Positions 1 through 47,996 of a stretch of 47,996 nucleotides of DNA are shown one piece after another. The notes under the pieces were generated by a model that saw only the letters and a program-made list of their open reading frames with translations, was not told where the DNA came from and did no database searches. This stretch comes from Eubacterium sp. (GTDB lineage: Bacteria; Bacillota; Clostridia; Lachnospirales; Lachnospiraceae), in the NCBI GenBank assembly GCA_016292095.1, contig JAEFAB010000006.1, positions 1 to 47,996 on the forward strand, in the 5' to 3' direction. The position numbers were made by a program, and so were the translations under genes. Every line of letters starts with the position of its first letter. Positions within the stretch are counted from its first letter, which is position 1.

Positions 1-848
1 CAGTAGTTCAGCATACTACAAGACAGCCAATCGAAGTTAATATTTCAGACGGTGAAATTGAAGCATGTGTAGCATTATATGAAGCAAATGTACAGAATAA
101 TTCAGCAGCAGACATTGCAAAGATTAGTTTTGATGTTTCAGGTGGTACATTTACATCTACAGATACAGATACAGGAGCAGCAATTGCAACTGAAGATATG
201 AGCGGATTTGTAAGAGGTGGTACATTTAATACCCCTGTAGCTGAAGAAGATTGTGCACCAGGATTTGTACCTGAAGATAACGGTGATGGTACTTATGGTG
301 TTGAACCTGATGAAGGTTTGATGATAGTTGATTCATATAAGGGAGATAAGGCACAAGAAAACTGGACATATCCAGAAGAAAGTGGTAAAATATTTGCAGG
401 TTGGTATACGGATGATACATGTACAACACCTTATACAGGAACGACAGGAGCAGCTTATCCTCTGTTTGTTGATGAAAATGTGCTGAAAGTTAGAGTTCAG
501 CTTAAGATCGGACAGAATGGAGACAAAGATTCTCTGAGATTTATCTCTAATGTTGATAAGTTAGATTATCTTGAAGCAGGCTTTGATATCGTTAATGGTA
601 GCAAAGGATTTACAGCTAAGGTTACCAGAGTGTACAAATCATTAATCGGAAACGGAAACACACAGCTTCCGACACAGTATTCAGAAGATGCGATTGGATT
701 TATCACTTATAACCTTAATGGCATTCCAAGTACAGGAGTTGATTTAGTTGCAACACCATATTGGGTAACAGCAGATGGCACTAGAGTAACCGGTATTGCA
801 AGCCCGAATATCACAAGTGAAGAAATTAATGCCAGAAAGAATCAGTAG
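1..848 (+). CDS. Cell-surface protein with InlB B-like repeat, 3' end only
   Basis: The reading frame is open from the left edge (first full codon at 3), so this is the C-terminal part of a longer protein. I see tandem segments around SGGTF and RGGTF followed by FVPEDNGDGTYGV, a pattern common in long repetitive Lachnospiraceae surface proteins. Near the middle is an FAGWYTDDTCTTPYTG segment that fits the Listeria-Bacteroides (Flg_new/InlB B) repeat. The last ~110 residues, from about VRVQLKIGQNGDKDSLRF, form a separate globular domain I do not recognise. There is no sortase LPxTG motif or C-terminal membrane segment, so any anchoring must lie upstream. An adhesive or structural role outside the cell is inference. 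It ends 21 bp before the first small peptide gene; a functional link to that operon is not shown. Confidence 0.75.
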   Translation, partial: VVQHTTRQPIEVNISDGEIEACVALYEANVQNNSAADIAKISFDVSGGTFTSTDTDTGAAIATEDMSGFVRGGTFNTPVAEEDCAPGFVPEDNGDGTYGVEPDEGLMIVDSYKGDKAQENWTYPEESGKIFAGWYTDDTCTTPYTGTTGAAYPLFVDENVLKVRVQLKIGQNGDKDSLRFISNVDKLDYLEAGFDIVNGSKGFTAKVTRVYKSLIGNGNTQLPTQYSEDAIGFITYNLNGIPSTGVDLVATPYWVTADGTRVTGIASPNITSEEINARKNQ

Positions 849-869
849 ATTGGAAAGGAGTAGAGTGAT

Positions 870-989
870 ATGTTCAATCATTATAGTGAACCAGAAATGG
901 AAGTTATTAGATTGGAAGAGTCTTTGAAAGTTGCTTGTCTTTTAAGTCAGGGAGAAGATAATACTGAACCGGATTGGAACGACTGGTAA
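870..989 (+). CDS. Small precursor-like peptide 1 (39 aa)
   Basis: This is a 39-residue ORF with a strong ribosome binding site, GGAAAGGAG, at 852-860. The N-terminal part MFNHYSEPEMEVIRLEES carries Y-x-x-P followed by EVI and a hydrophobic/acidic stretch. This is the same layout as peptide 2, and it resembles the YxxP leader element that PqqD-type (B1/RRE) proteins bind in lasso-peptide precursors. The C-terminal part is acidic and aromatic and ends GEDNTEPDWNDW. It contains one Cys (residue 23), one Ser and one Thr in the putative core. A 13-bp perfect hairpin follows at 1040-1070. PqqD, kinase and peptidase genes lie downstream, so a RiPP precursor role is a reasonable inference but is not proven. 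Confidence 0.7.
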   Translation: MFNHYSEPEMEVIRLEESLKVACLLSQGEDNTEPDWNDW

Positions 990-1039
990 AATTCTCTGCA
1001 TAAGATTGGTTGAAACGATAAAGACGAATTCAGAAAATT

Positions 1040-1070
1040 ATATGGGGATGGAATTGATCCATCCCCATAT
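1040..1070 (+). promoter_or_regulatory. 13-bp hairpin after peptide 1
   Basis: Arms 1040-1052 and 1058-1070 (ATATGGGGATGGA and its exact complement) are separated by a 5-nt loop. The next bases are TTGAAAAG, not a long U-tract, so it may be a partial terminator or an mRNA-stabilising/processing hairpin. Such an element would let peptide 1 be made in excess over the downstream enzymes (inference). Confidence 0.65.
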
Positions 1071-1094
1071 TTGAAAAGAACGAGGAGAAAAGAA

Positions 1095-1226
1095 ATGGAG
1101 AGAGAGTATCAAGAACCAATTGCTGAAGTGATTAGTTTTGAAGATAATATCAAAGCTCTCACATACGCAAGTCCCGGAAGTAAGGAAGATTCAGGTTCAT
1201 GGGACGATATATTTGGCGGAAACTAG
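1095..1226 (+). CDS. Small precursor-like peptide 2 (43 aa)
   Basis: This is a 43-residue ORF with the ribosome binding site GAGGAGAAAAG just upstream. The start MEREYQEPIAEVISFED aligns without gaps to peptide 1 (Y-x-E-P-x-x-E-V-I), which supports a shared leader recognised by the PqqD-like protein at 2716-2982. The tail is Ser/Gly/Asp-rich and ends SKEDSGSWDDIFGGN. It has several serines in an acidic context that an HPr-kinase-like enzyme could phosphorylate (inference from the paeninodin-type lasso kinases). There is no Cys. A 12-bp hairpin with a GAAA loop follows at 1237-1264. A region nearly matching its C-terminus occurs inside the membrane protein encoded next. Confidence 0.72.
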   Translation: MEREYQEPIAEVISFEDNIKALTYASPGSKEDSGSWDDIFGGN

Positions 1227-1236
1227 AAAAATGAGA

Positions 1237-1268
1237 ATAGGAATAGGAGAAATCCTATTCCTATCTTT
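1237..1268 (+). promoter_or_regulatory. 12-bp hairpin with GAAA tetraloop after peptide 2
   Basis: Arms 1237-1248 (ATAGGAATAGGA) and 1253-1264 are perfect complements around a GAAA loop, followed by CTTTAT. It is a weak terminator or a stabilising hairpin, placed after peptide 2 in the same way as the hairpin after peptide 1. Confidence 0.65.
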
Positions 1269-1315
1269 ATATAACCGGATAGTTTGAGGACGGAAAAGAA
1301 TCGGGGTGAATGTTT

Positions 1316-1987
1316 ATGGATAAAAAGATTATTGCAGCAATTGTCGGCGGAGTGTTAATCATTGCAATAGCCATTGGTAGTGTGTTTATAATCAGTCGGA
1401 GCGGAAATGATCATAAAGGCACAGAAGAAAACGCTAAAAAAGAAAGTTCTGTTGAAACCAAAGAAGAAACCACGCCAGAGGGAAATTTTATCGTAGTAGA
1501 TGAAGGAAATCAGGATGATGGCGATTCTGGAGACTGGGATGAAGTTCTGGGAGATGGATCTGAGAAAAAGACTGAAAATGTTACAGAAGAAGCGGAAAAA
1601 CAGGAAGAGACTGTGACAGAAGCTGAAACAGAAAAAAAAGAGAGCTTTTTTGAAAGATTGACGAATAAAGCAAAGAAACTGGTTAAGACTTATGGAAAGC
1701 CTGTGGGTGAAAAGCAGAATGTCACAAAACCTGCACAGAACGGAGAAGAGAAGGCTACCGATAAAGAACCTTCCGGTGAGAAAAAAGAAGAAAAGACAGA
1801 AGGAACAAAAGAAAAAGAAACGGAAAAGCAGGCTGAAAAGGAAACGGAAAAACAGACAGAGAAACAGACAGAAAAACAGACGGAGAAGAAGACTGAAAAA
1901 CCAACAGAAAAGAAAACAGAAAAGCCGACCAAGAAGAAAGAACTTGTAGGAGAAGATAATACTGATGAAGGATATATCGATTGGTAA
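1316..1987 (+). CDS. Membrane-anchored Lys/Glu/Thr-rich protein with peptide-like motifs
   Basis: An ATG also exists at 1310, but the GGGGTG site at 1303-1308 fits 1316 better. The protein is 223 aa: an N-terminal membrane segment (about residues 5-27, Ile/Val/Ala-rich), an acidic region, then a long low-complexity tail of TEKQ/TEKK/TEKP-type units. Two short stretches repeat the ends of the upstream small peptides. DSGDWDEVLGDG (mid-protein) is like DSGSWDDIFGG of peptide 2. The very C-terminus GEDNTDEGYIDW is like GEDNTEPDWNDW of peptide 1. The last 23 bp overlap the kinase gene, so the two are translationally linked. It could be a carrier, scaffold or substrate of the same modifying enzymes (inference). 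It has no recognised family. Confidence 0.75.
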   Translation: MDKKIIAAIVGGVLIIAIAIGSVFIISRSGNDHKGTEENAKKESSVETKEETTPEGNFIVVDEGNQDDGDSGDWDEVLGDGSEKKTENVTEEAEKQEETVTEAETEKKESFFERLTNKAKKLVKTYGKPVGEKQNVTKPAQNGEEKATDKEPSGEKKEEKTEGTKEKETEKQAEKETEKQTEKQTEKQTEKKTEKPTEKKTEKPTKKKELVGEDNTDEGYIDW

Positions 1988-2726
1988 AAAGAAGTTCCTG
2001 TGTAAAGTTGCAGGACTTGTATACGAAGTAGAATATCAGTATCCATATACGAAAAAGAAATTTAAAGACTATTTGATTGATTCTTCAGATGTTAATCAGG
2101 AAATTATTCGGATTACGTATGATAGTAAAGATTTGGAAGAAGTTTTAAAATTGGCACCCGGTGTTTCGGGAGGATATCAGGAATATGCTTGTATTTTTGA
2201 TAAAATTGCTTCCGGATTGCTGGAACAGGAGATGATTCTGATGCACGGTGCGCTGATTGAATATGAAGGAGACGGATTCATTTTTACAGCACCGAGTGGT
2301 ACCGGAAAAACTACGCATATAGTTCTTTGGAGAAAATATCTGGGAGAAAAGGTAGTTATAGTCAACGGAGATAAGCCGGAACTGGCTATTGAAGATGATT
2401 CGGTCGTTGCGTACGGAACACCATGGTGTGGAAGTGAAGGATGGCAGGTTAACAAAAGTGTGCCGTTGAAAGGAATTTGTTTTATTCGACGCGGGACGGA
2501 AAATAGAATTAAAGAAATATCGCCGGGAGAATATATAGAGCACCTGATCCAACAGTTCTATTTTGACATTCGAAGTGGTGAAATGCCAAAGGTATTGGAA
2601 TTTATTAATAAAATCGTTGAAAGGGTTCCTTTCTACTTGTTGGAATGTGATATTTCTGAAGAGGCTGCAAAATGCAGTTTTGAAAAAATGACTGGAAAAG
2701 AATGGAGAAAACAGTATGAAAATTAA
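1965..2726 (+). CDS. HPr-kinase-like ATPase (RiPP-associated kinase family)
   Basis: The protein is 253 aa. Walker A is APSGTGKTTH at residues 109-118, preceded by HGALIEYEGDGFIF and followed by NGDKPEL and PWCGSEGW. These are the typical blocks of HPr kinase/phosphorylase-related proteins in peptide-modification and exopolysaccharide clusters. It lacks the N-terminal domain of true HPrK. Known relatives in Bacillota lasso clusters (paeninodin type) phosphorylate the precursor's C-terminal Ser; the same role here is inference. The ATG at 1965 lies inside the end of the preceding gene, and the codons for its GEDN motif provide the GGAGAAG ribosome binding site. It overlaps the PqqD gene by 11 bp. 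Confidence 0.85.
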   Translation: MKDISIGKKKFLCKVAGLVYEVEYQYPYTKKKFKDYLIDSSDVNQEIIRITYDSKDLEEVLKLAPGVSGGYQEYACIFDKIASGLLEQEMILMHGALIEYEGDGFIFTAPSGTGKTTHIVLWRKYLGEKVVIVNGDKPELAIEDDSVVAYGTPWCGSEGWQVNKSVPLKGICFIRRGTENRIKEISPGEYIEHLIQQFYFDIRSGEMPKVLEFINKIVERVPFYLLECDISEEAAKCSFEKMTGKEWRKQYEN

Positions 2727-2982
2727 AGAAGGATTTTTAGTTCGTTCCGTAGCAGGACAGACAGTGATTATTCCGGATGGAGATAAGAATACAGATTTTG
2801 CCGGAATGATTCGTTTGAATGAAACGGGTAAATTGATTTGGGAAGCAGTGGCTACCGGGAAAACGGAAGATGAAATTGCTTCAGAAATTGTAGAACAGTA
2901 TGGAATTACAAAAGAAAAGGCAGTCCAGGACGTGCAGTCGTTTTTGGGTAAAATGAAAACAGAGGGCTTTTTGGACGAATGA
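2716..2982 (+). CDS. PqqD-family peptide-binding protein (RRE)
   Basis: The protein is 88 aa. It starts with a beta-strand pattern (LVRSVAGQTVIIPDGDK), then LNETGKLIWEAV and a helical region DEIASEIVEQYGITKEKAVQDV ending SFLGKMKTEGFL, which is the PqqD fold seen as a free RiPP recognition element. Such proteins hold the leader peptide and present the core to modifying enzymes. It overlaps the kinase gene upstream (11 bp) and the peptidase gene downstream (4 bp, ATGA), so the enzymes are translationally coupled. The YxxP motif in the two small peptides is its probable target (inference from lasso B1 proteins). Confidence 0.88.
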   Translation: MKIKEGFLVRSVAGQTVIIPDGDKNTDFAGMIRLNETGKLIWEAVATGKTEDEIASEIVEQYGITKEKAVQDVQSFLGKMKTEGFLDE

Positions 2983-3431
2983 AAGATACGGTAAACATTG
3001 AGGAATTTATGCAACAAAACGGATTTTTTATGAACGTTGTAGATGGAATCAGTATGTATCCAATGTTACGTTCAAAAAGAGATATTGTTGTGATTAAACC
3101 TTATGAAGGGCGATTGAAAAAATATGATGTTCCCCTTTATAAAGTAAATAACGATTATATTTTGCATCGAATTATTAAGGTTCTTCCGGATTCTTATGTG
3201 ATGCGGGGAGATAATCGTATGGATAAGGAGTATGGCATTAAAGATGAAGATATCATTGGTGTGCTTACTTCTTTTCATCGGGATAAAAAAGAAATTTGTG
3301 TAGAAAACAAATGGTATTGTTTGTATTCCAGACTATGGAATTATATCTTTCCGATTCGGCTGCTATATAAGAAATGCAGAGGGTTTGCCGGAAGGATAAA
3401 AAGGCTCGCGAGTAAACAGATAAGAGGATAA
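2979..3431 (+). CDS. S24/S26-family peptidase, SipW-like Ser-His type
   Basis: The protein is 150 aa. GISMYPML places the nucleophile at Ser25. The second catalytic site reads YILHRIIKV with His63 where bacterial LepB would have Lys, so it matches the Ser-His signal peptidases (SipW/ER type). GDNR follows at 77-80. There is no clear N-terminal membrane anchor; a hydrophobic/aromatic patch (LWNYIFPIRLLY) near residues 114-127 may touch the membrane. In this operon it is the only candidate to remove leaders or cut the modified peptide or membrane protein (inference). It overlaps the PqqD gene by 4 bp. Confidence 0.85.
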   Translation: MKDTVNIEEFMQQNGFFMNVVDGISMYPMLRSKRDIVVIKPYEGRLKKYDVPLYKVNNDYILHRIIKVLPDSYVMRGDNRMDKEYGIKDEDIIGVLTSFHRDKKEICVENKWYCLYSRLWNYIFPIRLLYKKCRGFAGRIKRLASKQIRG

Positions 3432-3434
3432 ACA

Positions 3435-4703
3435 ATGGGACAGGAAAAACGTCAGCATCAGAGTTTCGAGGCAGGACGGGGAAATGAAGTAAAAAATGAA
3501 GAGGTTTTTAATTTGGCGTGCAAATACATGCTTCATTTGATGAAGTGTGCTTTGAATGATTTGCCGGCAGAGAAGAAACCGGAGGAATGTAGCTGGGAAA
3601 TGGTGTACAATGTCATTTCAAAAAATGATGTGCAGGGTCTCACCTACTATGCAATTGAACCGTTTGCCAATGAGATGCCGGTTGATTTGGTGAAAAAGTG
3701 GAAGGATTATCGGAATACGGTAATATACAAAAAACTGATGATGGCGGAAGAACGCGAGGCAATTTTATCAGACCTTAGTAAAGAAGGAATATCATTTCTT
3801 CAGCTTAAAGGATGTCAAATTGAAAAATATTATCCAAAGCCGGGAATGCGTGATATGGCGGATAATGATATTCTGTATGGTAGAATTGAAAAGGATGCCA
3901 AGGGCGGATATCGTATCGTAGGAAAAACAGACAAGGAACGCAGAAAAACAGTTGCTGTAACACAAAAAATTCTGTTGTCATATATGAAGAAACGAGGATA
4001 TGTTACGAAAGGAAACTACGAGAAAGATGATGTTTGTTTAAAGAATCATTTATACAATTTTGAAATGCATCGTGATTTAATGGATCCGGGAAGCGAGCAT
4101 TTAAAGTATTACAGAAATCCTTGGGAGAAAGCAATTCCTAATGAGGATTCGACTTATGAATTCCATTATTCATTAGAAGATGAGTATATTTTTATGGTTG
4201 CTCATGAGTATAAACATTACCAGACTAAAGGAAGTGGTGTACGAAATCTGGCAGATTTTTATGTTTTTTTGCGAAAAGAAAACAACAGACTGGATTGGGA
4301 TTACATTAATAGAGAACTGGATACGTTAAAAATCAGAGATTTTGAGAATCGGATTAAAACGATTGCAGAAAACTGTATGAATCCAAAAAATGAAGTGAAT
4401 CCGGCAGAGGAGGAAGATATTTTCTTTATGTGTCGGTGTGGTGTTTTTGGAACAGTACAGAATGCTCTGCAGCGTCAGGTGAAAGGATATGCCAAAGAAG
4501 GAGAGAGCCTGAAAAAGGCGAAAAGAAGGTATTATTATCGGCGTTTCTTTCCGCCGGATGAGTTTTATGAGGATCGGTTTCCGTTCTTTTATAAACACAA
4601 AATACTTCGCCCGTTTTTCACAATTTATCGAAGTGTAAGAGGCGTTTTATTTCATTCAAAACATTTGAAAAAAGAATATAAAAATATTTCAGATTTGAAG
4701 TAA
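3435..4703 (+). CDS. Nucleotidyltransferase family protein (PF14907-like)
   Basis: The protein is 422 aa. The core LKGCQIEKYYPKPGMRDMADNDIL (split here as LKG at 124-126, then YYPKPGMRDM and D143-x-D145) is the hallmark of the uncharacterised nucleotidyltransferase family PF14907, where the usual form is LKG...YP..R...DID. This family often sits in Bacillota lasso and other RiPP clusters next to HPrK-like kinases, but its substrate is unknown. The C-terminal half is helical and basic. It follows the peptidase gene by 3 bp with AGAGGATAA as ribosome binding site. It is the last gene before a strong terminator at 4710-4743. Confidence 0.82.
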   Translation: MGQEKRQHQSFEAGRGNEVKNEEVFNLACKYMLHLMKCALNDLPAEKKPEECSWEMVYNVISKNDVQGLTYYAIEPFANEMPVDLVKKWKDYRNTVIYKKLMMAEEREAILSDLSKEGISFLQLKGCQIEKYYPKPGMRDMADNDILYGRIEKDAKGGYRIVGKTDKERRKTVAVTQKILLSYMKKRGYVTKGNYEKDDVCLKNHLYNFEMHRDLMDPGSEHLKYYRNPWEKAIPNEDSTYEFHYSLEDEYIFMVAHEYKHYQTKGSGVRNLADFYVFLRKENNRLDWDYINRELDTLKIRDFENRIKTIAENCMNPKNEVNPAEEEDIFFMCRCGVFGTVQNALQRQVKGYAKEGESLKKAKRRYYYRRFFPPDEFYEDRFPFFYKHKILRPFFTIYRSVRGVLFHSKHLKKEYKNISDLK

Positions 4704-4709
4704 TTAGAT

Positions 4710-4743
4710 GGCAGGTGTCTCGACCCTGCCGTTTTCTTTTTTT
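4710..4743 (+). terminator. Rho-independent terminator of the peptide operon
   Basis: Stem GGCAGG (4710-4715) / CCTGCC (4725-4730) with a 9-nt loop is followed by GTTTTCTTTTTTT. It lies directly after the nucleotidyltransferase stop codon. Confidence 0.85.
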
Positions 4744-4747
4744 GAAA

Positions 4748-4776
4748 TCGACAAAAAGAATCTGTTTTGCTACAAT
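4748..4776 (+). promoter_or_regulatory. Sigma-A type promoter for the DUF4832 gene
   Basis: A -35-like TCGACA (4748-4753), a 17-bp spacer and a -10 TACAAT (4771-4776) lie 34 bp upstream of the ATG, directly after the upstream terminator. Confidence 0.6.
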
Positions 4777-4809
4777 AAATACAGAATTATTAGGAAAAGG
4801 AGACAAAAA

Positions 4810-7131
4810 ATGAAATTCAAAAGGATTCGGTGGATTAGCGCTACAGTTTGTATCTGCTTGATGATGGTTACTTTGGGAAATTTAATGAGAAGGGTTCCGG
4901 CACAGGATATGGTGGCACATTCTGTTGCGGCAGGAAATTCCTGGGAAGGAAATCCGTTAAAAGGATTTGTGCCTTTTGAAGAGAAGACTTCGGCCTTTCC
5001 ACACAGTATGGAATGGTTCTATATTCCGGTTAGTGCGGTACAGACAGGAATGAATTCCTTTGATTGGACTGCATTGGAAAATCGGCTAAATACCATTGCA
5101 GGAAGAGGGCATCAGGCGGTGTTACGTTTTTATTATGATTATCCGGGAGAAGCTTCCGGAGTGCCGCAGTTTTTAATTGATCAAGGGCTTGAGATGCGCT
5201 ATTACAATGAACCGGAGCGCTTAGGTGGTTCCGGATATTGTCCGGATTACGAGAATGCTTTGTTTCGCCAATCCATGGTTCAGTTTATCCATGCATTTGG
5301 TGAAAAGTATGATGGTGATAAAAGAATCGGATTTATTACGTTGGGATTATTAGGCTTTTGGGGCGAATGGCATAACTGGCCTTTTGATGATGGGTCTGAA
5401 CCGGGTAAGGACTGGAGTATTCCGACGGCTGTGTACAAAGAGGTTCTGGATGCTTTTGACAGCTCTTTTGGAAAGACAGAGCTTTGTGTGAGAGAACCAA
5501 AAAGCGGAATTAATTTCAACAATTATGATGTGGGATTTCATGATGACTCTTTTGGGTATGCTACCTTATCCCAGGCAAGTGGTGGACAGGATTGGAGTTT
5601 TATGCAGAAAATGTATAACTTCGGAATGGGTGAACGCTGGAAGACAAATTGTATTGGTGGGGAAGTCTATCCTCCAAGCCAAAATGATATTTTTTCAGGA
5701 AGAACACCGGATGGTAGCTTCCAAAGCTGGGAGTTGTGTATGCAGGAAGCTCATGCAACCTGGATGCTTTGTGAACAGATGAAGTATTATCAGGGAACAA
5801 CAAAAACAAACGCAAGAAATGCGGCAAAGCAGTTAGGATATGATTTTCAGGTAACAACAGCTTATTACCCGAATCAATGCAGTGATACGATTCCGGTTAA
5901 AATTGCCATAAAGAATATTGGAAGCGCTCCATTCTACTATGACCATGAGAACTGGCCGGTAGCAATTGGAGTAAAGCAGAATGGAAGTGTTGTGAAACAA
6001 TGGAAAACGGATTGGGATTTGTGTGATATTCCGGCAGATGCAACCTTGCGGGAATTTTCTTATACCATTGAAAATGCCGGGTTGGAACAGGGAAATTATA
6101 CATTGTGCATGAAAGTAATAAATCCTTTGGAGAACGGAAATATTCTGGGGTTTGCCAATGAAGGACAACAAAGTGATGGATGGTTAACTTTAGGAAATGT
6201 GAACATTGCTCAGGGGACGGTTGAAACAACCACCAAAGAGGAAGCGACTACAGAAGAAGAAACAACAACCCGGGAAGGAACAACGGTTTCTTTTTACGAG
6301 GAAGAAACTGCGGTAAAAATTCAGGTGTCAACAAATCTTGCATACCAAACACTGCAAGCGTATTTAGATGTGGACGGAAAGAATGATAGTGGATTTGTGA
6401 ATGGGTCTGACGGATTGGATACCAGTGCTGGTTTTGACTTTTTGCTGGAAGGAAACAGTCTTTATCGTTACAGTGGAACCGGAAGTAATTGGAGCTGGAC
6501 GGCAGTGGAAAATGCTGAGGTTTCCGTAAACAGCCGGGGGGAAATTGTAATTCCAAAGAGTGTGCTGACGACATTGAATGCTGATGCGAAAGTGCAGGTT
6601 CGTCTGGTGGATAGCTCCTGGAATGGAATTTATGTTTCTCAGTTGATTTCCATGTTTCCGTATAAAGCAGAAGGATTGGAAGTGAATGGTTTTCAGATTA
6701 ATGCAAGAAAGGGCGGCTTGAGAACAATTTATTCCGCAAGCTCTACTATTCACGGAGAAAAAATTCGGGAACTAGGATTGATTTATGGTCTCGACGTGGA
6801 TGGATTTCAACGGGAGGATATGATTTTAGAGAATCAAAATCCATATGTTCATGTGGAACCATGTGATGCGGTGAAAGGACCATTTTCGCAGACGCTTTCC
6901 ATGGATCAAAGCTATGCAATGACCATGAAATTTGCCGTTGGAAATGCAAAAGAGTTTACGACCGGATTTTTTGTCCGAGCCTATGCAATGTTGGAAAATG
7001 GTGAAGTAGTCTATACAGATATTCATCAGTATCAGATTGGAGACATTGCTGAGGAAGCTTACCATAATCAAAATCTCAGTGATGCAGAGAAAAACTATAT
7101 TTATAATAGAATTCTTAGCGTTATAAAGTAG
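4810..7131 (+). CDS. Exported DUF4832-domain protein (glycoside-hydrolase-like barrel)
   Basis: The start is taken at 4810 (AAAAGGAGACAAAAA before it); an in-frame ATG at 4708 falls upstream of the promoter. The protein is 773 aa. It has an N-terminal membrane/signal segment (RWISATVCICLMMVTLG), then a TIM-barrel-like region with GFWGEWHNWPF, REPKSG, HDDSFGY and GGEVYPP. These blocks are typical of DUF4874/DUF4832 proteins, which resemble glycoside hydrolases. A Thr/Glu linker (TTKEEATTEEETTTREGTT) leads to a C-terminal beta-rich region that I do not recognise. No catalytic activity has been assigned to this family to my knowledge. It is likely monocistronic, between a terminator and a second terminator. 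Confidence 0.8.
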   Translation: MKFKRIRWISATVCICLMMVTLGNLMRRVPAQDMVAHSVAAGNSWEGNPLKGFVPFEEKTSAFPHSMEWFYIPVSAVQTGMNSFDWTALENRLNTIAGRGHQAVLRFYYDYPGEASGVPQFLIDQGLEMRYYNEPERLGGSGYCPDYENALFRQSMVQFIHAFGEKYDGDKRIGFITLGLLGFWGEWHNWPFDDGSEPGKDWSIPTAVYKEVLDAFDSSFGKTELCVREPKSGINFNNYDVGFHDDSFGYATLSQASGGQDWSFMQKMYNFGMGERWKTNCIGGEVYPPSQNDIFSGRTPDGSFQSWELCMQEAHATWMLCEQMKYYQGTTKTNARNAAKQLGYDFQVTTAYYPNQCSDTIPVKIAIKNIGSAPFYYDHENWPVAIGVKQNGSVVKQWKTDWDLCDIPADATLREFSYTIENAGLEQGNYTLCMKVINPLENGNILGFANEGQQSDGWLTLGNVNIAQGTVETTTKEEATTEEETTTREGTTVSFYEEETAVKIQVSTNLAYQTLQAYLDVDGKNDSGFVNGSDGLDTSAGFDFLLEGNSLYRYSGTGSNWSWTAVENAEVSVNSRGEIVIPKSVLTTLNADAKVQVRLVDSSWNGIYVSQLISMFPYKAEGLEVNGFQINARKGGLRTIYSASSTIHGEKIRELGLIYGLDVDGFQREDMILENQNPYVHVEPCDAVKGPFSQTLSMDQSYAMTMKFAVGNAKEFTTGFFVRAYAMLENGEVVYTDIHQYQIGDIAEEAYHNQNLSDAEKNYIYNRILSVIK

Positions 7132-7211
7132 AACGTGGGAATTGTAGCAGGGCTGGACAAACGAAAAAAGAATAGGAACGTCTTTTCGGTATTTACGAAT
7201 CAGACAATTAA

Positions 7212-7254
7212 AATAATACCCCTCTGTTGTTTTAAACAGCAGAGGGGTATTATT
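7212..7254. terminator. Bidirectional terminator between converging genes
   Basis: There are perfect 15-bp arms: AATAATACCCCTCTG at 7212-7226 and its complement at 7240-7254. A/T ends on both sides provide U-tracts in either direction. It serves the DUF4832 gene and the converging HTH gene. Confidence 0.85.
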
Positions 7255-7547
7255 TATAAATGCTTTTTTTTCTTTCGGAAAGAATTTGCAACGGTTTCCA
7301 ATGCCAACACTTCATGCTCGTCTAAATCACCAACATTCAGCACCTGGGCATATTCTAGGCCAAGCAAGTAGTCCGTGGTTACATGAAATGTTTGAGCATA
7401 CTTGATTAAAATATCAGGGGATGGAGCACGTTCCCTTAATTCATAAAAAGAAATCATAGAGTCTGATACTCCCAATTGTTTTGCCAATTGATCCTGAGTC
7501 ATTTTTGCATTTTCCCGTAGCATTTTTGCTCTTGTTCCAAAATCCAC
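7254..7547 (-). CDS. XRE-family HTH regulator
   Basis: The protein is 97 aa with a GTG start behind GAGGTGAAAAGAA. Residues 5-60 form a lambda-repressor-type HTH (LRENAKMTQDQLAKQLGVSDSMISFYELRERAPSPDILIKYA); the tail continues with DYLLGL and a basic end RKKKKH. It has no sensor domain. A CAAAC-AAA-GTTTG palindrome sits 33 bp upstream of the start (7580-7592) and may be its own operator. Targets are unknown. Confidence 0.85.
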   Translation of the reverse strand: MDFGTRAKMLRENAKMTQDQLAKQLGVSDSMISFYELRERAPSPDILIKYAQTFHVTTDYLLGLEYAQVLNVGDLDEHEVLALETVANSFRKKKKHL

Positions 7548-7579
7548 TTCTTTTCACCTCGTTTCATATTTTAGTGTAC

Positions 7580-7592
7580 CAAACAAAGTTTG
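7580..7592. promoter_or_regulatory. Possible HTH operator palindrome
   Basis: CAAAC AAA GTTTG is a perfect 5-3-5 inverted repeat in the promoter region of the XRE gene (7254-7547), next to TAAAAT/TACACT sequences on the minus strand. Its size fits XRE operators; the match alone is modest evidence. Confidence 0.4.
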
Positions 7593-7724
7593 AAATATGG
7601 TTAAACAAATTCCTAAGAATGTAGAATTGAAGAAAAAGAGTACCCTTCAAAAAATGCGTATTTTATTCTTTTGACCACTATGGTAAAATGTAGGGGTCGT
7701 CATTACAGAACGAGGAGTAGAACA

Positions 7725-8657
7725 ATGAAAGTCATAAACTTAGTAGAAAACACAGTGGGAAGCAAAGGTTGTGGCGCGGAACACGGACTGAGCTTTTACA
7801 TTGAGACAGAAAAGCACAAAATTTTAATGGACACGGGGGCGACAGATTTGTTTTTGCGTAATGCAGAACAGATGGGAATTGATATGGAACAGGTTGATAC
7901 GGTGATTCTCAGTCATGGACATTATGATCATGGCGGTGGACTTCAGGCGTTTTTGAAGAAGAATCATCAGGCAAAGGTTTATATGCAGAAATCAGCATTT
8001 GGTGATTACTATTCTGTGGATGAAGAAACCGGAAAAGAAAAATATATTGGTTTGAACAAAGAACTGGAAGAACATTCCCAGATTGTGAAAATCGAAGGAA
8101 ATTGGAAAATTGATGAGGAATTGTTCCTGTTTTCAAAAATGAAAAAAACATATCCGATTCCAAAGACAAACCAGCGTTTAAAGAAACGAGTGGGAGATGA
8201 ATTGGTACAGGATGATTTTCAACATGAGCAATGTCTTGTGATACAGCAAAAGGGAAAACAAATCTTGTTTTCCGGTTGTGCTCATCAGGGAATCTTGAAT
8301 ATGATGGATACGTATGTAGAGTTGTTTGGAACGCAGCCGGATGTGGCAATCAGCGGTTTTCATCTGATGCGTAAGAATAAATATCCCAGAGAAGATGTGC
8401 GAACCATCATTGATACTGCACAGCGGCTGGTAAAGTATGATACTCAGTTTTATACCTGTCATTGCACAGGAGAGAAACCTTACGAGGTAATGAAGAAGAT
8501 TATGGGATATCAGCTGAAGGCAATTCATTCCGGAGATGAAATTCCAATCGGTTCCGGAAAAAAGAGAGGCATCAAAGCAGCACCATGGAGTAAAGTTGTG
8601 GCAGGGGCAGCATTGCTTTGTCTGACATTGTCTGTGATACGTAAAGGGAAAAAATAG
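7725..8657 (+). CDS. MBL-fold metallohydrolase with C-terminal membrane tail
   Basis: The start is set at 7725 (GAGGAGTAGAACA upstream), not the in-frame ATG at 7671 that precedes the ribosome binding site. The protein is 310 aa. The metal site is SHGHYDHGG (His64, His66, Asp68, His69), with later SGCAHQGI and TCHCTGEKPY, as in the MBL group annotated as dihydropterin/ribofuranosyl-aminobenzene phosphate synthase-like. The last ~25 residues (VVAGAALLCLTLSVI then RKGKK) form a membrane segment with a basic end, which is unusual for this mostly soluble group and suggests tethering on the cytoplasmic face. Its substrate is unknown. It is preceded by an extended -10, TGGTAAAAT, at 7681-7689. Confidence 0.82.
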   Translation: MKVINLVENTVGSKGCGAEHGLSFYIETEKHKILMDTGATDLFLRNAEQMGIDMEQVDTVILSHGHYDHGGGLQAFLKKNHQAKVYMQKSAFGDYYSVDEETGKEKYIGLNKELEEHSQIVKIEGNWKIDEELFLFSKMKKTYPIPKTNQRLKKRVGDELVQDDFQHEQCLVIQQKGKQILFSGCAHQGILNMMDTYVELFGTQPDVAISGFHLMRKNKYPREDVRTIIDTAQRLVKYDTQFYTCHCTGEKPYEVMKKIMGYQLKAIHSGDEIPIGSGKKRGIKAAPWSKVVAGAALLCLTLSVIRKGKK

Positions 8658-8660
8658 AAA

Positions 8661-8689
8661 TATACATTTAAGATGTTTTTCGATATAAT
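8661..8689 (+). promoter_or_regulatory. Promoter of the Ig-like exported protein gene
   Basis: -35-like TATACA (8661-8666), a 17-bp spacer and a perfect -10 TATAAT (8684-8689) lie 39 bp before the ATG at 8729. Confidence 0.55.
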
Positions 8690-8728
8690 GAGAAGAAGCA
8701 AAAGAAAGAGTATTGGAGGGGAGAAACA

Positions 8729-9601
8729 ATGAAGAAGAAAATCATAGGTTTGTGTATTAGCTCGGTAATTGCATTAGGAGTGTTTGGCGGAACACCGGTT
8801 CTTGCAGAGGAGTTAACGACAGGTGTGGAGACTACAACGGAGGCAGTTCAGGAACAGAAAAGTATTTCTGAATGTGAGATTACCGGAGTGGAAAAGAAGA
8901 CATATTGTGGAACTACAGCAAAGCAGACACTTGAAGTAAAAGACGGTGAGACCGTATTGCAGGAAAATGTTGATTACACATTAAGTTATACCAATGCAGT
9001 GAATGTTGGTACTGCAACAGTTACTGTGGAAGGAATTGGAAACTACAAAGGTACGGTTTCTTTTGAATATCAGATTGAAAAGAAGAAAATCAAAGCAAAG
9101 GTTGTTTTGAAGAAGAAAAATTACCTTTACAAGAAAAAGGGAAAAGTTAAACCGGTTGTTGTGGTAAAAGACGGAAAGACAGTGATTCCAAAGTCCAACT
9201 ATAAAGTGACTTATCCAAAGACAAAAGGAATTGGAACCTATACTGTTAAAGTAAAATTAAAAGGAAATTATTCCGGTACGGGAACTGCAAAGTTCAATAT
9301 TGTACCATATAACACAAAGATATCTCGTTTAACAGGATTTAAAGGCGGTTTCTCTGTTCTTTGGGCAGGTTTAATCGGAGAAAAGTTTAATGAAATGACT
9401 GGTTACGAAGTGGCATATTCTACCGACAAGTCCTTTAAAAAGAAAAAGACAAAGAAATGTTCCAAGAGTTTTCGATTGATGGATATCAGAAAATTGAAAT
9501 CAAAGAAAGTATATTACGTAAAAATCAGAACATTTAAGATGGTTGGTAAGAAATTTGTATATTCGACCTGGTCAGCAAAGAAGACCGTAAAGACGAAATA
9601 A
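8729..9601 (+). CDS. Secreted protein with Ig-like and fibronectin-III-like modules
   Basis: The protein is 290 aa with GGAGGGGAGAAAC before the ATG. There is a signal peptide (IIGLCISSVIALGVFGG, cleavage near VLAEE), a short Thr/Glu linker (TTGVETTTEAVQEQ), then two Ig-like repeats built around LEVKDGETVL..VDYTLSYTNAVNVGTATVTVEGIGNY and a second YKVTYPKTKGIGTYTVKVKL copy. The C-terminal ~90 residues resemble fibronectin type III and end YYVKIRTFKMVGKKF...WSAKK, closely similar to the end of the LRR protein at 22032-23966. It is very Lys-rich. No enzyme motif is seen; a surface or matrix role is inferred. Confidence 0.75.
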   Translation: MKKKIIGLCISSVIALGVFGGTPVLAEELTTGVETTTEAVQEQKSISECEITGVEKKTYCGTTAKQTLEVKDGETVLQENVDYTLSYTNAVNVGTATVTVEGIGNYKGTVSFEYQIEKKKIKAKVVLKKKNYLYKKKGKVKPVVVVKDGKTVIPKSNYKVTYPKTKGIGTYTVKVKLKGNYSGTGTAKFNIVPYNTKISRLTGFKGGFSVLWAGLIGEKFNEMTGYEVAYSTDKSFKKKKTKKCSKSFRLMDIRKLKSKKVYYVKIRTFKMVGKKFVYSTWSAKKTVKTK

Positions 9602-9606
9602 TCAGA

Positions 9607-9640
9607 AAGGGTGCATCCTATTTGGAATGCACCCTTCTTT
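9607..9640. terminator. Terminator between converging genes
   Basis: Arms AAGGGTGCAT (9607-9616) and ATGCACCCTT (9627-9636) are followed by CTTTTAT on the plus strand. The stop codon of the minus-strand permease lies inside the loop (9618-9620). The U-tract is weaker in the minus direction. Confidence 0.8.
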
Positions 9641-10817
9641 TATGAGAAGCTTTCAAGCAAATTATGAATCCCAGACATCCAACAAGGAACATCAGCATTC
9701 GGGATGTGATTGAGTGTGGTCCGCGAATTCCGTGATTAACGGGAAGGACCCATTTAATATATTCAGCAGAAGGAACAGCCGATTGAATGTTAATGAATAC
9801 CGGACAAACAATTAAGTTGATGATAATGAAAATCGGTAAAATGGAAACAAACCGGTTTAAATTGTTCAGTACCAAATGTAGGATTGCAATCAATCCTGTG
9901 GTCATGAAAATATACAAAATCGTATTGTATAAGTCCATCCAAACATTTTCTGATGTTCCGGAAAAGACAATTCCAAAGTAACCGATAATACCGGACATAA
10001 CCGTTGGAAGCATGATATATAAGTAAGACAATGCATTTCTTCGTTTTAACGGAATTTTATCGAAAAATCCGGATTCCATGTCACGGAACAATAAGATGGC
10101 TCCGGACATTGCCGCCAATAAAATCAATGCATAAACCAAACCACGAACCGGCAAGGTCAAATAACTTTGTTCATTGGCATTGTTAATCAACTTGTTTTCT
10201 GAACCATCGGCATAGTAGAAAGAGAAGAAATCAATGTCCAGGGAATCATATTGATTTCGTAAGGCCAGGAGTTCTTCCCAGTCATCTTCCGTAAATGTTT
10301 CCAGGTAAGTGCTGTTGGTCATATAGTTCTTTAAGGCAATAATGGAGAAATCATCGTATATTTCAGAAAAGACGATTTCGTTTGCCAATCGGACAAAGTT
10401 CCGGTCTTTAATCATAACGCATTGAATCAGTGCGGTACCGAAAGGAAGTCCGTCCTGTTTATTTTGAATGTAATTGGTCAGATGCTTTGCAAACTGAGCC
10501 GGAAAATGATAGCCGCATACAGCCGTTCCGTTTTGAACCTCACGGTCCAATCCCTCCGTGGAGTCTACCCGATAGAAAGAGATGGAGCTGCTTTCACGAT
10601 TGCAAAGTGCATCTACAATCTCATCAGCCATTGGATTGGCGCCGACGTTTTCTTCGTAAATTGCAACGCGCATAATCTTTTCGTCTTTACCGGACATGTT
10701 TTTCAATCCAAAGGACAACAATGGAATAGATAAGATTGTAATAATAAATAACGGCTTCTTTAAATATCGCTTTGTTAAAAGAAGAATCCATATTAAAGTT
10801 TTTTTCAATTGATTCAT
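9618..10817 (-). CDS. ABC-2 type transporter permease, second subunit
   Basis: The protein is 399 aa. It has an N-terminal membrane segment (ITILSIPLLSFGL), a long extracytoplasmic domain with small-peptide-like beta pattern (MRVAIYEENVGANP...DALCNRESSSISFYRVDS), and five to six hydrophobic segments from about residue 220 (LVYALILLAAMSGAILLF and onward). This is the ABC-2/YhgE-like permease architecture. It pairs with the permease encoded 14 bp upstream and the ATPase before that. The exported substrate is not deducible; many such cassettes in Bacillota export lipids, peptides or drugs. It ends in the shared terminator at 9607-9640. Confidence 0.8.
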   Translation of the reverse strand: MNQLKKTLIWILLLTKRYLKKPLFIITILSIPLLSFGLKNMSGKDEKIMRVAIYEENVGANPMADEIVDALCNRESSSISFYRVDSTEGLDREVQNGTAVCGYHFPAQFAKHLTNYIQNKQDGLPFGTALIQCVMIKDRNFVRLANEIVFSEIYDDFSIIALKNYMTNSTYLETFTEDDWEELLALRNQYDSLDIDFFSFYYADGSENKLINNANEQSYLTLPVRGLVYALILLAAMSGAILLFRDMESGFFDKIPLKRRNALSYLYIMLPTVMSGIIGYFGIVFSGTSENVWMDLYNTILYIFMTTGLIAILHLVLNNLNRFVSILPIFIIINLIVCPVFINIQSAVPSAEYIKWVLPVNHGIRGPHSITSRMLMFLVGCLGFIICLKASHKRRVHSK

Positions 10818-10831
10818 AGGCTCTCCTTGAT

Positions 10832-12022
10832 TTATTTGCGGATTTTATAGTTTCTGGCGATTACCGAAAGGGCAATCAAAAGGACACTGTGCAACATCAT
10901 AAGACCAAAGTGGAAAATCCAGGTCTGGTGCAGCATACAATCCTGTGCGTAGTCAAGCATTAACCTTGTTACCGTAAAACGGGACAAACTCACAAAAGAT
11001 TTTGGAAGCATGGACAGTGGGAAGAAATATCCGGAAATAAATCCCAGGGATATTACCAGCACAAACAAGGTTAGAATGGCATTGGCTGTATTTTCAATCA
11101 ATTCATAAACAAATATTAGCAGAGCACAAACCGGGATGAGAACAGGGAAGATACAAAGCGCTCCCATAAAATATTCCGGTTTTACAAAAAGAATAATAAT
11201 TAAAATCAGCAAATACAGAATGCTGTAACAAAACAGCAACGCCAAATAACGGGCTAAAATCTGATAAAGACTGCTGACTCCGGAAATGCGTAATTTTCGT
11301 TCCAAATCGTGCTGATGTCTGGAAAGAAAACCGGAACTCTGCAAGCCCAACAATAAGAAAATCAGAATTAATCCGACGCAGATGTAATAGGTCGTAAAGG
11401 ACATATTATCTGTCGGAGTGACAAGCTTTGGTGCATAAATATTATTTCTGTTTAACAGCAAGTTGATAAAAGGCATGGTCAGAGCCAAATCATATTCTGT
11501 TCCGTTAATCACATTGCGATCCTGCAGAAATTCCCGCATGGAATAAAAGCAACGTTCCGACAGTTCCACATACTTGGTGGCAACACCGGTTAAATCGGAG
11601 ATGACAAAGCTGACTACCGTAGCGGGAGCACCACCGTAACGGATTTCGATTTTGGTGTCGTATCCCATAACCATATCATCAAAAAAGTTCTCCGGAATTA
11701 CAAAGGCTACATCATATTTTCCACTCCTTAACCCCTCCAGAGCTTCTTCCTGATCCACCTCATTGAGTTTAAAGTTTGTCTTTTTGGTGGAAATGGAATT
11801 CACTGCATCCATTACCAAATCCGTATATCTGTTTTCCTCGGTTTGAACCAGTGCAACATTGTAGGAAGCTTCAACTTCATTGAAATTCTTCTGGACCCCA
11901 AAGGAAATCAGGGAAAGGCCTGCGATAATGGCAGCAAAAATAATCATTCCCATGAACATGGAAGGAATGGAATTTTTAACTCTCTTCAGTTCCAATAAAA
12001 ATAATAATTTCCATTTAGTCAT
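10832..12022 (-). CDS. ABC-2 type transporter permease, first subunit
   Basis: The protein is 396 aa, of the same build as the following permease: membrane segment at 20-45 (IPSMFMGMIIFAAIIAGLSLI), an extracytoplasmic domain (YNVALVQTEENRYTDLVMDAV...), and a C-terminal set of membrane helices (YYICVGLILIFLLLGL; LFCYSILYLLILIIILF; LTLFVLVISLGFISGYFF; a last one near 370-390). It overlaps the ATPase gene by 8 bp, so the two are coupled. The two permeases probably form a heterodimer with a dimer of the ATPase (inference from the ABC-2 family). Confidence 0.82.
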   Translation of the reverse strand: MTKWKLLFLLELKRVKNSIPSMFMGMIIFAAIIAGLSLISFGVQKNFNEVEASYNVALVQTEENRYTDLVMDAVNSISTKKTNFKLNEVDQEEALEGLRSGKYDVAFVIPENFFDDMVMGYDTKIEIRYGGAPATVVSFVISDLTGVATKYVELSERCFYSMREFLQDRNVINGTEYDLALTMPFINLLLNRNNIYAPKLVTPTDNMSFTTYYICVGLILIFLLLGLQSSGFLSRHQHDLERKLRISGVSSLYQILARYLALLFCYSILYLLILIIILFVKPEYFMGALCIFPVLIPVCALLIFVYELIENTANAILTLFVLVISLGFISGYFFPLSMLPKSFVSLSRFTVTRLMLDYAQDCMLHQTWIFHFGLMMLHSVLLIALSVIARNYKIRK

Positions 12023-12713
12023 GTTTCTGTTCCTTTAAATCCTTTGTTAAAGTGTGAAGATCCGTGTATTCATAAGGGGAAAGAAGACCATCGTTCAGAA
12101 GATAAATTCGATCGCAAAGAGAAATTTCTCCTTCTTCATGGGTGGCAATGATGACAATGCCTCCCTCTTTTGTAAAAGTCTTAATATATTGGGCAATAAT
12201 TTCTTTGCAATCAATATCCAGACTGGCAGATGGTTCATCCATTAAAAGAACCGGTGGCTGGTTCGCCATGGAACAGCCGATACTGAGTCTTTTCTTCATT
12301 CCGCCGGATAATTGAGAAACTTTTTTGTCAATAAAATGGTCAATTCCCAATGCTTTTAAAATACCATCCTCCAAGGCCTCATCCAGGGACAGTTTTGCAC
12401 CGGTGTACCAAAGTCGAAGATTATCTTTTACAGACAAGTCTTCCATTAACGGATTGTTCTGAGGAACGTAACCGATGTTATCTTCAAAATTCTGTGATTG
12501 AAGGAGGTTTTCCTCATCCAGATAAACACTACCATTGTCCGGGTAAACCAGTCCGGCCATGCAACTGAGCAGTGTGGTTTTACCACAACCGTTCAATCCC
12601 AAAATTCCGATACATTCGCCGGAGTGGGCATAAAAATTAATATCTCGAAGGATTTCTTTTCCTTTTTTTGTATATTTTTTTCTGATGTTTTGAACTTCGA
12701 TTTTTTCTACCAT
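12015..12713 (-). CDS. ABC transporter ATP-binding protein
   Basis: The protein is 232 aa. Walker A is GLNGCGKTT at 39-47, the Q-loop is GYVPQNNPL, the signature is LSGGMKKRLSIG, Walker B is VLLMDEPSASLD and the H-loop is IIATHEE. All catalytic elements are present. It is first in a three-gene operon with two permeases. The start codon follows GGAGTAGAAA. A minus-strand promoter is plausible at about 12763-12800 (TTGGTT, 17-bp spacer, TATAAT), divergent from the DUF1015 gene. Confidence 0.9.
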   Translation of the reverse strand: MVEKIEVQNIRKKYTKKGKEILRDINFYAHSGECIGILGLNGCGKTTLLSCMAGLVYPDNGSVYLDEENLLQSQNFEDNIGYVPQNNPLMEDLSVKDNLRLWYTGAKLSLDEALEDGILKALGIDHFIDKKVSQLSGGMKKRLSIGCSMANQPPVLLMDEPSASLDIDCKEIIAQYIKTFTKEGGIVIIATHEEGEISLCDRIYLLNDGLLSPYEYTDLHTLTKDLKEQKHD

Positions 12714-12822
12714 TTTCTACTCCAAATTACTCAATAAAAAACCAATGTGTATATAGTAAAATTATAACATAGAACAGGCAGTGAACCAACTAAAAAAATG
12801 GGTACTAATCTGGGAAAGTCTG

Positions 12823-12831
12823 TGATAAAAT
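12823..12831 (+). promoter_or_regulatory. Extended -10 promoter of the DUF1015 gene
   Basis: TGATAAAAT (TG-n-TAAAAT) lies 33 bp before the ATG at 12865; no strong -35 is seen, as is usual for extended -10 promoters. Confidence 0.45.
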
Positions 12832-12864
12832 AGACGGAGAAAATCACGGAAGAAGAGGTAGAAT

Positions 12865-14052
12865 ATGAGTTATTTTAAACCGGCAGATATCTTGCTGCCA
12901 AAAAAGGATTTTGAAAAATGGTCGGTAATCGCCTGTGACCAGCACACATCAGAACCGGAGTACTGGGAAGATGTACAAAAGATTGTAGGAGATGCACCGT
13001 CAGCATTGAATATTATGCTTCCGGAAGTATGGCTGAAGGAAGATAATCAGGAAAGCGTGGAAAAGATTAATCAGACAATGATTGACTATCTGAACGGAGA
13101 TGTTTTTGAAGAACATAAGAACGCTATGATTTATGTAGAGCGTAAAATCGGAGATCAGATTCGCAAAGGTCTGGTCGGTGTAATTGATTTGGAAGACTAT
13201 GATTATCACAAGAACAGTAAGACAATGATTCGTGCCACGGAAGAAACGGTTGAAGACCGTCTTCCGCCAAGAATCCAGATTCGTAAAGATGCATCTTTGG
13301 AGATGCCACACATTCTTTTGTTATTTGATGATCCTACACGTTCCGTTGTGAAACCACTGGAAGCAAAAAAACAGGAACTGGAAGTGGCTTATGATTTTGA
13401 ATTAATGAAAAACGGCGGACATATTTCCGGTTGGTTTTTAGATGAAAAGACCGTAGAAGAAGTTCAGCACGCTCTGGAAAAACTGTTGGAAGCAAATGAA
13501 GATTTACTTTTTGTTGTGGGAGATGGAAATCATTCTCTGGCAGCTGCAAAAGAAAGTTATTTGTTAACAAAGAATCCGAATGCCAGATATGCTTTGGTGG
13601 AACTGGAAAATGTTCACGACAGAAGCATTGCGTTCGAACCGATTTACCGTGTGTTATTCAACGTGGATGCTCAGGATTTTATTGAACAGTTCGTAGCATA
13701 CACCAAGGAAAACGGCGGTGAGGAAACACAGTATTTTGAATGTATTACCAAAGAGGAAACAGGAACCATCGAAGTCAATGCGACAGCCAAACTTCCGATT
13801 GGTACCTTACAGACCTTTATTGACATCTATCTCAAAGAACATCCGGAAATGAATATTGACTATATTCATGGAGTGGAAACAGTCCGGAATCTGTGTAAAG
13901 AGGAAGGTGTTTTGGGATTCCTGTTTGAAGGAATGAAAAAAGAAGAATTGTTCCCGGCAGTTCGAGCAGACGGTTCCCTTCCAAGAAAGACTTTTTCAAT
14001 GGGACATGCGGATGAAAAGAGATTCTATATCGAGTCCAGAAAGATTCGATAG
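12865..14052 (+). CDS. DUF1015 family protein
   Basis: The protein is 395 aa, near the family's usual ~400. It starts MSYFKPADILLPKKDFEKWSV and has the conserved ACDQHTSEPEYW, GDGNHSLAAAK and GHADEKRF-type segments of DUF1015 (COG4198). GDGNHSLA is reminiscent of a catalytic His/Asp motif, but I know no experimentally agreed function for this branch. It stands alone, divergent from the ABC operon, and is followed by a hairpin at 14112-14133. Confidence 0.85.
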   Translation: MSYFKPADILLPKKDFEKWSVIACDQHTSEPEYWEDVQKIVGDAPSALNIMLPEVWLKEDNQESVEKINQTMIDYLNGDVFEEHKNAMIYVERKIGDQIRKGLVGVIDLEDYDYHKNSKTMIRATEETVEDRLPPRIQIRKDASLEMPHILLLFDDPTRSVVKPLEAKKQELEVAYDFELMKNGGHISGWFLDEKTVEEVQHALEKLLEANEDLLFVVGDGNHSLAAAKESYLLTKNPNARYALVELENVHDRSIAFEPIYRVLFNVDAQDFIEQFVAYTKENGGEETQYFECITKEETGTIEVNATAKLPIGTLQTFIDIYLKEHPEMNIDYIHGVETVRNLCKEEGVLGFLFEGMKKEELFPAVRADGSLPRKTFSMGHADEKRFYIESRKIR

Positions 14053-14079
14053 GAAATTGCTAAATATGGAAAATATTTC

Positions 14080-14108
14080 TTGTTAAAAAAATATCAATGT
14101 GATACTAT
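14080..14108 (+). promoter_or_regulatory. Promoter of the L,D-transpeptidase gene
   Basis: TTGTTA (14080-14085), a 17-bp spacer and TACTAT (14103-14108) make a good housekeeping promoter. The expected transcription start falls inside the hairpin at 14112-14133, so that hairpin can act both as upstream terminator and as part of the new 5' end. Confidence 0.6.
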
Positions 14109-14111
14109 TAG

Positions 14112-14145
14112 AGGTGGCGGATTATCGCCACCTTTAACTATTTTT
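14112..14145 (+). terminator. Hairpin terminator after the DUF1015 gene
   Basis: Arms AGGTGGCG (14112-14119) and CGCCACCT (14126-14133) surround a 6-nt loop; TTAACTATTTTT follows. The U-tract is interrupted, so efficiency may be moderate. Confidence 0.65.
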
Positions 14146-14187
14146 AGAGACAATTTTGCATTTTACAAAAATCTCAGGAGACGAAAA

Positions 14188-15621
14188 ATGAGTGTAGAGG
14201 AAAAAGTACGAAAAATTCGTCGCAGTAAAATTCTTTATAGCGTCTTATTGATTGTCGTTTCCGTTGTGGGCCTTGGATTTTTCTATGTATCCACGACTTA
14301 TCAGATGGAATTTTCAAAAGGAACGAAAATCAATGGAATTGATGTTAGCGGAATGACTGTAGATGAAGCAGAAAAGAAATTAGACTCTAGTGCAAAAAAC
14401 TATCAGATTACATTGAAATTCAGAGAAGAAAAGACAGAGACGATTTCAGGAAAAGATATTGATTTTGCCTATGTAAATCAGTATAACGTTCAGGAAATAT
14501 TGGATGAACAAAACGGAATCACCTGGTTTTGGGAAAGAGATGATAAAGATTACCAGGTAGAAGGAAAGTATTCTCTTAGCAAATTGCAGGACATTGTTAA
14601 AAAACTTCCTGAATTGGATAAAAAGAATATGATTCGTCCGAAAGATGCAAGTCCTGTGTATGAAAGCGGAACATTTGCAGTGGCACCGGAAGTTCCGGGA
14701 ACTACAATGAAGATTAAGACAGCAGTGTCTTATGTGGAGACTGCTTTAAAGGAAAGTAAAGATTCGCTGGATATGGAGGAAGCATATCAGAGCCCTGAAG
14801 TATTATCAGACGATGAAGCACTGAATAATCAGATTTTGAAATTGAATGATTTGGTAGGTGTTAGCATTACATACAATTTGCCGGATGGCAGCAAAGAGGT
14901 TCTGTCAGGAACTCAGTTAGTAAAGTGGCTGGTAAAAGACAAGAACGGAAATTATGTAAAAAAGAAATCTGTTTGGGATAAGCATATGAAGAAGTATGTT
15001 TCCAAACTGGCTAAAAAAGTTAATACGATTGGAAAACCACGTAAGTTTAAGACTTCTGCCGGAAAAGAAATTACTCTGGTGGCAAGTCCATACTACGGAT
15101 GGAAAATTGATGAAGAAAAAGAACTGGAAAAACTGTCCAAAGAACTGAAAAAGCGACAGGACGTTGAGAGAGAACCGGTTTATTCTATGAAAGAAGCAGC
15201 TCCTTCTACAAACAACTACGGATTTGGAAAAACCTATTGTGAAGTTGATTTAGGGAAGCAGCATTTGTGGGTTTATGTGAAAGGTAAGAAAAAGCTGGAG
15301 ACAGATGTTGTTTCCGGTAAGAATGATCCGAAGCATAAAACACCGGCAGGAGCTTTTACCGCTTATGATAAGCGTCAAAATAAAATCCTTCGAGGAGACC
15401 GAAGACCGAACGGTCGTTATGAATACGAAACGAAAGTCAGCTATTGGATTCGTTTAACGCCGACCGGTGTAGGACTTCATGATGCAGCTTGGAGACCAAG
15501 ATTTGGTGGTAACATTTGGGTTGCCGGAGGCTCTCATGGATGTATTAATTTGCCGGCAGGAGCAGCGGCACAAATTTATCAGTTGATTTCAAATGGTGAT
15601 CCAATCATCGTTTATTATTAA
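14188..15621 (+). CDS. L,D-transpeptidase (YkuD) with PG_binding_4 domains
   Basis: The start is taken at 14188 after CAGGAGACGAAAA; an upstream in-frame ATG at 14080 overlaps the promoter. The protein is 477 aa: cytoplasmic N-terminus, one membrane segment (ILYSVLLIVVSVVGLGFFYV), two peptidoglycan-binding-4-like regions (first around FSKGTKINGIDVSGMTVDEA), then the YkuD domain with GLHDAAWRP and SHGCINLP, where Cys452 is the nucleophile. It cross-links meso-DAP residues (3-3 links) in the wall, which fits the presence of ddh nearby. It faces outside the membrane. Length and order match the Ykud/ErfK group of Lachnospiraceae. Confidence 0.92.
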   Translation: MSVEEKVRKIRRSKILYSVLLIVVSVVGLGFFYVSTTYQMEFSKGTKINGIDVSGMTVDEAEKKLDSSAKNYQITLKFREEKTETISGKDIDFAYVNQYNVQEILDEQNGITWFWERDDKDYQVEGKYSLSKLQDIVKKLPELDKKNMIRPKDASPVYESGTFAVAPEVPGTTMKIKTAVSYVETALKESKDSLDMEEAYQSPEVLSDDEALNNQILKLNDLVGVSITYNLPDGSKEVLSGTQLVKWLVKDKNGNYVKKKSVWDKHMKKYVSKLAKKVNTIGKPRKFKTSAGKEITLVASPYYGWKIDEEKELEKLSKELKKRQDVEREPVYSMKEAAPSTNNYGFGKTYCEVDLGKQHLWVYVKGKKKLETDVVSGKNDPKHKTPAGAFTAYDKRQNKILRGDRRPNGRYEYETKVSYWIRLTPTGVGLHDAAWRPRFGGNIWVAGGSHGCINLPAGAAAQIYQLISNGDPIIVYY

Positions 15622-15632
15622 AGTGCATTTAT

Positions 15633-15672
15633 AAGAAGAGGCTTCTGGTGGAGGCCTTTTCTTAAGTTTTTT
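15633..15672 (+). terminator. Terminator after the L,D-transpeptidase gene
   Basis: A 10-bp stem, AAGAAGAGGC (15633-15642) with GCCTTTTCTT (15654-15663) including one G-U pair, is followed by AAGTTTTTTT. Confidence 0.8.
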
Positions 15673-15694
15673 TGTAGTGTTTTTGATGGAAATG

Positions 15695-15703
15695 TGTTAT
15701 ACT
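15695..15703 (+). promoter_or_regulatory. Extended -10 promoter of the binding-protein gene
   Basis: TGTTATACT (TG-n-TATACT) lies 44 bp before the ATG at 15748, directly after the previous terminator. There is no convincing -35 at the ideal distance. Confidence 0.45.
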
Positions 15704-15747
15704 AAAATCGACAGTTAGTGGATTCGGAGTAAACAGGAGGGACATTT

Positions 15748-16530
15748 ATGAAAAAACTTGTAGTAGTGACACTGGTATTAGTAATTGTTTTTTCTGCATT
15801 TATAGCGTGCAGGTTCATAGGCGGAGGGAAAGGAAGTGATACCATTGAAGATGGTGTTTTGGTTGTGGCGACCAGTGCGGATTTCCCACCTTATGAGTAC
15901 ATTGAAAATGATCAGTTCAAAGGAATTGATATTGAAATTGCAAAAAGAATAGGAGAGAAGCTGGGACTTCGGGTACAGTTTTGTGACATGAAGTTTAAAG
16001 CAGTTCTGGATGCTGTTTCCAAGAAGGATGCAGACATTGGGATTGCTGGGATTTCTGTTACGGATGAACGTAAGAAAGTGGTAAACTTTTCTAAACCATA
16101 TACGACAGACGTTCAGGTGATTGTGGTACGATATGGTTCCAGAATTAAAAGTGCAAACGATCTCTTCGAAAAAGACTCTTACCATAAAGTGGGAGTGCAA
16201 ACAGGAACTACCGGTGATATTTATTGTTCTGATGATATTGAAGATTCAGGATTGGGTGTGGTAGAACGATACAATGCAGGAGAGAGTGCAATCGCAGCGT
16301 TGCTGGATGGAAAAATAGACTGTGTTGTGATTGATAAAGAGCCGGCAAAGGCTTTTGTCGAAAAGAATAACGGACTGATTATTTTAGAAAGTACTTATGC
16401 GAAGGAAGATTACTCCATTGCTATTCGAAAGAAAAATAAGAAACTGAAAAAGAAGGTTGATTTGGCTTTGGAAGAGTTAAAAGAAGAGGGGGTAATCGAT
16501 AAAATTGTTGATGAGTACATCAACGATTAA
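15748..16530 (+). CDS. Amino-acid ABC transporter substrate-binding protein (SBP_bac_3)
   Basis: The protein is 260 aa with AGGAGGGACATTT before the ATG. The N-terminal signal MKKLVVVTLVLVIVFSAFIAC has a lipobox-like Cys, so it is probably a membrane-anchored lipoprotein. The mature part shows the family-3 pattern: VVATSADFPPYEYIEND, FKGIDIEIAKRIGEKLG, GIAGISVTDERKKVVNFSKPY and VGVQTGTTGD. It probably binds a polar amino acid. No permease or ATPase gene is adjacent, so it either serves a distant transporter or senses amino acids. Confidence 0.88.
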   Translation: MKKLVVVTLVLVIVFSAFIACRFIGGGKGSDTIEDGVLVVATSADFPPYEYIENDQFKGIDIEIAKRIGEKLGLRVQFCDMKFKAVLDAVSKKDADIGIAGISVTDERKKVVNFSKPYTTDVQVIVVRYGSRIKSANDLFEKDSYHKVGVQTGTTGDIYCSDDIEDSGLGVVERYNAGESAIAALLDGKIDCVVIDKEPAKAFVEKNNGLIILESTYAKEDYSIAIRKKNKKLKKKVDLALEELKEEGVIDKIVDEYIND

Positions 16531-16595
16531 AAATGTTTGATATTTTCTTTTTACAAAAGAATTTATTATATATTTTTATACAAGGAGAAAGAAAC

Positions 16596-17576
16596 ATGAT
16601 TAGAGTAGGTATTGCAGGGTATGGAAACCTTGGACGTGGCGTAGAATGCGCTATTAGCAAAAGTGATGACATGGAATTGGTAGGAGTATTCTCAAGAAGA
16701 GATCCTTCCACAGTAAAAACTGTCACAGACGTAGCAGTATTTTCCATGGATGAAATTGAATCAAAGAAAGACGATATTGATGTATTAATTCTGTGTGGTG
16801 GTAGTGCAAATGATTTGCCAACACAGACACCGGAAATGGCGAAATACTTCAATGTAATTGATAGTTTTGATACACACGCAAAAATTCCTGAACATTTCGC
16901 AAATGTAGATAAGGCTTGTCAGGAAAACGGTCATATCGGAATTATTTCCGTAGGTTGGGATCCGGGAATGTTCTCATTAAACAGACTTTATGCACAGGCT
17001 ATTTTACCAAACGGAAAAGATTATACTTTCTGGGGTAAAGGTGTTAGCCAGGGACATTCAGATGCAATCAGAAGAATTGAAGGTGTTCTTGATGCAAGAC
17101 AGTATACAATTCCAGTAGAAGCAGCTTTGGAAAGTGTTCGTAAGGGAGAAAATCCTGAACTTACAACAAGAGAAAAACATACAAGAGAATGTTTCGTTGT
17201 AGCAGCAGAAGGTGCAGATCTTGATAAGATTGAAAATGATATTAAGACAATGCCAAACTATTTTGCAGACTACGATACAACAGTACATTTTATCAGCCAG
17301 GAAGAATTAGACAGAGACCATGCAGGAATTCCTCATGGTGGTGTTGTTCTTAGAAGCGGAAGCACAGGATTCAACAATGAAAACAAGCATGTCATTGAAT
17401 ACAAGCTCACATTGGATTCCAATCCTGAATTTACATCAAGCGTATTAATTGCATATGCAAGAGCAGCGTTCCGTCTTCAGCAGGAAGGACAGAAGGGATG
17501 TAAGACAGTATTTGATATTGCACCGGCATATTTGCATGCAGCATCCGGTGATGAATTAAGAAAGAATTTACTGTAA
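16596..17576 (+). CDS. ddh: Meso-diaminopimelate D-dehydrogenase
   Basis: The start is at 16596 after CAAGGAGAAAGAAAC; the in-frame ATG at 16533 has no ribosome binding site. The protein is 326 aa, the usual length. The N-terminal Rossmann motif is GIAGYGNLGRGVECA, followed by VFSRRDP (NADPH 2'-phosphate contact), CGGSANDLP, DSFDTH, GWDPGMFSLNR and KGVSQGHSDAIRRI. These are signature segments of Ddh. It makes meso-DAP in one reductive amination step from tetrahydrodipicolinate, feeding lysine and peptidoglycan synthesis. No lysine riboswitch fits in the 65-bp gap upstream. Confidence 0.95.
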   Translation: MIRVGIAGYGNLGRGVECAISKSDDMELVGVFSRRDPSTVKTVTDVAVFSMDEIESKKDDIDVLILCGGSANDLPTQTPEMAKYFNVIDSFDTHAKIPEHFANVDKACQENGHIGIISVGWDPGMFSLNRLYAQAILPNGKDYTFWGKGVSQGHSDAIRRIEGVLDARQYTIPVEAALESVRKGENPELTTREKHTRECFVVAAEGADLDKIENDIKTMPNYFADYDTTVHFISQEELDRDHAGIPHGGVVLRSGSTGFNNENKHVIEYKLTLDSNPEFTSSVLIAYARAAFRLQQEGQKGCKTVFDIAPAYLHAASGDELRKNLL

Positions 17577-17590
17577 TATTCTTGAAAAAT

Positions 17591-17624
17591 AAAAGTTGGT
17601 AGAAAAATCTGCCAACTTTTTTCA
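17591..17624 (+). terminator. Terminator after ddh
   Basis: A 13-bp stem (17591-17603 with 17608-17620, one G-U pair) with an AAAA loop ends in TTTTTT. Confidence 0.9.
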
Positions 17625-17630
17625 TGTTTT

Positions 17631-17656
17631 TGTAACCTCTTTCAATTCATTACGAG
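17631..17656 (+). promoter_or_regulatory. ECF-type promoter upstream of the ECF sigma gene
   Basis: TGTAACC (17631-17637) and CGAG (17653-17656) are 15 bp apart, that is AAC-N16-CG. This is the classic ECF promoter shape (AAC in -35, CG in -10). It lies 30 bp before the ATG, suggesting that the sigma factor drives its own operon. Confidence 0.6.
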
Positions 17657-17686
17657 ATAATAGACAGAACACCAAAAGGAGATTCC

Positions 17687-18244
17687 ATGGAAGATAACAA
17701 AATTATTGAATTGTTCTGGCAAAGGGATGATTTAGCAATAATAGAAACAAAAAAGAAATTTGGCAGACTATGTTTTCAGATAGGGAAAAATATTACGGGG
17801 AGCGTGGAAGACGCTGAGGAAATAGAAAATGAAACGTATCTGAGACTATGGAATATTATTCCACCGGAAAAACCGGATTTTCTGAAAAGTTTTGTGTGTA
17901 GAATTGCGAAGAACATCTCGATTGATAGAGCAAGATATAATCAGGCAAATAAAAGAAAACAGAATGAAGTAATACCAGTGGAAGAAGTGGCCGATATTTT
18001 ATCCGGAAAGGAAACGCCGGAAAATCTTTATGAGCAAAAAGAAACTTCAGAGTATATTAGTGATTTTTTACGTTTACAAAAGACGGAAGCAAGAAGATTT
18101 TTTATCCAAAGATACTGGTATTGTTTTTCTATCAGCGAAATTGCAAAAGCATTTGGTGTTTCAGAAAATAAAGTGAAGGTGACCTTGCACCGTGTTCGAA
18201 AAGACTTAAAAAAATATCTGGAGGCAAAGGGGGTAGTATTATGA
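17687..18244 (+). CDS. ECF RNA polymerase sigma factor
   Basis: The protein is 185 aa with AAAAGGAGATTCC before the ATG. Region 2 is at about residues 20-90 (GSVEDAEEIENETYLRLWNII, KSFVCRIAKNISIDRARY), and region 4 is at about 125-180 (FFIQRYWYCFSISEIAKAFGVSENKVKVTLHRVRKDLKKYL). There is no region 1 or 3, as expected for ECF. It forms an operon with a membrane anti-sigma-like protein (ATGA overlap) and a lipoprotein, behind its own candidate ECF promoter. Confidence 0.92.
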   Translation: MEDNKIIELFWQRDDLAIIETKKKFGRLCFQIGKNITGSVEDAEEIENETYLRLWNIIPPEKPDFLKSFVCRIAKNISIDRARYNQANKRKQNEVIPVEEVADILSGKETPENLYEQKETSEYISDFLRLQKTEARRFFIQRYWYCFSISEIAKAFGVSENKVKVTLHRVRKDLKKYLEAKGVVL

Positions 18245-18762
18245 GAAAAGATGAATTTTTAGAACTGATTCATAACATCGATGATGAACTCATAGAAGAA
18301 GCCACTGAACCTTGTCGGGCAGAAAAACGATGGAAAAAGAGCGTAATCCGTTATGGCTCCATAGCAGCTTGTGGAATAATCGCCTTGATGGGATATTTTA
18401 GTGTTGCACACATGAGAAGTGAACAAAAACATCCACATGACAATCCAACTGCTGAAGTTTCCCAAAGTGAGGAAAAGAGTACTTTTGAAAGCAATGCTTA
18501 TTATGGAAATGGTTCGGGAGAATTTTTCTTTAATAATTCGAAATACCACATTGTGAATAATCAGGATTATTTGATTTCCAATAATATGCCGCTTCAGGTA
18601 TCGGAAAATGATTTAGGGAAAAATCTTGCAAACAATATTTTTGATACCAATCATCAGAACGTGGGAAATATTTATCAGTTGAATTATTCCACAGATGAAA
18701 GTATGGTGGCGGTACAAAATGTTGACGGCACTTATTGTATTGCCGTAAAAGAGGAACAATAA
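18241..18762 (+). CDS. Membrane-bound anti-sigma-factor-like protein
   Basis: The protein is 173 aa, with the start overlapping the sigma-factor stop (ATGA). A cytoplasmic N-terminus of about 35 residues has an acidic helix (FLELIHNIDDELIEEAT) that could bind sigma, then comes one membrane segment (YGSIAACGIIALMGYFSV) and an extracytoplasmic domain of about 115 residues. I see no zinc-binding HxxxCxxC motif, so it is not a ZAS-type anti-sigma. The role is inferred from gene order. Signal sensing would occur outside the membrane. Confidence 0.75.
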   Translation: MRKDEFLELIHNIDDELIEEATEPCRAEKRWKKSVIRYGSIAACGIIALMGYFSVAHMRSEQKHPHDNPTAEVSQSEEKSTFESNAYYGNGSGEFFFNNSKYHIVNNQDYLISNNMPLQVSENDLGKNLANNIFDTNHQNVGNIYQLNYSTDESMVAVQNVDGTYCIAVKEEQ

Positions 18763-18792
18763 TCGGTGCGGGTTCCAGAAAAGAGGTTGAAT

Positions 18793-19350
18793 ATGAAGAA
18801 AATAATTGTTGTATTGATGGTGCTTTTTATTGGAGTAACCGGGTGTAAAAAGAATGATACGGAGATTTCCGGAAAAGGTTCTGGAACATTGACTAAAACT
18901 GCAAGAGAAATCCAAAGCCCGGATGTTGAATGGAAAGACGGAGTGATTGAACGGGGAGCAGGACGTCTGGATTCCTTTCTGAGAAATACCGAGTTGGGAA
19001 TAAGGGATGAACTACTGATTCAGGAAACATTTGTCAATGATGATGACAGTGGAACAGATACGTATTACATTGATTTAATCTACGATGGTAAGACCATTCG
19101 GGTTGTAGGAGGAGACAGCTTGGGAGAATGTCTTGCAGCAAAAGAGTCAGAAGTACCGGATTACAATCAATACAAATATTTGATTAAAAGAACCGGAAGG
19201 GGGGCCGGAAGTGAAAATCGGGAGGACGATATCAATTATTTTTTAGTAGATGACAATCGGTTAACCGCAGATGAAATATTTAAGAGTCAAATTTCGAACT
19301 CCAGTGATGATTTTTTACATGTCAGAATATTACTGATGTTATATAAATAA
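18793..19350 (+). CDS. Small lipoprotein of the ECF operon
   Basis: A GTG at 18766 is in frame, but the AAGAGGTTGA site and the signal sequence support 18793. The protein is 185 aa. The signal MKKIIVVLMVLFIGVTGC has a proper lipobox (VTGC), so the mature protein starts at the Cys. The rest is a soluble domain with acidic segments (NDDDSGTDTYYIDLIYDGKTI) that I do not recognise. As third gene behind sigma and anti-sigma, it may take part in signal sensing (inference). Confidence 0.78.
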   Translation: MKKIIVVLMVLFIGVTGCKKNDTEISGKGSGTLTKTAREIQSPDVEWKDGVIERGAGRLDSFLRNTELGIRDELLIQETFVNDDDSGTDTYYIDLIYDGKTIRVVGGDSLGECLAAKESEVPDYNQYKYLIKRTGRGAGSENREDDINYFLVDDNRLTADEIFKSQISNSSDDFLHVRILLMLYK

Positions 19351-19356
19351 AAAAAG

Positions 19357-19390
19357 ACCGGAATGAGAGGAAAACCTCTCTTCCGGTTTT
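19357..19390. terminator. Terminator after the ECF operon, facing the 61-aa gene
   Basis: Stem ACCGGAA-GAGAGG (19357-19370, one bulged T at 19364) pairs with 19375-19387 around an AAAA loop, followed by TTTTGTG; an A-run precedes it, so it can also work in reverse. Confidence 0.85.
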
Positions 19391-19393
19391 GTG

Positions 19394-19579
19394 TTATTCA
19401 GCACTGACCTGATTGGTGCGCTTTAATTCGCTCCAAAGTGCATCATGAAAAATCATTGCCAGTTTTTGCCAGTGTTTTCTCTGTTGTTTTTCTTCCAGTA
19501 GTTGTTTCTTTAGTAGTTCCAATTCATCTGTTATAACAGACAATTCATCAAGTACAAGCGTATTTTTTGCATTCTCCAT
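19394..19579 (-). CDS. Small coiled-coil protein (61 aa), unknown
   Basis: The start ATG follows GGGGGATTTTTGC on the minus strand, and a TATAAT-like -10 lies at 19624-19629 (minus). The sequence is almost fully helical: LDELSVITDELELLKKQLLEEKQQRKHW forms heptads, then a short aromatic stretch (MIFHDALWSELKR). The good ribosome binding site and its position between two terminators support a real gene. It has no recognised family. Confidence 0.55.
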   Translation of the reverse strand: MENAKNTLVLDELSVITDELELLKKQLLEEKQQRKHWQKLAMIFHDALWSELKRTNQVSAE

Positions 19580-19688
19580 CGCAAAAATCCCCCGTTAATT
19601 ATTTTAAATACCCGTACTGATTTATTATAAGCGATGCAGGAACTTTGTGTAATTTTTCCATCGAAAAAAATCGACTTAAACAGAAAAA

Positions 19689-19735
19689 AAGAGCCAAAGT
19701 GTAATGCGTTTTTTGCGCTTTCGACTTTAGCTCTT
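19689..19735 (-). terminator. Terminator of the wall amidase gene
   Basis: 12-bp arms at 19724-19735 and 19689-19700 (one mismatch), with an inner GCG/CGC stem, end in TTTTTTTCTG on the minus strand. Confidence 0.85.
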
Positions 19736-19740
19736 AAATT

Positions 19741-21138
19741 CTATCTTTTTTTCTTTGTCAGTTTTCCGCTTTTCTTGGAAAAATAATAATATTTGTGATT
19801 GATTCGTTGCCAACCGTAAAGCATAGCACCGGTTGTTTTGCCGAAGTAATACTTTTTCTTCTTATAAGTAACCCAGCCCTTTTTCATAACTCCTTTGGAG
19901 TTGAAATAGTATTTCTTTCCGAGAATGCTGACGATTTTATTGGTTTCCATCACGCCGGTTCCTTTGGAAAAATAGCGTTTTCCTTTGACGGTAAACCAAG
20001 AGGATTCCATAGCACCGGTGGAAGCGTTCAGGTAAAACTGATATTTTCCAACGGTTACAAAACCTTTCATCAGCTTTCCGTTGGATGGATTCATATAATA
20101 CCAATTTCCGTCTTCTTTAATCCATCCGGTAATTTTCTTTCCCTCGCTGTTGATATAGTAGGTAGATTTCCCTTTTTTAGAAAACTTTCCGGTAAATTGA
20201 TTTTCTTTTAAATTGTAGTAGGAAGCAATTGCATTGGCATCTGCAATTCCTAATTCTTTACGCTGTTTTTTTGTACTGAAATGATTGGCATAATCTGTTT
20301 TGCAGGTAACGTAACCGTGCTCAATAATAATGCTTGGAAGATTTAATAATACTCCGTTTCGAATAATGGAGTAGAAATCGGATTTCGCATGGTTTGGATA
20401 ACGGTCGGAACTCAGTTTGCGAAGCCAAAATCCTTCGCTCTTAATTCCCAGTTTTTGTAATTCCTTTAATGCCAGTTTTCCGAGAGCCTGGGTCTCGACG
20501 CGAACATTGTCGTGGTAGCCGGATTTATAGGCAGGCAATACCATGCAACCGCTTCTGTTGGAATTGTCATCGTAATTAATATGTAAGCTGACTAAGAAAT
20601 CAGCCTGTAAGCGTTTAGCAAAATAATTTCTGGAAAGAAGGCAATCGTTTAAAGATAAATGATTGCAACATGCTATCGTGGAGTGTGTCAGATACACCGT
20701 GACATTTCCGTAACGATTCAGTTCGTTTCGGCAATATTTTGCAATATCCAGTACGACCGCTTCCTCGTTCAGTCCGTTGGCAGAAGCACCATGATGAATG
20801 CTGCCGTGTCCCGGATCCAAAACGACAACTTTGGACTTTACAGGACTTAGTTTCGAAGCAATGTACGGAGAAACCGTCGTAGGTTCCTCGGTAGTCTCTT
20901 CTGTAGTTGTTGGTTCCGTTTCCGGTTCTGTAGTTGGTTCTTCAACCGTCGTAATTTCTTCTGTGGAAATTTCTTCCGTCGTATTTTCTTCCATGGTTTT
21001 TTGAACAACCGGAATTACTGTTTTTTCTATAGAAAGATCTGTTTCAGCGGCAGTGGTTGACACCGGATTTACGATCAGTGTCTCTATGGTAAGAATTGCT
21101 GCAAGAGCAAGTGATAATTTTCTGTATTGTAATTTCAT
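19741..21138 (-). CDS. N-acetylmuramoyl-L-alanine amidase with choline-binding-type repeats
   Basis: The start is set at 21138 (AAAGGAGACTTT upstream); the longer frame begins at 21180. The protein is 465 aa with a signal peptide (LSLALAAILTIETLIV), a Thr/Glu-rich linker (TTEEISTEEITTVEEP and more), then an Amidase_3 domain: LDPGHG (His), NEEAV (Glu), SLHIN (His) and IIEHGY (catalytic Glu). All zinc ligands are visible. After about residue 325 come seven repeats of the GWxxxxGxWYYxxxxGxMxxG type (CW_binding_1/GW style) that bind wall polymers. It cleaves the amide bond between MurNAc and the stem peptide outside the cell, in wall turnover or cell separation. Confidence 0.92.
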   Translation of the reverse strand: MKLQYRKLSLALAAILTIETLIVNPVSTTAAETDLSIEKTVIPVVQKTMEENTTEEISTEEITTVEEPTTEPETEPTTTEETTEEPTTVSPYIASKLSPVKSKVVVLDPGHGSIHHGASANGLNEEAVVLDIAKYCRNELNRYGNVTVYLTHSTIACCNHLSLNDCLLSRNYFAKRLQADFLVSLHINYDDNSNRSGCMVLPAYKSGYHDNVRVETQALGKLALKELQKLGIKSEGFWLRKLSSDRYPNHAKSDFYSIIRNGVLLNLPSIIIEHGYVTCKTDYANHFSTKKQRKELGIADANAIASYYNLKENQFTGKFSKKGKSTYYINSEGKKITGWIKEDGNWYYMNPSNGKLMKGFVTVGKYQFYLNASTGAMESSWFTVKGKRYFSKGTGVMETNKIVSILGKKYYFNSKGVMKKGWVTYKKKKYYFGKTTGAMLYGWQRINHKYYYFSKKSGKLTKKKR

Positions 21139-21188
21139 AAAGTCTCCTTTTTTTATTTGGTTTTTCCGTTCGAAAAACAATCAAAATC

Positions 21189-21218
21189 AATATAACAAAT
21201 GACGGGGAAGGGTGTCAA
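21189..21218 (-). promoter_or_regulatory. Promoter of the wall amidase gene
   Basis: On the minus strand TTGACA (21218-21213), an 18-bp spacer and TATATT (21194-21189) with an upstream TG (extended -10). It is back-to-back with the promoter at 21227-21255. Confidence 0.65.
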
Positions 21219-21226
21219 TGGTGTTT

Positions 21227-21255
21227 TTGATTTGTGTCGTAAAACGTGGTAGAAT
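21227..21255 (+). promoter_or_regulatory. Promoter of the S1-domain gene
   Basis: TTGATT (21227-21232), a 17-bp spacer and TAGAAT (21250-21255) lie 29 bp before the ATG. Confidence 0.6.
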
Positions 21256-21284
21256 AGACACATTATGAATTACGGAGGTTTATC

Positions 21285-22013
21285 ATGGAAGAAAAGAAGA
21301 CAGAAAAGATGGAAGACTTAGGACAGGCATTGGAAGAATCCTATGCATACATGGGAAACGGAGAGTATGATACAGATACGCTCATTGCCTGGGAAAAGAT
21401 TAACAAGTACAAAGAAACAGGAGAAATCCTTCCGGTAACAGTATCCGGCATTGTCAACAAAGGTGTGATTGCCCTGGTGGAAGGTGTTCGAGGCTTTATT
21501 CCTGTAAGCAGATTGGATATTAATCATGTGGAAGATACCAATGAATGGCTTGGAAAAGATATTCGTGTTCGTGTCATTGAAGCAGATATGGAAAAGAGCA
21601 AACTGGTTCTTTCAGCCAGAGAAATTTTAAGAGAAGAATCAGCAGCAGCAAGAAGAGCACAGAAAGAACTTGCTGTTTCCAAAATTGAAGTAGGCTCCAT
21701 TGTAGAAGGAACAGTGGACTCTTTACAGCCATATGGAGCATTTGTGGATTTAGGGGACAATGTAACAGGCCTTATTCATATTTCACAGCTTTCTTTGGAT
21801 CATATTAAATCACCGAAAGAAGTGGTTGAAGTAGGTCAGAAGGTACAGGCAAAAGTAATCAAAAATGAAGGCGGAAAAATCAGCTTGAGTATTCGTGATT
21901 TATTAGAAGAAAAACGCCAGAAAGAAGAAGAGGAAAACCGTAGCAATATTCCTGAAGTGGAAGAAATCGGAACTTCTTTGGGAAGTTTGTTAAGTGGATT
22001 GAAATTAGACTAA
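21285..22013 (+). CDS. S1 RNA-binding domain protein (two S1 domains)
   Basis: The protein is 242 aa with ACGGAGGTTTATC before the ATG. The first S1 domain is about residues 47-110 (VSGIVNKGVIALVEGVRGFIPVSRL), and the second about 134-205 (VGSIVEGTVDSLQPYGAFVDLGDNVTGLIHISQL). It resembles ribosomal protein S1 in part but is much shorter than S1 (usually four to six domains). Such short S1 proteins are common in Clostridia; a role in translation or mRNA binding is likely, but details are unknown. It is followed 18 bp later by an LRR protein gene. Confidence 0.88.
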   Translation: MEEKKTEKMEDLGQALEESYAYMGNGEYDTDTLIAWEKINKYKETGEILPVTVSGIVNKGVIALVEGVRGFIPVSRLDINHVEDTNEWLGKDIRVRVIEADMEKSKLVLSAREILREESAAARRAQKELAVSKIEVGSIVEGTVDSLQPYGAFVDLGDNVTGLIHISQLSLDHIKSPKEVVEVGQKVQAKVIKNEGGKISLSIRDLLEEKRQKEEEENRSNIPEVEEIGTSLGSLLSGLKLD

Positions 22014-22031
22014 AGATAAAGGGAAATGGAT

Positions 22032-23966
22032 ATGAAATATATGAAGAAATTATTGGGAGTGATTGTTGCATTGACGGTTGTTGTTACCGGAATTCCGACA
22101 GAATGCATTCAGGCAGAGTACCTGTATAATTCGGAGTATGCATATACCCTTACAGACGGCAATGTGACGATTAAGACATATCGAGGAAATGATACAGAAA
22201 TCGAAATCCCAAGCACGATTGACGGATATCCGGTTACGAAAATTGACGGATTGAATATGAATTTAACTGATACAACAAAGAGAATCAAAGTAACAATTCC
22301 GGAAGGCGTAAAGGAAATCGGTAAATTCGATTCGATAACTTCGAAATGCATACAGGAGATTACCATTCCTGAAAGTGTGGAAAAAATAGAAAAGAACGCC
22401 TTTAATTCTTGTGACAGATTGGAAATTATTCATTATAATGTCAGCAGCTCTAAGATGAATAGTGATTGGTTGTTTCTGGGCTGTGGGAGTATTAAAGAAG
22501 TCTATTTGGGTAGCAAGGTAAAAGTCATTGGAAACAATATGTTTCCAAGTGCCAGAATCAAAGAAATCACCATTCCCGAAAGCGTTGAGAAAATTGGAAC
22601 TCATGCATTTTCGTCTTGTAGTAAGTTGGAAACCGTGTATTTCAATGGGATTCATGTAGAAGATTGCGAAGATATTCCATTCGGTATGTCAGTAAACAAA
22701 GTTGTATTGGGAGATAAAGTCGAATATATCGGGAAAAATATGTTTAGTTACTTAAGCATTGAAAGTATTAACATTCCGGATTCTGTTAAAATGATTCGGT
22801 GCGGTGCCTTTGAAGATTGTCGTAAACTGAAGGAAGTTACAATACCCAAAAATCTTCAGGTAATTGAAAACGGTGCGTTTTATACATCGGATATAGAAAC
22901 AATAAATTATAATGCAATGAATGCAACGGCACAAAGGAGTGCGGATTCCGAAGACCAAAGTAAAGAAAATTATTTATTTTGTCTGAAAACGATGAATTTT
23001 GGAAATCAGGTTGAGTATTTAAATGGTTCGCTTTTTTCTTATACAAGTGTCAAAAACGTTGAATTTCCAAAGTCGTTAAAAGTAATCGGGAATGAAACAT
23101 TTAAAGGGTGCTTTGCATTGGAATATCTTTCCATTCCAAGTAATGTGGAAGAAATAAAGAAAGAGGCGTTTGGAAGTTGTGGTAGCTTGAAAGTTGTGGA
23201 AATCGATAATCCAACATGTAAGATTGATGAAGATGAAAATACCATATCTGACTCAGCAGTGATTGTTGGATATCAGGATTCAACAGCTCACGATTATGCC
23301 ATAGCACATAACAGAACGTTTATTCCTTTTGAATCAGATTGTCTGATGAAGAAAAAAATTTCTATCCAGGTAGATGAAAAAACATCTTCGGAAGAAATCG
23401 GAATGACTGACGATGAGATTTTTCAGAAATTAGAAAACTATAGTGTTTTAGATGGTAGTATTGTAACGGTAAATGAAGAAGGAACAATTTGCGGTGTTAC
23501 ATTGGGGAAGACAAAGATTATTTTAATGAATGAAGAAAAGACAGCATTGAAAATCTTTGAGGTTGAAGTAATTGGAAAAGAACCTGAAAAAGACACAACA
23601 ACAACATCTGAAACAACTACAAAGGAAGAAACCGTAGCAGAAGATACTTCAAAAGCAAGAAGTACGAAAAAACCTACGGTGCTGAAGTCAAGTAAGATTT
23701 TAAAAATTAAGGCAAAGAAAAAATCTTTAAAAATTTGTTGGAAGAAAGTAGCCGGAATTGGCGGATACCAGCTGCAGTACTCCAAAAACAAGAATTTTAA
23801 GAAGAAAAAAACGATTACCATTCGAACCGGTACAAGAACGTCTCAAACGATTAAGCGTTTGAACAGTAAGAAAATCTATTATGTTCGAATTTGTACCTAT
23901 CAGAAGATAGGCAAGAAAATCTTGAAATCCGCTTGGTCGAAAGTCAGACAGAAGAAAACAAAATAA
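22032..23966 (+). CDS. BspA-type leucine-rich-repeat surface protein with Fn3-like end
   Basis: Three ATGs lie close together (22026, 22032, 22041); the AAAGGGA spacing favours 22032, giving 644 aa. It has a signal peptide (LLGVIVALTVVVTG, cut near IQAEY), then LRR_5 repeats with the core EITIPESVEKIEKNAF..C..L across about residues 60-400. A Big_2-like stretch follows (EEGTICGVTLGKTKIILMNE), then a Thr/Glu linker (TTTTSETTTKEETVAE) and a basic Fn3-like C-terminal module. That module ends YYVRICTYQKIGKKIL, matching the end of the protein at 8729-9601. It is secreted or wall-associated. Adhesion is the usual suggestion for this family. Confidence 0.85.
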   Translation: MKYMKKLLGVIVALTVVVTGIPTECIQAEYLYNSEYAYTLTDGNVTIKTYRGNDTEIEIPSTIDGYPVTKIDGLNMNLTDTTKRIKVTIPEGVKEIGKFDSITSKCIQEITIPESVEKIEKNAFNSCDRLEIIHYNVSSSKMNSDWLFLGCGSIKEVYLGSKVKVIGNNMFPSARIKEITIPESVEKIGTHAFSSCSKLETVYFNGIHVEDCEDIPFGMSVNKVVLGDKVEYIGKNMFSYLSIESINIPDSVKMIRCGAFEDCRKLKEVTIPKNLQVIENGAFYTSDIETINYNAMNATAQRSADSEDQSKENYLFCLKTMNFGNQVEYLNGSLFSYTSVKNVEFPKSLKVIGNETFKGCFALEYLSIPSNVEEIKKEAFGSCGSLKVVEIDNPTCKIDEDENTISDSAVIVGYQDSTAHDYAIAHNRTFIPFESDCLMKKKISIQVDEKTSSEEIGMTDDEIFQKLENYSVLDGSIVTVNEEGTICGVTLGKTKIILMNEEKTALKIFEVEVIGKEPEKDTTTTSETTTKEETVAEDTSKARSTKKPTVLKSSKILKIKAKKKSLKICWKKVAGIGGYQLQYSKNKNFKKKKTITIRTGTRTSQTIKRLNSKKIYYVRICTYQKIGKKILKSAWSKVRQKKTK

Positions 23967-23977
23967 ACTATGATGAG

Positions 23978-24004
23978 GGGCTGAAATTTTCAGTCCCTTT
24001 CTTT
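23978..24004 (+). terminator. Terminator after the LRR gene
   Basis: Stem GGGGCTG (23978-23984) / CAGTCCC (23992-23998) with one G-U pair, and possible extension by AAA/TTT, is followed by TTTCTTTT. Confidence 0.75.
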
Positions 24005-24006
24005 TG

Positions 24007-24015
24007 TGTTAAAAT
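24007..24015 (+). promoter_or_regulatory. Extended -10 promoter of the propeller gene
   Basis: TGTTAAAAT (TG-n-TAAAAT) is 27 bp before the ATG at 24043, directly after the LRR terminator. Confidence 0.45.
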
Positions 24016-24042
24016 AGATTTAACAGAAAAAAGGAGAAAGGT

Positions 24043-24918
24043 ATGCAGAAAAGTTATTTAAATGTAATTGATATTGAAACCGGAGAAGTATCGGTGCTTC
24101 ACACTTACGAAAAAATCATTGAGGCACCTAATTGGAACCAGGAGAACGGCTGCCTCTATTTTAATTCGGAAGGACATATCTATCGGTATGACCCGTCTAC
24201 AGACCGGACCGAGTTGATCGAGACCGGAATTTGTGATGCCTGCAATAATGATCATGTGCTGTCACCGGATGCTACAAAAATTGCAGTTAGTCACAACACA
24301 AATGGGGATTGGTTGCAATGTCAGATTTATGTTTGCCCCATTGAAGGTGGAACGGCAGTACTTGCCACACCGGCAAAACCAAGTTTTCTTCACGGATGGT
24401 CTTCGACAACCAATGAACTTTGTTATTGTGCTTTTAGAACCATTGAAGGAATTCAGCATGTGGATGTCTATACGACAAAAGCACCGGAGGAGACTGACCG
24501 AACTCTGGAAGAATTTATTGAAAACCGTCTTACGTCGGAAGGCTTTAATGACGGACCGGAATTTTCACCGGATGGCAAACACATCTGGTATAACAGTACT
24601 GTTACAGGATTAATGCAAATCTGGAGGATGAATGCAGACGGAACAGGAAAAGTACAAATGACAGACAATGATAAAGATAACTGGTTTGCTCATGTCTCGC
24701 CGGATGGGACAAAGGTGGTATATCTCGCCTTTAATAAAGAAGATCAGCTTCCGGAGCAACATTTACCAAATCTCCATGTGGAACTGTGGCTGATGGATTA
24801 TGACGGTTCCAATAAACGAAAGTTAGTGAGTCTGTTCGGTGGGCAGGGAACCATTAATGTGAACTCTTGGAATAAGGATAGTAAAAGACTGGCTTTTGTT
24901 AGCTATGATGAACTATAA
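24043..24918 (+). CDS. TolB-like beta-propeller protein (PD40 repeats)
   Basis: The protein is 291 aa with AAAAGGAGAAAGGT before the ATG. It has repeats of the SPDATKIAVS / FSPDGKHIWYNS / VSPDGTKVVYLAF type separated by ~45-60 residues, which are typical WD40-like PD40 blades. There is no signal peptide, so it is cytoplasmic. It may be a diversified TolB-like sensor or an oligogalacturonate-lyase-like fold (OGL proteins in gut Clostridia look similar); I see no clear catalytic set. It stands alone with its own promoter. Confidence 0.78.
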   Translation: MQKSYLNVIDIETGEVSVLHTYEKIIEAPNWNQENGCLYFNSEGHIYRYDPSTDRTELIETGICDACNNDHVLSPDATKIAVSHNTNGDWLQCQIYVCPIEGGTAVLATPAKPSFLHGWSSTTNELCYCAFRTIEGIQHVDVYTTKAPEETDRTLEEFIENRLTSEGFNDGPEFSPDGKHIWYNSTVTGLMQIWRMNADGTGKVQMTDNDKDNWFAHVSPDGTKVVYLAFNKEDQLPEQHLPNLHVELWLMDYDGSNKRKLVSLFGGQGTINVNSWNKDSKRLAFVSYDEL

Positions 24919-25001
24919 AACCCCCGAAAATGCAACGATAATTAACAATCTTTTGACACGGATGTTAAAAGTAGATGGTGGAATCGGTTTTTCAATGGGA
25001 A

Positions 25002-25007
25002 TATAAT
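25002..25007 (+). promoter_or_regulatory. Possible -10 of the acyltransferase gene
   Basis: TATAAT at 25002-25007 is 33 bp before the ATG at 25041. A perfect TTGACA at 24953-24958 is too far away to be its -35 (43-bp gap). Confidence 0.35.
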
Positions 25008-25040
25008 AATGTTAAGAATTGTAGCAAAGGTGGTAATAAT

Positions 25041-26150
25041 ATGAGAAAGATATACTTAGATAATCTGAAATGGATTACGGTTGTTTTAGTGGTGCTGTAT
25101 CATGTCATTTATATGTATAATGGAATTGAAGTCTATGGAATCGCCGGACCGTTCTATCCGGTGCAGTATCAGGATTTATTTCAGTACATTGTGTATCCAT
25201 GGTTTATGCTGTTGTTGTTTGTGGTTTCCGGGATGAGTGCAAGATTTTATTTGAACAGTCATTCCCACCGGGAATTTATCAGAACGAGAACAAGGAGATA
25301 TCTGGTTCCATCTACGTTGGGTCTCTTGACGTTCGGCTGGGTTCTTGGATACTACAATATGCAGTTTTCTGATGCTTTCAGCACCATGGGGAATGTTCCA
25401 AAGCCGGTAATGTATTTAATTATGGCAGTTAGTGGAACAGGACATCTTTGGTACATTCAGGTGTTATGGATTTTGTCTATTGTTCTTGTTTTATTCCGAA
25501 TCATAGAAAAAGAACGAATCTATGAGAAATGCTCAAAAACTCCGGTGTGGGTTATGATTGCATTTGTGCTACCAATCTGGGGAGCGGCTCAGATTTTAAA
25601 TACGCCAATCATTTCCGTATATCGTTTCGGCATCTATGGAACAGGCTTTATGTTGGGGTATCTGGTATTTTCTCATGATGAAGTAATGGAGAGGCTTTCT
25701 AAATGGTGGTTGCCGCTTACGATTGCCGGAATCCTGTGTTGCATCGGATTTTGTATTGTATTCTGGAGAAAACCGTATGCGGAGCATGTCGTGTTAGACA
25801 CGTTGCTTTGTAATATTTATGCCTGGATTGGAACGATTGCGATTTTGGCCTTTATGAAAAAATGGGGCGATTTTAAAAATCCTTTCACAGTATTTATGAC
25901 CAGGGAATCCTGGGGATTATATTTATTCCATTATTTGCCACTGGCGATGTGCACCTACTATCTGGAAAAATATTTTCCGGGAACACCGGCGATTCTGTGT
26001 TATGTGGCAGTTACAATCTCTGCATTTGGCGGAGGCATCCTATTATATGAAATAATCAGTCGCATTCCTGTCTTAAGATGGTTGTTATGCGGAATTGGAG
26101 GGAAAAAACATGTTAGCGGAAAACTTAGTAGAACTCAGAAAGTTACATAA
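25041..26150 (+). CDS. Acyltransferase-3 family integral membrane protein
   Basis: The start is at 25041 after AAAGGTGGTAATAAT; an in-frame ATG at 24975 lacks a site. The protein is 369 aa. It begins RKIYLDNLKWITVVLVVLYHV, the typical acyltransferase-3/OafA start with the conserved His, and has about ten hydrophobic segments with Arg-rich loops (SHREFIRTRTRRYL). Members acetylate or otherwise acylate sugars or lipids of the envelope. The last 41 bp overlap the next regulator gene. Confidence 0.85.
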   Translation: MRKIYLDNLKWITVVLVVLYHVIYMYNGIEVYGIAGPFYPVQYQDLFQYIVYPWFMLLLFVVSGMSARFYLNSHSHREFIRTRTRRYLVPSTLGLLTFGWVLGYYNMQFSDAFSTMGNVPKPVMYLIMAVSGTGHLWYIQVLWILSIVLVLFRIIEKERIYEKCSKTPVWVMIAFVLPIWGAAQILNTPIISVYRFGIYGTGFMLGYLVFSHDEVMERLSKWWLPLTIAGILCCIGFCIVFWRKPYAEHVVLDTLLCNIYAWIGTIAILAFMKKWGDFKNPFTVFMTRESWGLYLFHYLPLAMCTYYLEKYFPGTPAILCYVAVTISAFGGGILLYEIISRIPVLRWLLCGIGGKKHVSGKLSRTQKVT

Positions 26151-26520
26151 AATGTCGCAGGAAGAATTGGCAGAAAAGATTGGAGTATCCCGTCAGACAC
26201 TGTCAAAATACGAGACAGGAGAGTCGTTACCGGATATAGAAAAGTGCAGAGACCTTGCAGATGCCTTTGGCGTTTCTATTGACGATCTTGTCAATTATAG
26301 CCGGGACGACAACATGGGACTGGGGGTTCCACCAAAAGGAAAGCATATTTTCGGAATGGTAAAAGTAGGGGATAAAGGTCAGATTGTGATTCCCTCGAAA
26401 GCAAGAAAAATATTTAACATCAATCCCGGTGATAATTTAATTCTTTTAGGAGATGAAGAAGCCGGTATTGCCATAATTAAAGAAGAAGGTATTTTGGAAA
26501 TGCTCCAGAAACAAAAATAA
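26110..26520 (+). CDS. HTH (XRE) - SpoVT/AbrB fusion regulator
   Basis: The start is taken at 26110 (GGAGGGAAAAAAC before it), inside the end of the acyltransferase gene. The protein is 136 aa. It has an N-terminal XRE HTH (LRKLHKMSQEELAEKIGVSRQTLSKYETGESLP), then a linker and a C-terminal AbrB-type swapped hairpin domain (VKVGDKGQIVIPSKARKIFNINPGDNLILLGDEE). This HTH-AbrB pairing is recurrent in Clostridia; both parts can bind DNA, and AbrB domains dimerise. It may control the overlapping acyltransferase gene or the array region that follows (inference). Confidence 0.9.
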   Translation: MLAENLVELRKLHKMSQEELAEKIGVSRQTLSKYETGESLPDIEKCRDLADAFGVSIDDLVNYSRDDNMGLGVPPKGKHIFGMVKVGDKGQIVIPSKARKIFNINPGDNLILLGDEEAGIAIIKEEGILEMLQKQK

Positions 26521-26525
26521 AGAAA

Positions 26526-26885
26526 AGTTCCTTAATGTTGTGAAAATATTGATTTGTAAGGTACACTTCCCAAGGTAAAAAATTGGGAGTGTACCTTATT
26601 TTTGTGGAAAAATTGAGACGTAGGGTACAGTGTGAAAGATGAAAAAAATGAGTTGTACCGTGATATCGAGAAAAAGAGAGCGCATATGGTACGTTGAAAA
26701 TCAAATCAAATTTTTGCTGTACCCTAAAAAAGTAGAATAATCAAAAGTTAAGGTTCATACATACAAAAAGAGAACTTGTGGTGTACCGTAAAAAAATTAA
26801 AAAAGCCAAATGCAAGGTAGGCAGGCAAAAAATCAAAAGTTCGAGTGTACCTTATTGTTTCAGAAAAGTTGTGTCGCAAGGTAAA
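26526..26885. repeat. Alternating GGTACA/TGTACC array, exact 64-bp period
   Basis: The 487-bp gap between genes holds a 9-bp motif, TAAGGTACA, in alternating orientation. Reverse copies start at 26557, 26621, 26685, 26749, 26813 and 26877 (matches 9, 8, 7, 8, 6 and 7 of 9). Forward copies TGTACCTTA start at 26526, 26590, 26654, 26718, 26782 and 26846 (7, 9, 7, 8, 8 and 9 of 9). Both series step by exactly 64 bp; neighbouring motifs are 30 and 34 bp apart, about three helical turns. The sequences between motifs are A-rich and not conserved. No ORF of note runs through it. A protein-binding array or a series of RNA hairpins are both possible. Confidence 0.85.
26557..26603 (+). terminator. Terminator-like hairpin at the first full array unit
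   Basis: Arm 26557-26573 pairs with 26583-26598 over 16 bp (one bulged T), 9-nt loop, followed by TTTTT at 26599-26603. It probably terminates the acyltransferase/HTH-AbrB transcript. Its outer 9 bp are the array motif, so the terminator is built from array elements. Confidence 0.8.
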
Positions 26886-26924
26886 TCTCAGAAAAAATGT
26901 GAAGAGTCTGTGAATTTATCCTGA

Positions 26925-26957
26925 TTTAAGTTTCATTTAAGGTTGCTTTTTTATACT
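26925..26957 (+). promoter_or_regulatory. Operon promoter with OmpR-type direct repeat
   Basis: TTTAAG (26925-26930) and TTTAAG (26936-26941) are 11 bp apart, one helical turn, and cover the -35 region. TATACT at 26952-26957 is the -10. The layout fits activation by an OmpR-family regulator; the one encoded at 33095-33769 is the natural candidate. Confidence 0.65.
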
Positions 26958-27007
26958 TACCACAGAAACGAAAACAAACAGGTTTTTGGGAGAAAGGAAG
27001 TGTTACT

Positions 27008-28978
27008 ATGAAACGTAGAGGATTAAGAAAATTTGCAATCACATTAACATTGGCAATGATGGTAACAACAATCAATGGATGTGGAAAAGCAGATTCAAGC
27101 AGTAAAAAAGAAAGTAATACACAGGATGAAGATGCAATTTATGGAGAGGTTACGGAAATTAATGACGGTTCTATAAAAATTAAAGTGGGAACTATGAAAC
27201 AAATGGAACGGCCGGAACGAAACAACTCAGATACGAAAGATACAAATGATGAGCAAAAGCAGGATTCCAAAGAACACAGTGGAATGCCTTCTCTAATCGA
27301 TTTGACCGGTGAAGAAAAAGAAATCAGTATTTCTGATAATACCACGTTTAAGAAAGAACAAATGATGGGTGGAGGTAATATGATGGGAACTCCTCCTAAT
27401 ATGCCGGATAGCAACAGTGAGAACGGAGAGCAGCAGACTCCACCACAGATGCCAGATAGCAACAGAGAGAACGGAGAACAACAGACACTACCGGATATGC
27501 CGGAGAAGTTTGAGAAGGAGGCGGAAGATATTTCTGCATCAGATATTTCCGTTGGAGATATAGTAAAGATTACATTGGATGACGATGGAAATGCATCAGA
27601 AATTACCGTTGTTTTCTCCGGAAGCGGAATGAGTTTTCCGGGAGGACAGCAAGGTGGACAGCAGGCAGGCGGTGTAGATAGCTACACCGCTGTAAATGAA
27701 TATACATCCGATCAGAGTCTCGCAGACGAAAGCGTAAAATCTACAGGGACAGATGAAAATGCAATTCTTGTCAGTGACGGTAATGTTGCAATGGATGAAT
27801 TGACAATTACCAGAAAATCCTCTGATAGTACCGGCGGTGACAATTCCAGTTTTTACGGAGTTGGCGCTGCGGTACTGACAACGGGAGGAAATTCTTATTT
27901 GAAGAATAGTAAGATTGATACAGATGCAGCAGGAGGCGCAGGGATTTTTGCTTATAACGAAGGAACTGTTTATGCGGCTGATACAACGATTACAACCAAA
28001 CAGGATACTTCCGGAGGAATTCATGTGGCAGGCGGAGGAAAACTGTATGCATGGGATTTGGATGTGGAAACAAACGGTCAGTCCTCAGCAGCAATCCGAA
28101 GTGACAGAGGTGGCGGAACTATGGTTGTGGATGGAGGAACTTATACATCCAACGGAAAAGGTTCTCCGGCAATTTACAGTACAGCAGATATTACGGTAAA
28201 TGATGCAGAGTTGACAGCAACCGGTTCGGAAGCAATTTGTATTGAAGGATTCAATTCCATTAGACTTTTTGATACCAATCTGACAGGAAATATGAAGGAT
28301 GACAGCCAGAATGACTGTACCTGGAATGTAATTTTATATCAAAGTATGTCCGGTGATTCTGAAGTGGGAAACAGCACCTTTGAAATGAACGGAGGAACAT
28401 TAACAGCGAAAAACGGCGGAATGTTTTATACCACCAATACAGAATCTACTTTTGTTTTAAAAGATGTGGATATTACTTACGCAAAAGAAAATGATTTCTT
28501 TTTGAAGTGTACCGGAAACAGTAATCAGAGAGGCTGGGGTACCGCAGGACAAAACGGAGCAGATTGTTCCTTTACGGCAATCTCTCAGAAGATGGAAGGC
28601 GATGTAATTTGGGACAGCATTAGTCAGCTTGATTTTTATATGACAAAGAACAGTACTTTAACAGGTGCTTTTGTACAGGATGAAAGCAATGCCGGAAACG
28701 GTGGTGACGGTGCTGCAAATCTTTATATTGAAAAAGGATCCAAATGGGTGGTGACAGATGACAGTACTGTAACAAATCTTTACAATGCAGGCACTATTGT
28801 GGATGCTAAAGGAAAGACTGTCACAATCAAGGGAACAGACGGAACAGTGCATGTGAAAGGTGAGAGTGACATTACGGTTACCGTGAATTCTTACAGCACA
28901 AAAGCGGATGTATCCAAAGCAACAAAAGCAACATCCTGGTCTGATTATAAAGTAGAAAAGCCGGAAGAAGTAGAATAA
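27008..28978 (+). CDS. Lipoprotein with right-handed beta-helix-like region
   Basis: The protein is 656 aa. The signal RKFAITLTLAMMVTTINGC has a lipobox (INGC). After a Ser/Lys-rich spacer comes a region GEVTEINDGSIKIKVGTM (a DUF5666-like small barrel pattern), then a Met/Pro/Asn-rich segment with two copies of MPDSN..ENGEQQT. From about residue 230 there are many Gly/Thr repeats (GGAAVLTTGGNSYLKNSKI, GGTMVVDGGTYTSNG, GGTLTAKNGGMFY), a parallel beta-helix or carbohydrate-binding pattern. It is exported and membrane-anchored. As first gene of an operon with adaptor, ABC exporter and two-component system, it may be a surface component of that export system. Confidence 0.8.
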   Translation: MKRRGLRKFAITLTLAMMVTTINGCGKADSSSKKESNTQDEDAIYGEVTEINDGSIKIKVGTMKQMERPERNNSDTKDTNDEQKQDSKEHSGMPSLIDLTGEEKEISISDNTTFKKEQMMGGGNMMGTPPNMPDSNSENGEQQTPPQMPDSNRENGEQQTLPDMPEKFEKEAEDISASDISVGDIVKITLDDDGNASEITVVFSGSGMSFPGGQQGGQQAGGVDSYTAVNEYTSDQSLADESVKSTGTDENAILVSDGNVAMDELTITRKSSDSTGGDNSSFYGVGAAVLTTGGNSYLKNSKIDTDAAGGAGIFAYNEGTVYAADTTITTKQDTSGGIHVAGGGKLYAWDLDVETNGQSSAAIRSDRGGGTMVVDGGTYTSNGKGSPAIYSTADITVNDAELTATGSEAICIEGFNSIRLFDTNLTGNMKDDSQNDCTWNVILYQSMSGDSEVGNSTFEMNGGTLTAKNGGMFYTTNTESTFVLKDVDITYAKENDFFLKCTGNSNQRGWGTAGQNGADCSFTAISQKMEGDVIWDSISQLDFYMTKNSTLTGAFVQDESNAGNGGDGAANLYIEKGSKWVVTDDSTVTNLYNAGTIVDAKGKTVTIKGTDGTVHVKGESDITVTVNSYSTKADVSKATKATSWSDYKVEKPEEVE

Positions 28979-28997
28979 ATCTTGGGAGGAATCATTC

Positions 28998-31139
28998 ATG
29001 AAATTGAAACAGAAATGGAAAAAAATATCGAAGAAGAAAAAGATTGTTGCCACGACCACATCGCTGGTCGTGGTGACATCACTGATTGGAAGTGGAATAT
29101 ATATGGCAAAAAGCCGGGGAAAAGAAATGGTGAAAATGACAGTGCAGGAAGTTTCCGCGTCGGTAGGAACCATCTTAAACTCTATTGTGGGAACAGGAAC
29201 CCTGGCTATTGACGATTCTATTGAAATAACGATTCCATCAGGGGTTACCGTGAAAGAGGTAAAAGTCGAAAGCGGTGATGTGGTTTCCAAAGGGGACGCT
29301 CTTGCCACGGTTGATAAAGCATCGGTTTTGGAGGCGATGAATTCTGTTCAGGAAGAAATGGATTCGCTGGATGAAAAAATCAATGACTATGAATGCGAAG
29401 AGGAAACAACAGAAGTAGAAGCTAAAGTATCCGGAACAGTTAAGAAAATCTACGGAAAGAAGGGAAAGAGTGTAACGGATTGTATTGCAAAAAACGGAGC
29501 ACTGGTTGTCATTGCTTTGGAGAATGGAAACACGGTAGACGTTACATACAATGGCGGAACAATTAAGTCTGTTTCTGTAGAAAAAGGAGATGAAGTATCT
29601 ACAGGAGACACCCTAATGGTAATAAAAGACGATGAGGAATCTGCGGAATATCAGCAGATGATTGAAGAAAGAAAAGCATTGGCAAAGAGTTATAAGCAGT
29701 TGGCTGCTTTGTCAAAAAAAGGAACGATTGAAGCAGGAACAGATGGAACAATTTCCGAAGTTAATGTTTCGGACAATAGTTCTTCCTCTACAGACACCGA
29801 CAGTTCATCCGGAACAGAAAAGAGTGACGTGGTATTTCCGTCTTCCTCAACAGGTACGGTATCTGCAACGACATTAAGTACAACAACATCGGTAAAAGCA
29901 GTTACATTGGCGGATACAATGGAAGAAACCGGGAGTGAAGAAACGGAAACGCTGACCTTGCAGATAAAATCAACAGGAAAAACAGCGAAGAGTACTTTGG
30001 TAATTCCAACACCGAAGGCAGGAGAAACACCAATTTCCGAAATCAAAGCAGAAGATGGAAGTTACACCGGAAAAGTGGTATGGACTCCTGCGGATCAGAC
30101 ATTTCAGTCCGGAACCACATACAGTGCAAAGGTGATTCTGGAAGCAGCAGACGGAAACGGATTTACCGTAGAAAGTATTGCGCAGATTGAAAGCGGATTG
30201 GTTTCAGGAATTCAGTGCTCTGACAGTGGAAAAGCAATTAATTTCCAAATCACATATCCTGCAACACAGGAAGAAACAAAACAGGAAACAACACCGCAAA
30301 AGTCGGAAGAAAAAACAACTTCAGGTCAGGCGAAGGAAAGTCAAACAATGCCAAGCGGAACACAAAATGCTCAGAGCAATCAGTCGGCAACCCCACAGCA
30401 GTCTGCAAATGCAGCAACAGGGAATAATTACTCCTCAGTGGGAACCACAGTGGCAGGAACGGTATCCAATGTTTCCGACACGGAAGATGCAGACAGCGAT
30501 AGCCAGAGCTCTTACGAAAGCAGTGATGAAGTTGTGGTATTTACTATGGCAGGAAATGACACTATGCTGATTACCGTCAGTGTGGACGAACTGGACATTA
30601 ATTCGGTGGAAAAAGGTCAGGAGGCAACGGTTACGTTGGATGCAATTGAAGATCAGACCTTTACGGGAAAAGTTGTGAAGGTGGGAAGTTCTGCCAGCAG
30701 CTCCGGAAACGGTGTTGCCAAGTACAGTGTGGATGTTTCCATTCCGAAAGATGAACAGATGAAAGTAGGGATGAACGCCTCAGCAACCATTATTGTGGAC
30801 AGCGTTGAAAATGTGGTGACGCTTCCTGTTCTTGCATTACAGGAAAAAGGAAATAAGTCTTTTGTATATACGGAAAAAGACAGTGAAGGAAACCTCACAG
30901 GTGAAGTGGAAGTCACCACTGGTCTTTCCGATGGAACAACAGTAGAAATCACAGTAGGCCTGGAAGATGGGGATGTGGTTTATTACCAGAGAATCGGAAG
31001 CAGTTCCGGAAGCAGTGATGGATTTAAAGGCGGCAACTTTGGCGGTATGAATTTTGACGGGGAACCACCGGCAAACTTCGGTGGTGACGGAAACATGCCG
31101 CAGATGATGCCGGGTCAGGCACCGGGTGGAAGTCAATGA
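28998..31139 (+). CDS. HlyD/MacA-like membrane fusion (adaptor) protein
   Basis: The protein is 713 aa with GGGAGGAATCATTC before the ATG. One N-terminal membrane segment (IVATTTSLVVVTSLIGSGIYM). Biotinyl-lipoyl-like halves occur at VKEVKVESGDVVSKGDALATV and VKSVSVEKGDEVSTGDTLMVI (written as seen: IKSVSVEKGD), followed by a helical part, a long Ser/Thr/Gln-rich insertion (about residues 250-500) and a C-terminal adaptor barrel (VDELDINSVEKGQEATVTLDA; VDVSIPKDEQMKVGMNASATI). It ends in a Gly/Met/Pro-rich tail (NFGGMNFDGEPPANFGG). It is longer than typical MacA-like proteins because of the insertion. It couples to the ABC genes that follow (ATGA overlap). Confidence 0.85.
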   Translation: MKLKQKWKKISKKKKIVATTTSLVVVTSLIGSGIYMAKSRGKEMVKMTVQEVSASVGTILNSIVGTGTLAIDDSIEITIPSGVTVKEVKVESGDVVSKGDALATVDKASVLEAMNSVQEEMDSLDEKINDYECEEETTEVEAKVSGTVKKIYGKKGKSVTDCIAKNGALVVIALENGNTVDVTYNGGTIKSVSVEKGDEVSTGDTLMVIKDDEESAEYQQMIEERKALAKSYKQLAALSKKGTIEAGTDGTISEVNVSDNSSSSTDTDSSSGTEKSDVVFPSSSTGTVSATTLSTTTSVKAVTLADTMEETGSEETETLTLQIKSTGKTAKSTLVIPTPKAGETPISEIKAEDGSYTGKVVWTPADQTFQSGTTYSAKVILEAADGNGFTVESIAQIESGLVSGIQCSDSGKAINFQITYPATQEETKQETTPQKSEEKTTSGQAKESQTMPSGTQNAQSNQSATPQQSANAATGNNYSSVGTTVAGTVSNVSDTEDADSDSQSSYESSDEVVVFTMAGNDTMLITVSVDELDINSVEKGQEATVTLDAIEDQTFTGKVVKVGSSASSSGNGVAKYSVDVSIPKDEQMKVGMNASATIIVDSVENVVTLPVLALQEKGNKSFVYTEKDSEGNLTGEVEVTTGLSDGTTVEITVGLEDGDVVYYQRIGSSSGSSDGFKGGNFGGMNFDGEPPANFGGDGNMPQMMPGQAPGGSQ

Positions 31140-31807
31140 TTGAATTGAAAGATGTATCAAAAATATATGAGATTGGGGAAGAAAAATTATATGCCTTAAA
31201 GAAAGCAAATCTCAAAATCAATGATGGAGAGTTTGTGAGTATTGGCGTACCCTCCGGAAGTGGGAAGTATACCTTGATGAATATTATCGGGTGTTTGGAC
31301 ATGGCAGATGAAGGAACTTATTTATTGGATCAAATATCCATTAAGGATTATTCCGAAAAAGAATTAGCAACGATTCGGAACCATAAAATCGGATTTATAT
31401 TTCAGGACTTTAATTTGTTGTCCAAATTGTCTGCAGAAGAAAATGTGGAGCTTCCGCTGATTTACCAGAAGGTACCCGCAAGTGAAAGAAAAAAACTGGT
31501 GAAAGAAGCGTTGGAAATGGTGGAATTGTATAATCGCAGAAAGCATAAGCCAACAGAACTTTCCGGTGGACAGCAGCAGCGTGTGGCAATTGCCAGAGCA
31601 TTGGTAACAAAACCATCCCTGTTTCTGGCAGATGAGCCTACGGGAAATTTGGACTCCAAAACCGGAAGAGAAATTATGAAAATATTTCACAGACTGCACG
31701 AAGAAGGACACACCATTGTGCTGATTACTCATGATAACGGTGTGGCAGAAGAAGCAGAACGAAAGATACTGATTAGAGATGGAATTGTAAGTGAAGAGGT
31801 GAAGTAA
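31136..31807 (+). CDS. MacB/LolD-type ABC ATPase with degenerate Walker A
   Basis: The protein is 223 aa, the usual length. It has the [18 protein letters not shown] start, Q-loop [18 protein letters not shown], signature [15 protein letters not shown], Walker [13 protein letters not shown] and H-loop ITHD. The Walker A, however, reads [13 protein letters not shown] instead of GPSGSGKSTLMN: the first Gly is Val38 and the Ser/Thr after Lys44 is Tyr45. Tyr45 would sit where the Mg-binding hydroxyl belongs. The reading is unambiguous at 31244-31273. Either ATP hydrolysis is impaired, or this is a lineage variant or a sequencing error. It overlaps the adaptor gene by 4 bp. Confidence 0.88.
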
Positions 31808-33019
31808 ATGATAGCACAAACATGGAAGATGGCATGGAGCGCTGTTTTCTCCAATAAATTAAGAACATTTTTAACAATGCTCGGAATTATTATCGGTGTA
31901 GCGGCTCTGATTATTCTGGTGTCCATTGCAAACGGTGCTACCAGTTCCGTTTCCGATAGTATTTCGTCCATTGGATCGAATTATCTGATGGTACAGATTT
32001 CGGATGACAAAGATAACCCGTTGAAACTTTCCGAGTTTACGGAACTGATTCAGGGAGAGTCTATAGAAGAGGTATCACCGGTGGGACGAAGCAGCGTGAC
32101 AGCAAAAAGCGGATATACCAGTGACAGTATGAATCTGTACGGCATTACCGGAGCTTATATGAATATTATGAATTTGGAATTGTCATCCGGCCGTAATATT
32201 AAAATGACGGATGTTAACAACAGTTCCTACGTAGTTATTGTTACAAAGGACACAGCCATAGAATTCTTTGGACACAGTAATGTTGTCGGAGAAAGCATAT
32301 CTTTGGATGGAAGAAGTTTTCAGATTGTCGGCGTGGTGGAAGAGTCAGACAGCACAACCAGCATGTCCAACCGAATGAGCAGTTCTTCAGACAGTGAGTC
32401 GGTTACTTTGGAAGGATATATTCCTTATTCCACGTTAACAAGAATCGGCGATACCTCAACAAGCATTTCTATGTTTTACGTATCGTCTGCCAATGAAGAG
32501 TCTATGGAGGTAACGGAAGCTGAAGTAGATCGAATTCTGATGGAGCGATTGGAAAATGATGAAGATGCATTTTCCGTAGTCAATCAGTCTGATGTTATGG
32601 AAGCAATGAGCGAAGTGAAAAATACTTTGTCTTTGATGTTAGGTGGAATTGCAGCAATTTCTCTTCTTGTAGGAGGAATTGGAATTATGAACATCATGTT
32701 GGTATCTGTGACGGAACGAACCCGAGAAATCGGAATTCGTAAGGCAATCGGAGCTAGCAGGGGAACGATTATGGCACAGTTTCTGATTGAGGCAGTGATT
32801 GTTAGTCTTTCCGGTTGTATGATTGGAATTGCGTTCTCATGGATTGCATTGAAAATCGTGGGACGGATTATGTCAGGACAAATGTCTTTAAGTATGGACA
32901 TGAATGTTGTTTTGGTTTCTGTGATTTTTTCGGCAGCGATTGGTGTTGTCTTTGGATTATATCCGGCAAACAAAGCAGCCAAGAAGAAACCAATTGATGC
33001 ATTACGATACACCGGCTAA
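31808..33019 (+). CDS. MacB-type (FtsX family) ABC permease
   Basis: The protein is 403 aa and starts directly after the ATPase stop. It has an N-terminal membrane segment (LRTFLTMLGIIIGVAALIILVSIA), a MacB periplasmic-core-like domain (about residues 50-270, very Ser-rich with SDSTTSMSNRMSSSSDSESV), then three membrane helices with the FtsX motif (GIGIMNIMLVSVTERTREIGIRKAIGA; IAFSWIALKIVGRIM region; VFGLYPANKAAKKKPIDALRY). With the adaptor and ATPase it forms a MacAB-like exporter. The substrate is unknown; such Firmicute systems commonly export peptides or confer antimicrobial tolerance. Confidence 0.9.
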   Translation: MIAQTWKMAWSAVFSNKLRTFLTMLGIIIGVAALIILVSIANGATSSVSDSISSIGSNYLMVQISDDKDNPLKLSEFTELIQGESIEEVSPVGRSSVTAKSGYTSDSMNLYGITGAYMNIMNLELSSGRNIKMTDVNNSSYVVIVTKDTAIEFFGHSNVVGESISLDGRSFQIVGVVEESDSTTSMSNRMSSSSDSESVTLEGYIPYSTLTRIGDTSTSISMFYVSSANEESMEVTEAEVDRILMERLENDEDAFSVVNQSDVMEAMSEVKNTLSLMLGGIAAISLLVGGIGIMNIMLVSVTERTREIGIRKAIGASRGTIMAQFLIEAVIVSLSGCMIGIAFSWIALKIVGRIMSGQMSLSMDMNVVLVSVIFSAAIGVVFGLYPANKAAKKKPIDALRYTG

Positions 33020-33030
33020 GGAAAGTATGC

Positions 33031-33036
33031 TATAAT
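33031..33036 (+). promoter_or_regulatory. Internal -10 before the two-component genes
   Basis: TATAAT at 33031-33036, preceded by TATGC, lies 58 bp before the regulator ATG at 33095. No clear -35 is seen; it could give extra expression of the regulator and kinase. Confidence 0.4.
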
Positions 33037-33094
33037 TGTTCCTAAGGTAAATGTGTTTTGGGAACGGTTTGAGACGGAAAAAGGAGGACGGGTT

Positions 33095-33769
33095 ATGAAG
33101 ATTTTATTGGCAGAAGATGAGCGAGAATTATCAGAAGCTTTAGTGGCAATTTTAAATCACAATAACTTTACGGTGGATGCTGTTTATGACGGACAGGAAG
33201 CTTTGGACTTTCTGGATGTGGAAGAGTACGACGGAGTTATTTTGGATTTGATGATGCCAAAAGTGGACGGAATTACCGTTTTGAAAAAAATCAGAAGTCA
33301 GGGAAATGATGTACCGGTTTTGATTTTAACGGCAAAGTCAGATTTGGACGACCGTGTGTTGGGATTGGACTGCGGTGCAGACGATTACCTGGGAAAGCCT
33401 TTCGCAGCAAAAGAACTGTTGGCTAGACTTCGGGCAATTACCCGACGCAAAACAGAGGCGGTAAGCGCAACACTAACCTTTGGAAATATTACCTTGGATA
33501 CTGCCGGTTTTGTCTTGTCCTCACCAACCGGATCCATAAAATTGCAAAATAAAGAATTTCAAATGTTCGAATTGCTGATTGCGAACCCAAAGCAGCTGAT
33601 ATCGACAAATCGATTTTTTGAAAAAATATGGGGATATGATAACGAGGCAGAGTTGAATGTTGTCTGGGTGTATATTTCCTATTTACGAAAAAAATTAGCA
33701 TCCCTGGATGCCAATATTCAGATTAAAGCAACCAGAAATCAGGGATATTCATTGGAGGAATTGTCGTGA
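33095..33769 (+). CDS. OmpR/PhoB-family response regulator
   Basis: The start is at 33095 with AAAAAGGAGGACGGGTT before it; a longer frame starts at 33053. The protein is 224 aa. The receiver domain has the acidic pair E7/D8, the phospho-acceptor Asp51 (GVILDLMMPK), then LTAKSDLDDRV and DDYLGKPF (Lys). The C-terminal winged helix spans about residues 128-222 (LQNKEFQMFELLIANP..VVWVYISYLRKKL..RNQGYSL). Stop and kinase start overlap (GTGA). Its probable site is the TTTAAG direct repeat at 26925-26941. Confidence 0.93.
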   Translation: MKILLAEDERELSEALVAILNHNNFTVDAVYDGQEALDFLDVEEYDGVILDLMMPKVDGITVLKKIRSQGNDVPVLILTAKSDLDDRVLGLDCGADDYLGKPFAAKELLARLRAITRRKTEAVSATLTFGNITLDTAGFVLSSPTGSIKLQNKEFQMFELLIANPKQLISTNRFFEKIWGYDNEAELNVVWVYISYLRKKLASLDANIQIKATRNQGYSLEELS

Positions 33770-35016
33770 TTAAAAACTTAAGAAGAAAATTTATTATCGT
33801 ATCAATGCTTTCCACCCTGATGGTACTTTCCATTATTATGGGAATTGTAAATGCTATGAATTACCGACGTATTTCGGAACAGACGGATCGACTGACGAAA
33901 ATTTTGGCAGACAATGACGGAAAATTTGATGATGGTGTTATGGAACTCCAAAAGCCGGAGGGGATGATTGCGCCAAGAGCAAAAATGCCTATGGAATTTT
34001 CACCGGAAACTCCTTTTTCCACCCGTTTCTTCTCGATTAAAATCGATGACAACGGAAAGGTGGTAAGCAGTGATATTTCAAAGATTGCTTCCGTTGATGA
34101 GGAACAGGCTGCAAAATATGCAAAGGAAGTATTGGAAAACGGAGAGGAAACCGGATTTCAGGAAGTCTATCGTTATCGAAAGGTAGCAACTGATGACGGA
34201 ACCCTTGTAATCTTTGTGGATTGTAGGCAAAGTTTGGAAAATTTCCAGCATTTTACGCAAATCAGTATTACTGTTGCGGCGTTGGGCCTGTTGGCAGTGT
34301 TTATTCTGGTTGTGTTTTTTTCGAAAATTGTTTTTCGTCCGGTGCAGGAAACATATGAGAAACAAAAACAGTTTATTACGGATGCCAGTCATGAATTAAA
34401 AACACCGCTAACGATTATTGATGCCAACACAGAAGTGATTGAGATGGAAATGGGGGATAACAATTGGACCCAGAGTACAAGACATCAGGTGGAACGGTTA
34501 ACATCTATGACGGAGCAGTTGGTAATGCTTTCCCGTTATGATGAGGAACACCGCACTGTGGAAAAGAAATCCTTCTCATTGTCGGATGCGGTTCGGGAAG
34601 CGGCGGAACCATTTGAGGTATTGGCAAAAACAAAGGAGATGGAGTTAGAATGTTCCATTGATGAGAATATTGAAATTCACGGGAATGAAAAGGAAGTTCG
34701 CCAGTTTGTAGGAATTCTTTTAGAAAATGCAGTGAAATATTCTTCGGAAAAGGGAAGAATTTCGTTGTCTATTCACGGTACAGGAAAAAAGGTTCAGCTG
34801 ACAGTGGAAAACCCGGTGGATGACATTAAGAAAGGAAATTTGGACGTGTTGTTTGAACGATTTTACCGTTTGGATTCATCCCGAAATTCCAAGAGTGGGG
34901 GAAGTGGCATCGGATTATCCATTGCCAAGGCAATAGTTCAAAGACATAAAGGAAAAATCAGTGCATTTAGTCGGGACGGAAAAAGTCTGACCGTTGTGAT
35001 TGAGTTAAAAAAATAA
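33766..35016 (+). CDS. Sensor histidine kinase
   Basis: The protein is 416 aa with a GTG start inside the regulator stop. Two membrane segments (IIVSMLSTLMVLSIIMGIVNA; ITVAALGLLAVFILVVFFSKIVF) flank an extracytoplasmic domain of about 140 residues. The phospho-acceptor His is in DASHELKTPLTII, followed by the N box (LLENAVKYS), then the glycine-rich ATP lid GGSGIGLSIAKAIV. There is no HAMP. It senses outside or within the membrane, probably a compound handled by the adjoining exporter (inference from similar operons). Confidence 0.92.
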   Translation: MIKNLRRKFIIVSMLSTLMVLSIIMGIVNAMNYRRISEQTDRLTKILADNDGKFDDGVMELQKPEGMIAPRAKMPMEFSPETPFSTRFFSIKIDDNGKVVSSDISKIASVDEEQAAKYAKEVLENGEETGFQEVYRYRKVATDDGTLVIFVDCRQSLENFQHFTQISITVAALGLLAVFILVVFFSKIVFRPVQETYEKQKQFITDASHELKTPLTIIDANTEVIEMEMGDNNWTQSTRHQVERLTSMTEQLVMLSRYDEEHRTVEKKSFSLSDAVREAAEPFEVLAKTKEMELECSIDENIEIHGNEKEVRQFVGILLENAVKYSSEKGRISLSIHGTGKKVQLTVENPVDDIKKGNLDVLFERFYRLDSSRNSKSGGSGIGLSIAKAIVQRHKGKISAFSRDGKSLTVVIELKK

Positions 35017-35025
35017 AATGTACAA

Positions 35026-35062
35026 AAGAGAAAGAAAGGACACAATCTTTCTCTTCTTTATT
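35026..35062 (+). terminator. Terminator after the kinase gene
   Basis: A 10-bp stem AAGAGAAAGA (35026-35035) / TCTTTCTCTT (35046-35055), 10-nt loop, is followed by CTTTATTTT. Confidence 0.75.
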
Positions 35063-35073
35063 TTGGAAAAGTA

Positions 35074-35109
35074 TTGACTATCATATAGGGATGTAGTATT
35101 CTATACTAC
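35074..35109 (+). promoter_or_regulatory. MarR-gene promoter with palindromic operator
   Basis: TTGACT (35074-35079), a 17-bp spacer and TATTCT (35097-35102). The perfect palindrome GTAGTAT-TCT-ATACTAC (35093-35109, 17 bp) covers the -10 and start region. It has the size and placement expected for a MarR repressor acting on its own operon. Confidence 0.75.
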
Positions 35110-35149
35110 GTGTGAAATGTTTACAAAGTAAACTTTTAGGAGGGGAGAA

Positions 35150-35611
35150 ATGTTTGACACAAATGAGCAGTTATTGATGGCTTGGCTTCGTCTTTCCAGT
35201 ACCGTAAACAATGAAAGAATTGTATCGAATTTATCCTTCAATGAAGCATTGGTTTGTGACGTGCTTTATTATCGGAATTTATTGAATGTGGAAGAACAGT
35301 GGACAGCAGCAGATTTATGCAGACTGACCCACATGCACAAGACATTGATGAACCGGACTTTAAAGAGTCTGGAGAAGAAAGAGATTATTGTCCGGAAACC
35401 GGACCCAAAAGATAAACGAAAATATTTTCTGAACATTAATCCGGTGAATTTCAAAACCTTTTTGGAAGTTCATGAAAAAACATTGGAACTGGTAAAAGAT
35501 ATTACAGCATATATTGGCGAGGAAAAAGCAAAAGAAGCAACGGAATCATTTCATAAAGTTGCAGAAGCAGTAGATCATATTATTTATAAAAAGGAGAAGA
35601 AAAATGATTAA
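35150..35611 (+). CDS. MarR-family transcriptional regulator
   Basis: The protein is 153 aa with AGGAGGGGAGAA before the ATG. It has a winged-helix core with EALVCDVLYYRNLL, AADLCRLTHMHKTLMNRTLKSLEKKEIIVRKPDPKDKRKYFLNI, the typical recognition helix and wing (DxRxxxL-like DKRKYFL). Its gene overlaps the DegV gene by 8 bp. Since DegV proteins bind fatty acids, the pair could respond to lipid availability (inference, by analogy with FabT-type MarR proteins). The operator at 35093-35109 suggests autorepression. Confidence 0.9.
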   Translation: MFDTNEQLLMAWLRLSSTVNNERIVSNLSFNEALVCDVLYYRNLLNVEEQWTAADLCRLTHMHKTLMNRTLKSLEKKEIIVRKPDPKDKRKYFLNINPVNFKTFLEVHEKTLELVKDITAYIGEEKAKEATESFHKVAEAVDHIIYKKEKKND

Positions 35612-36446
35612 GTTTTTAGTAGATTCAGGATCAGATTATGATGTGAAGGAAGCAGAAGAAAAGGGGATTTGCTTTGCACCTCTTTCTATTACTTTCGGTG
35701 AACAAACTTTTTTAGACGGTGTGGAATTACAGCGAAGTGAGTTTTATAATCTTCTTGTAAATGAGGATCAATTTCCAAAAACTGCACAGCCTTCTCCGGA
35801 AACATTCTTGAAATTCTTTAATGAAGCAAAGGAAAACGGAGATGAAATTATCGGAATAATGATTTCATCCGGTATTAGCGGAACTTTCCAGAGTGCAAAT
35901 ATTGCAAAACAGATGTGTGACTATGATGGCATTCACCTGATTGACTCTTTATCAGCGATTTACTGTATTAAGATTATGGTAGATTACGGAATTAAACTTC
36001 GTGATGAAGGAAAAAATGCGAAAGAAATCGTTGAAGAATTAGAAGCGTTAAAAGGAAAACTCAATATTTTCCTTGCCGTTGATACATTGGACAATCTTTA
36101 CAAAGGCGGACGTCTTACAAAAATGGAAGCAGGAATTGGAAATCTCGCAAAGTTAAAGCCAATCGTTTCTATTCCGGAAGGAAAAGTAATTATGCTGAAA
36201 AAATGCATCGGAAGAAAGAAAGCTATGGCAGGACTTTGGGAACTGTTTGAAAAGATTGATTTGGATGAACGTTTCCCGGTATACGCAGTTTATACTTATG
36301 ATGAAGGAAACATGGAAATGATGAAACAGAAATTCAAGGAAAAAGGATTCGCTTTGGAAAACAGTTACGAGATGGGAGCGACGATCGGAACTCATGTAGG
36401 TGCCGGTTCATTCGGAATTGTTTGTGTAGGCGAGAGAAACTTTTAA
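35604..36446 (+). CDS. DegV family fatty-acid-binding protein
   Basis: The protein is 280 aa, normal for the family, with AAAAGGAGAAGAAAA before the ATG. Start KFLVDSGSDYDV, then PLSITFG, FLDGVELQ, FPKTAQPSPE, IMISSGISGTFQSA, and VDTLDNLYKGGRLTKMEA; these are the hallmark DegV segments with the Ser-Gly-x-Ser-Gly-Thr fatty-acid site. DegV/FakB proteins present fatty acids to the FakA kinase; no fakA is in this window. It is translated with the overlapping MarR gene. Confidence 0.92.
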   Translation: MIKFLVDSGSDYDVKEAEEKGICFAPLSITFGEQTFLDGVELQRSEFYNLLVNEDQFPKTAQPSPETFLKFFNEAKENGDEIIGIMISSGISGTFQSANIAKQMCDYDGIHLIDSLSAIYCIKIMVDYGIKLRDEGKNAKEIVEELEALKGKLNIFLAVDTLDNLYKGGRLTKMEAGIGNLAKLKPIVSIPEGKVIMLKKCIGRKKAMAGLWELFEKIDLDERFPVYAVYTYDEGNMEMMKQKFKEKGFALENSYEMGATIGTHVGAGSFGIVCVGERNF

Positions 36447-36447
36447 T

Positions 36448-36485
36448 AAAAAAACTTCGGGTGATTCACTCGAAGTTTTTTTATT
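36448..36485 (+). terminator. Terminator after the DegV gene
   Basis: A long stem with A-run/T-run ends: ACTTCGGGTGA (from 36454) pairs with TCACTCGAAGT (to 36476), flanked by AAAAAA and TTTTTTT. Confidence 0.88.
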
Positions 36486-36500
36486 GCTGTAACTTACTCC

Positions 36501-36529
36501 GTGACTTGAAAATGGTTCTATGTTAAAAT
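36501..36529 (+). promoter_or_regulatory. Promoter of the second LRR gene
   Basis: GTGACT (36501-36506), a 17-bp spacer and TAAAAT (36524-36529) with an upstream TG (extended -10) lie 28 bp before the ATG at 36558. Confidence 0.55.
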
Positions 36530-36557
36530 ATTTAAAGATTTGTGTTGGAGGTAAGGC

Positions 36558-38726
36558 ATGGAAAATATAACCTGGAAGAAAAAAATTGCAATCATGATTT
36601 TTACGCTGATATTTCTCTGTACGTCGCTTCAGATTACCGGACAGAACGTATTTGTCCGTGGAAACGAAGCGGAAGAAGAAGGAAGCAGCCTGACGGAGGA
36701 ATTATCGGGAGGAGAGGAAGAGTCCTCAACAGAGGAAAATACCGGAGAGGAAACATCTGAAGAACCGACGACGGAAGAAGAAACTACAGAACCGGAATAT
36801 GAAATCATTGAAGGAATATATAAGGTCAAAAAAGGAGTTTTAATCGAATTCCTTCCGGAAGCAGACGACGAAACGGTGAAAGAAATTACAATTCCGGCAG
36901 TGGTATCTTCGATTAATCCTTCTGTGTTTGCAGAATACAGTGTCTTGGAAAAAGTAACTTTTGAAGAAGGAAGCCGGTTAAAATCCTTAGGAAGTTACAC
37001 CTTTAAAAACTGTAAATCCCTGACCTCCATTGTATTGCCGGAAGGTTTGGAAACTATCGGTTATAAATGTTTTGGCGGATGCTCTTCTTTGGAAAAAATC
37101 ACAATCCCCAAAACCGTAAAAAGCGGAAATTCGATTTTGGGAAAAACATCGAAAGTAAAGACTGTAAAGTTTGCATCCGGAACAACAACCATTTCAGATA
37201 ACTTCTTAAAGGATGCCGGAACAGTTACCACCGTTTCTGTCAAAAGCGGAGTAGAGTATATCGGTAAATATGCATTTTCAGGTTGTTACAGTTTAAAATC
37301 CATTTCCTTGCCAAGTGGATTGACCACAATTGGTTACAAAGCGTTTGATGGCTGTCTCACGTTGGAAACATTAACGATTCCTAAAACCGTTACCCATGCA
37401 AATACAATCATCAACGACAATACATCGGTAAGTTCCGTTGTGTTTGCTTCGGGAATCAAAAAAATTCCGGAGAAGGTTTTATACAATGCTACAACGGTAA
37501 CAAAAGTTGTAATGTCTGACGGTGTGGAAACAATCGAAACAAGAGCGTTTTATAATTGCTCAAATTTAAGTAAACTTTCTGTTTCGGGAACGATTAAGAA
37601 CATTCAATCTTATGCGTTTTACGGATGCAAAAAACTGGAACAGTTTACAACACCGAAAACAATACAGAAAATCGGAAAGTACGCATTCAAAAAATGTAGC
37701 AAGTTACAGGAATTGGTTCTGAGAAAGACAATTACTGAAATTGGAAGCGGCGCTTTTTCGGGAGATAAGAAACTGGTATTGAAAGTTTATGCCAATACGA
37801 CCGGAAAGGCATACGCCAGAAAGAATAAACTGAACTGGGAGTTCGCAGCTTCCGAAGTGAAGCGAAGAGCAAAGAACAAAGAAATTTACAAGAAATTTAT
37901 GAGTCAGGTTTCCACGGCAGACCGTAAGAAGTTCAAATTAAAAAGTCTGACCAATTACGTTCCGCAGGGAACGGCAATTATAGAAAAATATCTTGTGGTT
38001 TCCATGTATCAGAAAGGTTTGCATGCCCGTTCCTTTTTACTTGTCTTTGATAAGAAAACAGGAAAATTAGTGAAAAAAGTTTACCTTCCGTCCGTGGATC
38101 ATGTAGGTTCACTGGTTACAGTGAAAAATCGTCTGGTAGTAGGTCTCAATAATATTTCCACATTGGATTATTTGGGAATTATCAATTACAAGACATTGAA
38201 GAAGGCAAAGAACAATAAAACTATTAAGTACAGTTACAAACGATACCTGGGAGCTTATGCGGATTTTGCCGGATTTGACGGAAAGATTTTCTGGGCAGGA
38301 CATTGTACAACCAATACTTCAACAATGTACGGATTTAAAGTGAAGGTGAAAAAGAAAAAACTGTATTTCACCAAAACTTATTCCTATCAGGTACCGCAGA
38401 ATATTCAGGGATTAATTGTTCAAAAGGGAAAAGGAAATTCCAGAACATTCATTTTCAGTCAGTCATATGGAAGATTGAATAATTCTTACCTTTTGAAATA
38501 CAAAGTAAACATTAAGAAGAAATCCGGATTGGGAATCCCGGTTTCCGAAAGTGTGATTCCGTCTATGGCGGAAGGAATTTGTATGGATTCCCAAAAGAAT
38601 ATCTATGTAGTTTTTGAATCGGCAGCAGGATTGTATTGCGGTAATCCGGATTTTACATCGGAAATTCAAATTAAGAGAATATGTAAAATCAAATCCTCTG
38701 CATTGAATACGCTGAAAGCTTCTTAA
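36558..38726 (+). CDS. BspA-type LRR protein with C-terminal propeller-like domain
   Basis: The protein is 722 aa with GGAGGTAAGGC before the ATG. It has a signal peptide (IAIMIFTLIFLCTSLQITG), an acidic Thr/Glu linker (SSTEENTGEETSEEPTTEEE), then LRR_5 repeats (SIVLPEGLETIGYKCFGGCSSLEKITIPKTV and similar) over about residues 95-425. The remaining ~290 residues form a different domain with repeating beta-hairpins (YLVVSMYQKGLHARSFLLVFDKKTGKLV, GICMDSQKNIYVVFESAAGLY), like a small beta-propeller. The latter end resembles a surface-associated six-bladed pattern. It has no sortase motif. A role in adhesion is inferred. Confidence 0.82.
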   Translation: MENITWKKKIAIMIFTLIFLCTSLQITGQNVFVRGNEAEEEGSSLTEELSGGEEESSTEENTGEETSEEPTTEEETTEPEYEIIEGIYKVKKGVLIEFLPEADDETVKEITIPAVVSSINPSVFAEYSVLEKVTFEEGSRLKSLGSYTFKNCKSLTSIVLPEGLETIGYKCFGGCSSLEKITIPKTVKSGNSILGKTSKVKTVKFASGTTTISDNFLKDAGTVTTVSVKSGVEYIGKYAFSGCYSLKSISLPSGLTTIGYKAFDGCLTLETLTIPKTVTHANTIINDNTSVSSVVFASGIKKIPEKVLYNATTVTKVVMSDGVETIETRAFYNCSNLSKLSVSGTIKNIQSYAFYGCKKLEQFTTPKTIQKIGKYAFKKCSKLQELVLRKTITEIGSGAFSGDKKLVLKVYANTTGKAYARKNKLNWEFAASEVKRRAKNKEIYKKFMSQVSTADRKKFKLKSLTNYVPQGTAIIEKYLVVSMYQKGLHARSFLLVFDKKTGKLVKKVYLPSVDHVGSLVTVKNRLVVGLNNISTLDYLGIINYKTLKKAKNNKTIKYSYKRYLGAYADFAGFDGKIFWAGHCTTNTSTMYGFKVKVKKKKLYFTKTYSYQVPQNIQGLIVQKGKGNSRTFIFSQSYGRLNNSYLLKYKVNIKKKSGLGIPVSESVIPSMAEGICMDSQKNIYVVFESAAGLYCGNPDFTSEIQIKRICKIKSSALNTLKAS

Positions 38727-38734
38727 ATATTCGA

Positions 38735-39268
38735 TTAGAATGTATTGCTTAATCGGATTTGTCGGTATATTTCAGCAATAAATTGTGAATTCGTGGGATA
38801 ATTTCTTCCTTTCTTGATGTAGAAATGATAGTCATCAAGAGTTAAATGAGAAAGAGAGTTATCCCACGTTGTTTTTATAGCGTGACGAATTGCTTTTTCC
38901 ACACGTTGAGGTGTAGAATTATGCAATTTGGCAATTTCCGGATAAAGGAGTTTCGTAATTCCATCGAGAATGGATTCGTCCTCAACGACTTTTCGAATTG
39001 CCGACTGCAAATAGCGATATCCGGACAGCCCGGATGGAATTCCGACTTTAGTAAGATGTTCGGAAATGGTTCGTTCCATTGTAGGAAAGATTGCAGACAC
39101 CCCTGAGTTTGAAATGGCCGTACAGCCGGAACAATTATTTTGTAAATGTGCTATCAGTGCTGTCAAATCTCGTAGATTGATTGGCGGAATTATATCTTCT
39201 GTAACCTGTGTTTTATTCGCATGGTAATCTGAATGTGTGTTGTCATTATCAAGTGAAAAATAGTTCAT
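38735..39268 (-). CDS. Stand-alone Spo0A C-terminal-domain protein
   Basis: The start is set at 39268 (GGAGG at 39273-39278); a TTG frame at 39280 overlaps that site. The protein is 177 aa. The C-terminal ~115 residues match the DNA-binding effector domain of Spo0A: VGIPSGLSGYRYLQSAI, LYPEIAKLHNSTPQRVEKAIRHAIKTTWDN and a final KKGRNYPTNSQFIAEI. The N-terminal ~60 residues are not a receiver domain: they are too short and lack the acidic pocket, and contain LRDLTALIAHLQNN and a Cys-x-x-Cys. So this is not Spo0A itself but a phosphorylation-independent relative. It is divergent from the XRE regulator gene at 39398. Confidence 0.9.
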   Translation of the reverse strand: MNYFSLDNDNTHSDYHANKTQVTEDIIPPINLRDLTALIAHLQNNCSGCTAISNSGVSAIFPTMERTISEHLTKVGIPSGLSGYRYLQSAIRKVVEDESILDGITKLLYPEIAKLHNSTPQRVEKAIRHAIKTTWDNSLSHLTLDDYHFYIKKGRNYPTNSQFIAEIYRQIRLSNTF

Positions 39269-39397
39269 AAAATCCTCCAAAAAATAATAATGGTAAAATG
39301 CAACAATTTGTTATAAAATATCAAATTAGCGACAATAGAATAGGGTCTTGGCTATTGCGTTAATATCATAAATGAAAAGAGAAGGGGGATAAACATT

Positions 39398-40189
39398 ATG
39401 GAAAAAGAAAACTATAAAAGAAACACTGAAAATTTTATGACAAATCAAGAAAACTTTATGTTAGCGTTTCGCAGTAATGTTGAGAGATTTGCAAAAGACA
39501 ATAATCTGACCATTAAAAATCTTTCGGAAATGTCAGATCTTTCCTTTGCTACCTTGAATTCCTTTCTTTATGGAAATGCAAAAGACTGTAAGTTATCCAC
39601 GGCAATCAAATTATCTACTGCTTTCGGAATCAGCCTGGATGAATTGGTTGGTGCAGAGACGATTCCGGAGGAAATGAGGAACGGTCTGAATATTGTCAGA
39701 AACTTTCCAAAGAGAACGCAGTATATGATTCACTGGCTTTTGAAGTATCATCAAAAGTTAATGGCTAAGCAAAAGAGCAAGAACGTTATGCATATTATGA
39801 AGCCGCAGGTAAGACATGGCGAAGGAATCTATGTGACGAATCATTTTGAAATATTGGACATTACGGACTGCAAAGAACTGATTGCTCCGTCGGTTTTTAT
39901 TTCTATGTATCTTCCGGGAGAAGTCTATATGCCAAAGTACGCACCGGGAGATATTCTTTTGTTGGCCCGTGGTGGATACAATGAAACAGGAGTGGAGTAT
40001 GTGATGATTCATGAAAAAAGAATCTACATTGTGAAGAAGGAACAGCGGAATGGAATTGAGGTGTACAGTGACATTGTGAATCCTTACTTCAGTATCGCAG
40101 TGGGAGAAGAAGATAAGATTGTAGGTTATATTGTAAATGTACTGTGCGAAGAACAGAATGGACTTCGCGAGGTCAGGGGAACAATTTAA
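39398..40189 (+). CDS. XRE regulator with S24-like C-terminal domain
   Basis: The protein is 263 aa with GAAGGGGGATAAACATT before the ATG. HTH about residues 22-85 (FAKDNNLTIKNLSEMSDLSFATLNSFLYG, AFGISLDELVG). The C-terminal half has the LexA/S24 beta pattern (MYLPGEVYMPKYAPGDILLLARGG; VMIHEKRIYIVKKEQRNGIEVYS), but the catalytic Ser of GDSM is not present, so it is probably a sensing or dimerisation domain rather than an autopeptidase. It is divergent from the Spo0A-like gene and may regulate it. Targets are unknown. Confidence 0.8.
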   Translation: MEKENYKRNTENFMTNQENFMLAFRSNVERFAKDNNLTIKNLSEMSDLSFATLNSFLYGNAKDCKLSTAIKLSTAFGISLDELVGAETIPEEMRNGLNIVRNFPKRTQYMIHWLLKYHQKLMAKQKSKNVMHIMKPQVRHGEGIYVTNHFEILDITDCKELIAPSVFISMYLPGEVYMPKYAPGDILLLARGGYNETGVEYVMIHEKRIYIVKKEQRNGIEVYSDIVNPYFSIAVGEEDKIVGYIVNVLCEEQNGLREVRGTI

Positions 40190-40229
40190 GTTTAATAGAG
40201 AAAATATTATTTTATTTCACTGTAAAGAG

Positions 40230-40238
40230 TGTTATAAT
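40230..40238 (+). promoter_or_regulatory. Extended -10 promoter of the trk operon
   Basis: TGTTATAAT (TG-n-TATAAT, 40230-40238) with a weak TTTTAT -35 at 40210-40215 (17-bp spacer), 40 bp before the trkA start. Confidence 0.55.
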
Positions 40239-40278
40239 TACAAGGTTAGATGAATTCGTTTAAAAACGGGAGGGGATT

Positions 40279-41637
40279 ATGCAAATAATCATTGTTGGAT
40301 ATGGAAATATTGGTAGAACGCTAACAGAACAGCTGATGATTGAGGGACATGATATTACAGTCATTGACTCCAATGCAGAAAAGATTGAAGAAGTAATCGG
40401 TGCCAGTGATGTGTTAGGCGTGGTAGGAAATGCTACCAGTATCGGAACGCAGATCGAAGCAGGGGTAGCACAGGCAGACCTGCTGGTTGCAGTAACACGC
40501 TCCGATGAAGTAAACCTTCTTTGCTGTTTGATTGCAAAACGTGCAGGGGCACGCCATATTATTGCCAGAGTAAGCAACCCTATTTACAATAAAGAAATTC
40601 AGTTCTTTAAGGAGGACTTGGGACTCTCTATGATTATTAATCCACAGCTGACCGCTGCAAAGGAAATGGTGAGTCTGTTAAAATTCCCTTCTGCATTGCA
40701 GATTGACTCTTTTCCAAAGAGCCGTGTGGAAGCTGTTGGCTTCAGAGTGGAAGAAGGAAATGCAATTTGTAATAAGAGCCTGAAAGATTTGGCGGGAATG
40801 TTTCTCGGTAAAATTCTTATTCCAATCGTACAACGTGGAGAAGAAGTTATTGTACCGGATGGTGATTTTTGTCTCCGGGCAAAAGATGAAGTAACCATCC
40901 TTGCGACAACCCATGAAATCGTAGGATTCTTTAGAAAGATTAAAATTCCAACCACGGCGGCAAAGAGTGCATTGATTGTCGGTGGTGGAAGAACAACGAT
41001 TTATCTTGCAAAACATCTGATTGAAATGGGTGTTAAAGTTAAGATTATTGAAAGAGATATTAAACGTTGCGAAATGCTGATTGAAATGTTGCCGAAGGCA
41101 ATGATTATTCATGGAGATGCTACGGATAAGGAATTACTGATTGAAGAAGGCGTCGAAGATATTGAAGCATTTGTTGCAAATTCAAATATTGATGAAGAGA
41201 ATATCATGTTGGCTCTTGGCGTAAAAACTTTGTCCAAGGCAAAAATTATTGCAAAGGTCCATCGTGTTTCGTACAATGAAATCATCGATGATTTAGATAT
41301 CGGAAGTGTAATTTATCCAAAGAACTCTGCAGCAGAACATATTTTAAAATATGTTCGTGGAAAGAGAAATTCCATGGGCAGTAGCAGTATTGAGACATTA
41401 TACCGATTAAATGATAACAGAATAGAAGCTTTGGAAATGGTCATTCGAAAAGGCGCCTCTGTTATCGGAAAAGAATTGAAAGATATTCCTTGGAAATCCG
41501 GGGTTATTGTCGGATGTATTAATCACAAAGGAACAACAAGTATTGCGAATGGTAACAGTGTTATTAAAGAAGGAGACACTGTCATTCTGTTCACCTCAAT
41601 CAAAGGGGTTAAGAATATTGAGGATGCAATACGCTAG
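40279..41637 (+). CDS. trkA: Trk potassium uptake regulatory subunit TrkA
   Basis: The protein is 452 aa with GGGAGGGGATT before the ATG. It has two tandem RCK units. The first Rossmann motif is IIIVGYGNIGRTLTEQLM; the second starts near residue 234 (ALIVGGGRTTIYLAKHLIEMGVKVKIIERD). Each is followed by an RCK_C (TrkA_C) domain; the last ends EGDTVILFTSIKGV. It binds NAD(H)/nucleotides on the cytoplasmic side and gates TrkH. Length is normal (about 450). It starts the operon with trkH 6 bp downstream. Confidence 0.95.
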   Translation: MQIIIVGYGNIGRTLTEQLMIEGHDITVIDSNAEKIEEVIGASDVLGVVGNATSIGTQIEAGVAQADLLVAVTRSDEVNLLCCLIAKRAGARHIIARVSNPIYNKEIQFFKEDLGLSMIINPQLTAAKEMVSLLKFPSALQIDSFPKSRVEAVGFRVEEGNAICNKSLKDLAGMFLGKILIPIVQRGEEVIVPDGDFCLRAKDEVTILATTHEIVGFFRKIKIPTTAAKSALIVGGGRTTIYLAKHLIEMGVKVKIIERDIKRCEMLIEMLPKAMIIHGDATDKELLIEEGVEDIEAFVANSNIDEENIMLALGVKTLSKAKIIAKVHRVSYNEIIDDLDIGSVIYPKNSAAEHILKYVRGKRNSMGSSSIETLYRLNDNRIEALEMVIRKGASVIGKELKDIPWKSGVIVGCINHKGTTSIANGNSVIKEGDTVILFTSIKGVKNIEDAIR

Positions 41638-41643
41638 GAGGAC

Positions 41644-43107
41644 ATGATGAACTATCCCATGATTTTTTATATTCTTGCCAGTGTATTGGAGTTTGAAGGA
41701 ATCTTTATGCTTCTTCCATCCATCGTTGCGGGAATTTATGGAGAAAAGCAGGGAATTGTATATTTGATTATTGCCACAGTCTGCTCTGTTGTGGGACTGC
41801 TTGGAAGAAGAGTGAAGCCAAAGAGAGATGTTTTTTACTCAAAAGAAGGTTTTGCAGCAGTATCTCTTAGTTGGTTATTGCTCAGTTTTGTTGGAGCAAT
41901 TCCGTTTTATGTGACAGGAGAAATTCCGAATTATTTGGACGCATTGTTTGAAACTATTTCCGGTTTTACAACAACCGGTTCTACCATCTTGAAAGATGTG
42001 GAAGTCTTATCTCACGGAACATTGTTCTGGAGATCGTTTACGCACTGGATTGGTGGTATGGGAGTTTTGGTTTTTATTATGGCAATTCTTCCGTTTTCAG
42101 GAAGTTCCAGTCTTCATATGATGAAGGCAGAAAGCCCGGGACCTTCTGTTTCAAAACTGGTGCCAAAGCTTCGACAGACTGCAAAAATACTATATGGAAT
42201 TTATATGGCATTCACACTGACAGAAATTTTACTGTTGTATTTGTCCGGAATGTCTATGTTTGAAGCAACAACGTTAAGCTTCGGTACTGTGGGCACCGGT
42301 GGTTTCGGTGTTTTAAACAGTAGTATTGCTTCATATGGTGCAGCAAGCCAGTGGATTATTATTGTATTCATGTTTGTCTGCTCCGTAAACTTTTCGATTT
42401 ATTATTTACTTTTGATTAAAAAGCCAAAGGAAGTTTTCCTAAATGAGGAACTTCGATATTATGTACTGATTGTATTGGGAGCAGCAGTAGCGATTACCTG
42501 GTATATTCATGACCGGTTTGACAGCATTGCAGTAAGTTTCCGACATGCATTGTTCCAGGTACTTACGGTTACAAGTACAACCGGTTACAATACGACAGAC
42601 TTCAATGTCTGGCCGGGATTCTGCAGAATGCTTCTGGTAGCATTAATGTTTATGGGAGCCTGCGCCGGAAGTACCGGTGGTGGTTTCAAAGTATCAAGAC
42701 TAGTAATCGTTGCAAAAACGGTAAAGAATGAAATTAAATCAATTACTCATCCGAGAAGTGTGCAGCGTGTACGTTTTGAAGGAAAGCAGTTGAGCGGAGA
42801 GGTTGTTCACCGTGTTCTTGTATATTTGGGGGCATATGTCTTTATTGTTGTAATCTCAGTGCTTTTGGTAAGTATTCACGAGGAAGATTTTACCACGGCG
42901 TTCACGGCGGTTATGGCAACCTTTAATAACATTGGACCGGGATTGGATGGTGTCTACTCCACCTTTGCCGACTGTAGCATTCTTTCCAAAATCGTACTGA
43001 TGGCAGATATGTTAATCGGTCGATTGGAAATCTTCCCGATGCTTGTAATTTTAACTCCGGGAATGTGGACTATGCCTGTTAAGAAAATGATTAAAAAAAC
43101 AAAATAA
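41644..43107 (+). CDS. trkH: Trk potassium transporter membrane subunit TrkH
   Basis: The protein is 487 aa, an integral membrane protein with about ten hydrophobic helices. The four pore-loop selectivity regions are visible: GFTTTGSTIL, GTVGTGGFGVL, TSTTGYNTTD and TFNNIGPGL, each with the conserved Gly. GGSTGGGFK-like (ACAGSTGGGFKVSRL) follows the third loop. It moves K+ into the cell and is regulated by TrkA encoded just upstream. Ribosome binding site AGGAGGACATG overlaps the trkA stop region. Confidence 0.95.
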   Translation: MMNYPMIFYILASVLEFEGIFMLLPSIVAGIYGEKQGIVYLIIATVCSVVGLLGRRVKPKRDVFYSKEGFAAVSLSWLLLSFVGAIPFYVTGEIPNYLDALFETISGFTTTGSTILKDVEVLSHGTLFWRSFTHWIGGMGVLVFIMAILPFSGSSSLHMMKAESPGPSVSKLVPKLRQTAKILYGIYMAFTLTEILLLYLSGMSMFEATTLSFGTVGTGGFGVLNSSIASYGAASQWIIIVFMFVCSVNFSIYYLLLIKKPKEVFLNEELRYYVLIVLGAAVAITWYIHDRFDSIAVSFRHALFQVLTVTSTTGYNTTDFNVWPGFCRMLLVALMFMGACAGSTGGGFKVSRLVIVAKTVKNEIKSITHPRSVQRVRFEGKQLSGEVVHRVLVYLGAYVFIVVISVLLVSIHEEDFTTAFTAVMATFNNIGPGLDGVYSTFADCSILSKIVLMADMLIGRLEIFPMLVILTPGMWTMPVKKMIKKTK

Positions 43108-43117
43108 GAGGATAAAG

Positions 43118-43756
43118 ATGGACGTATATTTTTTCAATATTACGGTTTTAAGAAATAGAGATGTATTTAATGAAAAATTAAAAGAAGTTGATGAAAGTCG
43201 TATTAAAAAGATTAAGAGATTAAAAAATACGGATGACAGATTGCGTAGTCTTGGAGCAGGACTTTTGGTCAACTTTGTGAAAAAGCATTACAATGTGCAT
43301 GAAAAGTTAAAGATGGACAAGTTTGGAAAGCCATACTTTGAGAACGCAAAGATTCATTTTAATATTTCGCATTCGGGAAATTTCGTTGTGATGGCAGTTT
43401 CCAATTACAATATCGGCGTGGATGTTCAGCGTATGAAGCTGGTGCGAAACCGTGTAGCTGAAAAGAATTTCTTGCCGAAAGAATGTGAATATATTAATGA
43501 ACTGGAAGATGATCAGGTTAAGCAGCAGCGTTTTTGTGAAATCTGGACGATTAAGGAAGCGTATCTGAAACATCAGGGAATTGGGTTGAGAAAGCCGTTG
43601 AATTCCTTTGAAGTAGATATGACAGGAAAAACACCGATGCTGGTAGATCATAAAGATTTACGGATTATTCAGTTTAAGATGGATACGAGATATGTTGTGG
43701 CAATTTGTGCTGACCAGAAAGATGAAAAATTCCAAATAGAAGAAATTGTTGTATAA
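43118..43756 (+). CDS. 4'-phosphopantetheinyl transferase (Sfp/AcpS superfamily)
   Basis: The protein is 212 aa with AAGAGGATAAAG before the ATG. Key motifs are FNISHSGNFVVMAV, NIGVDVQRMK (Mg-binding Asp) and FCEIWTIKEAYLKHQGIGL (WxxKEAxxK). Length fits the Sfp group. It transfers phosphopantetheine from CoA to a Ser of carrier proteins. No carrier protein or synthase lies in this window, so the partner is unknown. It sits 10 bp after trkH and is probably co-transcribed. Confidence 0.92.
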   Translation: MDVYFFNITVLRNRDVFNEKLKEVDESRIKKIKRLKNTDDRLRSLGAGLLVNFVKKHYNVHEKLKMDKFGKPYFENAKIHFNISHSGNFVVMAVSNYNIGVDVQRMKLVRNRVAEKNFLPKECEYINELEDDQVKQQRFCEIWTIKEAYLKHQGIGLRKPLNSFEVDMTGKTPMLVDHKDLRIIQFKMDTRYVVAICADQKDEKFQIEEIVV

Positions 43757-43772
43757 CAGAAATGAAACGATG

Positions 43773-43820
43773 AACTGTTATGGGAATGATGAAAATCATT
43801 TCCATAACAGTTTTTTTTAT
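43773..43820 (+). terminator. Terminator after the trk-PPTase operon
   Basis: An 18-bp stem (43773-43790 with 43795-43812, one G-U pair) and a 4-nt loop are followed by a run of eight T. Confidence 0.92.
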
Positions 43821-43868
43821 GCCCGAAAACCTCGCGAAAAAAACAAGGGCTTTAATGTGGAAAAAATT

Positions 43869-43898
43869 TTGACTGCACGCAACGTGCAGTTTTACGCT
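43869..43898 (+). promoter_or_regulatory. MerR-type promoter with dyad
   Basis: TTGACT (43869-43874) and TACGCT (43893-43898) are 18 bp apart. Between and overlapping them is the perfect dyad ACTGCACG-CAA-CGTGCAGT (43872-43890). Over-long spacing with a dyad in the spacer is the standard MerR promoter layout. Confidence 0.75.
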
Positions 43899-43914
43899 AA
43901 GAAAAGGAGGAAGT

Positions 43915-44253
43915 ATGGCAAGTGAGAAAACTTTACGCGAGGTATGTGAGGACTTGGATGTTACCAGGCGAGTGATTCAGGGGTACGAATTAGCAGGGTT
44001 AGTTAAGGCAACAGGAAAGAATAAGTACGGACATCTGTTGTATGACAAAGAGACCCAGGAGACAATTGCTCGAATCCGATTTTATCAGAAGATGGGATTT
44101 ACAATCAAAGAAATAAAAATTCTGATGATGGCATCAAAGGACGACGTGATTTGCATGATTAAGAAACAAATTGAACACTTGGCAGAAGAACGGAAGGAAC
44201 TTGAAAAAATCATAAAGCAGGCAGAGCGGTTAATTCAACAGTTATCAAGTTGA
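43915..44253 (+). CDS. MerR-family transcriptional regulator
   Basis: The protein is 112 aa with AAAGGAGGAAGT before the ATG. It has an N-terminal MerR winged helix (LREVCEDLDVTRRVIQGYELAGLVKATGKNKYGHLLYDKE), then ARIRFYQKMGFTIKEIKILM, a coiled-coil dimer helix (IEHLAEERKELEKIIKQAERLIQQL) and no effector domain. It probably controls itself and the membrane protein encoded 16 bp downstream through the dyad at 43872-43890. The signal is unknown. Confidence 0.9.
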   Translation: MASEKTLREVCEDLDVTRRVIQGYELAGLVKATGKNKYGHLLYDKETQETIARIRFYQKMGFTIKEIKILMMASKDDVICMIKKQIEHLAEERKELEKIIKQAERLIQQLSS

Positions 44254-44269
44254 AAGAAAGGAGTTGTCT

Positions 44270-44791
44270 ATGAAAAAGAAAGGAATTTATCTTGTGGGAG
44301 TATTAATCGTGGCAGTTGTTGTGTTCAGAAACTGTGGTTCATCAGATACTCCAAAGGACTCTTTGAAAGAAAAGGAACAGATAATGGAAGAGGAGAGTCG
44401 GTATGCAGAGGATATTGATGAAGATGAGGAAGAAGTAGTAGAGGAAAGGAAGGAAAAGAAGGAAAAGAAGAAAAAAGAGAAAAAGAAAGAGGAAAAGAAA
44501 GAGAAAAAGAAAAAATCTTCCGGAGTCAGTGATGATTTCAAAAAGACCTTGGATGAGTATGAAAAGTATATCGATGAATACGTTGAATTCATGAAAGATT
44601 ACAATAATAATCCAAGTGATCTGGAATTGCTGGAAGATTACGGAACTATGATGGAACAATACCAGAAAGTTGCAGATGGAATGGACGAATTAGATAATCG
44701 GGACATGACACCGGAAGAAGAAAAGTATTTTATCCGGGTGCAGGAACGAATTAATAAGAAGTTATTGGAAGTATCGGCAACCTTGGAATAA
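44270..44791 (+). CDS. Small Lys/Glu-rich lipoprotein-like protein of the MerR operon
   Basis: The start is taken at 44270 (AAAGGAGTTGTCT); a TTG frame at 44264 is less likely. The protein is 173 aa. The N-terminus KKKGIYLVGVLIVAVVVFRNCG is a membrane/signal segment with a Cys that is close to a lipobox but lacks the usual Ala/Gly at -1. Then comes a highly charged EEERKEKKEKKKKEKKKEE linker and a helical acidic domain (DEYEKYIDEYVEFMKDYNNNPSDLELLEDYGTMME) of unknown function. The second half is similar to DUF6591-type putative lipoproteins; I cannot confirm this. Confidence 0.7.
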   Translation: MKKKGIYLVGVLIVAVVVFRNCGSSDTPKDSLKEKEQIMEEESRYAEDIDEDEEEVVEERKEKKEKKKKEKKKEEKKEKKKKSSGVSDDFKKTLDEYEKYIDEYVEFMKDYNNNPSDLELLEDYGTMMEQYQKVADGMDELDNRDMTPEEEKYFIRVQERINKKLLEVSATLE

Positions 44792-44797
44792 AAAAAG

Positions 44798-44835
44798 AGC
44801 ATTATTCTCATACTACTGAGAATAATGCTTTTTTA
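44798..44835. terminator. Bidirectional terminator between converging genes
   Basis: A perfect 13-bp stem (44798-44810 with 44817-44829), A-run before and T-run after, ends the MerR operon and the opposing methyltransferase gene. Confidence 0.9.
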
Positions 44836-44841
44836 ATGTTA

Positions 44842-45702
44842 TTATTTGCTCCAACGTCCGGAAGCACCGCAAGGTAATACCAACCCATTGGATGAAACAG
44901 GAAGACCGATTTCTTCCGCTTCCACTTTACCGCCGAATTTTGGAACGATAGCAGTATTAATCATATAGTTCAGAACTGCCGGCTGTAACCCGGTTGTGTA
45001 GGAATTGATTAAGAAGAATAACGGATCGTCGCTTAAAATCTTTGTACACAATTCTACAAATGGGAAAATGCTTTCTTCGATTTTCCAAGTTTCGCCCTTT
45101 GGTCCGCGTCCGTAAGAAGGCGGATCCATGATAATTCCGTCATAGTGGTTTCCACGACGGATTTCTCTTTCTACAAATTTCACGCAGTCATCGACTAACC
45201 AGCGAACCGGTCTGTCTGCCAATCCGGAGGAAACTGCGTTTTCTTTTGCCCAAGTAACCATTCCTTTGGAAGCATCTACGTGTGTGACGTGAGCTCCGGC
45301 TTCCAAAGCGGCAAGAGTAGCCCCACCGGTATAAGCGAACAGGTTCAGAACCTTAACCGGACGACCGGCATTTCGAATCTTCTCAGAAAACCAATCCCAG
45401 TTGGTTGCCTGTTCCGGAAAAAGACCGGTATGTTTGAAACTAAAAGGTTTCAGATTGAATGTTAAGTTCATATAGTTGATAGTCCATTGTTCCGGGAGGT
45501 CAAAGAATTCCCACTGACCGCCGCCTTTGTTACTTCTATGATAATGTCCGTTAGGACGTTTCCAGCCTTTCAACTGTTTTGGGGTGTTCCAGATAACCTG
45601 TGGGTCCGGACGGACAAGAAGGTAGTCTCCCCAACGTTCCAACTTTTCTCCGGATGATGTATCAATAACTTCATAATCTTTCCAATGATCTGCAATCCAC
45701 AT
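44842..45702 (-). CDS. Class I SAM-dependent methyltransferase (RlmI/RlmK-like)
   Basis: The protein is 286 aa with AGGAGGCTATT before the ATG (minus strand). The SAM-binding motif is VLNLFAYTGGATLAALEAGAHVTHVDASKG, and a D-P-P-S-Y motif appears in GIIMDPPSYGRGPKG; this is the layout of COG1092 rRNA methyltransferases. It lacks the N-terminal PUA domain of RlmI, so it is shorter (286 against about 400). 23S rRNA is the likely but unproven substrate. It is a single gene, converging with the MerR operon. Confidence 0.85.
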   Translation of the reverse strand: MWIADHWKDYEVIDTSSGEKLERWGDYLLVRPDPQVIWNTPKQLKGWKRPNGHYHRSNKGGGQWEFFDLPEQWTINYMNLTFNLKPFSFKHTGLFPEQATNWDWFSEKIRNAGRPVKVLNLFAYTGGATLAALEAGAHVTHVDASKGMVTWAKENAVSSGLADRPVRWLVDDCVKFVEREIRRGNHYDGIIMDPPSYGRGPKGETWKIEESIFPFVELCTKILSDDPLFFLINSYTTGLQPAVLNYMINTAIVPKFGGKVEAEEIGLPVSSNGLVLPCGASGRWSK

Positions 45703-45767
45703 AATAGCCTCCTATGTGTTTCTTCTATAATAAATAGTTTGTGTTTCTTCACTTTTAAGATGATAAA

Positions 45768-45776
45768 TGTTATAGT
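45768..45776 (+). promoter_or_regulatory. Extended -10 promoter of the small membrane protein gene
   Basis: TGTTATAGT (TG-n-TATAGT) lies 41 bp before the GTG start at 45817. Confidence 0.4.
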
Positions 45777-45816
45777 AGGAAAAGTCAAATGAGAATAGTG
45801 AAAGGAAAACATAAGT

Positions 45817-46365
45817 GTGGATAAGAAAAAGAAAACAATAATAGCGGTTACGGCAATTGGGATCGGAATGATGGTTCTTGTAGTAGCAGTTGCTGTAGTA
45901 TTGTGGAACAAACTGAACGGGGTGGTGGATTTCAAGAAGGAAGCAATCACTACGAAACAGTTTGTTTCATTAGCAGAAGAAATGGATTTGGAAACAGAAG
46001 ATGCATATGAAACATATTCAAAGAATGCATTTGTATTAGAAGCAACTTTAGCGAGAAGAAAAGATGGGGGAGGACAAGATGAAAATTCCTATATCTTATT
46101 CGTTAAAACAGACAGTGAAATTGCTGCCCAACAAGTATACGAATACGCCAAGGAAGATTCATCAATGACAAATGTTCCTAGTATAGGAAATTCTCGTGCG
46201 TCAAGAGATACTTATGTAGAAGGAATGAATTACGCATGGTTTAGTGGAGGTAGCGATCTTTTTTACTATTACGCAGCGTATGTAGAAGATACATTCTTTT
46301 ATGTGCAGGGGCCAATTGATTATAAACCACAGATGGAAGAGTTGATTAAACGAATGGGGTACTAG
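45817..46365 (+). CDS. Small membrane protein, unknown (182 aa)
   Basis: GTG start after AAAGGAAAACATAA. A strongly hydrophobic N-terminal segment (KTIIAVTAIGIGMMVLVVAVAVVLW) is followed by an extracytoplasmic domain of about 145 residues with LFVKTDSEIAAQQVYEYAKED and FYYYAAYVEDTFFYVQGPIDYKPQ. It has no recognised family, no lipobox and no catalytic motif. It is monocistronic; tandem repeats begin 7 bp after its stop. Confidence 0.72.
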   Translation: MDKKKKTIIAVTAIGIGMMVLVVAVAVVLWNKLNGVVDFKKEAITTKQFVSLAEEMDLETEDAYETYSKNAFVLEATLARRKDGGGQDENSYILFVKTDSEIAAQQVYEYAKEDSSMTNVPSIGNSRASRDTYVEGMNYAWFSGGSDLFYYYAAYVEDTFFYVQGPIDYKPQMEELIKRMGY

Positions 46366-46371
46366 AACTCT

Positions 46372-46479
46372 GCGTGCCTAACGAACGTTCAGCCGCCAGC
46401 GTGTCTAACGAACGTTCAGCCACCAACGTGCCTAACGAACGTTCAGCCACCAACGTGCCTAACGAACGTTCAGCCACCC
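46372..46479. repeat. Four tandem 27-bp repeats
   Basis: Units at 46372-46398, 46399-46425, 46426-46452 and 46453-46479. The core GTGCCTAACGAACGTTCAGC is almost invariant (one C/T change in unit 2), and the ends vary (GCC/ACC, GCG/ACG). Each unit contains the palindrome GAACGTTC. It is GC-richer than the flanks, suggesting an interspersed repeat family. It can be read as 9-codon repeats on either strand, but no ribosome binding site or start supports translation. Confidence 0.92.
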
Positions 46480-46635
46480 CCATGAATTCGTAAAACAGCG
46501 ACTGGCGTCGCTGACCATCTGCTTCGCAGCTGGGTTTTACTCATTCATGGGGCGCTCCGCGCATCAATCGTTCCCAAAACACGAAAATTTCTGCGAGCAG
46601 AATTTTCGTGTTTTTGTTCCGATTGGTGGCTGAAC
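46468..46635. repeat. Nested inverted-repeat element (multi-helix)
   Basis: Outer arms GTTCAGCCACC (46468-46478, the end of the last 27-bp unit) and GGTGGCTGAAC (46625-46635). Inside: CCCCATGAAT/ATTCATGGGG (46478-46487, 46543-46552) and GTAAAAC/GTTTTAC (46490-46496, 46534-46540), enclosing two hairpins (CAGCGAC/GTCGCTG at 46496-46513 and CTGC/GCAG at 46519-46529). Then GCGC/GCGC (46552-46562). Then CAATCG/CGATTG (46565-46570, 46620-46625), enclosing a perfect 14-bp stem (46576-46589 with 46601-46614) with a T-run behind. No coding potential. It may also terminate the 45817 gene. Confidence 0.85.
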
Positions 46636-46655
46636 TGGAAAGTTGAAAAAAACTC

Positions 46656-46684
46656 TTGCATTTTAGAAAATTATGTTGTATACT
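46656..46684 (+). promoter_or_regulatory. S10 operon promoter
   Basis: TTGCAT (46656-46661), a 17-bp spacer and TATACT (46679-46684) with an upstream TTG. The transcript would start near 46691 and carry a leader of about 230 nt before rpsJ. Confidence 0.75.
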
Positions 46685-46690
46685 GATTCG

Positions 46691-46919
46691 TGCTGTGACA
46701 TTGATAGCGTTGAAGCGTGAGGTTGCTGCATTAAATTGCAGGTTTTCCGTGGAGCGAATGTCAAGTTAGGAAACTGGCGACAAGTCACTGTACACTAAAT
46801 AGTCCACCGAAGGAGTGGAAACACCGTGTGAAGGTTGTTTTGATTTATGACACACACGGAAAAGTTGTACGGTCACCACTTGTCGTGCTAAATAGTACGA
46901 AAAGGAGGCGGCTTTTTTT
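46691..46919 (+). promoter_or_regulatory. Structured 5' leader of the S10 operon
   Basis: A long untranslated leader with several helices: TGACATT/AATGTCA (46696-46702, 46757-46763); CGACAAGT/ACTTGTCG (46778-46785, 46878-46885) enclosing TCCAC/GTGGA (46803-46807, 46815-46819) and CCGTGTG/CACACGG (46824-46830, 46853-46859). The 9-mer CTAAATAGT occurs twice, on either side of the inner part. Nothing codes here. Such leaders often bind a ribosomal protein (L4 in E. coli S10 operon); the same here is inference. Confidence 0.6.
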
Positions 46920-47234
46920 ATGGCACAGGTAATGAGAATTACATTAAAAGCTTACGATCACAAATTAGTAGATCAGTCAGCTAAGAAGATTGTTGAAACT
47001 GCAAAGAATTCAGGAGCAGACGTTAGCGGTCCTGTACCACTTCCAACAAAGAAGGAAGTTGTAACAATCCTTAGAGCTGTACATAAGTACAAAGACTCTA
47101 GAGAGCAGTTTGAACAGAGAACTCATAAGAGACTCATCGATATCATCGCACCAACACAGAAGGCTGTAGATGCATTATCAAGATTAGAAATGCCAGCAGG
47201 TGTGTATATCGACATCAAAATGAAGAACAAATAA
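46920..47234 (+). CDS. rpsJ: 30S ribosomal protein S10
   Basis: The protein is 104 aa, full length, with AAAAGGAGGCGGC before the ATG. It has the typical [24 protein letters not shown] start, [13 protein letters not shown], and [12 protein letters not shown]. First gene of the S10 ribosomal operon, followed by rplC and rplD, as in most Bacillota. Confidence 0.98.
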
Positions 47235-47296
47235 TCTGTTCTTTTAGAATGAACGCGGAAAAGCGTTCCGCTGTAGATTAACAGGAGGTAATTAAA

Positions 47297-47926
47297 ATGA
47301 AGAAGGCTATTTTAGCTACAAAAGTTGGAATGACTCAGATTTTCAACGAAGCCGGTGAATTAGTACCGGTTACAGTTCTTCAGGCAGGCCCTTGTGTAGT
47401 AACACAGGTTAAAACTGTTGAGAACGATGGATATGCAGCCGTTCAGGTTGGATTCCAGGACATTAGAGAAAAATTAGTAAACAAGCCAAGAAAAGGAATG
47501 TTTGCTAAGGCTGGAGTTCCTTGCAAGAGATACTTAAAGGAATTCAAGTTAGAAGGTGAATACAATGTTGCTGATGAAATCACAGTAGATGTATTCGAAG
47601 CAGGAGATAAGGTAGACACTACTGCAATTGCAAAGGGAAAAGGATTCCAGGGTGCAATTAAGAGACACGGACAGTCCAGAGGACCTATGGCTCATGGTTC
47701 TAAGTATCATAGACATGCAGGTTCAAACGGTGCTTGTTCATCTCCAAGTAAAGTATTCAAGGGTAAGAAGATGCCTGGTCACATGGGTGGCAAGAAGGTT
47801 ACAACTCAGAACCTTGAGGTTATCAGAGTGGATGCTGAAAAGAACTTACTCTTAGTTAAAGGTGCTGTACCGGGACCTAAGAAGTCTTTAGTAACAATTA
47901 AAGAATCAGTGAAAGCCGGTAAGTAG
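47297..47926 (+). CDS. rplC: 50S ribosomal protein L3
   Basis: The protein is 209 aa with ACAGGAGGTAATTAAA before the ATG. It starts [15 protein letters not shown] and contains [23 protein letters not shown] and [16 protein letters not shown], all conserved in L3; the long loop that reaches the peptidyl-transferase centre is complete. It lies 62 bp after rpsJ in the S10 operon. Confidence 0.98.
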
Positions 47927-47949
47927 TATTTGAAAGGAGGAACACACAG

Positions 47950-47996
47950 ATGGCAGAAGTATCTGTTTTAAATATGGAAGGAAGCGAAGTTGGAAA
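47950..47996 (+). CDS. rplD: 50S ribosomal protein L4, 5' end only
   Basis: The ATG at 47950 follows GAAAGGAGGAACACACAG. Only the first codons are in the window (MAEVSVLNMEGSEVG), matching the L4 N-terminus. The order after rplC confirms the call. Confidence 0.93.
   Translation, partial: MAEVSVLNMEGSEVG

Follow-up and report, generated by a model that had tools for sequence, protein, structure and literature searches.

Most known extragenic arrays of alternating orientation consist of hairpin repeats associated with a transposase. As described in the portions of the sources cited here, BIMEs are tandem extragenic arrays of alternating orientation that bind IHF, gyrase, and Pol I (PMC2817692), REPs are reported in convergent or codirectional 3′ positions (PMC3733652), and REPs and BIMEs alike are defined by an imperfect palindrome of 20–40 bp with a GTAG/CGTC-type head (PMC3733652, PMC2817692). 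The REPINs of Pseudomonas fluorescens SBW25 are, in the cited portion of PMC3116915, inverted doublets that occur in regularly spaced intergenic arrays.

Here, we describe arrays of GTACC-containing sites from a stretch of DNA of 47,996 nucleotides (in its entirety, the window) of a Lachnospiraceae Eubacterium sp. and from related genomes. Within the extent of these partial source descriptions, the GTACC arrays resemble BIMEs in being tandem, extragenic, and alternating in orientation, REPs in lying 3′ of genes in convergent or codirectional settings, and REPINs in being inverted, regularly spaced, and dispersed between genes. Unlike BIMEs, they are built from 9-bp non-hairpin half-sites with an A-tract at the dyad rather than from REP palindromes, their phase is fixed at 64–65 bp with diverging spacers, and no RAYT link was seen; their motif, YGTACCNTR, has no head of the GTAG/CGTC type that the cited portions assign to BIMEs and REPs. 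REPINs possess arms with compensatory changes and a RAYT association, neither of which was found for the GTACC arrays. By hairpin, head, and transposase, the arrays thus fall outside the REP/BIME and REPIN classes; they are BIME-like in layout and placement. No such arrays are described in the REP, BIME, and REPIN literature outside subscription journals and preprints, as far as the consulted portions of it extend.

The window array and its phase

Twelve 9-bp sites occupy positions 26526–26885 of the window, an array to which no strand is assigned, in strict 64-bp phase and alternating orientation. Sites resembling TGTACCTTA begin at 26526+64n (R sites, minus strand) and sites resembling TAAGGTACA at 26557+64n (F sites, plus strand), with n running from 0 to 5. 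In order, and with the letters of the 9-mer that each one matches, the sites are R1 (AGTTCCTTA, 26526–26534, 7/9), F1 (TAAGGTACA, 26557–26565, 9/9), R2 (TGTACCTTA, 26590–26598, 9/9), F2 (TAGGGTACA, 26621–26629, 8/9), R3 (TGTACCGTG, 26654–26662, 7/9), F3 (TATGGTACG, 26685–26693, 7/9), R4 (TGTACCCTA, 26718–26726, 8/9), F4 (TAAGGTTCA, 26749–26757, 8/9), R5 (TGTACCGTA, 26782–26790, 8/9), F5 (CAAGGTAGG, 26813–26821, 6/9), R6 (TGTACCTTA, 26846–26854, 9/9), and F6 (CAAGGTAAA, 26877–26885, 7/9); three of the twelve are exact copies. An earlier, sequence-only reading of this DNA had reported the twelve sites and their phase, both of which we recover; its spacing of 30 and 34 bp holds for the GTAC centers (34 and 30 bp alternately), the site starts being 31 and 33 bp apart alternately, and its alternation of orientation stands, with the words forward and reverse exchanged.

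Over the twelve sites, the phase score is 93 of 108 letters; 3,000 dinucleotide shuffles of the region averaged 40 and peaked at 52. Autocorrelation at lag 64, which the sequence-only reading had suggested comparing with shuffled sequence, is 0.544 against 0.291 ± 0.024 (maximum 0.378) in 2,000 mononucleotide shuffles, and lags 128 and 192 give the next highest values. A chain score computed with a weight matrix that was made by hand from the array family itself, and is hence not blind, reaches 79.5; the entire window, dinucleotide-shuffled 150 times, yields 12.2 at most. The single motif is common, with 140 window matches at up to two mismatches against 122 ± 10 expected, and it is therefore the phase, rather than the motif, that is improbable. 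Tandem Repeats Finder did not detect the window array. The array and its phase are certainly real.

The interiors between sites had been described as unconserved and free, which does not hold at the dyad: five of the six N22 spacers of the window array carry an A run of at least four there. The tract of unit 1, read from the sequence with the family profile, lies at 26543–26546 (plus strand), and further dyad A-tracts at 26608–26612, 26671–26675, 26799–26804, and 26864–26867; unit 4 is without one.

A family of arrays: distribution, anatomy, and placement

The window array is a member of a genome-wide family, of which 46 loci from four genomes within a single Lachnospiraceae genus gave 45 arrays; by hand count, the family is present at 22 loci besides the window. 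Arrays were seen in four of the 23 genomes of the genus, the longest having 26 sites: 14 in the genome of the window (G000), 15 in G004, 10 in G009, and 7 in G007. The G000 count becomes 13 if the arrays of L035 and L039 belong to a single array. These two (L035 1–332 and L039 5068–5204) sit at contig ends (C8 and C25), have near-identical units, and are probably the two ends of an array at which the assembly broke. The pattern GGTACA-N10–35-TGTACC is found 29 times in G000, clustered in arrays, versus 4 times for the reversed pattern. With N24/25 as the spacer, counts of 29, 27, 19, and 22 were obtained for G000, G004, G007, and G009, with reversed-pattern controls at 0 in all four; the other 240 of 244 genomes hold 0–3 copies each, and controls likewise 0–3. 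A unit model built solely from the sequences of 52 units (alignment A1, which leaves out three of 55 non-redundant units) recovers 45, 60, 13, and 43 units in the same four genomes and gives 0 matches in the remaining 56 of 60 genomes, 19 of these being congeners; the counts are lower bounds, with 82 candidates scored per genome under strict filters. A search of related genomes for the unit pattern, another suggestion of the sequence-only reading, thus brings up arrays in these four.

In the GTDB species collection, a scan that may omit the window's own genome returned 17 stretches. Eleven belong to three MAGs, Eubacterium sp. RUI373 and RUI397 and Lachnospiraceae RUG11188, that we presume from their names to be of rumen origin; four lie in RGIG8162 and represent a different repeat, and two are Bacteroidetes sequences with short repeats of another kind that stand outside the family counts. 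No DNA similar to the array was present in phage and plasmid records and no similar array in viral collections, in which one viral contig matched with a repeat of another kind. The Clostridiales MAG RGIG8162 (G244) holds 16 copies of GGTACA-N9–11-TGTACC versus 0 in controls (L110–L122), and G274 holds 11 copies versus 0 in controls (L125–L130). As in the window family, these repeats present TGTACC and GGTACA in both orientations, recur with a 62–64-bp period (62 bp in G274), and are dispersed, and G244 possesses a pair of GTAC centers 34–35 bp apart; unlike it, the G244 elements, mostly of two units, add spacings of 13 and 16 bp, and the centers in G274 are 45 and 17 bp apart. We do not claim homology; both repeats were found by searching for this very pattern, and the likeness may therefore be selected.

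Across the family, the unit reads TGTACCNTR-N22-YANGGTACA followed by N24–25, such that sites succeed one another as R-N22-F-N24/25-R with a period of mostly 64–65 bp. In 61 non-redundant units, the motif YGTACCNTR and its reverse complement carry 1–2 bits at most core letters, and position 7 is nearly free. The GTAC centers are 34 and 30–31 bp apart, roughly three helical turns each; centers 34 bp apart within a repeat of 64–65 bp place a half-site every three turns or so, alternately inverted. The motif is similarly conserved in both orientations, which speaks for double-stranded DNA. In N22, the three central columns fall inside an A or T run of at least four in 75–84% of 55 units, and the N24 spacers bear two weaker tracts (up to 44%) that are symmetric about the N24 center. 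These A-tracts are not at whole-helical-turn spacing and hence do not imply simple phased curvature.

We mapped gene context using heuristic ORF calls. Thirteen of the 45 arrays lie between convergent genes, 23 between codirectional genes, and a single one, near a contig end, between divergent genes, with eight at contig edges; 79 other gaps of 100–1,500 bp in the same loci comprise 7 convergent, 50 codirectional, and 22 divergent ones. For the 37 arrays with two neighbors, a test that leaves out the eight arrays with one, the Fisher p value is ~0.001 for the divergent deficit and for the convergent excess alike. Collapsing orthologs to 21 loci weakens both (p = 0.04 for divergent, p = 0.009 for convergent), with hand-assigned counts set against an uncollapsed baseline. 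The arrays are shown by these data to reside at gene 3′ ends and to be nearly absent from divergent gaps. Terminator-like hairpins of −11 kcal/mol or below, counted within 110 bp of the stop codon, were seen at 34 of the 53 3′ ends that face an array and at 36 of the 81 others (p = 0.03); with a less stringent cut-off the contrast is lost (p = 0.20 at −5, p = 0.07 at −7), and several of the array-side hairpins overlap the array. The 30 neighbor genes that were scanned are ordinary and varied; array neighbors include genes for Glx-tRNA synthetase, a methionine-synthase-like protein, IF-2/RbfA, Lgt, HSP20/MFS, GH76, alpha-amylase, and transporters. The locus labels proS, rsmF, potD, gltD, and ABC are our own and are to be taken as presumptive.

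Turnover, constraint, and signs of movement

Among 38 stretches that carry relatives of the flanking genes, 36 are without a chain score of at least 13, a count that includes several stretches ending at contig edges and two doubtful orthologs (cobW); the gltD locus has an array in G007 and a weak chain at a contig end in G000. When filled and empty loci were compared, both flanks aligned in 24 of 35 cases, with fewer than 100 bp (−5 to 99) between the aligned flanks in 17 of the 24 and 210 bp to 1.8 kb in the other 7. At the G007 locus orthologous to the window array, both neighbors, the regulator and the operon start, are present and the array is absent. No target-site duplication was recognized by eye in eight junctions. 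At the MFS locus of G009, the tail of the last unit is kept behind a T-run with a 5-bp overlap, which reads as a deletion scar rather than a target duplication. Elsewhere in the window, positions 46373–46478 hold a 27-bp tandem repeat where G007 instead has a GTACC array.

In the ortholog of the window array at L076, 6 of 73 core letters, 103 of 251 spacer letters, and 17 of 37 other site letters are changed, and the L043/L080 pair is nearly identical in this respect (6/72, 101/254, and 17/36); in these two most diverged pairs, the six core letters per site are thus 8% changed versus 40–41% for the spacers. L070/L085 (core 5/36, spacer 40/113) and L076/L089 (1/66, 28/229) point in the same direction. 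Core and spacer divergence are about equal in six of ten ortholog pairs, including L084/L046 in which the core changed more (4/36 versus 7/114), and alignment and site choice in this comparison somewhat favor cores. The two most diverged pairs support the proposal of the sequence-only reading that site and phase are under selection and, with cores kept as spacers diverge, its preference for protein binding over simple duplication.

The L036/L075 and L077/L090 arrays are more alike than their surroundings: the arrays (L036 4782–5142 with L075 3080–3440, and L077 with L090) are ~95–98% identical and the surroundings 86–91%, which may reflect recent exchange between species. A special type of spacer, ACATACAAAAAGAGAA, at 26758–26781 of the window (plus strand), is common to arrays at other, non-orthologous loci, and further spacers are common to the infB and GH76 arrays. 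Six of 88 array ends, from three loci (L046/L084/L087, L074, and L077/L090), have the sequence (A/C)ACATA(A/C)TGTATGAA immediately next to the outermost site, and a fourth locus, L045 (5283), joins them if its last weak site is discounted. This end sequence is never found at both ends of one array, and 1.05 Mb of sequence contains 64 matches to it at up to three mismatches, some of them these same places counted twice. Shared spacers together with the recurring end sequence indicate movement of units from locus to locus. The end sequence is possibly the end of a mobile unit, and a defined end may exist for some arrays.

Competing explanations and a tentative model

Two candidates were rejected or nearly so: a chance array, shuffles never reaching the phase score, and RNA hairpins, the arms being without covariation. 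The latter had been an option of the sequence-only reading and would make the arrays an RNA element, with repeated hairpins processed or sensed in transcripts. Such an element would fit the strong fold of the window array (z −5.2 relative to shuffles) and arms that pair far better than slid partners, but both follow from the inversion of the sites, the latter being true of any inverted sites. It would also fit the first window pair, F1–R2 (26557–26598), which adds an inner palindrome and a T-run to form a terminator-like hairpin of −20.9 kcal/mol (26557–26605, plus strand) 3′ of the XRE-AbrB gene, and which, by its sequence, looks like the intrinsic terminator of that gene. Against it, R and F arms, across either loop, pair only as well as permuted partners do (p 0.14–0.46), spacer self-pairing is at or below the permuted level, covariation in both pairings is at the level of shuffled controls, and RNAalifold returned 0 pairs and no consensus structure for 52 units; an Rfam search of window positions 25800–27600 gave two sub-threshold matches and none above the gathering threshold. 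Only at position 7 does arm pairing slightly exceed the permuted value (0.51 versus 0.43, or 0.53 versus 0.47 with G-U pairs), which could stem from shared ancestry of the units. Lacking arm covariation, the sites look like double-stranded, protein-type sites rather than RNA hairpins, and an RNA element is highly improbable. Nearly as improbable is that the XRE-AbrB protein (HTH_3 and MazE_antitoxin domains, as tested in the window) or the downstream response regulator binds the array as its operator, or that XRE-AbrB binds the whole family. The XRE-AbrB gene does flank the window array, and adjoins an acyltransferase-like gene in the window, L006, L007, L009, and L011; within the 23 genomes of the genus, it is full-length only in the four array-bearing ones (best E 2e-86 to 9e-73, with matches of 4e-13 at best in the other 19), and G244 and G274, which have GTACC repeats of their own, carry it too. 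Shared descent of four related species can, however, explain the co-occurrence inside the genus, full-length relatives (46–73% identity) are present in G024, G026, G028, and G032, genomes that yielded no array, and among genomes around G244, scanned for the G244-type rather than the window-type pattern, 9 of 12 have the gene (55–75%) and 7 of these 9 show no excess of the pattern. Because G007 lacks the window array despite retaining both neighbors, an operator of a neighbor, as the sequence-only reading had also proposed, is unlikely, and the 22 other family loci with their varied genes weaken that idea further. Outside the array, a TTTAAG direct repeat with 11-bp spacing (26925–26941) precedes an operon of a lipoprotein-like gene, HlyD, ABC, RR, and HK. 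It is conserved in all four species, that is, also in G004, G009, and the array-less G007, has what we take to be an OmpR/PhoB-type look, and is, judged by sequence, the better operator candidate.

Partition or chromosome-domain sites, that is, centromere-like arrays to which a system of the ParB, MatP, or SMC type binds, would agree with several dispersed multi-site arrays per genome and with the cooperative geometry. This option, too, had been raised by the sequence-only reading and is weakened by position: 13 of 22 array-flanking gene segments could be mapped in the single-contig congener G019 (~2.9 Mb), in which no array was found and whose positions are therefore a proxy, at 24, 86, 192, 909, 1330, 2125, 2135, 2231, 2239, 2295, 2625, 2800, and 2817 kb, the 2239-kb segment being a weak 28% match and four further weak matches having been dropped as paralogs. 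None lies within ~320 kb of dnaA at 516 kb, and 11 of the 13 are on one side of the dnaA axis. Array presence at a locus, moreover, is not conserved, and we regard partition sites as quite unlikely. A more serious contender, possible though on balance doubtful, is a selfish extragenic repeat, REPIN- or MITE-like, that is spread by a transposase or by recombination in trans and has no host function, the 3′ gaps simply being where arrays are harmless. Restriction to 4 of 23 congeners, presence that varies between species, unit types common to unrelated loci, arrays of as many as 26 sites, and a placement like that of REPs in the cited portion of PMC3733652 all suit it, and the end sequence common to four loci favors it. 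Yet 82 of 88 array ends are without that sequence, the junctions offered no recognizable target duplication, hairpin covariation is missing, unlike in REPINs, and cores are kept while spacers turn over in diverged pairs. In a search of 23 genomes for the Y1 (RAYT) transposase, G004 had two, G007 gave a sub-threshold fragment, and G000 (91% complete) and G009 had none; the transposase is also present in G005, G013, G014, and G022, all of which are without arrays.

Taken together, the explanation that we prefer, tentatively and at slightly short of an even chance, is that these are lineage-restricted, cooperative DNA-binding arrays for a putative host protein, one that may act as a local nucleoid organizer or insulator. 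From their sequence, the arrays are likely protein-binding arrays; a local architectural or insulator role is suggested by placement. As a dimer centered on the A-tract, the putative protein would occupy each R-N22-F dyad, and successive units would be bound cooperatively on one DNA face. The filament or wrapped complex so formed might, less securely, organize the nucleoid locally or serve as an insulator that would limit read-through or the spread of supercoils between transcription units, a job similar to that proposed for E. coli BIMEs. The array would be dispensable at any one locus. Counting against this preferred reading are the absence of arrays at many orthologous loci (36 of the 38 stretches) and the six of ten ortholog pairs in which core and spacer changed about equally, together with the slight excess of pairing at position 7, the weakening of the context test on ortholog collapse, the loss of the terminator contrast at less stringent cut-offs, and the recurring end sequence.

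A bolder version, which we consider rather unlikely, posits a dedicated architectural system in which a protein lattice would form on phase-locked inverted GTACC half-sites with A-tracts, the arrays would act as insulators behind terminators, and the G244 and G274 repeats would be further branches across Clostridia. In the family described here, the layout and placement of known extragenic arrays recur with strictly helically phased sites that look double-stranded and of protein type; should a host protein read them, the arrays would furnish a clean, countable model of insulation between bacterial transcription units.
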